The notes beneath the pieces were generated by a model. That model was not told where the DNA came from. It made no database searches and worked only from the letters and a program-made list of their open reading frames with translations. A program made the translations under genes and the position numbers. A DNA stretch of 38,741 nt from Candidatus Hydrogenedentota bacterium (GTDB taxonomy: Bacteria > Hydrogenedentota > Hydrogenedentia > Hydrogenedentales > JAEUWI01): positions 1 through 38,741 of the forward strand of contig JACPGE010000022.1 of NCBI GenBank assembly GCA_016182605.1, written 5' to 3'. Position 1 is the stretch's first letter. The number at the start of each line of letters is the position of its first letter. Shown in pieces: positions 1-38,741 of the stretch.

Positions 1-81
1 AGCCCACTCACGACGGCCGCGCTCGTCCAACGAGCCCTGCAGTTGCTTATATTGTCGCGCGATATCGGTTACTGTTTTCAT
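1..81 (-). CDS. ISAzo13-family transposase, N-terminus only (cut by window edge)
   Basis: Reading the minus strand from the ATG at 79-81 gives 27 codons that stay open to the left edge. The peptide contains LDERGRREWA at its end, which resembles the conserved start of ISAzo13-type transposases (typically L-x-DER-x-RR-x-WAA, preceded by a short helix). Only the first 27 residues are visible, so neither the catalytic domain nor the rest of the element can be judged. No clear Shine-Dalgarno precedes the start, which is common for transposases. If the call is right, one end of an insertion sequence lies within about the first 200 bases of the window. The assignment rests on a short motif and is an inference from family knowledge. 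Confidence 0.5.
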   Translation of the reverse strand, partial: MKTVTDIARQYKQLQGSLDERGRREWA

Positions 82-534
82 GGATAACAGTATCGCACAA
101 CAGAATAAATATAGTCGAGTTATTTTGTCACAGACCCTTACTTCTACACCATCTTCCCCCATACCCAGGATCGAACGGGAGTCGCAGCCTGGTTCGTCTT
201 CGGGGTTCTGGCGCACGGCCTGCTTTGCCTCGAACGCACCTGGCGCTATTTCCACAGCAGGCCGGGGCTCACTTGAGTCTTGACCGGCGCCGTTTCAGCC
301 GAAGCGACGTGCGAATGGGGTGCCTGCCGGGATGCGGCAAAACGCCCAATCGGAATTGGGCGCTACGTAGCTCCCATTTCCGAATGGGAGTGCGATTGCT
401 TCACGTCTACACAACCCGCCATACACGTGGCCACTGTCTGCTTGATCGCGCCCCCAGCCGCGAATAGACTCAACGTGCCGGGTGTAACAACTTCGGCGTA
501 TTCTGAACCTTCATGGCATTCGCAGGGAGAGCAC
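82..534. other. Gene-free stretch upstream of the DUF4126 gene
   Basis: No convincing gene is seen. Open frames here have no ribosome binding site and no recognisable protein. The stretch holds probable insertion-sequence flank on the left, and the double palindrome at 343-390. The ATG used by the downstream gene is preceded by an AGGGAGA ribosome site at about 523-529. Confidence 0.5.
343..390. repeat. Nested double palindrome (REP/BIME-like)
   Basis: Two perfect 8-bp hairpins flank a perfect 8-bp palindrome. The first is CGCCCAATCGGAATTGGGCG (343-362), then CTACGTAG (363-370), then CTCCCATTTCCGAATGGGAG (371-390). The two tetraloops, CGGA and TCCG, are reverse complements of each other, and the two hairpin units match in inverted orientation at 16 of 20 positions. 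The whole 48 bp is therefore also a larger inverted repeat centred on CTACGTAG. The arrangement is like two REP units facing each other. No T-tract follows, so it is not an ordinary terminator. Confidence 0.7.
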
Positions 535-1164
535 ATGGACGCACTGGTACTCTTGAGCAGCGTTTTAGGTGTGGGCTTCCTCTCCGGCATCAACCTCTAT
601 GCCACCGTGCTCTTGCTGGGCCTCGCCGTGCGCATTGGTTTCGTCGATACCCTCCCCGGTTTCACGCACCTGGAGGTTCTGGGGCACCCCGCCGTGCTGG
701 TGACTGCCGGGGGCCTCTATCTCATTGAGTTCGTGGCAGACAAGATTCCCTACGTGGATTCCTCCTGGGACGCCATTCACACCGTCATTCGTCCCGTGGG
801 GGCGGCCGCCCTGGCGGCGGGCACACTGGGCGGCCTCGATCCCGCCACGGAGACCGCCCTGGTGCTGGCCTGCGGCGGACTCGCCCTGAGTTCCCACAGT
901 GCCAAGGCCACCACCCGCGTCGCGGCGAACCACAGTCCCGAGCCTTTCTCCAACATCGCGCTCAGCGTGGCGGAGGATGTTGCGGTCCTCGGTGGTCTGT
1001 GGCTGCTCCTCGTCTATCCCCTCGTGGCCCTGTGTGCGGTGGTGGTCTTCCTGGGGATATTCGTGTGGATATTTCCAAAGATTCTGCGCGCGCTGCGCGC
1101 CAGTTTCCGCAGGATACGATCCCTCGTCTCGCGCCGGGAAATGGGCGATGAAAGCGCGCTGTAG
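535..1164 (+). CDS. DUF4126 family integral membrane protein
   Basis: A 209-residue protein beginning MDALVLLSSVLGVGFLSGIN. The open frame extends upstream to 280, but the ATG at 535 is preceded by AGGGAGA at 6-12 bases and starts directly with a hydrophobic segment, so it is the better start. The sequence has the features of DUF4126: an N-terminal segment with GINLYATVLLLGLAVR, a central region with HTVIRPVGAAALAAGTLGGLD, an SHSAKATTRVAANHSPEPFSN loop, and a hydrophobic C-terminal segment ending in a basic tail with RALRASFRRIRSLVSRRE. About four membrane segments are expected. The biochemical role of the family is unknown. It stands alone, and the next gene is convergent. Confidence 0.8.
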   Translation: MDALVLLSSVLGVGFLSGINLYATVLLLGLAVRIGFVDTLPGFTHLEVLGHPAVLVTAGGLYLIEFVADKIPYVDSSWDAIHTVIRPVGAAALAAGTLGGLDPATETALVLACGGLALSSHSAKATTRVAANHSPEPFSNIALSVAEDVAVLGGLWLLLVYPLVALCAVVVFLGIFVWIFPKILRALRASFRRIRSLVSRREMGDESAL

Positions 1165-1271
1165 GCATTCGTAAAAATATTGCGGCACGGTGGCGTCACA
1201 CGCCCGATGCGCTCGGGCACCGGCCCGGTATTAAACCCAAAGCTCGCTTGCCGAAGTTCCAGGCTTCGGGG

Positions 1272-3098
1272 CTACCACACCTTGATTGAAAGCGGCCCTG
1301 TGCGGGGTTTTTCGAAGGGGCCGGGTGTGGGATGGGCCGGGTCGCGCTCCTTGCGGAAGTAATCCGTGTCGATTTGGATGGGCGTGCCATCGGGGTTCTC
1401 ATAGGAAACTCGGGAGACGGTCGTGGTGCCCAGCAAATTCGTGTCTACCGCCTTGCGCGCGGTGTTGCCACGCCAGGATTCCTCAACGCTAAGTTCGAGG
1501 TAGAAGCCGTCGGGCTTCTCCACAAGGCGCAGCGCTGGATGGAGATTCGGCTGCACCACCGCCCCGGTTTCCAGTTTGCACGGTGCGGCGCCGCCCAGAA
1601 AGACATTGCCGTTCATCCATACGGGCAATTTCGCCGTGTCGTAAGCGCGCAGATCGCCGGGTCCGATGAACAGGTTGTTGTAGTAGCGATCATCGCCACA
1701 GGGGTTGTCGTGCATCCCCGCGAGTTCCGTCGAATGCGCCTTGTGGAAGGGGGTCAAGCGCTCGTCGTAGGTGTTGGGATGCGTCTCTCCCGCAATCAGG
1801 TTGTGGACATAGGCCCCGCCCTGGGATCGGGAATTCAGCGTGACGGGCGAGAGGAATAGGTTGTTGTCCACGAGGAAGGGGCCGTGGTTCACCTCGACAA
1901 AGAGGTCTTCGACCGCGTTGTCGTGAAAGAGGTTTCCGGAGACCCGCGTGCCCTGGGCCATCCAGTCCAGCCAGAGGCCGCGGCAGGTCCGGTAGATGTG
2001 ATTGTGGCGCAGTTCCACATCGATGGCCGCATGGATCTTGATGCCCGCCATCTCGGCGCCCGTGAAAAGTTCCTGCACGTGGATGTCGTGGATGATGTTG
2101 TCCTCAATGCGGCTGAATACCGCGCCCAGGCTGCCGACGATTCCAGCCTGTTCGCAATAAGCGATGGTGTTGTTGCGCACTGTATGATGGCCGATGGTGG
2201 CCTTGTTCCAGCCACGCTGCAGGGCGCGCTCTATGGTCTTCACATAGCCTTCGGCAGTGTCCGCGGAGGTGTTGTCCCACTGATCGCCGTACTTGCCGAG
2301 GGAGATCCCCGCGCATTTTGAATGTGTAATTAAATTGTTCTCTATGATCCAACCCTTGCTCCAATGCGTGCCGAGCAGGCCGATCTGCTCCGCGGTGGGC
2401 GGCACCCAGGGCGTGGCCGCGTGGCGCAGGGTGAATCCGCGGACGGTGAGGTAGTTGATGCCCGGCGCTTCCGGATAGAAGACCGTTTGGCGCACGTTGA
2501 TCTCTGTCAGCGCTTCGTTCGGATTCTCCTCCCCGAAGTGCGCCCATATCGAGGTGTTGGACGCATCCACTTGAGCGAACCACAGCGATGCGCTTCCTGT
2601 GGGCTTCAGTACCTCGTCCAGTGTCGCGGCCTCCATCAGCCATGCGCCGTTGAGGTACACCGCGCCGGTGTGGTGGATCCGGCCCTTCGGATTGAACCAG
2701 TCGCCGTGGAGGACATCGCTATAGGGATTGAAGGCCCCGAAAAACGAATTGGGAAGGGTCACCTTCCACACCGCATCCTGCACCGCGACCCAATTCGTGA
2801 TCACCTCCGATCCCTTGATCTCCACCTGCTCTCCCGGTGCAGCCTGGTAAACGATGGGCGCCGCTTCGGACGTGCCCCCGCGCGGCGGGCTGACGCGTTC
2901 ACGGTACACGCCGGCATGCACCGTAATCACGTCCCCTGGCTGGGCCACCTGCGCGGCCGCGGAGATGCTTCGGAAAGGCTTGTCCGGCGCACCGTCGTTC
3001 AAGTCGTTTCCCTGCTGGGAAACGTGATACTCAATCGCCGTCGCTGCGGACATTCCCAGAAGCAGGGTGGCCAAGGTCATTGTTACGAGTGCCTTCAT
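1272..3098 (-). CDS. Secreted right-handed parallel beta-helix protein (polysaccharide-active type)
   Basis: A 608-residue protein. The start chosen is the ATG at 3098, which has GGGGGA upstream and opens a clear signal peptide (MKALVTMTLATLLLGMSAATA); the longer open frame to 3161 would put 21 polar residues before it. After the signal comes a DUF1565-like opening: YHVSQQGNDLNDGAPDKPFR, then AAAQVAQPGDVITVHAGVYRE, the usual first turn of pectate-lyase-like helices. The middle shows repeated beta-helix turns (WIIENNLITHSKCAGISLG, VRNNTIAYCEQAGIVG, VELRHNHIYRTCRGLWLD, RVSGNLFHDNAVEDLFVE, VDNNLFLSPV). The fold is that of many polysaccharide lyases, hydrolases and esterases; the substrate cannot be read from the sequence. 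It starts 56 bases after the stop of the large upstream gene on the same strand, so the two are probably co-transcribed and exported together to attack a glycan. Confidence 0.8.
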   Translation of the reverse strand: MKALVTMTLATLLLGMSAATAIEYHVSQQGNDLNDGAPDKPFRSISAAAQVAQPGDVITVHAGVYRERVSPPRGGTSEAAPIVYQAAPGEQVEIKGSEVITNWVAVQDAVWKVTLPNSFFGAFNPYSDVLHGDWFNPKGRIHHTGAVYLNGAWLMEAATLDEVLKPTGSASLWFAQVDASNTSIWAHFGEENPNEALTEINVRQTVFYPEAPGINYLTVRGFTLRHAATPWVPPTAEQIGLLGTHWSKGWIIENNLITHSKCAGISLGKYGDQWDNTSADTAEGYVKTIERALQRGWNKATIGHHTVRNNTIAYCEQAGIVGSLGAVFSRIEDNIIHDIHVQELFTGAEMAGIKIHAAIDVELRHNHIYRTCRGLWLDWMAQGTRVSGNLFHDNAVEDLFVEVNHGPFLVDNNLFLSPVTLNSRSQGGAYVHNLIAGETHPNTYDERLTPFHKAHSTELAGMHDNPCGDDRYYNNLFIGPGDLRAYDTAKLPVWMNGNVFLGGAAPCKLETGAVVQPNLHPALRLVEKPDGFYLELSVEESWRGNTARKAVDTNLLGTTTVSRVSYENPDGTPIQIDTDYFRKERDPAHPTPGPFEKPRTGPLSIKVW

Positions 3099-3154
3099 GT
3101 GTCGTCCCCCGACGGTTGCCCTGCGAGTAGCAGGGGTGATTTTCTCAAATCGGG

Positions 3155-6100
3155 TCACCACGTCACGCGGTAGCGCCCTGCTCCTTTGTGACCGGTGTTA
3201 AAGGTGATGCGGCCGTCCTCGGTCGTGAATGCGATCTCCCCCATGGGCGCCTGGGTCCGCGCAGCGAGCGCCGTCACCCGGGCGTTCTTCGCCGCGGCCC
3301 CCGCCACGATGCGCGGGAGATCCAGCGTCACTGCAAATGCCGTGTCCCGCGGATAGGGGAAGACCTCTAGAGCGCCCTCACCCCGGTTGACCTTCACCGA
3401 ACCGTCGGTTGCAATGGGACCGAAGTCGATCAGGGTTCCCGGTGGATTCATGTGGGCGTCGAAATCGGCCGGCGCCACATAGTCCCCCACCTGATCCGGC
3501 GCGATCGGTTCGAAACGCGCCCCCGTCACGGCTCCGTTCTCCCGGGTGACCAGTAACTTTCCGAGCAGCACGCTGTTGCTCGCACTCAACTTGCCCTTCA
3601 TCGGCAGGCGCCGGCCCCCCTGGTGGAGGCCGATGGCGATAGTGTACTCCGTGATGGGCCCGTCGGGAACGGTGATGTCGTAGGGCCCGTCCATGATCGT
3701 CTCGCCGGCCTGCCACTGGCTCGTCGCCTTGGGCAGACCGTGGTCCTGCTGAAACGCGATGCCGTCCGCCGTGTTTACTGTGGGCGAGGTGAAATGGACA
3801 AAGGTAAGATAGTCCCCGTCGAGGCTTTCGTTGACGCGCCAGGTATAGGCCAGGCGGATGCGGTTTCCGCCGAGGTATTCGAAGCGCTCGAGTGCGGGTG
3901 CCACGTCGCGCACCAGGTGACGGTACGGCATGGTGAAGGTTGTGCGCGCATCGGCAAAGAGGAATTCCGGACACGATGCGTAGCCGGCAAAGTGGCCGTC
4001 CTGCAGCACCGTCATTACTTCCGTGTCCGGGCCCAGTGCCAGGAAGCCCCATTGGGGCAGCATGCGGCCCTCCACCGACCACGGTTTCGGATCCCAGTTC
4101 ACCCACAGCTTCAGTCCGGAGTCATAGCGGATGTGTTGGCGCAGCCGTTGACCGGCGGCGAGGGCGGCCCCCAGTGGCGCCAGGCGGCCGTTGACCTCAT
4201 AGAGAATCGCCGTGGGCGTTGCGGTGGCGCCCAGGCGCTGAATAGGGTGCATCAGATGATGCTCCTTCGCCACCCATTGAATGTTGTCCGTTTGCGCGTC
4301 GCCGATGAAGCCCGCATGTCCGTAGGCGATCTCCTGGGCGCGGTATTTGTCGATCTGTTCCGGGGTGCCCGTGTCGTATCCCCACTGGTGATCATAGCCC
4401 CGGCGGAACCAGCGCTCGTAATAGCCCATGCCGTGATTCACCATCTGCGGGTGAATCTTCAGCAGATCGAAGTCCAGCAAGGGCGCGTGGTCCTCCCCGC
4501 CCGCCACCTGCGCTTCCGCCCCGTCGAAGTGGCCCGCCCAGAAGAAGTGGTGGTTCCCCTCTCCGAATAACGGGCCCCCATGCGTCTCCCGCTCGTACTG
4601 AAAGAGCCGCACCTGCTGCGCGTACTTGAAAGCAGCCACGGCCGCCATGGGCTGGATCGCGTCGTGATCGAGCACATGCCAGGGCGGCACGCAGGTGTGC
4701 ACGTCGAGATAGGCCGCGCTCGTGCCATAACGGGCATGGATCTCCGGTGAGTTCTTCGCCGCGTATTCGAGCGCCCGGTTCGACTTGATGGAAAAGGCCT
4801 GCACCCCCGTGCCGCCGTTGTACCACCCCTCCACGGGCCGCCCGTCGCCATGCCGCGCGAGCGCCGTCTCGTCATAGGACGGCGCGTCGGGATACATGTC
4901 CACATAGTTCTCGTGGAGAGACCACACATAGCCGCATTCGTTCGCCGCTTGGCCAAAGGCCTTCATGCCTTCGTCCCCGCCGAACTGGGGGTTGGCGGGA
5001 AGATGGTCCGGGAGTTTCACGTCATAGCCGAAGTGCTGCCAGACGTGGTTGATGATGGCGAGATGATCGATGCCGTTGTCTTTCAGATCGCGCAGGTTCT
5101 CCCCAGCGCCCGCGTAGGTCCCGTCGTGGTGGCGCCACAGATCGAGCACGATCCTTGGCCCGAGCAGTTCGCGGTACGGCGAGGGCGGCAACGGAAGGTT
5201 GGGCAATACTTCGGCCACGTGGGGCGACACCGCGATATAGCCCGACTCGTGCAGGGGATTGCGCATCCCGGCGGTCGTGGCTTCGTAGTTCGCGTCGCTC
5301 TGGGGACAGTTGGACGCGTTCGATGTGGTCCAGTCGAGGTAACGGCACACGAAAGTGCGCTGTTCGGGCAGGTAGGTCAGATTGCCCCAGAGATAGGGCA
5401 CGGCGAAGTTCTTTCGAAAGACGACATTCCCCGCCTGCCCCAGGGACAACGCCGTGATGGCGGGATCTTCACAGTCGGCGACTACCGTGAGGGTCTTGCC
5501 CACAATACCGAAGCGCCAATCCACGCCTATCGTGCGGTCGCCGAGGGCATACTCCCAGCGGACGCCCAAGAGATTGGGGTCATCGGCGTGGATTAGTCCA
5601 ATGCGCGAATCCGTTCCCTGGAGCGCCACGATCTGTTCCTGGCCGTCCTTCACGAGTACGGCGGAAAGCCCCCCGCCCAAGGCCGGCGAGAACGCTGGTT
5701 TGTCGTCGATCTGCGCGGTGAAATCGTCGAGCCGGCCCGTCTCCGGCACATAGCGGTAGACAATTCTGCAGTCCGGGCCGTTGTAGGTAAAACAGAAGGC
5801 CCCGTCCACCACGTCAATGGAATTCAGACCATCTACCAGGCGCGAGGGAACTACACCACGGTAGGGGGCGTTCGCGGCCCGCGAAAGATCAACCTCCTTC
5901 ACCATTTCGAGGGCCAGTGAATCCACGAACGGGTCCAGCGGTGCGGCCGGATGCTCCTCCGCGCCCGCCACGATGCTCGGCGCGCTAAAGTGGGAATAGT
6001 CCCAACCGCAGTCCTTCTCAGGGCCCGGTTCCACCTGGAGCCGAAGCTCCACCGCTTTCCCCGCCCACGCAGATAGGTCGATTTGAAAATCCTTCCACGC

Positions 6101-6538
6101 GGTCACGGCATGGTGTTCACGCATCAATTCGTGATCGCCTTCATCATCCACGACATGAGCGCTGAACGTCACGCCATCGCTCTTGCCCGGGTTGAAGGCG
6201 TCTTTGCGCATCGCGATCCCGAAGTGCAGCGTGATGGGCGTCTCCAACGGCAATTGCATGGGATAGGCCATCCATGTCTTGCCCACGGGCACACGCCACG
6301 GGGAATGCATCATGAAGGAATCGCGCCCCAGCAGGGGTTCTCCCGGCTGATAGGTAACCCCGCTTGGCCCGTCCACCCCCTGCCACCCGGGTGGAAAGGC
6401 CTTTTCGCTACCTTCGTAGGACTGATACCCAATATGGGCGTAACCCAAATCGCCCAGCAGGGTCGTGCCGGGCGGCAGACTCGCATGGGGCGTCGGCGGC
6501 GTGCTCAGATACATCAAGGCGAGTGCCAGGTACAACAT
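3155..6538 (-). CDS. Large secreted glycoside-hydrolase-like TIM-barrel protein (GH101/DUF5696-like)
   Basis: A 1127-residue exported protein. The ATG at 6538 opens a hydrophobic signal (MLYLALALMYLSTPPTPHA); the frame is open to 6706 but that extension crosses the promoter. In order: a jelly-roll-like region to about residue 190 (HFGIAMRKDAFNPGKSDGVT, WKDFQIDLSAWAGKAVELRL), a beta-sandwich to about 460, and a probable TIM barrel at about 460-800 starting GPRIVLDLWRHHDGTYAGAG. Candidate acidic residues are Asp612 in AAYLDVHTC and Glu660 in LFGEGNHHFFWAGH, placed as in GH101-type retaining glycosidases. C-terminal beta domains follow. I recognise the architecture, not a specific family with certainty; DUF5696-type proteins look similar. 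It is the first gene of a two-gene unit with the beta-helix protein. Confidence 0.55.
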   Translation of the reverse strand: MLYLALALMYLSTPPTPHASLPPGTTLLGDLGYAHIGYQSYEGSEKAFPPGWQGVDGPSGVTYQPGEPLLGRDSFMMHSPWRVPVGKTWMAYPMQLPLETPITLHFGIAMRKDAFNPGKSDGVTFSAHVVDDEGDHELMREHHAVTAWKDFQIDLSAWAGKAVELRLQVEPGPEKDCGWDYSHFSAPSIVAGAEEHPAAPLDPFVDSLALEMVKEVDLSRAANAPYRGVVPSRLVDGLNSIDVVDGAFCFTYNGPDCRIVYRYVPETGRLDDFTAQIDDKPAFSPALGGGLSAVLVKDGQEQIVALQGTDSRIGLIHADDPNLLGVRWEYALGDRTIGVDWRFGIVGKTLTVVADCEDPAITALSLGQAGNVVFRKNFAVPYLWGNLTYLPEQRTFVCRYLDWTTSNASNCPQSDANYEATTAGMRNPLHESGYIAVSPHVAEVLPNLPLPPSPYRELLGPRIVLDLWRHHDGTYAGAGENLRDLKDNGIDHLAIINHVWQHFGYDVKLPDHLPANPQFGGDEGMKAFGQAANECGYVWSLHENYVDMYPDAPSYDETALARHGDGRPVEGWYNGGTGVQAFSIKSNRALEYAAKNSPEIHARYGTSAAYLDVHTCVPPWHVLDHDAIQPMAAVAAFKYAQQVRLFQYERETHGGPLFGEGNHHFFWAGHFDGAEAQVAGGEDHAPLLDFDLLKIHPQMVNHGMGYYERWFRRGYDHQWGYDTGTPEQIDKYRAQEIAYGHAGFIGDAQTDNIQWVAKEHHLMHPIQRLGATATPTAILYEVNGRLAPLGAALAAGQRLRQHIRYDSGLKLWVNWDPKPWSVEGRMLPQWGFLALGPDTEVMTVLQDGHFAGYASCPEFLFADARTTFTMPYRHLVRDVAPALERFEYLGGNRIRLAYTWRVNESLDGDYLTFVHFTSPTVNTADGIAFQQDHGLPKATSQWQAGETIMDGPYDITVPDGPITEYTIAIGLHQGGRRLPMKGKLSASNSVLLGKLLVTRENGAVTGARFEPIAPDQVGDYVAPADFDAHMNPPGTLIDFGPIATDGSVKVNRGEGALEVFPYPRDTAFAVTLDLPRIVAGAAAKNARVTALAARTQAPMGEIAFTTEDGRITFNTGHKGAGRYRVTW

Positions 6539-6677
6539 CGGCCCATCCCCGCAGTTTTCCCCCTGTGGATTCAAGCAGGATCGTACACGGGCCAGCGCCC
6601 GCAATGGAAATTCCGGGAGTGTTCGAGGAGATTTTCCGATGGTGGCCCAAACGGTACTTGACGTTCTATGATTGAAT

Positions 6678-6706
6678 ACTGTAAAATTGAGCGCGCAATC
6701 AATCAA
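6678..6706 (-). promoter_or_regulatory. Probable sigma-70-type promoter for the hydrolase/beta-helix operon
   Basis: On the minus strand TTGATT (6701-6706) is followed after 17 bases by TACAGT (6678-6683). Transcription would begin near 6671, giving a leader of about 130 bases before the ATG at 6538. This supports the internal start, because the longest open frame would begin inside the -35 element. Confidence 0.5.
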
Positions 6707-6716
6707 AAGTAATCAT
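6687..6716 (+). promoter_or_regulatory. Possible promoter for the SorE-like gene
   Basis: On the plus strand TTGAGC is followed after 17 bases by TAATCA, ahead of the dehydrogenase gene starting at 6830. Both hexamers are weak matches and overlap the opposing promoter. The 291-base divergent gap 6539-6829 otherwise shows nothing recognisable. Confidence 0.25.
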
Positions 6717-6829
6717 TCTGTGCGCGGGCACCTCCCCGAAGCGATGAACTGACCGCGGCGCTGGCTGCATCCAACGCTGTGCATCCGATACAATACCGGC
6801 CTTCCACAACCATGGAGAAAGAGGACACC

Positions 6830-8110
6830 ATGACTCTGACCACCGCATTGCGCCTCTACGGCAAGCAGGATATCCGCCTGGAAACCTTCGATCTGGGCGA
6901 GATCGGCGACAATGAGATTCTGGCGGATGTACAGACCGACAGCATTTGTATGTCCACATACAAAGCCTACAATCTCGGGCCGGAACACAAGCGCATCCCG
7001 GACAATGTGGCCGAGAATCCGGTCATTGTGGGCCACGAATTAAGCGGCGTCATCCTGGCCGTGGGCAAGAACCACCAGAGCAAGTACCGGCCCGGGCAGA
7101 AGTACAGCATTCAGCCTGCCATGTACTATCCGGGCCGTGAGTTCGAAGCGCCGGGCTACTCCTTCGCCAAACTCGGCGGCGATGCCACCAAGGTCATCAT
7201 TCCCAGCGAGATCATGGAAATGGACTGTCTCCTCCCCTATGAAGGTGAGGGTCACTTCAAGGCGTCGCTGGCGGAGCCCGTCTCATGCGTCATCGGCGGC
7301 TTCAATACCATGTACCACTACAAGCAGGGCACCTACAACCACGTCATGGGCCCCGTGAAAAACGGACGCATGCTGATTCTGGGCGGCACGGGTCCCATGG
7401 GGCTCGCGGCCATTGACTACGCCCTGCATGGCCCCTACAACCCGAAGCTCCTCGTGGTAACCGACATCAGCGCAGACCGGCTGGCCCGCGCGGAGAGCCT
7501 CTTCCCCGTGGAAGCGGCAGCCAAGCGCGGCACCAGGCTCATTTACGCGGGCGTACCCGCTGTGACAAACGACGACCTGAAGGCCATGGCCGACGGCGTG
7601 GGGTTCGACGATGCCTTCGTCTTCGCCCCGGTCACGCCGCTTGTGGAGCAGGCCGCCGCGGTCCTCACACTGAACGGTTGCCTGAACTTCTTCGCCGGCC
7701 CGACAGACACCACCTTCAGTGCGAAGCTGAATTTTTACGATGTCCACTACAATGAAATTCACGTGGCCTGCAATTCCGGCGGGAACACAGAAGACATGCT
7801 TGATGCACTGCGCCTCATGGGCGACGGCACCCTCGAACCGGCGGTGCTGATCACCCACATCGGCGGGTTGGACGCGGCGGCGGAGACCATCGCCCATCTT
7901 CCCCAGATTCCCGGCGGCAAGAAGCTCATCTACACCCACCTGGAATTCCCGTTGATCGCGCTCGACGATCTCGCCAAGCGGGCGGATGAGAACGCCATGT
8001 ACGGCAAGCTTGCGGAGATCGTGGCGCGTCACAACGGCCTGTGGAGCAATGAAGCCGAGGCCGTGCTGCTCGCCGAAGCCCCGCGTCACAACATCCCCCC
8101 AAAATCATGA
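6830..8110 (+). CDS. Zinc-type MDR dehydrogenase, L-sorbose 1-phosphate reductase (SorE)-like
   Basis: A 426-residue medium-chain dehydrogenase. The ATG at 6830 has GAGAAAGAGG directly upstream; the frame is open further but those Met codons lack a ribosome site. The N-terminal GroES-like part carries SICMSTYKAYNLG (first zinc cysteine) and VGHELSGVI (the GHE zinc ligand motif). A Rossmann nucleotide site follows in ILGGTGPMGLAAIDYAL, with an acidic end of beta-2 in VVTDISADR, which favours NAD(H). The unusual spacing and the SICMSTYKA motif resemble SorE, which reduces L-sorbose 1-phosphate to glucitol 6-phosphate. The next gene, 79 bases downstream, fuses an aldolase to a SorD-like dehydrogenase, which agrees with a ketose/alditol phosphate pathway. 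No phosphotransferase genes are present, so the exact substrate is uncertain. Confidence 0.65.
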   Translation: MTLTTALRLYGKQDIRLETFDLGEIGDNEILADVQTDSICMSTYKAYNLGPEHKRIPDNVAENPVIVGHELSGVILAVGKNHQSKYRPGQKYSIQPAMYYPGREFEAPGYSFAKLGGDATKVIIPSEIMEMDCLLPYEGEGHFKASLAEPVSCVIGGFNTMYHYKQGTYNHVMGPVKNGRMLILGGTGPMGLAAIDYALHGPYNPKLLVVTDISADRLARAESLFPVEAAAKRGTRLIYAGVPAVTNDDLKAMADGVGFDDAFVFAPVTPLVEQAAAVLTLNGCLNFFAGPTDTTFSAKLNFYDVHYNEIHVACNSGGNTEDMLDALRLMGDGTLEPAVLITHIGGLDAAAETIAHLPQIPGGKKLIYTHLEFPLIALDDLAKRADENAMYGKLAEIVARHNGLWSNEAEAVLLAEAPRHNIPPKS

Positions 8111-8189
8111 CCCTGCCGGCCGCGATTCCACGTTCCATCCCGGGCTGGAATCGCGGCCAAGTTTCTCCCACCCACCCGGAGTCTCTCTG

Positions 8190-10238
8190 ATGCCAATAGA
8201 TCTGCCGTGGCCCGATTTCAGCGCCCTTGCCTCTCCCCTCGCCCAGCTCGCCGCCCTCTCCCGATACTACGGCGCCAACCCCGACTTCGTCCTGGCCGGT
8301 GGCGGCAACACCTCGGTGAAGATCGGTGATCGTCTGGAAGTTAAAGCGAGTGGTTACCCGCTCAGCGTGATTCAGGAAGAGGGCTTTGTCGCCCTCGATC
8401 GCCCCGCGCTGGACGCCCTTTTGGAAGCGGCCTTTTCCGACGACGTGGACACGCGTGAAGAGCAGTTCAAACAGGCCATCATGGCTGCGCGCATCGAACC
8501 CGGCAAAGGGCAGCGCCCCTCCGTGGAGTGTGTGCTTCACCACCTCATGCCTGGCCAGTTCGTCGTGCATACCCACGCCACCCAGGTGAACATGCTCACC
8601 TGCAATACCGGCGGTCAGGCCCGCGCGGCGGAATGCTTCGGCGATACCCTCCTCTGGCTGCCTTACGTCACCCCCGGCTACATCCTCTCCAAGGAACTGC
8701 AAACCGCCCTGGCCGCCTATCGCCAGGCCACGGGCAAAAACGCCCCCGAGGCCGTCTTCATGGAGAACCATGGACTCATCGTGAGCGGCGACACCCCGGA
8801 AGAAATCCGCGATCGCACCAACAGTATCCTGGCCGTTATCCAGAAAAAAATCGACGAGTCCGCTCCCGCGCCCTTTGGCGCTGTGACGCTTCTCGACGAT
8901 CCCGCCCGCAAGGCCCTGGTCATGCGCATCGCTCCTGCATTGCGAGGTCTCCTGGCCGACGAAATCGGCCCCAAGCTGGTGCGCTACTGCGATGCGCCGC
9001 TCTCGCTCGCACTGGCCGGGGGTGCCGACGGAAAAGCCACCGCCCTGGGCGGACCCCTCATCCCCGATCAAATCGTCTACTGCAAGTCCTTCCCATGCTG
9101 GATTGCGGTGGATCCCAATGCAGACGACGCAACGCTCCTCGCCGCACTGAAAAGTGCCGTCCTCCAATACGAGGATACCTGCGGCTACCTGCCCATGGTC
9201 ATCGTGGTGGAACAAGTGGGTATCTTCCTGGCCGGGGATGCCGCCAAGGGCGCCGAGACAATCCGCGAAGTCTATTACGACGCGCTCCGTATCATGGCGG
9301 GAGCCCGCCAACTGGGCGGCATTCAATACATGACCAAGGCGGACCGCGACTTCATCGAAAGTTGGGAAGTCGAACGCTACCGCCGGCTCATCGCCGCGGG
9401 CAGCGGCGGCCAGCAGCGTCTTCAACGCAAGGTCGCGCTCATCACCGGTGCGGCGCAGGGCTTCGGCCTCGGCATTGCCGAGCGTGTCGTGCGCCAGGGC
9501 GCCCACGTGGTCATTGCCGATGTCAATGCCAACGGCGCCGCCAAAGCGGCCAGCGGCATCTGCGCCGTCTCCGGAAGCGGCATGGCCGTGGGTGTTGGCG
9601 TGGACGTGCGCGATGGCGCCGCAGTGCACGAGGCCGTTTACCGGGCCGTGCGCCAATTCGGCGGGCTCGATCTCGTCATCCCCAACGCCGGGGTGCTCCG
9701 TGCGGGCAGCGTGAAGTCCCTCCCCGAAACGGATTTCGAACTGGTCACCGATATCAATTACAAAGGCTACTTCAATTGCGTGCAGCAAACGGCGCCCGTC
9801 ATGGCCATGCAGCACAAGGCCTGTCCCCATGGCTGGACCGACATCATCCAGATCAATTCCAAGTCGGGGCTCGAAGGCTCCAACCGCAACGGCGCCTATG
9901 CGGGCAGCAAGTTCGGCGGCATAGGCCTGACCCAGTCCTTCGCACTGGAACTCGTCGAGGATCACATCAAGGTCAACGCCATCTGCCCGGGCAACTTTCT
10001 CGATGGCCCGCTCTGGTCCGATCCGGACAACGGGCTCTTCGTGCAATACCTGCGCAGTGGCAAGGTGCCGGGCGCAAAGACCGTGGAAGATGTGCGCAAG
10101 GCCTATGAAGCCAAAGTCCCCATGGGGCGCGGTTGCACGCCGGACGACATTATCAAGGCGATCCTCTATCTCGTGGATCAGGAATATGAGACCGGTCAGG
10201 CCCTGCCGGTGACCGGTGGCCAGATCATGCTCTCCTGA
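8190..10238 (+). CDS. Bifunctional class II aldolase / short-chain dehydrogenase
   Basis: A 682-residue fusion. The ATG at 8190 has GGAG 8 bases upstream. Residues about 1-250 form a class II aldolase/adducin domain: GGGNTSVK (phosphate-binding loop), HTHATQVN and ENHGLIVSG supply the metal-binding histidines. A linker region to about residue 410 includes QYEDTCGYLPMVIVVEQVG. Residues about 412-682 are a short-chain dehydrogenase: TGAAQGFGLG cofactor loop, NAGVL, Ser in INSKSG and the YAGSK active site, ending VTGGQIMLS. Such fusions are known as rhamnulose-1-phosphate aldolase/lactaldehyde dehydrogenase (RhaEW) and as sorbitol-6-phosphate dehydrogenase-like proteins. The aldolase would cleave a ketose 1-phosphate and the dehydrogenase oxidise a product or a polyol. 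Its stop lies only 6 bases from the stop of the convergent gene. Confidence 0.8.
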   Translation: MPIDLPWPDFSALASPLAQLAALSRYYGANPDFVLAGGGNTSVKIGDRLEVKASGYPLSVIQEEGFVALDRPALDALLEAAFSDDVDTREEQFKQAIMAARIEPGKGQRPSVECVLHHLMPGQFVVHTHATQVNMLTCNTGGQARAAECFGDTLLWLPYVTPGYILSKELQTALAAYRQATGKNAPEAVFMENHGLIVSGDTPEEIRDRTNSILAVIQKKIDESAPAPFGAVTLLDDPARKALVMRIAPALRGLLADEIGPKLVRYCDAPLSLALAGGADGKATALGGPLIPDQIVYCKSFPCWIAVDPNADDATLLAALKSAVLQYEDTCGYLPMVIVVEQVGIFLAGDAAKGAETIREVYYDALRIMAGARQLGGIQYMTKADRDFIESWEVERYRRLIAAGSGGQQRLQRKVALITGAAQGFGLGIAERVVRQGAHVVIADVNANGAAKAASGICAVSGSGMAVGVGVDVRDGAAVHEAVYRAVRQFGGLDLVIPNAGVLRAGSVKSLPETDFELVTDINYKGYFNCVQQTAPVMAMQHKACPHGWTDIIQINSKSGLEGSNRNGAYAGSKFGGIGLTQSFALELVEDHIKVNAICPGNFLDGPLWSDPDNGLFVQYLRSGKVPGAKTVEDVRKAYEAKVPMGRGCTPDDIIKAILYLVDQEYETGQALPVTGGQIMLS

Positions 10239-10244
10239 GCACCC

Positions 10245-12491
10245 CTACAACGCACTCAATTTCAACAGCCTGGTTTCTCCGGCCTTCAGCTTGAGGACCA
10301 GGCTGTTCGTTTGCGGCCAGCCCACCGCCGGATCCAACAGATCCTCGATCGAAAAGATCGCTCCGAGATCCAGTATGTATTCTCCCGCATTCCGCGCGTG
10401 AAGCGCCATGTAGGGACCGCGCTTCTGAAACGAAATATTCTTCTCGGGGGAGATCGGCGCGATATAGGACGGCGTATCCAAAATTTGCAGTACCTCCCGG
10501 AGCAGGGCTACGTTCAGATCCGGTTCCGCGATGTAGACGCTCGTCCAGCCTTCGTCCATCGTGCGTATGGCCACACTCACCTTGCCGCTCGCCGCGTACT
10601 GACAGATCCCGTCACACGCCTCATCGTCCACATAGAAAAGCCGCGGCCACGGCACCGCTTCGCCAATCTTCTGGCCCTTCAACAGCCACGCGCTTCCCCC
10701 CAGCGTGTACACCGAACCTGCCGTGCGCTGCTCCTCCTCCTCCAATACCTTCATTCGCACGATCTCACCGATCTGGTCGATCGACGCTGTCTCCTTCACC
10801 AACCCGGGCGCGTAATGCCAGATGGCACTCGCCTGCTCCCGTGCCATCCGCGCGTGTATCTCCTTCCGCTGAGATTCACTCAAGACGAGCGCATTCACAA
10901 ACAAATATATGGGCGCTTCCGTGGTGCGGTTCTCTACAAAATCCTGAAGCAGACAATGTTCCACCGCCAATCCCGCCTGCGACGCCGCATCGCGCGGACC
11001 CGTTATCAACTGGCGCCGCTGCACATCGCTCAGACCCAACGCCGCCATCGATCCCTCGTCGTAAAGCACCATCAGATCGGGCCCCTCGGGCGCAGGTTCT
11101 ACCCTAGCGCCCTCTTCGGACACGACGGCTTCCGCGGGCACTTCCGAAACGGCCAAATCCACCGGCGGGGAAATGATCCGCACCGCGCGATCCAGATTCT
11201 CGAAAGACGTCCACTGCGCCTCGTCGATATAGGCGCCCTCGCCCTGCACGTCGGTCCAGATGCCGGTTCCAAAGGCAAGCGCGGCAAAGGCCACGTTTCT
11301 CCGTTGTACGTTGAATATATCTTCTGCGCGAATCCCCTTCAGGCGCTCAAACTGTTGCGTCTCCGCATTGAATTGAATGCCGGTGCGCGTGTCCTCCACC
11401 AGGTACCATTGCTTATCGTTGTACCCCATGGAATGCAGAGGCAGCGCCGGACCACCGCTGCCCCCCACGCCGCGATCCACTTCGGTCATGGGCGCAAGAA
11501 ATCCGTCCAGCGTGCTCTCCATCAACAAACTCAGATTGAGCTGGCCGTCGTCCAGGCCGGTCTTCTCCAGGGGAAAGCCACACGCGGCAATCACGGGTAC
11601 GGACTGATTGAATGCGCCCTGAAGCTGCCCGGCAAGACCCGCTACCAGGTCGGATAAATGGCTGCTCAGGAACAGGCGCGCATCCCGCACGGGAATGGGC
11701 GCCAGCACCTGCCCGGACAGGGCTTCCTCGGTTGCGGCCGCGCGTATGCTCTGTAGTTTCGCCGTATTCAGCGCAGCCTCCGCGGATCCCCAGTGTTCGC
11801 GCAGGGCCTCGTCCGAAGCGTATCGGTTCTGTAGCCAGGCCTGAAACGCAGCCTCGATATCCGCCGGCGCTTCGGCCTCGCCCAGTTCCCAGCCCCAGCC
11901 ATTCTCCGTGTTCCCCAGCAGTATCATCCCGGAAAGCCGCAGTGTGGTGCCGGCCAGACCTGCCGCAAGCCGCTGAAAATTCGCCCCGCATTGCGCAATC
12001 CAGGCCTCGCTGAACACCGCCAAAGCCCCCGCGTTCTCCACGCTTCCCGCCTCGGGTACAAGCTTGAGGGCCAACTGAAAGCTGGCCTCCGGGAACGCCT
12101 TTCCATAAGCGTCCAGTTCTGCCAGCGCTTCCGGCGTGGGCGCGTCCGCACGCGAAAGTTCTACCGTGACGGCAAATTGCTCCACTCCATGTTCGGACGC
12201 AAGTTGCCACTGTGCTTTCCGGGCCTCGTTGGCAGTCCCGGCCCGGCGCACCCACAACAGCCCCTTCGCCGGCGTCTTCCCCTCCGGCAGGGGCTCCGGA
12301 TCTCCCACTTCAGCTACGGCGCCTTTCGGGGCCTCGGCCACCTTCTTCTCCGACGCTCCCGTGGGCAATATCATCGGCGGCGCCAGCAAGCGTGCCGTCA
12401 GGATGCCGGCGCCCCCGCCCACCAGCACGAAGAGCGCGGCCACGGCGATAAACTTTACGATTGCGTACCGATCTTCTCGTTCCATGCTCAT
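10245..12491 (-). CDS. Membrane-anchored GH42-like protein with beta-galactosidase trimerisation-like domain
   Basis: A 748-residue protein with one N-terminal membrane segment (about residues 12-36, FIAVAALFVLVGGGAGILTA) and a Pro/Lys-rich linker, so most of it is outside the inner membrane. The segment FQAWLQNRYASDEALREHWG matches the part of GH42-type enzymes that follows the acid/base motif. Just before it, where GH42 enzymes have Asn-Glu, this protein reads GNTENGWGWELG. A later region (DLMVLYDEGSMAALGLSDVQ through IYLFVNALVLSES) resembles the trimerisation/glutamine-amidotransferase-like domain of beta-galactosidases. A beta-sandwich C-terminus ends in LVLKLKAGETRLLKLSAL. It may be a hydrolase or a catalytically degenerate sugar-binding protein. 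The start overlaps the stop of the upstream glycosyltransferase as ATGA, so the two are translationally coupled. Confidence 0.6.
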   Translation of the reverse strand: MSMEREDRYAIVKFIAVAALFVLVGGGAGILTARLLAPPMILPTGASEKKVAEAPKGAVAEVGDPEPLPEGKTPAKGLLWVRRAGTANEARKAQWQLASEHGVEQFAVTVELSRADAPTPEALAELDAYGKAFPEASFQLALKLVPEAGSVENAGALAVFSEAWIAQCGANFQRLAAGLAGTTLRLSGMILLGNTENGWGWELGEAEAPADIEAAFQAWLQNRYASDEALREHWGSAEAALNTAKLQSIRAAATEEALSGQVLAPIPVRDARLFLSSHLSDLVAGLAGQLQGAFNQSVPVIAACGFPLEKTGLDDGQLNLSLLMESTLDGFLAPMTEVDRGVGGSGGPALPLHSMGYNDKQWYLVEDTRTGIQFNAETQQFERLKGIRAEDIFNVQRRNVAFAALAFGTGIWTDVQGEGAYIDEAQWTSFENLDRAVRIISPPVDLAVSEVPAEAVVSEEGARVEPAPEGPDLMVLYDEGSMAALGLSDVQRRQLITGPRDAASQAGLAVEHCLLQDFVENRTTEAPIYLFVNALVLSESQRKEIHARMAREQASAIWHYAPGLVKETASIDQIGEIVRMKVLEEEEQRTAGSVYTLGGSAWLLKGQKIGEAVPWPRLFYVDDEACDGICQYAASGKVSVAIRTMDEGWTSVYIAEPDLNVALLREVLQILDTPSYIAPISPEKNISFQKRGPYMALHARNAGEYILDLGAIFSIEDLLDPAVGWPQTNSLVLKLKAGETRLLKLSAL

Positions 12492-13828
12492 ACGCTGCTC
12501 TCGCCTGCATTGCCGAATTGCACGGCCAGCCAGCCGCCGTAATCTGCCCGCGCACCGGTCGCTTCCGCTGGAAAAATCTTCTCTGCATAAAAGGTCACCG
12601 GCGTCCCGCGGACCTCCAACACCACATGGCCCTCATCCGTCGTGGACAACTCCGCGATGGTGGCACCGTCCTGTACCACGCGCACCTGTGTGGCGCCGAG
12701 GGCGGGATGCGCGTTTACATGAAGGATGTTTAATGATCGCGTTTCCGGGACCAGCGTGGCCAAACTGCTGATCGGGCGCACCCGCTGACCCCGGACGGTC
12801 ACTTCACCGTACCAGCCCGATTGTGGCAGTTCTACCGGCGGACAGAAAAGCGGGTGACGCCGTAAGAGTTTCCGGTACTGGCCGCGCGCGTTTCCAGCAA
12901 CTCCCGGGAGGTTGCGGCCCCGCAGCAACGGCCGCAATTGAAGCACCGTCGCCAGCCAGGCCTTCGCATGGGCCAGTACCCGCCAGTACTCCCCATCGAT
13001 CACGCTGCGGCCCACGGCCTTCAACTCTCCGAGGACAAGATAGGGCGCTGCCATGACCAGGAGCCCCATGGGAAAATTGCGCAGTACCAGCCAGAAGCGG
13101 TTGCGCGTGTTCAGATAGTACTTGTACCGCGCGCGCGCACCGCTCCCATAGGTTGCACTGAATTTGTGATGCACCACCGCCCCGGGGGTGGAGACGATAC
13201 GGTAGCCGCAGTCCCAAATGCGCAGTCCGAGGTCCACATCGTCCAGGTAAATCTCGAATCGCTCGGGGAGAAGCCCCGCCTGACGCAATGCCGCACTGCG
13301 AATGAACATCGCCCCGCCGCACACCGCCGCCACCTCCTGGGGGCTGTTCCAGGCCTCGCCGTCGAGCCGGCCGATTCCCATATCCCAACTGCCGCCAATG
13401 ATAGAGCAGGTGATCCCCACGGAATTCAAGATCTGCGGCTCGCTGAAGAGCACCATCTTGGGGGCGAGCGCGCCCACCGTGGAATCGGATTCCGCCGCGC
13501 ACACTAGGCAGGCAATGGCATCTGGCGCAATGGCCGTGTCGTTGTTCAACAGGAAGATGTAGTCCGCGCCCGCATCCAGTGCCCGGCGCATCCCCACATT
13601 GTTACCCCCGGACCACCCCAGATTGCCGCCACAGGACACGATCTCCACCCGGGAATCGTGGCCGTATCGCGATTGCACGAACGCCACCGATTCGTCCGTG
13701 CTGCCGTTGTCCAAGAGCCAAAACCGGCAATGGGCATACGTGGAGGCCAGCAGGGAATCGTAACAGGCTTCCAGATGCTCCAGGCCGTTCCAGTTGATCA
13801 CAAGGACATAGACGGAGGGGGTGTTCAT
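12488..13828 (-). CDS. GT2 family glycosyltransferase (rhamnosyltransferase-like)
   Basis: A 446-residue protein. The ATG at 13828 places the first beta strand (VYVLVINWNGLEHLEACYDS) at the N-terminus as usual for GT-A enzymes; 28 extra upstream residues in the open frame look non-coding. Motifs: FWLLDNGSTDES (nucleotide binding), LLNNDTAI (DxD-like metal site), GGAMFIRSAALRQAGLLPE and YLDDVDLGLRIWDCGYR, with VHHKFSATYG following, all typical of cytoplasmic GT2 enzymes that add deoxyhexoses to cell-surface glycans. A membrane-proximal hydrophobic segment (GLLVMAAPYLVLGELKA) follows at about 290, then a beta-rich C-terminal extension of about 100 residues. It overlaps the downstream membrane-anchored GH42-like gene by four bases. 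Confidence 0.85.
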   Translation of the reverse strand: MNTPSVYVLVINWNGLEHLEACYDSLLASTYAHCRFWLLDNGSTDESVAFVQSRYGHDSRVEIVSCGGNLGWSGGNNVGMRRALDAGADYIFLLNNDTAIAPDAIACLVCAAESDSTVGALAPKMVLFSEPQILNSVGITCSIIGGSWDMGIGRLDGEAWNSPQEVAAVCGGAMFIRSAALRQAGLLPERFEIYLDDVDLGLRIWDCGYRIVSTPGAVVHHKFSATYGSGARARYKYYLNTRNRFWLVLRNFPMGLLVMAAPYLVLGELKAVGRSVIDGEYWRVLAHAKAWLATVLQLRPLLRGRNLPGVAGNARGQYRKLLRRHPLFCPPVELPQSGWYGEVTVRGQRVRPISSLATLVPETRSLNILHVNAHPALGATQVRVVQDGATIAELSTTDEGHVVLEVRGTPVTFYAEKIFPAEATGARADYGGWLAVQFGNAGESSV

Positions 13829-13926
13829 GACGCGGCGAGTATAGCACTGGCCCCAGCCGGTTTGAAACCGCGCCTGCCGCGGGCGCATAGTATCCGCTTC
13901 AAGCCCACCCACGGAGTGCTGCTGTC

Positions 13927-14085
13927 ATGGGAATTCTGCGTGCGATTGTCTGCATCCTTCTGCCGCCCCTGGCCGTCGTCGACAAAGGCTGCGGCTCCTT
14001 CCTGATCGTACTGGTCCTCACCTTGTGTGCTTGGCTCCCCGGTGTAATTGCAGCCCTCATCATTTGCACCCGTGTCGAGGAGTAA
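13927..14085 (+). CDS. UPF0057/Pmp3 (YqaE-like) small membrane protein
   Basis: A 52-residue protein, MGILRAIVCILLPPLAVVDK then GCGSFLIVLVLTL, CAWLPGVIAALIICTRVEE. This matches the Pmp3/YqaE family throughout: N-terminal M-G-x-x-R-x-I, the ILPPL motif at the end of the first membrane segment, the conserved KG pair in the loop, the LPG motif opening the second membrane segment and a short charged tail. Family members are two-helix plasma-membrane proteins linked to membrane potential and salt or stress tolerance in yeast and plants; the bacterial role is unclear. A GGAG lies 9 bases before the ATG. It is followed 10 bases later by the SRPBCC gene, so the two probably share a message. Confidence 0.85.
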   Translation: MGILRAIVCILLPPLAVVDKGCGSFLIVLVLTLCAWLPGVIAALIICTRVEE

Positions 14086-14095
14086 AGGCATTCCC

Positions 14096-14581
14096 GTGGC
14101 GTCCAAAGCAAAGGTGGATATTTCGGGATGGTACAAGGTTCCCCGCGCCTGGGTGTGGCGGCTGGTATCCGACCGTGACGTATTGGCGGCCTGGCTGCTG
14201 CCCAATGATTTCGAGCCGGTGGCCGGCCGGCACTTCCAGTTCCAGGGCGAGCCCACCAGGAAGTGGCGCGGCTTCATCGAATGCGAGGTGCTGGAACTCG
14301 TCCCCGAAAAGCGCCTTGTCCTATCCTGGCGCGAAATGCCCCACCACACCCCCTCCAAAGTCTCCTTCCTTATCACCGAATCCACCCAGAATGATTTCAG
14401 GCTGCGTCTGCTCCATGAAGGCTTCGACCATACCATGGGCTTGCTCAATGGATTGTTCTACCGGCAACGCTATCAGACCGGTTGGCGGCGTCATTTCAAG
14501 TTGCACATCCCCAAGATAATCGAACACTGGCAGCAACACGGGGAGCAGGCCCCGCTCGAAGGCGTCATCGAGAAACCGTGA
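14096..14581 (+). CDS. SRPBCC (AHSA1/START-like) domain protein
   Basis: A 161-residue protein. The start is uncertain: the GTG at 14096 is preceded by AAAGG at about 7 bases and by the stop of the Pmp3-like gene, while an ATG at 14048 would overlap that gene. The sequence follows the Bet v1/AHSA1 helix-grip fold: KVDISGWYKVPRAWVWRLVS, AAWLLPNDFEPVAGRHFQFQ, ECEVLELVPEKRLVLSW, FLITES, LRLLHEGFD and a final long helix with GWRRHFKLHIPKIIEHW. The VWRLVSDRDVLAAWL segment is the standard x-VW-x-x-x-T-x-x-x-x-x-x-W helix. Members bind small hydrophobic ligands or act as Hsp90 co-chaperone-like or detoxification proteins; no ligand can be named here. Confidence 0.8.
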   Translation: MASKAKVDISGWYKVPRAWVWRLVSDRDVLAAWLLPNDFEPVAGRHFQFQGEPTRKWRGFIECEVLELVPEKRLVLSWREMPHHTPSKVSFLITESTQNDFRLRLLHEGFDHTMGLLNGLFYRQRYQTGWRRHFKLHIPKIIEHWQQHGEQAPLEGVIEKP

Positions 14582-14677
14582 GCCTATTGCACCGCCCCCC
14601 CACACCTGTGCTAGGCTGTCTGAAGAGAATTCATAGGTATGGATTCGCCGCACAACTGTTGGGAGCTAGTCTTAACC

Positions 14678-14785
14678 ATGAGCGTTCTTGATATCATCCT
14701 CGATTTTTTTTCGCAGATCAGTGGTCTGTCCCAGGTGATTAGCCTGGTAATCAGCCTCCTCTCCTTCTTCGGCATCGTCATCTGA
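14678..14785 (+). CDS. Unrecognised 35-residue hydrophobic peptide
   Basis: The frame reads MSVLDIILDFFSQISGLSQV then ISLVISLLSFFGIVI. It would be a single membrane helix or amphipathic peptide. GGGAG lies 12 bases before the ATG, a slightly long spacing. A strong bidirectional terminator follows about 50 bases downstream, as expected for a real monocistronic unit. It shares the start pattern M-[ST]-[VI]-LD-I/A-I with another tiny frame on the opposite strand at 15044-15145. No family is recognised; small hydrophobic frames can arise by chance, so confidence is limited. Confidence 0.45.
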   Translation: MSVLDIILDFFSQISGLSQVISLVISLLSFFGIVI

Positions 14786-14835
14786 CACACGCCGCAAGAT
14801 CGGTCGTTCCCCTGCCGGGGTACGCGCGCAAATAG

Positions 14836-14870
14836 AAAAACGCCCCGCAGTTCACGGGGCGTTCTTTTTT
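14836..14870. terminator. Bidirectional rho-independent terminator
   Basis: A 9-bp stem (AACGCCCCG, 14839-14847, pairing with CGGGGCGTT, 14855-14863) is flanked by AAAAA on the left and TCTTTTTT on the right, so it can terminate both strands. It sits between the two convergent micro-genes at 14678-14785 and 15044-15145. Confidence 0.85.
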
Positions 14871-14896
14871 AGCTTTGCATTGCTTCGGTTTGAACA

Positions 14897-14926
14897 CGCC
14901 GGCTACCACGAGGGAGTACGCCGGCG
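14897..14926. other. Stem-loop without T-tract
   Basis: CGCCGGCTAC (14897-14906) pairs with GTACGCCGGCG (14916-14926) apart from one bulged base, with a 9-base loop. It lies between the bidirectional terminator and the minus-strand micro-gene. No poly-T follows on either strand, so its role is open. The rest of 14786-15043 shows no gene. Confidence 0.4.
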
Positions 14927-15043
14927 ACGTTACTTCATACCCGTCCGCCTCCCGGCCGGGGCGCGTCCATGGCAACCCGCAACCGCGAAACGGAAATCCG
15001 ATTCGGGGTGTATCGCAGGGGGGCAGGCGATTGGCGGTGTGGG

Positions 15044-15145
15044 CTAGATGCCTTCAAAAAAGCCCAGGAAGGCGGCGCCAATAATAAATACCAAGATGCC
15101 CGCTGCAACGAAAAATCCTTCAACTATGGCATCAAGAATGGTCAT
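15044..15145 (-). CDS. Unrecognised 33-residue hydrophobic peptide
   Basis: The frame reads MTILDAIVEGFFVAAGILVF then IIGAAFLGFFEGI and stops. GGGAG lies 7-11 bases before the ATG, an ideal ribosome site. It has one membrane helix with small-residue spacing (G-x3-4-G/A patterns: EGFFVAAGILVFIIGAAF) that would suit helix packing. The gene is transcribed toward the terminator at 14836-14870. Its start resembles the 35-residue peptide encoded convergently. No family is recognised; a small membrane regulator, a toxin-like peptide or an accessory subunit are all possible. Confidence 0.55.
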   Translation of the reverse strand: MTILDAIVEGFFVAAGILVFIIGAAFLGFFEGI

Positions 15146-15278
15146 GTCTGTTCTCCCGGCTGAATCGTTGATAGTTCCTGAAAACGCTCAGGGAAATTAG
15201 CATTTCCAGTGTCTGGAATACAAGCTTCGCGTTCGGCTTTTCCCGACCGCACTCCGGACCCGCCGCACGGGTTCGCCT

Positions 15279-16727
15279 TCACGCAATCAAATCGTGCACC
15301 ACGTTGCCATGAACATCCGTCAGCCGGAAGTCCCGCCCCGCAAAGCGGTAAGTCAACTTCAGGTGATCGACCCCAAGCAGATGCAATATGGTCGCCTGAA
15401 TGTCGTGCACGTGCACCGGCTTCTCGACGATATGGAACCCCAGATCGTCGGTCGCGCCATAGGTCTGGCCCTGCTTCACCCCCCCACCCGCCATCCACAT
15501 CGTGAACGCCTGGGGATGGTGATCCCGCCCCATGCTCCGCCCCAAGGCCGCACTCGACTCCACCATCGGTGTCCGCCCAAACTCGCCCCCCCAGATCACC
15601 AGGGTCTCGTCCAGCAGCCCGCGCTGTTTCAAATCCTGAATCAATGCAGCGCAGGCCTGGTCCGTCTGGCCGCATTTCGCGCGCAGCCCACCGGCCACGT
15701 CGCTGTGGTGATCCCAACTGCCGTGATAACAATTGATGAAGCGCACGCCCCGCTCAACCAGCCGTCGCGCCAGCAGGCAATTGTTCGCAAAGGAGGCTTT
15801 TCCGGGTTCGGCCCCATACATCGCCAGAGTCTCCGCAGACTCGCTCTTGAGATCCATCAACTCGGGCGCGCTGCTCTGCATGCGGTAGGCCAGTTCATAG
15901 GCCTGTATGCGGCCAAGAATTTCCGGGTCGCCTAGGCGCGCCAATTGCACCCGGTTCAGCGCGTTCACCGCATCGATTGTTTCCGCCTGAATCGCCGCGT
16001 TGATCCCGCCCGGATTGCTCACGTTCAGAATCGGGTCACCCTGTCCGCGGAAGGGCACACCCTGATGCTCCGTTGGCAAGAAACCACAGCCCCAGTTGCT
16101 CGCGCCCGCGCTCGTGCTGTCGCCCGAATTCAGCACGACAAACGAGGGAAGATCCGTCGCGTCGTTGCCCAGCCCGTAACTCACCCACGACCCCATGCTG
16201 GGCCGCCCCTGCAATGCCGATCCAGTATTGAGGAAGAGTTCCGCGGGCGCATGATTAAATTGATCCGTGCGCACTGACTTGATGATGGCCAGGTCATCCA
16301 CCACGCGGGAGAGATGGGGCAGCAGTTCCGACAACTCTGCGCCGCTCTGGCCATACCGCTGAAACTTGAAACGAGACGCCATCAGCGCCGCGTCAGGCTG
16401 AATAAACGCATAGCGCTGGTCCTTCACCACCTCGGCGGGTACGGGCTGCCCGTCATATTTCTCCAGCGTGGGCTTCCGATCGAAAAGGTCGAGTTGACTG
16501 GGAGCCCCGGCCATGAAGAGATAGATCACATGCTTCGCACGCACCGGAAAGTGCGGCTGCCCAAGCAGTGCCGTGCCCGTGTTCGCCAGGGCCGGCGTGG
16601 AACCGGCAAGCAGAGAGGCAAGCGCTATCTTACCCACGCCCACGCCGCACTCCGCAAAGAAATGCCGGCGCGTGATTCCCAATCCCGGCCCTGCGTGCGC
16701 CCCGCATCGTGAATGCTTGTTATGCAT
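15279..16727 (-). CDS. DUF1501 protein, Tat-exported, sulfatase/alkaline-phosphatase-like fold
   Basis: A 482-residue protein with a twin-arginine signal (TRRHFFAECG, Arg20-Arg21, followed by a hydrophobic stretch VGKIALASLLAGSTPALA). The mature part has the DUF1501 signatures: AKHVIYLFMAGAPSQLDLFD, YDGQPVP, VRTDQFNHAPAELFLNTG, GSWVSYGLG, LPSFVVLNSG and WGGEFGRTP near the C-terminus, with the conserved HHP (GRDHHPQAFTMWMAGGG). DUF1501 proteins are abundant in Planctomycetes and their relatives, are usually encoded next to PSCyt1/DUF1549/DUF1553 proteins, and are related to the sulfatase/phosphatase superfamily. Substrates are unknown. The gene begins 12 bases after the stop of its partner and is surely co-transcribed with it. 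Confidence 0.9.
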   Translation of the reverse strand: MHNKHSRCGAHAGPGLGITRRHFFAECGVGVGKIALASLLAGSTPALANTGTALLGQPHFPVRAKHVIYLFMAGAPSQLDLFDRKPTLEKYDGQPVPAEVVKDQRYAFIQPDAALMASRFKFQRYGQSGAELSELLPHLSRVVDDLAIIKSVRTDQFNHAPAELFLNTGSALQGRPSMGSWVSYGLGNDATDLPSFVVLNSGDSTSAGASNWGCGFLPTEHQGVPFRGQGDPILNVSNPGGINAAIQAETIDAVNALNRVQLARLGDPEILGRIQAYELAYRMQSSAPELMDLKSESAETLAMYGAEPGKASFANNCLLARRLVERGVRFINCYHGSWDHHSDVAGGLRAKCGQTDQACAALIQDLKQRGLLDETLVIWGGEFGRTPMVESSAALGRSMGRDHHPQAFTMWMAGGGVKQGQTYGATDDLGFHIVEKPVHVHDIQATILHLLGVDHLKLTYRFAGRDFRLTDVHGNVVHDLIA

Positions 16728-16739
16728 GTACCTTTTTCT

Positions 16740-19700
16740 CTAAGTTTTCGTGATGGCTTCGTCGAGATTCAATATCGCCCGGCAAAGCAGGGTCCACAGC
16801 ACCACCTCATCCTGGTCCACACCTTTCAGCGGCTCCACCAACTCTGGCGCAACAGGTTCCGCCAGGTTCTTGGGCATGACCCCCAAGGCCAGACGCCCCT
16901 TCTGTTTCTCGTAGAATTCGTTCAGGATCGCTCGTTCTTCAGGAAACGGCGCCCGCGCAAGTGCAAGCAGGAAGGCATGTGCCAGCCGCGCATCGAAGCC
17001 CGCATCCGCCTCCTTGAGCACCCGGCAGGCCATGGCCTGGGATGCTTCCATAAATACCCCGTCGTTCAGCAGCGTCAGTGCCTGCAGCGGCGTGGTCGAT
17101 CGGTTGCGCGCCACGCAAACGGTGTCCCGCGCGGGTGCATCAAAGACCGTCGCCGACGGATACGGCAGCATGCGTTTCCAATAGGTGTAGAGGCCACGGC
17201 GGTACTTCTCCGGCCCGGTGCTGTCTTTCCAGCCGGCATTGCCATAGGCCAGCGACATCAGGCCCGGCGGCAGCGGCGGGCGCACACTCTCCCCGCCAAT
17301 TTCGGCGTTGAGCAGGCCGCCTGCGCTCAGGGCCGCATCCCGAATGAACTCCGCATCCAGGCGGAAGCGCGGACCCCGCGCCAAAAGCGCATTGCGCGGA
17401 TCTTTTTCCAGTGTCGCGGGCAGCGCGGCCGTATCCTGTTTGTAGGTCTCTGAAGTCACGATCAAACGCGTGAGTTCCTTGATGCTCCAGCCTTGCCGCA
17501 TGAATTCTAGCGCAAGCCAATCGAGCATCTCCGGATGGCTGGGCGTTGCGCCACGCACGCCAAAGTCCTCGGGTGTAGTGACCAGGCCCTGCCCGAAATA
17601 AAGTTGCCAGATCCGGTTCACCAGCACGCGCGCCGTGAGCGGATTCTCAGTCGAGGCGATCCAGCGCGCCAACCCCAATCGATTCTGCGGCGCGTTCTCC
17701 GCGAGCGGCGGCAATACCGCCGGTACCCCCGGCTTGACCGCGCCCCGGGGTTGCAGAAACTCGCCCCGGTGGTACATGGTCGTAATGCGGCGCTCTTCCC
17801 GTTCCGCCACCACGAGCGTCGCATCATACTTCGCTTGCTCCGCGCGCAACGCCCGCAAACCCGTGCGCGCCTCCTCCAGTTGCGGTTCGTGCAAGCGGTA
17901 CCAGCGCTCCACCTCCCGGGCTTCCTCTTCGCTCCACTGCGCGGCGGGTTTCAGGAAAAGATCCTCCAGCGGGGCAGGCACACCGGCGCTCTCCACCGTA
18001 GCGCTTGGCGCACAGGTCGAAATGCGGAAGCGCCCCAGGGTGTGCTGATGCACGTAGTACTGGTCCAGGACAATCTTCAATACGTGACCGTTGGGATTGC
18101 GGAGCGGCGTGCCCAAGTTGTACACCACCGAATGCGCCTCGCCTTCACGCCCCAGGATCGACCAGCCCGTGTCCAGTTGACCATCCAGCGTTCCCGCAGC
18201 GGATCGGTTGGCGCTCGCATAGCTGTGGCTGGGCGTGGTAAGACTCACCGGGGCGAGGGATTCGGGGGCGTCCCACGGCGCCGCTTCAACCGCAATTTCG
18301 CTCAACAGAAAATCGCCTTCAGCCATAATGACGCCACGGCCCGGACCGCCACCAGGCAGGGAAGGATCCGGCAGCGCCTCCAAGCGGATTGCGCCTATCT
18401 CCGGCGCATTGACATGGAGCATGATCTCATAGCGATCGACATTGGGTATGTTTCCGTAGACCAGAACGGAATCGTCTGTAAGAACCCGGAAACTGGCCAG
18501 GTTCTTCGAGGCGCACGCCGTCGGCCGTGCCGCTTTCCACGCTTGTGCTTTCGCCGCAGTGAACGCTTTCCACGCCGTGAACGCCGCGTCATAATGGGCC
18601 AGGCGCCGTGTCTCCTCTGGCACTGCGGACAGCGCAGGATCGAGCGCACCCGCCGAAATGCGGAAGCGTCCCAACAGATGCATTTCTCCATGCTGCTGGC
18701 TCAGCTTGACCAGCAGTTTGCGCGGCTGCTCCAGCACGCGGGGCTCCGCCAGCTCCAGCCGAAGCGACTGTTCCCGCTGTGCAGTCGCATCAGCGCCGCC
18801 AATGGCCCAACCCGTGTCGGGCTTCATGTCGGTGGCATGGGCGGCCTCGAATCCGGCTTGCGCATGCGACGCCGTCACACGGCCTAACGGCAGGGGCTCA
18901 TCGCGAGGACGCCATTCCCCCGAGGCGTCGTAGATCGTGATTTCACTCAACACAAAATTGCCATTGGGCGCCAGACCCGGACCCAATCCAGTCGCAGGAT
19001 CGGGCACAACCCTCAACTCAAGCGCATCGAGGCGCCCCGCAGGCACGTCCACCGTAAGCGTGTACACATCCCGCTCGTCCGCGGCGCCCGGGGTCACCAC
19101 GACACTGTAATCTTCCGCTGTCTGCATGGCGCGGCCCGAAGCAGACACCCACTCCAGCACGGGCAGCGCGGTCCACTGCATGGCCTCATCAGGAAGTGGG
19201 AACCATTTCGGCAAACCCTCTACTTCCGCGGCGATGCGCGCCTCGGTGTCAGCACGGGCCGTATCCACCGCGGGATCGGGCAGCTTCAGATCCACATTGT
19301 CGGTGTTGTTGAGAAAGGCATAAAACGCGAAGTACTCCTTCTGCGTGATCGGATCGAACTTGTGCGTGTGGCATTGTGCGCAATTCAGCGTCAGGCCCAG
19401 CATCGCCGTACCCACCGTGTTCGCGCGGTCCACCACCTCCTTATAGCGAAACTCCTCCACATCGACCCCGCCCTCTTCGTTCAGCATCGAGTTGCGCAAG
19501 AAGCCGGTCGCCACACGTTGCTCCACCGTAGCCTGCGGCAGCAGATCCCCCGCCAACTGCTCCACGACAAAACGATCGTAGCTCAGGTCGCGGTTAAACG
19601 CATTGATCACCCAGTCCCGGTAGGGCCAAATCGATCGGTAGCGATCCTTTTCGTAGCCGTTGGTGTCCGCATAGCGCGCTGCATCCAGCCACCAGATCGC

Positions 19701-20375
19701 CTGCCGCTCTCCGAAGTGCGGCGACGCCAGCAGGCGCTCGACCAATCGCGCATAGGCATCCGGTGCGGTGTCCGTCACAAAGTCGCGCACAGACTCCGCA
19801 TCGGGGGGAAGCCCCAACAGGTCGAGATGGAGCCGGCGGATCAACGTGTATTTATCTGCCTGCGGCGCGGGTTCCAGGCCCGCGTCAGCCAGCTTCGCGC
19901 GCACAAACCGGTCGATGGGATGCTGAACCGTCTTATCGGCAATTTCAGGTGGCGCGCTCTTCGTAAGCGGCTGAAATGCCCAGTGCTCCGACTGCACCGC
20001 CACACGGCCGCCCTCACCATCCCCGCCCGGCGCGCCCGCCTGCACCCACGCAGTCAAGGTTTCTATCGCCGCTGGCGGCAGCGTTTCATCGGGGGGCATA
20101 TGCTCTTTGGGGTCCGTGGACAGCACGCGTCGCAGCAACTCGCTCGCGGCGGCGTCCCCGGGAACAATCGCCGCCGTGCCCGAGTCGCCCCCGTCAAGCA
20201 TGCCCGCGACGGAACTCAACACCAGGCCGCCCTTGCGTTCGGTGGCGTTGTGGCACTTCTGACAATGCTGCGTCAGCAAGGGCGCCACATCGGCTTGATA
20301 ATCCGGCGCCGCGGTCGCGGGAAGACCAACGCCCAAACCAGCCAGAAACACTGTGAGAATACGATTCGTCCGCAT
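16740..20375 (-). CDS. PSCyt1-DUF1549-DUF1553 (PSD1-type) planctomycete cytochrome protein
   Basis: A 1211-residue exported protein. The signal peptide is MRTNRILTVFLAGLGVGLPA plus TAA. A c-type heme site HCQKCH (Cys38, Cys41, His42) lies in the PSCyt1 domain, with DPKEHMPP further on as the probable distal Met region. DUF1549 follows at about residues 145-350 (IDRFVRAKLADAGLEPAPQA, LHLDLLGLPP, RYADTNGYEKDRYRSIWPYR, QLAGDLLP, CAQCHTHKFDPITQ, the last being another CxxCH). DUF1553 occupies about 880-1150 (NPLTARVLVNRIWQLYFGQG, PRFRLDAEFIRDAALSAGG, RNRSTTPLQALTLLND). Between them lie two copies of a carbohydrate-binding-like beta-sandwich (about 420-575 and 630-790). The family is thought to act with DUF1501 partners on the cell surface; the reaction is unknown. 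Confidence 0.92.
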   Translation of the reverse strand: MRTNRILTVFLAGLGVGLPATAAPDYQADVAPLLTQHCQKCHNATERKGGLVLSSVAGMLDGGDSGTAAIVPGDAAASELLRRVLSTDPKEHMPPDETLPPAAIETLTAWVQAGAPGGDGEGGRVAVQSEHWAFQPLTKSAPPEIADKTVQHPIDRFVRAKLADAGLEPAPQADKYTLIRRLHLDLLGLPPDAESVRDFVTDTAPDAYARLVERLLASPHFGERQAIWWLDAARYADTNGYEKDRYRSIWPYRDWVINAFNRDLSYDRFVVEQLAGDLLPQATVEQRVATGFLRNSMLNEEGGVDVEEFRYKEVVDRANTVGTAMLGLTLNCAQCHTHKFDPITQKEYFAFYAFLNNTDNVDLKLPDPAVDTARADTEARIAAEVEGLPKWFPLPDEAMQWTALPVLEWVSASGRAMQTAEDYSVVVTPGAADERDVYTLTVDVPAGRLDALELRVVPDPATGLGPGLAPNGNFVLSEITIYDASGEWRPRDEPLPLGRVTASHAQAGFEAAHATDMKPDTGWAIGGADATAQREQSLRLELAEPRVLEQPRKLLVKLSQQHGEMHLLGRFRISAGALDPALSAVPEETRRLAHYDAAFTAWKAFTAAKAQAWKAARPTACASKNLASFRVLTDDSVLVYGNIPNVDRYEIMLHVNAPEIGAIRLEALPDPSLPGGGPGRGVIMAEGDFLLSEIAVEAAPWDAPESLAPVSLTTPSHSYASANRSAAGTLDGQLDTGWSILGREGEAHSVVYNLGTPLRNPNGHVLKIVLDQYYVHQHTLGRFRISTCAPSATVESAGVPAPLEDLFLKPAAQWSEEEAREVERWYRLHEPQLEEARTGLRALRAEQAKYDATLVVAEREERRITTMYHRGEFLQPRGAVKPGVPAVLPPLAENAPQNRLGLARWIASTENPLTARVLVNRIWQLYFGQGLVTTPEDFGVRGATPSHPEMLDWLALEFMRQGWSIKELTRLIVTSETYKQDTAALPATLEKDPRNALLARGPRFRLDAEFIRDAALSAGGLLNAEIGGESVRPPLPPGLMSLAYGNAGWKDSTGPEKYRRGLYTYWKRMLPYPSATVFDAPARDTVCVARNRSTTPLQALTLLNDGVFMEASQAMACRVLKEADAGFDARLAHAFLLALARAPFPEERAILNEFYEKQKGRLALGVMPKNLAEPVAPELVEPLKGVDQDEVVLWTLLCRAILNLDEAITKT

Positions 20376-20443
20376 GCACTGCCACCTTTAGGAAAAGTAT
20401 AACAATCCCCCCCGGAACTGTCCAATGGCCCCCGCCCGCAGGA

Positions 20444-21682
20444 TCAGCCTGCCACAAAGCCCGCCCAGCGGCGCACCACCTCCCCGAAACCGCCGCTGCA
20501 CATCCACGAGGCCTGCGGATAGCGATGATGCCGGGTCTGCTCGGTCGCCAGCGCGCACACGTGGCGTATCCCCGCCGCCCCTGCCGCGACCGTCCCCGCC
20601 TCGCTATCCTCAAACACGAGGGTCTCCTCCAGGATCGACTCCCCTGCGCCCAGCTTGCCCAGCGCAATCCGGTACAGATCCGGATGAGGTTTGAGCCGGT
20701 GCTCGTAACTTTCGGAGGCCGTCGTGATCGTCTCAAAGAGCGCCTCCGCATTGGCGCACCGCGCAAGCAGGCGTTCGCGCTTCGCGTCCTCCAGGGGCCA
20801 CGTGCCGATCTGCCGCGTGAGTTCCTTGCAGATCCCGCCCAGGATCGCACGGGCCTCCAGGCCCGTCGCCGAGGTCACCACACCGATGCGGGGCTGGTCG
20901 CGCGCAATCGTGGCCGCCATCGCGATCGCATCGTCTCCGCGGCACGCTACCTCCCCAGGGTGATCCGCGTTCAATATCCCGGCCAGCAGTGCCGCCTCTT
21001 CAAGACGCACGGGATGCATCGCGCCGGAGATCAGCGCGAGAAAAGGGGCCAGTCCCTCCGCCAGCCGTATCCCATTGCCCCCATCGCCGCCGGGCTCCAT
21101 TTGAGTCAGCGCCTCCGCCAGCGCGGCATAGTAAATTTCCGTCGCACCGGCAAGACGCCATTCCACTCCCATCGCCTCCGGTGGCGCAACGGTCCAGGTG
21201 GCGCACCACGCCTCCGCGTCTCCATGCTCCAACCCGAGCACCCGCATGTGATGACGCGTCTCTTCCGCGCGATCGCAGTTCATCGCATGGGCCGCATTCG
21301 CCCGGAGCGAACGCGCCACTTCCGGCACAAAGCACGCCGGCGCAAAATGCTCGCTGCAATACGCAATCACATAATGGAGATGCGTGGTAACACTGTTCCC
21401 GATGAGCCGGGGATAATCCTGGACCGCGTCAAAACCCTTCCATGCCGCACCCACGCCCAGCGCGCGCGCCACCCCCTCAAGTATCCCCAGGTAGAGCGGC
21501 TCGGTATACACCAGCGTCCCGTCCATGTCCAGCAACACCGCTTGAAGCCGTGCGACGGGGCCCTTTGCGGGATGCGCCAATGGATACAACTCGTGCGGAG
21601 GATACGCGCTAACCGTATTGGGAAGGGAGAGGCACCGGGCGCCGGAAAAGGCTTCCAGAGGCAGTGAATCGATGTAGGGCAT
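20444..21682 (-). CDS. HAD-superfamily hydrolase with an enlarged cap
   Basis: A 412-residue protein. The ATG at 21682 has AAGGA 8 bases upstream and is preferred to the upstream Met at 21709. HAD motif I is LDMDGTL (nucleophile Asp52, Asp54), motif II GVVTSATG (Thr270/Ser271), motif III the Lys of RLKPHPDLY, and motif IV VFEDSEAG. The order and the beta-phosphoglucomutase-like motif IV place it in the phosphatase/phosphoglucomutase branch. About 215 residues separate motifs I and II, roughly twice a normal helical cap, so the substrate pocket is unusually large. An N-terminal stretch of about 45 residues precedes the fold. It follows the porin gene on the same strand but a terminator lies between them, so it probably has its own promoter or relies on read-through. 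Confidence 0.8.
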   Translation of the reverse strand: MPYIDSLPLEAFSGARCLSLPNTVSAYPPHELYPLAHPAKGPVARLQAVLLDMDGTLVYTEPLYLGILEGVARALGVGAAWKGFDAVQDYPRLIGNSVTTHLHYVIAYCSEHFAPACFVPEVARSLRANAAHAMNCDRAEETRHHMRVLGLEHGDAEAWCATWTVAPPEAMGVEWRLAGATEIYYAALAEALTQMEPGGDGGNGIRLAEGLAPFLALISGAMHPVRLEEAALLAGILNADHPGEVACRGDDAIAMAATIARDQPRIGVVTSATGLEARAILGGICKELTRQIGTWPLEDAKRERLLARCANAEALFETITTASESYEHRLKPHPDLYRIALGKLGAGESILEETLVFEDSEAGTVAAGAAGIRHVCALATEQTRHHRYPQASWMCSGGFGEVVRRWAGFVAG

Positions 21683-21710
21683 GAGAAGGTTCCTTCGGTG
21701 CAAGAGCATA

Positions 21711-21741
21711 GAAAAACGGCGCCGGTGTTATCCAGCGCCGT
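21711..21741 (-). terminator. Rho-independent terminator after the porin gene
   Basis: On the minus strand ACGGCGC (21735-21741) pairs with GCGCCGT (21716-21722), with two more G-C pairs inside after one mismatch, and is followed by TTTTTC. It begins about 20 bases after the porin stop and lies just upstream of the HAD gene start. Confidence 0.8.
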
Positions 21742-21761
21742 CAATACATGCAGTGCGTTAC

Positions 21762-23333
21762 TCAGAACTCCACAGTCGTGGCGAACCAGAAGTAGTCCGA
21801 CTCGTCGTCGTCCAGCCCGCCGTAAAACTCCAGCCCCATGGAATCCACGAAACTGCCGTCCTCCAGACCTTCCAACGGGAAGAAATGCCCCCAACCCAAT
21901 TCAAAGCTCAGGTCCTCCGAGTATGCGTAGGCCAGCCAGAAGGTAAACTCCCACGCGAGCTGCTCGTCGCTTTCCCGCGTCCAGAACGGGAATATCGAAT
22001 AGACCGGCGTCCGGCTCTTTCCAACACGGCCCAGTACTGGCGTATCAAACGGCTCAACCACCTCAAAATAGAGCATGTCCAAGCCAAGTTCCAGTTTCTC
22101 GGTCGGCGAAAGCGTGCCGCCGGCTTTCAGCATCCAGATGTTGCTCATGTTGCTGCCGTCGAGAAAACTGTCCGCTTCAAACGAGGAATAGAGCCGGTTG
22201 AAGGAGATGCTCGCCTGCGGTTGATAGAATGGATTCAACAAATCAAAAAGCGATACGTCCCGGTTGTCTTCGCCGCCATAGTATTCGCCGCCAACGTAAA
22301 CATAGGGTGACCACTTGGACTCAAACTGGTAGCCCACATTGAAATGGCCGCCCCATTGGCCGTATTCCGCGTCTTCATCCCCGTAGAGAAAGGGTGCGAA
22401 AGTCACCCCCGCGGTGGAGGCCTTGCCCCACTGATACGCGATCTCGCCTTCCAGATCCCAGCCCCCCACAGTGCCCGCACCGTGCAAGCCCACCGTGTGG
22501 ATCGTGGTCGTTTCGTAAGTGTCCAGCCCTAGAAAATGCTCTATCCCCTCTAGCACCGGCCCGCCCGCGGTGGCTTCCACATCCAGTCCATCGCGCAGAA
22601 AGAGCCAATAGGCGTTGAACTCCCAGTTCTCTACGCCCGTATACCCGCCGTAGATCCCGTAGAGATCCACATCCTGATCGCCGAAATCGCCAAATCGTTC
22701 CACCGGCTTCATCCAGAACACATCCAGCATGAACGCCGCGCCTGTATAGGTTGCCCGGACACCGTCAAAGGAAAGATAGGTCAATGGGTCCCAGTAGAAA
22801 TTGTTGCCCACCAGCCATCCGTTGCCAAGGATCAGCTCCTGACGGCCCATCCGCACCTGCACGGGATACCCAAAAACCTGATTCGCCTGGATATAGCCCT
22901 GATACATCTCCACATCGTCGCCCGTGGCGCCACGGCCATCAAGCCCGGTCACGTAGTCCGAACGGAAATCCTCCCCCCAGTCGTCGATACTTTCAAATTC
23001 CACAAAGGCCGAAACTTCCTCCGTGAAATCCGCATTGATGTGGAGCGTTGTGCGCTGCTCTATCCACGCACTCCCCCTGCCGCCATCCCCGTCGTAATTG
23101 CGGATGATCGAGTTGATCGCCCCCAGCGCATCCAGCGCCGTGCCGCCGATAGGACGCCCAAACACCGCAGGCGCATCAATTCGAGTCGTATCCCCGTTCT
23201 CAAACAAGCCCGTGAAGAGATTGCCCCAGATCTCGATTTTCCCCCCGACCTCCACATTCTGAAGCTCGGCTTGCGTTAGCGGCGCCCAAAGCAGCCCCAG
23301 CATGCCAAGGCCCGTCAGCGCGAATCGTTTCAT
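21762..23333 (-). CDS. Outer-membrane beta-barrel protein, alginate-export/porin-like
   Basis: A 523-residue protein with a signal peptide (MKRFALTGLGMLGLLWAPLT, cleavage after QA) and a sequence made of alternating polar/aromatic strands. It ends in ATTVEF, the C-terminal phenylalanine signal used by the BAM machinery. It has internal features of alginate-export (AlgE-like) porins: ARTTLHINADFTEEV-type strands after a GSAWIEQR segment, VSAFVEFESIDDWGEDFRSD, VRMGRQELILGNGWLVGN, and LSFDGVRATYTG. These resemble the strand-turn pattern of that family, whose members transport acidic or neutral glycans or fatty acids. The ribosome site AAGGAGAGG is very strong, which fits an abundant protein. A perfect TTGACA and two inverted repeats lie upstream. 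Confidence 0.75.
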   Translation of the reverse strand: MKRFALTGLGMLGLLWAPLTQAELQNVEVGGKIEIWGNLFTGLFENGDTTRIDAPAVFGRPIGGTALDALGAINSIIRNYDGDGGRGSAWIEQRTTLHINADFTEEVSAFVEFESIDDWGEDFRSDYVTGLDGRGATGDDVEMYQGYIQANQVFGYPVQVRMGRQELILGNGWLVGNNFYWDPLTYLSFDGVRATYTGAAFMLDVFWMKPVERFGDFGDQDVDLYGIYGGYTGVENWEFNAYWLFLRDGLDVEATAGGPVLEGIEHFLGLDTYETTTIHTVGLHGAGTVGGWDLEGEIAYQWGKASTAGVTFAPFLYGDEDAEYGQWGGHFNVGYQFESKWSPYVYVGGEYYGGEDNRDVSLFDLLNPFYQPQASISFNRLYSSFEADSFLDGSNMSNIWMLKAGGTLSPTEKLELGLDMLYFEVVEPFDTPVLGRVGKSRTPVYSIFPFWTRESDEQLAWEFTFWLAYAYSEDLSFELGWGHFFPLEGLEDGSFVDSMGLEFYGGLDDDESDYFWFATTVEF

Positions 23334-23382
23334 ATCCTCTCCTTCCCGTTAAGACCTGTAAACCCGTTCGCGGAAAACTCCG

Positions 23383-23400
23383 CATAGAACGAATTCTATG
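23383..23400. promoter_or_regulatory. Perfect inverted repeat near the porin transcription start
   Basis: CATAGAA (23383-23389) and TTCTATG (23394-23400) form a perfect 7-bp inverted repeat around CGAA. It lies just downstream of the expected -10 position of the porin promoter, where an operator or a 5' stem-loop would act. Confidence 0.5.
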
Positions 23401-23429
23401 AAAGATAGCATTGCAATATTCGCCATTTT

Positions 23430-23456
23430 TGTCAACGGGAAAATCAAAGTTTTCCC
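23430..23456 (-). promoter_or_regulatory. Porin promoter -35 with adjoining operator-like repeat
   Basis: On the minus strand TTGACA (23430-23435) is a perfect -35 hexamer; the -10 is not clear, with TGCTAT (23405-23410) the best candidate at a long spacing. Directly upstream, GGGAAAA (23437-23443) and TTTTCCC (23450-23456) form a perfect 7-bp inverted repeat with 6 bases between. Its placement just behind the -35 suits an activator site and would explain the poor -10. The rest of 23334-23570 shows no gene. Confidence 0.5.
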
Positions 23457-23573
23457 AGTATCCAAAAGTGGGAAAGCGGAGGGAACTCAAACGACAACAA
23501 TTTCATGCCCTGCAATCTTTACTAAGGGGACCGTACCCGATCCCATGCAATAGAGTCCCCAGATAAACGAAAA

Positions 23574-23597
23574 GAAGCGGCGCCATGACGCCGCTTC
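23574..23597 (-). terminator. Terminator after the bL33 gene
   Basis: A perfect 9-bp stem, GAAGCGGCG (23574-23582) with CGCCGCTTC (23589-23597), and a 6-base loop. On the minus strand it is followed by TTTCGTTTAT, a partial T-tract. It begins 42 bases after the bL33 stop. Confidence 0.7.
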
Positions 23598-23638
23598 CGA
23601 AAAATCCTGCCGATGTTCGCCGGGTTCGTGTCCCGAAA

Positions 23639-23806
23639 CTACTTCTTTTCCTTGTGGACGGTGTGCTTACGAAGCGTAGCGTTGTACTTCTTCATTTCCA
23701 GCCGTTCCGGATGGGTGCGCACATTCTTCCGGGTCGTATAGCGCGAGGAGCCGGGCTTCTCGGTGCAGTCCAATATGATAATTTCACGGTTGCCTTTGGC
23801 GGCCAT
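23639..23806 (-). CDS. rpmG: 50S ribosomal protein bL33, cysteine-poor form
   Basis: A 55-residue protein, [20 protein letters not shown] then [35 protein letters not shown]. The RYTTRKN-x-R-x-x-P-x-RLE-x-KKY core identifies bL33, part of the 50S subunit near the E site. Zinc-binding bL33 has two C-x-x-C pairs. Here only the first cysteine (Cys14, in DCTE) remains; the second position of that pair is Lys-Pro and the downstream pair (after KKY) is lost, so it cannot hold a zinc ribbon. AAGGA lies 9 bases upstream of the ATG. The gene is last in the same-strand series that starts at znuA, but it has its own likely promoter and terminator. Cysteine-free paralogues of bL33 are among the proteins known to be induced by zinc starvation through Zur in some bacteria. 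Confidence 0.92.
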
Positions 23807-23857
23807 AATCTACATTCCTTCAGTTGCGCTCGGTGGCGCTTACGCGATTGCCCCCGA

Positions 23858-23887
23858 ATTATGGCAAAAAATGCGCCCTCAATGCAA
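23858..23887 (-). promoter_or_regulatory. Probable promoter of the bL33 gene
   Basis: On the minus strand TTGCAT (23882-23887) and CATAAT (23858-23863) are separated by 18 bases, giving a leader of about 45 bases. No copy of the 19-bp operator seen at the zur/znuA region is present here. Confidence 0.45.
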
Positions 23888-23901
23888 ACCGGACCCCAAC
23901 C

Positions 23902-24678
23902 TCACTTGCTCTCTTCCTGAGCCTTGATCCGCTTCACCAGTTCGCTGAGTTGAATCACCTCCGTCGCCTTCATCCGGTACACGCTCAGGATATAGCCCTC
24001 GTCCAGCTCCTCACCCACGTCCATCTTGCCGTACACCGCTATGGGCATGTCCGAGATAAAGTCGGCATGCGCCCCCTCGGCCATCTCCACCATAAGCCAT
24101 TCGTTTACCGCCGGCGGCACGCCATAACAGCAAAACGCCTGGTTCTGTGTCAGCGCAAAGGCCGTCAGAAGCCCCTTCTCGTTGATCTCGATCGGGACCA
24201 TAAAACCGATGATCAATACGTCCTGTTGATGCAGCGCCTTGATTTCCTTCGGAATCTGATCCCCCAGTACGGTCCGCGGGTCGGCCGCCTTGGCCACCGC
24301 ATCAGGATCGGGCACTTCGTAGGTGTAGATCCCCAGTTGGTTGAAGCTCACCTTGAAGTACTTGCCGTCTTTCGTCTTCTTGAAGTCCAGATCGTCGGAG
24401 TTCAGCCCAATCGCGCCACCCTCTTTCTCCAGCAGGTCGAAAGAAGACTGTGGAATGGCCCGTATCGGCTGCCCGTATTCGTCGTACTGCTTCTGGTCCA
24501 GCGCGAGCGGGTCTTCCGTTGCGCCATCTCCCGTGGTCTCCTGGGGCGTCAGGGGCGCGCCCTGCAGGGGCTTGCCGCGCAATTCCTTGTTCTCATCCTG
24601 CGCACTCACCGTAACGAGGGACATAAACAGCGCGCACGCGGCGAAGGTGTAAGTGACTCGGAGTAAGCGATGTTTCAT
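23902..24678 (-). CDS. DUF3299 family exported protein (PA4066-like)
   Basis: A 258-residue protein. The ATG at 24678 has AGGAAA upstream and begins a signal peptide (MKHRLLRVTYTFAACALFMS through VSA). The C-terminal two-thirds match DUF3299: FNQLGIYTYEVPDPD, then DVLIIGFMVPIEINEKGLLT, TQNQAFCCYGVPPAVNEWL with the family's CC motif, and ADFISDMPIAVYGKMDVGEE. DUF3299 proteins are periplasmic and are commonly encoded with an ABC ATPase and an FtsX-type permease in Zur-controlled operons (PA4063-PA4066 in Pseudomonas aeruginosa; related to the zrg genes of Vibrio cholerae). The same pair precedes it here, 90 bases upstream, supporting a role in zinc acquisition or handling. The paired cysteines may take part in metal or disulfide chemistry. 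Confidence 0.8.
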   Translation of the reverse strand: MKHRLLRVTYTFAACALFMSLVTVSAQDENKELRGKPLQGAPLTPQETTGDGATEDPLALDQKQYDEYGQPIRAIPQSSFDLLEKEGGAIGLNSDDLDFKKTKDGKYFKVSFNQLGIYTYEVPDPDAVAKAADPRTVLGDQIPKEIKALHQQDVLIIGFMVPIEINEKGLLTAFALTQNQAFCCYGVPPAVNEWLMVEMAEGAHADFISDMPIAVYGKMDVGEELDEGYILSVYRMKATEVIQLSELVKRIKAQEESK

Positions 24679-24723
24679 AACGGAATTTCCTGTACTGCAA
24701 TGGGGTCCAAGGCGGGTCCGGCC

Positions 24724-24732
24724 AGTATAGCA
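24724..24732 (-). promoter_or_regulatory. Possible extended -10 promoter for the DUF3299 gene
   Basis: On the minus strand the sequence reads TGCTATACT, an extended -10 (TGnTATAAT) with one or two mismatches, about 46 bases before the ATG. No clear -35 is seen. It would allow DUF3299 to be transcribed apart from the upstream ABC genes. Confidence 0.35.
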
Positions 24733-24768
24733 TAGCGCAGGTGGCCTTTCCGGCACGCCAGATCGGAC

Positions 24769-26028
24769 TCACGAATGAGGCGCCAGGTTTTCCGCCACAT
24801 CCGTGCTGTAAGCGCGGATGGCCGGTATCACGCCGGACAAGGCGCCCAGAAGCACCATCCCCAAAGGCGTCAGGTACAAGGACGGATGCAGCGTCGTCGC
24901 GTTCAGCACCACGCCCGTCTGCTGGCGCACCACCTGCGCCGCCACCAGCAGAATTGCGCCGTAGCATACGAAGCCGCACAACGACCCCAGCGCCGCGATA
25001 CAGGCCGATTCCACCACAATCGCCGAGAAGACTGTGCGGCGCCGCGCGCCCAGCGCCCGCAGAATGGCAAACTCGCGTTTGCGTTCGTTGATCGTGTTGT
25101 AAATGCTCGCCGTAATCGCCGCCGCGGATACAAACACCACAAGATACGCGACCAACTCCAGGATGCGGTTCACCCACCCGACCTTGTTGAAGAGATCGAG
25201 CATCACCGTGCCGATGGGATGCGCCAGCGTCGCCACCTTGCCCTGCTTGTTGATCATCTGGTCGAGCTGCCAGCCCACTTGGGGGCTCTTCAGCTTCAGC
25301 ATCACCGCGCTCACTTCCTTGTGCGCGTCGGGAATGGCAGCGACCGCGTCCGCGGTAAATTGTTCGCCCGTGCCGCGCAGTACGTGACCCGTCATGCGAA
25401 AGATCCCCTCGATGGGAATCCAGATCACCCGATCCGATGGCGTATTCGTCGTGTCCATGATCCCCACCACCGTATACTCTTCCGGGTGCCGCGCATTCGG
25501 ATCGAAATAGATGCCGTGAAACGGATTGAAGGTGTCCCCCAGCTTCAAACCCGTCTGCTCCGACACCACACTCCCGATCACCGCCTCCGCATAGCCCTCG
25601 TCAAAAGGTCTTCCCCCCTCAAGAATCGCGTACTTGCGCCCCTTCTTGTACTCAAACTTCGTGAAGATCTCCGGCGTGCTTCCCACGATCCGGTTCCCCA
25701 TGTAGTTGTCGCCCGTGGCGTAGGGAATCGCCAGCTCCACCCCGGGATACTTGTCGCGCAACTCCGTGTACAGCGTCCACGGAATGTTGCCCGGCGAAGT
25801 CTCCAGGTGAAACACCGTGTTCAGCACCAGTTGAAGCTGGCTGCCCCGCGCACCAACCACGGCATCAAATCCCAAATCGCCGCCCGTAAAGGCCTCGCGC
25901 GACTGGCTCTGAATGCTGAAGACGGACATCGTCAGCCCGCTCGCAAGCGCGATCGACAAGACCGTGATGGTGGTCGAAAAGAGATGCTGGCGCAGGCTCC
26001 GGCGCACGATAAGCAGGATGCCGCGCAT
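24769..26028 (-). CDS. FtsX/MacB-type ABC transporter permease (PA4065-like)
   Basis: A 419-residue permease. The ATG at 26028 overlaps the ATPase stop as TAATG, so the two are translationally coupled; this also rules out the longer frame to 26082. One N-terminal membrane segment (TTITVLSIALASGLTMSVFS) is followed by a periplasmic region with DAVVGARGSQLQLVLNTVFH and SPGNIPWTLYTEL, a pattern characteristic of the PA4065/zrg-type permeases. Three further segments lie in the C-terminal FtsX domain (LVAYLVVFVSAAAITASIYN, CIAALGSLCGFVCYGAILLV, LTPLGMVLLGALSGVIPAIR) with the cytoplasmic coupling segment NERKREFAILRALGARRRTV. MacB-type transporters move material by mechanotransmission rather than by carrying small solutes across the membrane, so a direct zinc-import role should not be assumed. 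The genes around it are zinc-related. Confidence 0.85.
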   Translation of the reverse strand: MRGILLIVRRSLRQHLFSTTITVLSIALASGLTMSVFSIQSQSREAFTGGDLGFDAVVGARGSQLQLVLNTVFHLETSPGNIPWTLYTELRDKYPGVELAIPYATGDNYMGNRIVGSTPEIFTKFEYKKGRKYAILEGGRPFDEGYAEAVIGSVVSEQTGLKLGDTFNPFHGIYFDPNARHPEEYTVVGIMDTTNTPSDRVIWIPIEGIFRMTGHVLRGTGEQFTADAVAAIPDAHKEVSAVMLKLKSPQVGWQLDQMINKQGKVATLAHPIGTVMLDLFNKVGWVNRILELVAYLVVFVSAAAITASIYNTINERKREFAILRALGARRRTVFSAIVVESACIAALGSLCGFVCYGAILLVAAQVVRQQTGVVLNATTLHPSLYLTPLGMVLLGALSGVIPAIRAYSTDVAENLAPHS

Positions 26029-26711
26029 TATCCCCCCGCCCCCCCAGTAAAAGCCCGGTTGAGCCCCAGAAAATCGGTACAACTATCAAATTGCTCCAGC
26101 ACGCCTTCGTCGTGGCTCACCAGCAGCAGGGCCGCACCCGATTCCGCGCAGATTTCCCGGATAAGCCGCAGGGCCTCCCGCGCGTGCACCGGATCCAGGT
26201 TGCCCGTGGGTTCATCGGCCAGCACCAGCTTCGGATGGTTCGCCAGGGCCCGCGCCACAGCCACGCGCTGCTGCTGCCCCACGGAGAGCTGACGCGGACG
26301 ATAGTGCATGCGGTCGGCCAGCCCCACCTTGTGCAGCAGTTGCTCGGCATAGGCACGGTCGCTGCCCTTGCCAAACATCATGCCAAGCGTCACATTCTCT
26401 AGCGCGGTATAGCCCTGGAGCAGGTTGAAGGTCTGGAATACATAGCCGAAGGAATTTGCCCGGATACTGTCGCGCTGCGATTCGCTCAACGCGGCGATGT
26501 CCCGTCCTTCGAGACGAATCTGGCCCTGGTCCGGCTTCAGAATCCCCGCAATCAGGTTCAAGAAGGTGGTCTTCCCCGAGCCGGACGCGCCGCGCAACGC
26601 CACGTGTTGTCCGGGCGTCATCGTAAAGGCGGGAATGTCCACGATAAGGGTCTGTTCGCCCGTGGGCGCACGAAATCCCTTTCGAAGCTGCTCAATTTCA
26701 AGTAGGTTCAT
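26028..26711 (-). CDS. ABC transporter ATP-binding protein (MacB/LolD type)
   Basis: A 227-residue ATPase. The ATG at 26711 has AAGGGG upstream and begins directly with MNLLEIEQLRKGF; upstream residues in the longer frame overlap the pilin gene. Walker A is GASGSGKT (residues 41-48), Q-loop in YVFQTFNLLQGYTALENV, signature LSVGQQQRVAVARALA, Walker B LVLADEPTGNLD and the H-loop in LLLVSHDEG. The YVFQ-x-FNLL and NLD features are those of the MacB/LolD/FtsE subclass, which pairs with FtsX-type permeases such as the next gene. It energises that permease from the cytoplasm. It lies 80 bases after the pilin-like gene, with a perfect hairpin in the gap. Confidence 0.9.
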   Translation of the reverse strand: MNLLEIEQLRKGFRAPTGEQTLIVDIPAFTMTPGQHVALRGASGSGKTTFLNLIAGILKPDQGQIRLEGRDIAALSESQRDSIRANSFGYVFQTFNLLQGYTALENVTLGMMFGKGSDRAYAEQLLHKVGLADRMHYRPRQLSVGQQQRVAVARALANHPKLVLADEPTGNLDPVHAREALRLIREICAESGAALLLVSHDEGVLEQFDSCTDFLGLNRAFTGGAGG

Positions 26712-26751
26712 GATCCCCTTGATCGTCTCAAGTTGCAGGGGGCCATTGCAA

Positions 26752-26781
26752 GGCGGCGCAGTACACGCGTACTGCGCCGCC
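26752..26781. other. Perfect 13-bp hairpin between pilin and ABC genes
   Basis: GGCGGCGCAGTAC (26752-26764) pairs exactly with GTACTGCGCCGCC (26769-26781) around ACGC. On the minus strand it follows the pilin stop at once. There is no T-tract, so it could be a transcript-stabilising 3' stem, a factor-dependent attenuator or a site that lowers expression of the ABC genes relative to the pilin. Confidence 0.65.
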
Positions 26782-26791
26782 CCAGATCTCG

Positions 26792-27709
26792 TCAATGGCC
26801 GCTGTGATCGTGGCCGCCGCCTTCCCCCGCTTCGTGCAGCAAAAAGCCGCCCAAATTCACCGGAAACGGATTCGTTTCCTCCGCGCCGGCAACCCACTTG
26901 ATAAAGGACACGTGCCCATCCATATACAGCACGTTGGCGCCCCCCGGTATGTGGTTATAGTGAGACGCCTCTTCCGACACCGCATCATGCATGGTGACGA
27001 TCGACGACTGCGCCTCCGCGCTACCCGCTGGATTGTTGATGTCCGTAATGAAGAAGCGCTCTATTCCCTCGCGCATGCGGTAGAACACCTCGGCGCCGTT
27101 CACGGGAACCGGCGTGCCCCCGTCGTCCAGCAACTCCCAGTCGCTATCCGATAGGCCGTAGTCCCCATCCACGATCGCCTCCCCAAGGGATTCAATCGCC
27201 GCAGCTAAATTGTCGAAGTCCTGCGTCGTCGCGAAGTTGCTGTCGGCCATCGCCCAGCCGTAGTAATAGTAGGGCTCGACCGTCAACTCGCACGGCTCTA
27301 CGATGCCGTTGTTCGAGAAGCCCACCACTTCTTCCCACAACGGGCTGACCGTGTTGCCTTCGTCCCACGTTTCCAGCGCGTCTCCCCCCGCGGATGCGCT
27401 CGGGCAGATCATCACTTCCCAGTCGCTCAGATACTCGGGATAAATCGAGGCGGCATTCGGCGTCGCATTCCAGGGCTGCGCCTCGCCCGCGCAATTGAAC
27501 ACCTTGATCGAGGGAAACTTCTCCCCTTTGGACTCGTTGGCATACATCTTGAACACAATCCCCATCTGCTTGAGATTGTTCTGGCAACTGGCCCGGCGCG
27601 CTGCTTCCCGGGCGCGCGCAAGCGCAGGCAACAGAATGGCCGCAAGGATACCGATGATGGCGATGACTACAAGCAATTCGATTAACGTAAAACCTGTCTT
27701 CTTGGACAT
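26792..27709 (-). CDS. Prepilin-like protein with His-rich C-terminal tail
   Basis: A 305-residue protein with a type IV pilin/type II secretion leader: MSKKTG cut before [20 protein letters not shown], with Glu at mature position 5, then [20 protein letters not shown]. Near the C-terminus [20 protein letters not shown] is the variant of the DG motif found in such proteins from Planctomycetes, Verrucomicrobia and relatives. The last residues are [13 protein letters not shown], a flexible Gly/His tail like metal-binding tails. AGGAG lies 9 bases upstream of the ATG. No secretin or assembly genes are nearby. It sits between a His/Cys-rich exported protein and an ABC module of the kind usually preceded by a zinc-binding periplasmic protein, which suggests a metal-binding surface role; this last step is inference. 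Confidence 0.9.
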
Positions 27710-27850
27710 GGTGCAATACTCCTGACTGTCATGAGGTGGCGGAATCTGTGCCGGCCCGCGGGGAACAAACGCCGGTGCAACGCACTCCCGTGCGTGGTCT
27801 TCATCCGGTGTTCAGCTTGCCCGCGAAAGGCACCGTTAGATAGATGCAAA

Positions 27851-28210
27851 CTAGTGGTGTTTGCAGACAGGAGGGCCACGGGCAGGAGCGCGTGAGGTTA
27901 TCGCTGCGTCCGGGATCAGTCCTGGGGCCGCGGGAATCCAAAGCTTGCCCACCGTGCTCAGGCACGCCGGCGCCTCGAAAACCAGCGGGAAATCCTGGCC
28001 CGTGTTCCGGGCGCAAAACGCACAGTGCTCGGAATACCAGGTCTCCGAGGGCTCCTCCGGACAGGATTCCGCAATTACTGTGCCCTGCTCCGCACACGAC
28101 CCATCGACCTGCATTCCATGCCCGTGAAAGAAGTGCAGGTGCATCGGCAGGGCCACCCCGCTCAAGAGCAGGGTGAGCACCAAGGCCATATTGAGTTTTG
28201 CGCGTTTCAT
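27851..28210 (-). CDS. Small His/Cys-rich exported protein (DUF2946-like)
   Basis: A 119-residue protein. The ATG at 28210 has GGAG 4 bases upstream and gives a signal peptide (MKRAKLNMALVLTLLLSGVA); the frame to 28246 adds only residues overlapping the operator site. Directly after the signal comes HLHFFHGHGM, then scattered cysteines, EHCAFCARN with a C-x-x-C, and a C-terminal CKHH. The spacing of an N-terminal His cluster and a CPFC-like motif resembles DUF2946 proteins, small exported proteins often found next to metal transport genes. It lies 92 bases downstream of znuB and 141 bases upstream of the pilin-like gene, on the same strand. A promoter and an operator-like site precede it, so it is probably induced with zinc uptake and binds the metal. 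Confidence 0.65.
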   Translation of the reverse strand: MKRAKLNMALVLTLLLSGVALPMHLHFFHGHGMQVDGSCAEQGTVIAESCPEEPSETWYSEHCAFCARNTGQDFPLVFEAPACLSTVGKLWIPAAPGLIPDAAITSRAPARGPPVCKHH

Positions 28211-28247
28211 GACACTCCAAAGCGCGCCAGCAAGCGCACTACGCACT

Positions 28248-28266
28248 TAATGATATCCAATTCTCA
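28248..28266. promoter_or_regulatory. Operator-like site 2 (putative Zur box), overlapping a -10
   Basis: TAATGATATCCAATTCTCA matches the site between zur and znuA (TAATGATAACGTATTTTCA) at 15 of 19 positions. The core TGATATC-n2-ATTCTCA is an imperfect inverted repeat of the kind bound by Fur-family dimers. It covers the -10 of the promoter below, where a repressor would block polymerase. Confidence 0.6.
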
Positions 28267-28278
28267 CTTTGTGCGCAA
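28250..28278 (-). promoter_or_regulatory. Promoter of the His/Cys-rich protein gene
   Basis: On the minus strand TTGCGC (28273-28278) and TATCAT (28250-28255) are separated by 17 bases. The -10 lies inside the putative Zur box. Confidence 0.5.
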
Positions 28279-28302
28279 GCACTTTCTTGGAACTCCCACC
28301 GA

Positions 28303-29109
28303 TCAATGCCGCCGGATCAGCATCCGAGCGGCCAAGCTCAAAAAGAAGATTCCCGTCTGCAACAGGATGATCGCCGGACCGCTGGGCAGGCTCAACGGGT
28401 GCGAGGCCAAGAGCCCGACGATCGTCGTGGCAAAACCCAGGATCATCGCCATGACCGTCATGCCAGCAAAACTCCGCGCAAAAACCCGCGCCGTCGCCGC
28501 CGGTAATACCAGGAAAGCCGAGAACAGGATGATGCCCACAAGTTTCATGCATACCACAATCGTCAGGGCGAGACAGGCCTGCAACACGTAATCATGGAGG
28601 CGTACAGACACCCGGTCCACCACCGCCAGATTGCGATCGAAGGTGGCATAGGCCCAACTCCCCCAAAAGGGCCACAACGCCAGCGATCCCACGCACACCG
28701 CCAGCGCCACCCACAAGTCGGCCGGCTGAATCGCCAGAATACTGCCAAACAAGTAACTGAACGCGTCCCGGCTGTACGCGTCCGATTGATACAAAAAAAC
28801 TATCCCCAGCGCCATGGCCGCGGAAAAAAAGATCCCGATGATCGTGTCGGACTGCAAGGTGCTGTTGTGCTGAATGGCGGTGATACCGATCGAGACCAGC
28901 ACCGTGAAGGGCAGCGCCGTCCACAGCGGCTCCAAGTGCAGCAGCACCCCCAGCGCAACCCCGCCAAACGCCGCGTGCGCCAATCCGCTCCCCAAAAATG
29001 CCATGCGCCGCTGCACCACGAGTGGACCGAAAAAGTTCGCGAGATAGGCCACCATCAAGGCGCCCAGAAGCGCCCGCTGCATAAACGGCATGCCAAGCAC
29101 TTCAAGCAT
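28303..29109 (-). CDS. znuB: Zinc/manganese-type ABC transporter permease
   Basis: A 268-residue permease of the ABC-3 family. The ATG at 29109 has AAGGGG 8 bases upstream and overlaps the end of znuC by eight bases. Seven to eight membrane segments are visible, with family motifs FMQRALLGALMVAYLANFFG, PLVVQRRMAFLGSGLAHAAF (the conserved G-D/G-x-L-x-H-A segment), SDTIIGIFFSAAMALGI, FSYLFGSILAI and KLVGIILFSAFLVLPAATA. The final helix includes the conserved proline in SLPSGPAIILLQTGIFFLSL. It forms the inner-membrane channel for metal delivered by the lipoprotein ZnuA. Zinc rather than manganese is favoured by the His-rich loop of the binding protein and the adjacent Fur-family regulator and zinc exporter. 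Confidence 0.9.
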   Translation of the reverse strand: MLEVLGMPFMQRALLGALMVAYLANFFGPLVVQRRMAFLGSGLAHAAFGGVALGVLLHLEPLWTALPFTVLVSIGITAIQHNSTLQSDTIIGIFFSAAMALGIVFLYQSDAYSRDAFSYLFGSILAIQPADLWVALAVCVGSLALWPFWGSWAYATFDRNLAVVDRVSVRLHDYVLQACLALTIVVCMKLVGIILFSAFLVLPAATARVFARSFAGMTVMAMILGFATTIVGLLASHPLSLPSGPAIILLQTGIFFLSLAARMLIRRH

Positions 29110-29854
29110 GGTGGTGCCCCTTGTGCGAGTCGCGCAGGTGCCCCGTGTGTCCGAAGACCTCCAACAACAGTTCTTCGCGCGCCGCAAACTCCGGCTTGCC
29201 CACGGCGACGATCTCCTTGTTGAGCAGCAAGACCTGCGACGCGTGAAGCCGCGCCCCTTCCCAGTCATGCGTGATCAGCACCACCGTGGCGCCACTCTCC
29301 CGCTGGTAGGCAAGAAGCTGGTGGTGCAGTTGCCCTTCCGCGGCAATATCCATCCCCGCCGCGGGCTCATCAAGTACGATCAACTGGGGCTTCCGGATAA
29401 GCGCACGCGCCAGATAGACCCGCTGCAGTTCCCCGCCCGAAAGCGATCCCAGCGATTGATGCTGCAAGCGTTCAATTCCCAGCACCTCCAGTTGCAACGC
29501 TACCAGGCTCCGCTCCTTGCGATTCACCCGCCAGGGCCAGCCGCGCCGCAGCCCAGACACCACAAACTCCTCCACCCGCGCAGGAAACTCCACCTCGAAA
29601 TACTTGCGCTGGGGCACATAGCTCAAAAGTTGCGGCGGATACTTCACCGGCAGTCCGCCATAGACCTCGACCCGCCCCGTGCTCGGCTGCTCCAGGCCCA
29701 GGATCATGCGTATCAACGTGGTCTTGCCCGCCCCATTGGGTCCGATAATCGCTAAATGTTCCCCGGCCACCAAGTCAAACGTGATGTCCCGAAGGATCGC
29801 GTGGGGTCCAATCTGAAATCCCAGGGCTTGGCACGATACCGCCGGCGCACTCAT
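29102..29854 (-). CDS. znuC: Zinc ABC transporter ATP-binding protein
   Basis: A 250-residue ATPase. The ATG at 29854 overlaps the znuA stop as ATGA; the longer frame to 30145 lies wholly in znuA and is rejected. Walker A is GPNGAGKT (residues 38-45), Q-loop LLSYVPQRKYFEVEF with the VPQR seen in metal-type ABC-3 ATPases, signature SLSGGELQRVYLARAL, Walker B LIVLDEPAAGMD and H-loop VLITHDW. The last residues, HTGHLRDSHKGHHHA, are His-rich; ZnuC proteins often end this way, and the tail may bind cytoplasmic zinc for feedback. It powers ZnuB. Confidence 0.93.
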   Translation of the reverse strand: MSAPAVSCQALGFQIGPHAILRDITFDLVAGEHLAIIGPNGAGKTTLIRMILGLEQPSTGRVEVYGGLPVKYPPQLLSYVPQRKYFEVEFPARVEEFVVSGLRRGWPWRVNRKERSLVALQLEVLGIERLQHQSLGSLSGGELQRVYLARALIRKPQLIVLDEPAAGMDIAAEGQLHHQLLAYQRESGATVVLITHDWEGARLHASQVLLLNKEIVAVGKPEFAAREELLLEVFGHTGHLRDSHKGHHHA

Positions 29855-30759
29855 GACAAGGCCTTCTGCAGCACGGCGGCATTTTTTCGCATCAAATCTT
29901 CGTACATTGTTGCGCCTATCGACCCGCCAAGCGGATCGATCTCCACCACGGGCACGCCCGCGGCATCGGCCACCGCCTGCACCGGTCCCCGTGCTAATTG
30001 CGGCTCGGTGAGCAATATGCGCGTCTGTGTCTCTTTGAGACGATTGATGATCGCCTCCATCGACCTCGGGCTCAGCTCTTTGCCGGGACTCGGCTCGATT
30101 ATCGCCGTCACTTCCAATCCGTAACGCCGCAGGAAGTAGAGCCACGAAGGATGAAAGACGGCCACCTTCCGATGTGCGATCCCGGCGAACTGCGCCTTGA
30201 TCTCCGCGTCCAACGCCCTCAGCTTCCCCTCCAGCGCCTGTGCATTGTCCGCAAAGGCAGTCGCCTTCTCGGGCAACAACCGGCCCAATTCCAGCGCCAA
30301 CGGCATTGCCACTTCCATTACTGCTGCTGGATCCGGCCAGAAATGCGGATCGATATGTCCGTGCCCGTGTCCGTCCTCCTCCATCAACACATCCTCGGGC
30401 ATCTTCAAGCGCAGGGATTCAGGCAACAGTCCCATCGCTGCAATCCTGTGCGGACTGCCGATCTGCGCAATCCAACCGTCCAGCTCCGGCGATACATAGA
30501 CCAAGGTTAGCGCGTGCTGCGCCGCCACTGCATCCGCGGGCGTGGGCGTATAGGTGTGCGGCGAATCGTTTGGACGCAGCAACGATCGGGCTTCGATACT
30601 GCCGCCCGTGATCTCGTCCACGATCAACTTCATGGGATGAATGGAACACAAGATCTCGGGCTGCCGTTGGGGCGCGTCCCCACATCCAGTGAGCGCGAAG
30701 AGCGCCAAAACGGATTGGATTGCACGCAAAAATAATTGATGTTGAGATCGTAGTTTCAA
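29851..30759 (-). CDS. znuA: Zinc ABC transporter substrate-binding lipoprotein
   Basis: A 302-residue cluster A-I binding protein. The signal ends in a lipobox, LTGC with Cys26, so it is a lipoprotein. Probable metal ligands are His68 (NDSPHTYTPTP), His139 (DPHFWPDP), His203 (FHPSW) and Asp275 (EIDPLGG). A short His-rich loop, HGHGHIDPH at 131-139, is typical of zinc-specific members and absent from manganese ones. The start is a TTG at 30759: an in-frame stop lies five codons upstream and no ATG fits, so initiation is probably weak; the nearest ribosome-like sequence, AGGAA, is 14 bases upstream. It is the first gene of znuACB and is divergent from the Fur-family gene across a shared regulatory region. 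Confidence 0.92.
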   Translation of the reverse strand: MKLRSQHQLFLRAIQSVLALFALTGCGDAPQRQPEILCSIHPMKLIVDEITGGSIEARSLLRPNDSPHTYTPTPADAVAAQHALTLVYVSPELDGWIAQIGSPHRIAAMGLLPESLRLKMPEDVLMEEDGHGHGHIDPHFWPDPAAVMEVAMPLALELGRLLPEKATAFADNAQALEGKLRALDAEIKAQFAGIAHRKVAVFHPSWLYFLRRYGLEVTAIIEPSPGKELSPRSMEAIINRLKETQTRILLTEPQLARGPVQAVADAAGVPVVEIDPLGGSIGATMYEDLMRKNAAVLQKALS

Positions 30760-30814
30760 TGGACTAAGTCGTTATTCCTGCGGCACTTTCGTTCCGCATT
30801 CGCCCTCTGAATTT

Positions 30815-30825
30815 GCTATAGTATA
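30815..30825. promoter_or_regulatory. Divergent promoter core for zur and znuA
   Basis: On the plus strand TGCTATAGT (30814-30822 region) is an extended -10 for the Fur-family gene. On the minus strand TATACT (30820-30825) is a good -10 for znuA, with TCATTA (30843-30848) as a weak -35 at 17 bases. The two promoters overlap, so one bound regulator could control both. Confidence 0.5.
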
Positions 30826-30842
30826 GACGCCAAGCCGAATCC

Positions 30843-30861
30843 TAATGATAACGTATTTTCA
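30843..30861. promoter_or_regulatory. Operator-like site 1 (putative Zur box) between zur and znuA
   Basis: TAATGATAACGTATTTTCA contains an imperfect inverted repeat, TGATAAC-GT-ATTTTCA, with the size and A/T-rich arms of Fur-family sites. It covers the -35 of the znuA promoter and lies just downstream of the expected zur transcription start. A near copy (15/19) occurs at 28248-28266. Confidence 0.65.
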
Positions 30862-30889
30862 ATAGCAACTGCAAGGAGTTCCTTCGTAC

Positions 30890-31258
30890 GTGCTGCGAAA
30901 AACCATTCAGCGTGACGCCATTCGAAAGGCACTCGTCCATGCCGCGCGTCCACTCACCACGCAAGAGATCCTTGAGACCGCCCAAGAGGAGGTGCCCCAG
31001 ATAGGTATCGCCACGGTATACCGCACCGTAAAAACGCTCGCGGAAGAAGGCTCGATTCGCACCGTGGTGGTCCCCGGCGAGCCAGACCGCTACGAAGTCT
31101 CCGGCAAGGCCCACCACCACCATTTCAGTTGCCGCGTCTGTGGCCGCATGTTCGAAATGGATGGTTGCCCCGTGGGACTCGAGAATCTGGTGCCCAAGGG
31201 ATTCCTCATGGAAGATCACGAGGTCTTCATCTATGGCCGTTGCGATGAATGTAACTGA
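30890..31258 (+). CDS. zur: Fur-family metal regulator, probably Zur
   Basis: A 122-residue regulator with a GTG start at 30890, preceded by AAGGAG at 11 bases. The N-terminal winged helix spans about residues 5-65 (RPLTTQEILETAQEEVPQIG, ATVYRTVKTLAEEGSI, the latter being the recognition helix). The metal-sensing part has KAHHHHFSC (His75-78), and a structural zinc site from Cys81/Cys84 (CRVC) and Cys118/Cys121 (CDEC) at the extreme C-terminus. It would bind DNA when loaded with metal. The gene is divergent from znuACB and 21 bases upstream of a zinc-exporting ATPase, so zinc is the likely co-repressor, though the sequence alone does not separate Zur from Fur or PerR. Confidence 0.85.
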   Translation: MLRKTIQRDAIRKALVHAARPLTTQEILETAQEEVPQIGIATVYRTVKTLAEEGSIRTVVVPGEPDRYEVSGKAHHHHFSCRVCGRMFEMDGCPVGLENLVPKGFLMEDHEVFIYGRCDECN

Positions 31259-31279
31259 ACTGCCCGCCGGGATCTCCCC

Positions 31280-33484
31280 ATGAGCACCAAGACCCTCCTC
31301 TTTCACATCGAAGGGCTCGACTGCCCCAACGAAGTGCGCCAGCTCAAGCGCGCGCTCACCGGCGTCGTTCCCGATGTGGAGTCCGTACGCTTCGACACCC
31401 TCAAGGGCACCATGGCCCTCGAACTCGGGAACGGAGCCTGCACCCAGTTGCGCATTGAAGAAGCTGTCACAAGCACCGGAATGAAAGCGGTCTGTCTCTC
31501 CGGCGGTGCGCCTGCCACCATCCCCAAAACGCACCCGTGGAAGAATCCCCACCTCATCGTTTCCGTTGCCGCCTTTGCACTTGCCGTCGCCGCCGTGGGG
31601 GTCGAATTGCTTGCCAGCTTCTTCCCCATTCCCGAAACTGCCACCGGCGTGCCCTGGCCCGCTGTCGCGCTCTTCGTCGCGGCAACCCTGCTGGGACTGC
31701 GCTTCATCGCCATCAAGGCTTTCTACGCCCTCAAGAATCTCGCCCCTGACATCCATCTCCTCGTCGTTATCGCCGCGCTCGGCGCGCTTCTACTCGGAGA
31801 GTGGTTTGAAGCGGCCGCGGTCTCCTCGCTCTTTGCCTTCTCCCTCTTCCTCGAATCTTGGAGCACAGGCCGCGCACGCCATGCTATCGCGGCGCTTATG
31901 GAGGTCGCCCCAGACACCGCACGCTACCTGAAGAACGGCGCCGAGACCCTCGTGCCCGCTTCGACGATAGTCACCGGCGACCGCCTGCGCGTATTGCCTG
32001 GCGAACGCATTCCCGTGGACGCGCGCGTACTCGCTGGGATCAGTTCCGTGGACGAATCAACCCTCACCGGTGAGAGCCGCCCTGTATCCAAAGCGCCCGG
32101 AGATCCCGTTTACGCCGGCACGCTCAATCAGGAAAGCGCCTTCGAACTCGAAGCCCTTAACGACACCGCCCACTCCAGTCTCGCGCGCATCATGCATCTG
32201 GTGGAAGAGGCCCAGCTCCGCCGCGCGCCCGTCGAACAGTTCGTCGATAGATTCGCCCGCATCTATACCCCGCTCATGATGGCCGTTGCCCTGCTCGCTT
32301 TCTTGGGCCTCCCAATCGCCGCCGCATATACCTGGCCCGAAGCTTTCTACGCCGCCCTCGTCATCCTCCTCATCGCATGCCCCTGCGCCCTCGTCATCTC
32401 TACCCCCGTAAGCATCGTCGCCGGGCTCGCCCGCGCCGCCCGCGAAGGCGTCCTCATCAAGGGCGGCATTCACCTGGAAACCCCCGCCCGCCTCAAGGTC
32501 ATCGCGCTGGACAAGACCGGCACCCTCACCACGGGGCGCATGACGGTGAGCGCCGTCGAGCCCCTCGCAGACTGGACCATGCACGAGCTTCTCGCGCATG
32601 CGGCTTCCGTGGAGGCCCAAAGCACCCACCCCATCGCACAAGCGATCCTTCAGTATGCACACACCCAGGGAGTCGCCGTGGATGCGGTGGAAGCCCACAC
32701 CAATCTCCCCGGCAAAGGTGCGCAGGTTACGCGGGCTGGACACACCGCTTGGGCCGGAAACGTGCGCATGCTCAAGGCCATGCTCGGAGAAGCCGCTGTA
32801 CTCCCCGAAGGCGCACTCGCCGCAGAGGCCCGTGGCAAAACGGTCGTGCTCATCGGCGATGCGAAGGAAGTGATGGGCTTCATCGTCTGCGAAGACGCGC
32901 CGCGCCCGGAAAGCCGCGCAGCCATTGAGGCGCTCCACAATGCCGGTATCGATTCCGTCGTCATGCTCACCGGCGACAACCGCATGACTGCCGACGCCAT
33001 CGCCCTGGCCGTCGGGGCCGACGCCGTCTACGCGGAGTTGCTGCCCGAACACAAAGTGGAGACGGTGCGCGCACTGAAGCAGCAATACGGCTGTATCGCC
33101 ATGGTCGGCGATGGCATCAACGACGCCCCGGCCCTCGCCGCGGCCGACGTCTCCATCGCCATGGGCGCCATGGGCAGCGACGCCGCCCTCGAAACCGCCG
33201 ACATCGCGCTCATGGCCGACGACCTCTCCCGGCTGCCCTGGTTGATTGGCCATTCCCGCAGGACCATGCGCATTATCCGGCAGAACATCGTCATCGCACT
33301 GGGACTGAAAGGCGCGGTTGCAGTGCTTGCCCTCTTTGGGATCGCCACCCTCTGGCTAGCCGTCCTCTCCGATATGGGCGCCTCACTCATCGTCATCGCC
33401 AACGGCCTCCGCCTCCTGCGGACCCCTGCCCCCGCGCCTGCAAAAAAGCCCTGCTGCTGCCCGGAAAACCACGGAACCCCATAG
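31280..33484 (+). CDS. zntA: P1B-2 type Zn/Cd/Pb-exporting ATPase
   Basis: A 734-residue P-type ATPase. It has one N-terminal heavy-metal-associated domain (about residues 5-70) with GLDCPNE, the CadA-type DCxxE variant with a single cysteine. About eight membrane helices follow. Key sites: translocation motif CPC (Cys367-Pro-Cys369), phosphorylation site DKTGT (Asp411), the HP motif in STHPIAQAI, and GDGINDAP (Asp611). Helix 7 has a lysine (LGLKGAVAV) and helix 8 [17 protein letters not shown] with an Asp, the ligand set of zinc/cadmium/lead exporters. The C-terminus ends in a CCC cluster ([11 protein letters not shown]), another possible metal site. It sits 21 bases after the Fur-family gene and is probably co-transcribed, which would couple export with the regulator of uptake. 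Confidence 0.93.
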
Positions 33485-33805
33485 TGTGCGCCTGGGGAAA
33501 ATGGGTGTCCAAGCAGTTCCTTCCTCCGCTCCACTGGCGCCATCTCGCCGATTCACCCTTCCCAACTCGAAATATATGTCCTATAGGTCCTATACGACCT
33601 ATAAATCCTATTAATTAATACGCTGATTTATCCATTTCTTCTCGTCTTTTCTCCTCTTCTTTTCAGTGTGTTCCGTGGTCCGCGAAGCACCCTCCTGCCA
33701 CCTCGCACTCCCGGCAATATTCCCTCGCGCAATTCGCCGTCACTTCCTATATAATTCCTCCACACAAAGCCATCCACGCAAGTTCTACGAAGGAGCCCCC
33801 TGCGC
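33485..33805. other. Gene-free gap with AT-rich core
   Basis: No gene is seen between the zinc exporter and the protease. It holds the 9-bp tandem repeat at 33578-33613, an AT-rich stretch to about 33635, and a segment (about 33655-33695) that resembles another non-coding segment at 38570-38606. The protease ribosome site is at 33790-33795. Confidence 0.6.
33578..33613. repeat. Four tandem 9-bp repeats (CCTAT core)
   Basis: Successive 9-mers are GTCCTATAG, GTCCTATAC, GACCTATAA and ATCCTATTA. The CCTAT core is constant and the flanking bases decay from left to right. The unit GTCCTATAG partly overlaps with its own complement, so hairpins are also possible. Function is not known. Confidence 0.7.
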
Positions 33806-35125
33806 ATGCGCCCATTATTGCTGCTCTTGACGCTACTCATGCTAACCATCGCCATAGCACCCCCGGCCAACGCCCAGGATCTCCCCCAGCCCGCTGCCGA
33901 GGCCGCACCCACGGCTGCCGCCACCCCCGCCGCGCCTGAAGGCCCCGTCGAAGTCCCCGCGCCATCCGAGCTCGCCCTCCAGCGCTACCGCTCCGGCAAC
34001 ATCATCTGGGCCATCAACATGGCCCTCGGCTTCCTCATCCCCATTGTCCTGCTCACTACCGGCTGGTCCGCGCGCCTCCAGGCCTTCGCCACCCGCGTGG
34101 GACGCTACTGGTACTTCGCCCTCTGCATTTATTTCGTCGTGCTCGTGCTGGCCCTCACCCTCCTCGAACTGCCCTGGGCCTACTACACGGACTTCGCGCG
34201 CGAACACGCCTATGGACTCTCCAACCAGACCCACGCGAAATGGATCGCCGACACCCTTATCGCCACCGCCCTGCAACTCGTCGTGGGCCTACTCGTCATC
34301 TGGGTCCCCTACCTCCTCCTAAAGAAAAGCCCCGAACGCTGGTGGCTCTACACCGGACTTCTCGCCATCCCCTTCATCTTCTTCGTCATCCTCGTCACTC
34401 CCATCTGGGTCGCGCCCCTCTTCAATACCTTCGGCCCCATGCAAAACAAGAACCTCGAAACCCGGATCCTCGCGCTCGCGGACCGCGCCGGTATCGAGGG
34501 CAGCCGCGTCTACGAAGTGAAAAAAAGCGAAGACACCAAGACCGTCAACGCCTACGTCACCGGATTCATGAACACCAAACGTATAGTCCTCTGGGACACC
34601 ATCCTCCAAAAACTCGACGAAGAAGAACTCCTCTACGTCATGGGCCACGAAATGGGCCACTACATGCTCGGCCACGTCGTCAAGACCGTCTTCGTCATCT
34701 CCGCCACCCTCATGCTCGCCCTCTACCTCTCCCACCGCGCCTCCAAATGGCTCCTGCACCGCTACGGCGGCCGATGGGGCTTCCACAGCCTCGCCGAGAT
34801 CGCCTCCCTCCCCCTCCTCATGCTCCTCCTCCAATGCTTCAGCTTCTTCGGCGACCCCCTGCTCCTCGCCTACAGCCGCCACAACGAACACGAGGCCGAC
34901 CGCTTCGGCCTCGAACTTACCCGCTCCAACCACGCCGCCGCCACCGCCTTCGTCAAGCTTCAGACCGAAAACCTCGGCGTGCCCGACCCCGGCTGGATCT
35001 TCATGGCCTGGCGCGGCAGCCACCCCAGCATCGGCCAGCGCATTCGCTTCATGAACGCCTACAAGCCCTGGGAAACCGGAGAAAAACCCGCCTACGAACA
35101 CCTCTTCCAGGCCGGCGGCAAGTAG
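33806..35125 (+). CDS. M48 family membrane metalloprotease (Ste24/CAAX protease 1-like)
   Basis: A 439-residue protein with AAGGAG 10 bases before the ATG. A signal-like segment (MRPLLLLLTLLMLTIAIAPP) is followed by an Ala/Pro-rich linker of about 35 residues. The rest is a Ste24-type protease: several membrane segments (IIWAINMALGFLIPIVLLTT, ALCIYFVVLVLALTLLELPW), the LPWAYYTDFAREHAYGLSNQ motif, the zinc site HEMGH (His281, Glu282, His285), and SRHNEHEADRFG whose Glu361 is the probable third ligand, ending HPSIGQRIRFMNAYKPW. Homologues cut CAAX-modified proteins in eukaryotes; bacterial ones take part in membrane protein quality control. The codon use is extremely biased to C in the third position. 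A decayed copy of its C-terminus lies 2.9 kb downstream. Confidence 0.92.
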   Translation: MRPLLLLLTLLMLTIAIAPPANAQDLPQPAAEAAPTAAATPAAPEGPVEVPAPSELALQRYRSGNIIWAINMALGFLIPIVLLTTGWSARLQAFATRVGRYWYFALCIYFVVLVLALTLLELPWAYYTDFAREHAYGLSNQTHAKWIADTLIATALQLVVGLLVIWVPYLLLKKSPERWWLYTGLLAIPFIFFVILVTPIWVAPLFNTFGPMQNKNLETRILALADRAGIEGSRVYEVKKSEDTKTVNAYVTGFMNTKRIVLWDTILQKLDEEELLYVMGHEMGHYMLGHVVKTVFVISATLMLALYLSHRASKWLLHRYGGRWGFHSLAEIASLPLLMLLLQCFSFFGDPLLLAYSRHNEHEADRFGLELTRSNHAAATAFVKLQTENLGVPDPGWIFMAWRGSHPSIGQRIRFMNAYKPWETGEKPAYEHLFQAGGK

Positions 35126-35213
35126 CATCCAAACTTGCCAATCCGCCGCTCTTTGCCTCCATGCATACACGCACCGCGGCAAATCGGCAAGCACCGGCAG
35201 AGCCGGGGCGCGC

Positions 35214-35276
35214 GGATTCATACCAAGGCATAACTTGACAACTTTGTTTGGGCGCGTGGCCTTGGTTTATGAATCC
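35214..35276. repeat. Long imperfect inverted repeat ahead of the chemoreceptor
   Basis: GGATTCATACCAAGGC (35214-35229) and GCCTTGGTTTATGAATCC (35259-35276) are complementary over 16 base pairs with two extra bases in the right arm. The 29-base centre contains TTGACA (35235-35240). It lies between the protease stop and the chemoreceptor start, has no T-tract, and could be an operator pair, a hairpin in the leader, or the end of a small inserted element. Confidence 0.6.
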
Positions 35277-35374
35277 AAGGAGGAGCAAGACGCCCATTGC
35301 TTTTGATCCGCGCATGCTTTACACTCTCGTAATGGTGTCTTTTGTGAAAAACCTTTTTTGCGGAGATGGACAAT

Positions 35375-37780
35375 ATGGGTTGGAATAAACTAAGAATGAC
35401 CGCCAAGCTGGCCATTCTCTTCACCATAGCGGGACTCATTCCATGTGCCCTGTTTTCCTTAATTGCCTTCCGGGCGACAAATCAGATGGAACAAGGGAAT
35501 CTGTCCCGCATGGAGGGCTATGCCACCGTCATCGCTGACAAAATAGACCGCAATCTCTTCGAGCGTTACGGCGATGTGCAGGCCTTTTCCAAAAACACCG
35601 TATTGCAGGACCAAAGCCAATGGTATGCGGCAGACACGGCTGAATCCAATGGAATTGTGCGCGTTCTGAATAGTTATATTGACATCTACGATCTCTATTA
35701 CCTGACGATCATGGTCGACCTGGAAGGCAAAGTCATTGCGGTCAATTCCCGGGACAACAACGGCCAACCCATTGACTCGACCGCCCTCTATGGGAAGAAT
35801 TACAGTGCAGCCCCTTGGTTCGTAGCATGCAAGGCCGGCCAGTTCACCCGCGAAATGCCCTTCAGTCTGCCGGAAAACCGGAGCGCTGACGGGACGTTTA
35901 TCGAAGACATCCACATCGACGCGGATGTGAAGAGCGCCTACCCGAAGGACGACGCGCTCACACTGGGATTTTCCGCGCCAATCCATGGCGCGGACGGCGC
36001 GGTCATTGCCTATATGAGCAACCGGGCCAAGTTTGCCCTTGTGGAGGATTTCTTCAAAGGCACCTACAACGAATTGGTGAAATCAGGAAATCCGAGTGCG
36101 GAACTCACCTTGCTCGATGCTACGGGCCGGGTTATTGTGGACTACGATCCATCGCAGCGTGGCGGGGATACGGAGATCGTGCATGACCTGGAAAATGTGC
36201 TGTTGAAACTGAACCTGGCCGAAGGTCAAGTGAAGGCGGCCCAGGAAGCGGTTGCCGGCAAGTCCGGTTCAGGCGTCAGCATGCACAAACGCAAAAAAAT
36301 AGACCAGGCCACCGGCTACACCCACCTGGTTGGCGCCTTGGGTTATCCCGGCATGAACTGGTCGGTGCTGGTGCGAATTGCTCAAGCAGAATTCTCCAGA
36401 GATATCTCCGCTATCAAGCGCAATGTGCTCATCACGGCGCTGGCCTGTCTGCTGGCCGCCCTCCTGCTGGGCGGCCTCTTTGGGCGTTGGATGGCGAAGC
36501 CCCTGCAGCGCACGGCGGCCCTCCTTAAGGATATTGCTTCCGGTGAAGGCGACTTGACCAAGCGCCTGGAGGTGCTGAGCGCCGATGAAGTGGGCGCCGT
36601 GGCCCTGCAATTCAACGCCTTTGTACAAAAACTTTCGGCCATGGTACAGAACATTGCGGGCCAGTCGACCGAACTCGCGGCCGTCTCTGGAAGACTCAGC
36701 AATACCTCCCTCAAACTCACCGCGGCCTCGGAGTCTCTGAATCAAGAAGCCGTGGCGACCCTGGAAAGCGCGGATCGTGCCACCCAGGACATCAACGGCG
36801 CCGCCGCCGGCGTAGAGGAAATGAGCGCTTCATCCGCCGGCGTCTCCTCAGCCGCGGAACAGGTGTCGGCCAGTATTGCCTCCGTATCGGCGACCGTAAG
36901 CAGCGTTTCACAATCCATGACCGCGCTAAGCAACACCGCCGGAGAGACTTCTGCCGCGGTCAGTTCGGTAGCCACCGCCATAGAGCAAATGTCGGCCTCG
37001 ATCAACGAGGTGGCAAAAAGCACGGAACAAGCGCTCCGATCCAGCCAGGAAGCCAATGCCACGGCGGAAAGCACGGCGGGCATAGTCGGCGAGCTGGGGT
37101 CGAGCGCCAAGGAAATTGGCCGCGTGGTGGATCTTATTCAAAGCATTGCCGCACAGACCAACCTGCTCGCCCTGAACGCAACCATCGAAGCCGCATCGGC
37201 CGGAGCGGCCGGGGCAGGCTTCGCCGTGGTGGCCAACGAGGTAAAGCAGTTGGCGAAGCAGACTGCCGGCGCCACCGAGAGTATCCGCGGCCAGGTGACG
37301 TCTATTCAAACCACGATTTCGGAGGCGGTGGCCGCCATACAACAAATACATCTGGTCATTCGCGACCTGACCCAGATCTTCGGGGTGATCGCAAGTGCTA
37401 TCGAGGAACAGAGCGCCACGGTGAACGAGGTGGCGCAAAATGTCTCTGGCGCGGCCCAAGGCACAGACCACATGTGCGCGCGCATGGAACAGACTGCCGG
37501 AGATACCGAGGCCATGAGCCGTTTACTTCAAGAGGCGGCGGCCGGGGTGACCCATATTGCGCAAAGCATTGGCGAACTCGCCACGACCAGCAACGACGTC
37601 GCCGGACGCACCGGACACGCAGCGAGGGAGATGGGCCAGGTTCAAGGCAGCGTGCAACAAGTGGGCGAGGCCGTGAAGGCTTCGCGGGAAGAAGCCGCCC
37701 GCACATCGGAAATGGCCGAATCCTTGGACAAGCTCTCCCGGGAACTCTCCCATTTGGTCGGCCAGTTTCGAACCGAGTAA
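35375..37780 (+). CDS. Methyl-accepting chemotaxis protein with dCache-type sensor
   Basis: An 801-residue chemoreceptor. The ATG at 35375 is chosen over the one at 35366 because the ribosome site GCGGAG is 9 bases from the former and abuts the latter. Membrane segment 1 is at about residues 13-31 ([17 protein letters not shown]), a periplasmic dCache-like sensor follows to about 345 ([53 protein letters not shown]), then segment 2 (about 349-370), a HAMP domain (about 371-425, [20 protein letters not shown]) and a long coiled-coil signalling domain. The tip reads [20 protein letters not shown] at about 590-610, matching the conserved hairpin with small changes. No CheA, CheW, CheR or motility genes are in the window. 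The ligand is unknown. Confidence 0.93.
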
Positions 37781-37911
37781 CGGCGGGAGTGGTCTGTGCG
37801 ATTGCTCAAAGGCAGTAACGCGCATCAACACCAAGAGCCATGACCGCCGTTATTTAACGAAGCTTTGGGGTAACCGCGAGCCGCACGCGGCTGCTCGAAG
37901 CGCGGCTGCGT

Positions 37912-38010
37912 TTCCCGGCCACCGCATCCGCTTCATGAACGCCCACAAACCCTGGGATACCGGAGACAAACTCCACTGCGAACACCTCTTCTGGGCCGGT
38001 TCCAACCGAG
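37912..38010 (+). pseudogene. Remnant of an M48 protease C-terminus
   Basis: Translation in one frame gives GHRIRFMNAHKPWDTGDK then LHCEHLFWAGSNRV, which aligns with the last 32 residues of the intact protease upstream (GQRIRFMNAYKPWETGEK, PAYEHLFQAGGK) at roughly two-thirds identity, and the DNA is about 80% identical. Weaker similarity extends left to about 37890 with a small deletion. The rest of the gene is missing and the frame runs on past the expected stop, so it is a decayed fragment. It points to an earlier tandem duplication, or to insertion of the chemoreceptor gene next to a second protease copy. Confidence 0.75.
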
Positions 38011-38490
38011 TACGTGGCGAGGGTGCCCCCACCCTCCTGCTTACCCCGTTCCCACGGCCCTGCGAATGCATACACCTCGCACAGCAATCCCCAATCGACA
38101 CCATCCCCCAAGTTTAGGTCCCTACCGTCCTTTTTGTCCTTGCCCTCGACAAACACCCCACTCCCGACGCCTTACCAGCCCGCGCTATCCCTCGCCGGAT
38201 TTGTCAGCGAAGAGCACATAGGGAAAATTTTAGGAATAGTCAAAAACACAAAAAATGAATCCATAAATTACCCCGTTTCGAATCCTATCCCTCCAGCTCC
38301 TTCCACCCCCCTCCCCATTCGAGTGCATCCGTACTACAACCCGTCAAGTTCTTCGAATCCTTCGAAGAAATTCCTGCGGCCATTGCTGTAAGTTGTTTGA
38401 TTGGCGCGTTTGCAGCAATGAGCAACGCGGAGGCTTTGCGGCTTTGCCTGAATTCCCTCTCTGGGATGATCCAAAGGATGTTCGCGTTCC

Positions 38491-38562
38491 GGGGACAGCC
38501 CCGCGCCGGTGCGAGACGGTGCTGCGGCGTTGAGGAAACGCACACCCGGCGGGGACAGCCCC
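38491..38562. repeat. Pair of GGGGACAGCCCC repeats (REP-like)
   Basis: The 12-mer GGGGACAGCCCC occurs at 38491-38502 and 38551-38562, a 60-base period. Each can form a short GGGG/CCCC hairpin; the second is followed by CTCTTTTTT and could terminate plus-strand transcripts. Similar G/C clamps mark REP elements in other genomes. Confidence 0.5.
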
Positions 38563-38741
38563 CTCTTTTTTGTCTTTTCCCGTGTGCTCCGTGCTACGCA
38601 AAGCGCCCAAAGCTGCCCTTCGTTCGATGAGCGCGGGGATTGCCCATCGAAGCACCCGAACAGCCCCCTTGCACGCACGGGATCGCCCAACAGGAATTTC
38701 CTCAACAGTCAACTCCACTTCCCCAAAGGCCGCTTCTGTTC

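What the first reader, a model, noticed from the sequence alone, without database searches (positions are those of the whole stretch)
28248..30861. Two matching operator-like sites define a candidate Zur motif
Seen: TAATGATAACGTATTTTCA (30843-30861) and TAATGATATCCAATTCTCA (28248-28266) agree at 15 of 19 positions. Both hold an imperfect inverted repeat TGATAnC-n2-ATTnTCA. One covers the -35 of the znuA promoter, the other the -10 in front of the His/Cys-rich gene. Two such matches in exactly the intergenic regions of zinc genes are unlikely to be chance. The motif is not the Zur box of E. coli or Bacillus.
Basis: seen in the sequence. Interest (0 to 1): 0.66.

Follow-up and report, generated by a model that had tools for sequence, protein, structure and literature searches.

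The report
Zinc-repressor (Zur) operator in Hydrogenedentota
The two matching sites are very probably the DNA switches of the zinc-sensing repressor Zur in an uncultured bacterium; the same 22-base switch sits before zinc-uptake genes in its relatives and before zur-type genes in other phyla, so it is an ordinary kind of regulator that shows which less-known genes (including a pilin-like protein) belong to the zinc-starvation response.

Summary
Observation confirmed: the two sites exist as described (15/19 identical). They are the two best sites in the 6.76-Mb genome, though the models partly derive from them. The organism is a Candidatus Hydrogenedentota member. It lies at a similar place before the zur ortholog in about a dozen relatives. 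In relatives it is enriched about six-fold over a mirrored control. Nearly all good hits flank zinc-type genes: znuA, zur-zntA, LolD-FtsX transporters, MerC, His-rich secreted proteins. The same operator precedes 25 of 76 zur-like genes, mostly from other phyla (0-2 with shuffled motifs). Best explanation: the Fur-family protein at 30890-31258 is Zur, and zinc-bound Zur represses the znuABC/zur divergon and a zrg-like second unit. This is a new member of a known kind: the half-site equals that of Corynebacterium Zur (10-1-10), and a 16-bp Zur motif is reported upstream of proteobacterial zepA. The least expected part is a His-tailed DUF1559 pilin in the second unit. Zinc-dependent binding was not tested.

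The parts
30843..30864 (.). Zur operator 1 (22-bp palindrome TAATGATAACGTATTTTCAATA) in the divergent znuA / zur promoter region
   Evidence: conserved upstream of zur orthologs in about a dozen relatives
28248..28269 (.). Zur operator 2 (TAATGATATCCAATTCTCACTT; weaker right arm) upstream of the zrg-like unit
   Evidence: E 1.1, second and last hit at E<=10 in the genome
30890..31258 (+). zur: Fur-family metalloregulator, 122 aa, CxxC...CxxC, HHHHFxCxxC, invariant extra Cys93
   Evidence: PF01475 74.6 bits; alignment of 25 orthologs; the other three Fur paralogs sit by ferritin/peroxiredoxin, katG and Dps
31280..33484 (+). zntA-like heavy-metal P-type ATPase directly downstream of zur
   Evidence: TIGR01525 592.9 bits; same order in relatives
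29851..30759 (-). znuA, zinc ABC transporter substrate-binding protein
   Evidence: PF01297 196 bits
29102..29854 (-). znuC, ATPase
   Evidence: best NCBIfam AztA, below its cut-off; PF00005
28303..29109 (-). znuB, permease
   Evidence: PF00950 218.5 bits
27851..28210 (-). small secreted His/CxxC protein with a C-terminal RGPP (DUF2946-like by pattern); first gene behind operator 2
   Evidence: no Pfam hit itself; similar Zur-box-linked proteins in relatives reach DUF2946 only below the cut-off (E 0.04-0.11)
26792..27709 (-). DUF1559 type IV pilin-like protein with His-rich C-terminal tail ([14 protein letters not shown])
   Evidence: PF07596 and N_methyl; tail has more His than any own-genome paralog examined; close homologs behind Zur boxes in relatives
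26028..26897 (-). LolD-type ATPase (ZrgC position); true start probably further downstream than the longest ORF
   Evidence: TIGR02211 186.7 bits, below the LolD cut-off
24769..26082 (-). FtsX/MacB-type permease (ZrgB position)
   Evidence: PF02687, PF12704
23902..24756 (-). DUF3299 protein (ZrgE position)
   Evidence: PF11736 35 bits; conserved LolD-FtsX-DUF3299 order in relatives
30814..30822 (+). extended -10 (TGCTATAGT) of the zur promoter; operator 1 begins 20 bp downstream
   Evidence: TG(or C)nTA-type extended -10 found 20-33 bp upstream of the operator in the window and 10 relatives

Best explanation
The two sites are operators for the Fur-family protein encoded at 30890-31258, which is the zinc uptake regulator Zur of this Candidatus Hydrogenedentota bacterium. 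Each is a 22-bp even palindrome (TAATGATAAynnrTTATCATTA) bound by a zinc-loaded Zur dimer (binding inferred). At operator 1 Zur would block both divergent promoters: it covers the -35 region of leftward znuABC and lies just downstream of the conserved extended -10 of rightward zur(-zntA). At operator 2 it would cover the -10 of the leftward transcription unit that begins with the small His/CxxC protein and the His-tailed DUF1559 pilin and is followed by LolD-FtsX-DUF3299. When zinc falls, Zur releases its metal and DNA, and the ZnuABC importer and a second, zrg-like zinc acquisition system are expressed. Shown by sequence: the motif, its conservation, its genomic specificity and its gene neighbours. 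Inferred: zinc-dependent binding, repression, promoter positions, and that the whole second gene run is one transcript.
For: Site conserved at a similar distance before zur orthologs found by protein search alone, with a conserved extended -10 upstream of it. Relatives scan with <=1 mismatch: 40 matches against 6 for the mirrored pattern. About 29 of 32 distinct E<0.1 hits flank znuA, zur, LolD-FtsX, His-rich secreted protein, pilin or MerC genes. The 4-bp gap of TGATAA-n-TTATCA stands out: 17 sites against 3-8 for each other gap from 0 to 9, and 16 of those 17 are in genomes with the ortholog. Motif and ortholog co-occur: 20/29 against 5/31 genomes, Fisher p 4e-5. Upstream sites in 25 of 76 orthologs mostly from other phyla, against 0-2 for 20 column-shuffled motifs, beside zinc-type genes such as TonB receptors, a COG0523 GTPase, MerC and a His-rich protein (identified by eye). 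The other three Fur paralogs of this genome lie next to ferritin/peroxiredoxin, katG and Dps.
Against: No binding or expression data. Operator 2 is weak in its right arm (E 1.1 in the own genome), and closely related LolD-FtsX-DUF3299 operons in other genomes had no detectable site. No NCBIfam equivalog reaches its cut-off for the regulator. The consensus promoter scan did not call the proposed promoters. A zntA-type exporter behind zur is a puzzling target for a zinc-activated repressor.
Confidence: 0.9

Rival explanations
1. The sites are operators of another Fur paralog (an iron Fur or a PerR) with a Fur-box-like half-site, and the zinc genes are secondary targets.
For: The half-site TAATGATAA resembles the classical Fur box GATAATGATnATCATTATC (consensus quoted in PMC545781); the genome has three other Fur-family genes.
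Against: The neighbours of the motif are zinc-type genes, with no siderophore, ferritin or peroxide genes among the annotated hits. The motif co-occurs with this ortholog and sits at this ortholog's own promoter in several phyla. Spacing is even (4-bp core gap), not the odd Fur spacing.
Confidence: 0.06
2. Chance resemblance between two AT-rich intergenic stretches.
Against: Conservation, enrichment and gene context in 60 relatives and in other phyla.
Confidence: 0.02
3. Operator 1 is a true Zur site but operator 2 is a decayed or chance site, so the small His/Cys-pilin unit is not in the regulon here.
For: Operator 2 scores low (E 1.1) and its right arm CACTT departs from CATTA.
Against: It is the second-best site in 6.76 Mb and precedes a gene type whose relatives carry boxes in other genomes (L182, L183, L221, L230, L231, L236, L239, L240).
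Confidence: 0.1

Closest known systems
Actinobacterial Zur box (Corynebacterium glutamicum, 21-bp 10-1-10; PMC2823685)
   Same: Half-site TAATGATAAC is identical (cg0042 site TAATGATAACGGTTATCATTT); it regulates znu genes.
   Different: Centre is 1 bp there and 2 bp here (10-2-10), so the two half-sites sit one base further apart.
16-bp 'motif 2' upstream of proteobacterial zepA, proposed as a Zur-binding site (PMC10957091)
   Same: Even 16-bp palindrome, highly similar to the 15-bp cyanobacterial motif and proposed for Zur; our core TGATAAynnrTTATCA is also 16 bp and is found upstream of betaproteobacterial orthologs.
   Different: The logo letters could not be read here; the target gene differs; no sign that the paper treats Hydrogenedentota.
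E. coli Zur box (TRWNAYRWTATAWYRTNWCA, quoted in PMC6103462) and the Gram-positive-type ZUR consensus (TAAATCGTAATnATTACGATTTA, quoted in PMC545781)
   Same: AT-rich palindromes at zinc-uptake promoters.
   Different: Half-site letters and spacing differ.
Vibrio zrgABCDE zinc uptake operon (PMC9817125)
   Same: Zur-regulated ABC ATPase, permease and DUF3299 (ZrgE) with a small protein and a zinc-binding protein; the window has small His/CxxC protein, LolD, FtsX and DUF3299.
   Different: No DUF2796 (ZrgA) or DUF2607 (ZrgD) was found; a His-tailed DUF1559 pilin stands where a zinc-binding protein would be.

Membership tests
Zur (zinc-sensing Fur family) | Fur-family fold and sequence | tested here: met
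   PF01475 74.6 bits, cut-off 23.1; solved relatives include 3mwm and M. tuberculosis FurB, but also Fur and PerR
Zur (zinc-sensing Fur family) | Structural zinc site CxxC...CxxC | tested here: met
   C81, C84, C118, C121 invariant in 25 orthologs
Zur (zinc-sensing Fur family) | Regulatory zinc site with a Cys ligand | tested here: inconclusive
   No Cys at the place of the Cys just before HHHH in 3mwm (alignment); an invariant Cys93 and His75-77 and His110 exist but no structure was made
Zur (zinc-sensing Fur family) | Curated equivalog model passed | tested here: inconclusive
   No NCBIfam equivalog reaches its cut-off; best is PerR-type at 56.6 against 180 bits; no Zur equivalog is among the listed hits
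Zur (zinc-sensing Fur family) | Operator present upstream of zinc uptake genes | tested here: met
Zur (zinc-sensing Fur family) | Zinc-dependent DNA binding and repression | not testable with these tools
   needs protein and cells
Actinobacterial 10-1-10 Zur box | 21-bp palindrome with 1-bp centre | tested here: not met
   4-bp core gap (22 bp in all) dominates, 17 sites against 6 with the 3-bp gap
Iron Fur box | GATAATGATnATCATTATC spacing, iron genes downstream | tested here: not met
   even spacing; zinc-type neighbours
zrgABCDE operon | ABC ATPase + permease + DUF3299 together | tested here: met
   window 23902-26897; conserved in relatives
zrgABCDE operon | DUF2796 (ZrgA) and DUF2607 (ZrgD) components | tested here: not met
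   no such Pfam hit in the small protein or in the pilin

The most novel reading that the evidence does not exclude
In Hydrogenedentota a type IV pilin-like DUF1559 protein with a His-rich tail has been recruited into the zinc-starvation regulon and serves as the surface or periplasmic zinc-binding component of a zrg-like transporter, in the place that ZrgA has in Vibrio; one planctomycete (L155) also has a prepilin-type gene divergent from zur across a perfect Zur box.
Probability: 0.3. Interest if true: 0.65.

Novelty: new member of a known kind. Interest (0 to 1): 0.42.

Why it matters
It gives a testable Zur operator and a predicted zinc-starvation regulon for a phylum known almost only from MAGs. 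It supplies a motif with even 10-2-10 spacing tied to a Fur-family clade that is spread over many phyla. It also suggests zinc roles for poorly understood proteins: LolD-FtsX-DUF3299 transporters, small DUF2946-like His/CxxC proteins, His-rich lipoproteins, MerC, and a His-tailed pilin.

Tried and rejected
The 19-mer with 3 mismatches is uninformative genome-wide (17 against 15 control). The consensus promoter scan did not detect the proposed promoters. Searching papers for the motif letters found none, and no held paper joins Zur with DUF1559. Cupriavidus metallidurans papers read here did not print the Zur box letters. AT-rich genomes of family f7 gave many chance hits and were discounted. 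Limits: the annotation of hits was not exhaustive (G025:C17 not examined; G015:C31 and G019:C24 not zinc-type), and the gap spectrum used only the listed part of a truncated table.

Full report
Observation. They lie in the two short gaps that matter: between divergent znuA (29851-30759, minus) and a Fur-family gene (30890-31258, plus), and between znuB and a small His/Cys gene (27851-28210, minus). Taken alone the pair is only moderately surprising: resampling the two gaps gives a match as good in 1.2% of trials.

Own genome. The window is contig 73 of a 6.76-Mb genome. The consensus has just these two hits at 0-2 mismatches, and at 3 mismatches it is background (17 against 15 for the mirrored pattern). 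A sequence profile built from 25 sites of other genomes returns exactly the two window sites at E<=10: site 1 at E 0.005 and site 2 at E 1.1. The genome has four Fur-family genes. The other three lie next to ferritin and a peroxiredoxin, next to katG, and next to a Dps gene (identities read from the protein sequences by eye), so the one in this window is the only one in a zinc setting.

Relatives. Orthologs of the regulator were found by protein search alone. In about a dozen of them a similar site stands at a similar distance upstream of the gene, and an extended -10 (TGnTATAnT type) stands 20-33 bp further upstream. The sites together show a 22-bp even palindrome, TAATGATAAynnrTTATCATTA. Across the genomes there are 40 matches at <=1 mismatch against 6 for the mirrored control. 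When the half-sites TGATAA and TTATCA are allowed any gap from 0 to 9, the 4-bp gap stands out with 17 sites against 3-8 for each other gap; 16 of those 17 are in genomes that have the ortholog (the table was truncated). The motif co-occurs with the ortholog, 20 of 29 against 5 of 31 genomes (Fisher p 4e-5; relatedness of the genomes is not corrected for).

Regulon. By my count about 29 of the 32 distinct profile hits with E<0.1 flank zinc-type genes. The classes are: znuA(BC) and the zur(-zntA) divergon; LolD-FtsX transporters, at least once followed by a DUF3299 match (L234); small secreted proteins with His-rich stretches, a CxxC and a C-terminal RGPP or RAPP (DUF2946-like, below the Pfam cut-off); DUF1559 pilins next to such proteins; His-rich lipoproteins; and MerC proteins. 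Exceptions are G015:C31, G019:C24 and the unexamined G025:C17. Several of these identities rest on sequence read by eye or on a match to the window's own proteins.

Other phyla. Contig titles identify the close relatives as Candidatus Hydrogenedentota. Among 76 orthologs mostly from other phyla, 25 have a site of at least 15 bits in the 250 bp upstream; 20 column-shuffled symmetric motifs gave 0-2. Hit density is 27 in 19 kb upstream against 17 in 774 kb elsewhere. Good sites occur in Janthinobacterium, Massilia, Marinobacterium, Zwartia, Gemmatimonadetes MAGs, a Phycisphaeraceae MAG and Meiothermus. Neighbours there include TonB receptors, a COG0523 GTPase, a MerC protein and a His-rich protein (identified by eye).

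Mechanism. Operator 1 covers 30843-30864. For leftward znuA a -10 TATACT (30825-30820) with a 17-bp spacer puts the -35 at 30848-30843, inside the operator. For rightward zur the extended -10 TGCTATAGT (30814-30822) puts the operator at about +13 to +34. Operator 2 covers a plausible -10 TATCAT (28255-28250) with -35 TTGCGC (28278-28273). These promoter positions are my reading; the automatic scan did not call them. Zinc-bound Zur would therefore block both units and release them when zinc is scarce. This is the standard mode for Zur (review PMC6103462); zinc-dependent binding here is inferred.

The second unit. Behind operator 2 come the small His/CxxC protein, a DUF1559 pilin with a His-rich tail, and then LolD, FtsX and DUF3299. 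In Vibrio the zinc-responsive zrg operon holds an ABC ATPase, a permease, a DUF3299 protein (ZrgE), DUF2796 (ZrgA) and DUF2607 (ZrgD) (PMC9817125). The window matches the transporter and DUF3299 parts but lacks recognisable ZrgA and ZrgD. The pilin is one of many DUF1559 paralogs in this genome and has the most His-rich C-terminus of those examined. It may stand in for ZrgA; that is a hypothesis. One caution: in several relatives the closely similar LolD-FtsX-DUF3299 operon has no detectable site.

Comparison. The half-site TAATGATAAC is that of Corynebacterium Zur (TAATGATAACGGTTATCATTT, 10-1-10; PMC2823685); here the centre is 2 bp. A 16-bp motif upstream of proteobacterial zepA, proposed as a Zur site, is reported in PMC10957091; its letters could not be read. 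I therefore file it as a new member of a known kind.

Open points. A zntA-type exporter directly behind zur, under the same operator, is an odd target for a zinc-activated repressor. The regulator has an invariant Cys93 that may replace the Cys ligand seen elsewhere in Zur. Neither was resolved.

Noticed in passing
window 31280-33484: A zntA-type P-type ATPase (probable zinc exporter) follows zur by 22 bp, here and in relatives, so it would be repressed when zinc is plentiful; no second promoter was identified.
   Followed up: partly
window 26792-27709; L057, L064, L184, L236: DUF1559 pilin-like proteins behind Zur boxes; the window copy and those of L057 and L236 have His-rich C-terminal tails, others do not. 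The own genome has many DUF1559 paralogs.
   Followed up: partly
L155:5894-5979: In a Phycisphaeraceae MAG a prepilin-type gene is divergent from the zur ortholog across a perfect palindrome TAACGATAATGCATTATCGTTA; it was the only one of 80 loci with a prepilin motif.
   Followed up: partly
L188:4168-4677, L189:3973-4476, L135 near 5911: MerC-family membrane proteins behind Zur boxes in two Hydrogenedentota and, by eye, in a Gemmatimonadetes MAG, suggesting a zinc role for MerC relatives.
   Followed up: no
L187:741-1277, L186:765-1514, L222:2651-3298: His-rich lipoproteins of one apparent family (GCP...HHHDHPxLxGxWQRVS) behind Zur boxes in three genomes; the two copies searched had no Pfam match.
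   Followed up: no
window 30890-31258 (Cys93): The regulator clade has an invariant extra Cys (GCP) not aligned with a Cys in the three own-genome paralogs; it may be a regulatory-site ligand.
   Followed up: no
L241:4025: A strong Zur-box-like site (TAATGATAACATATTATCATTT) lies between a phosphodiesterase-like gene and a sulfatase-like gene in G015.
   Followed up: no
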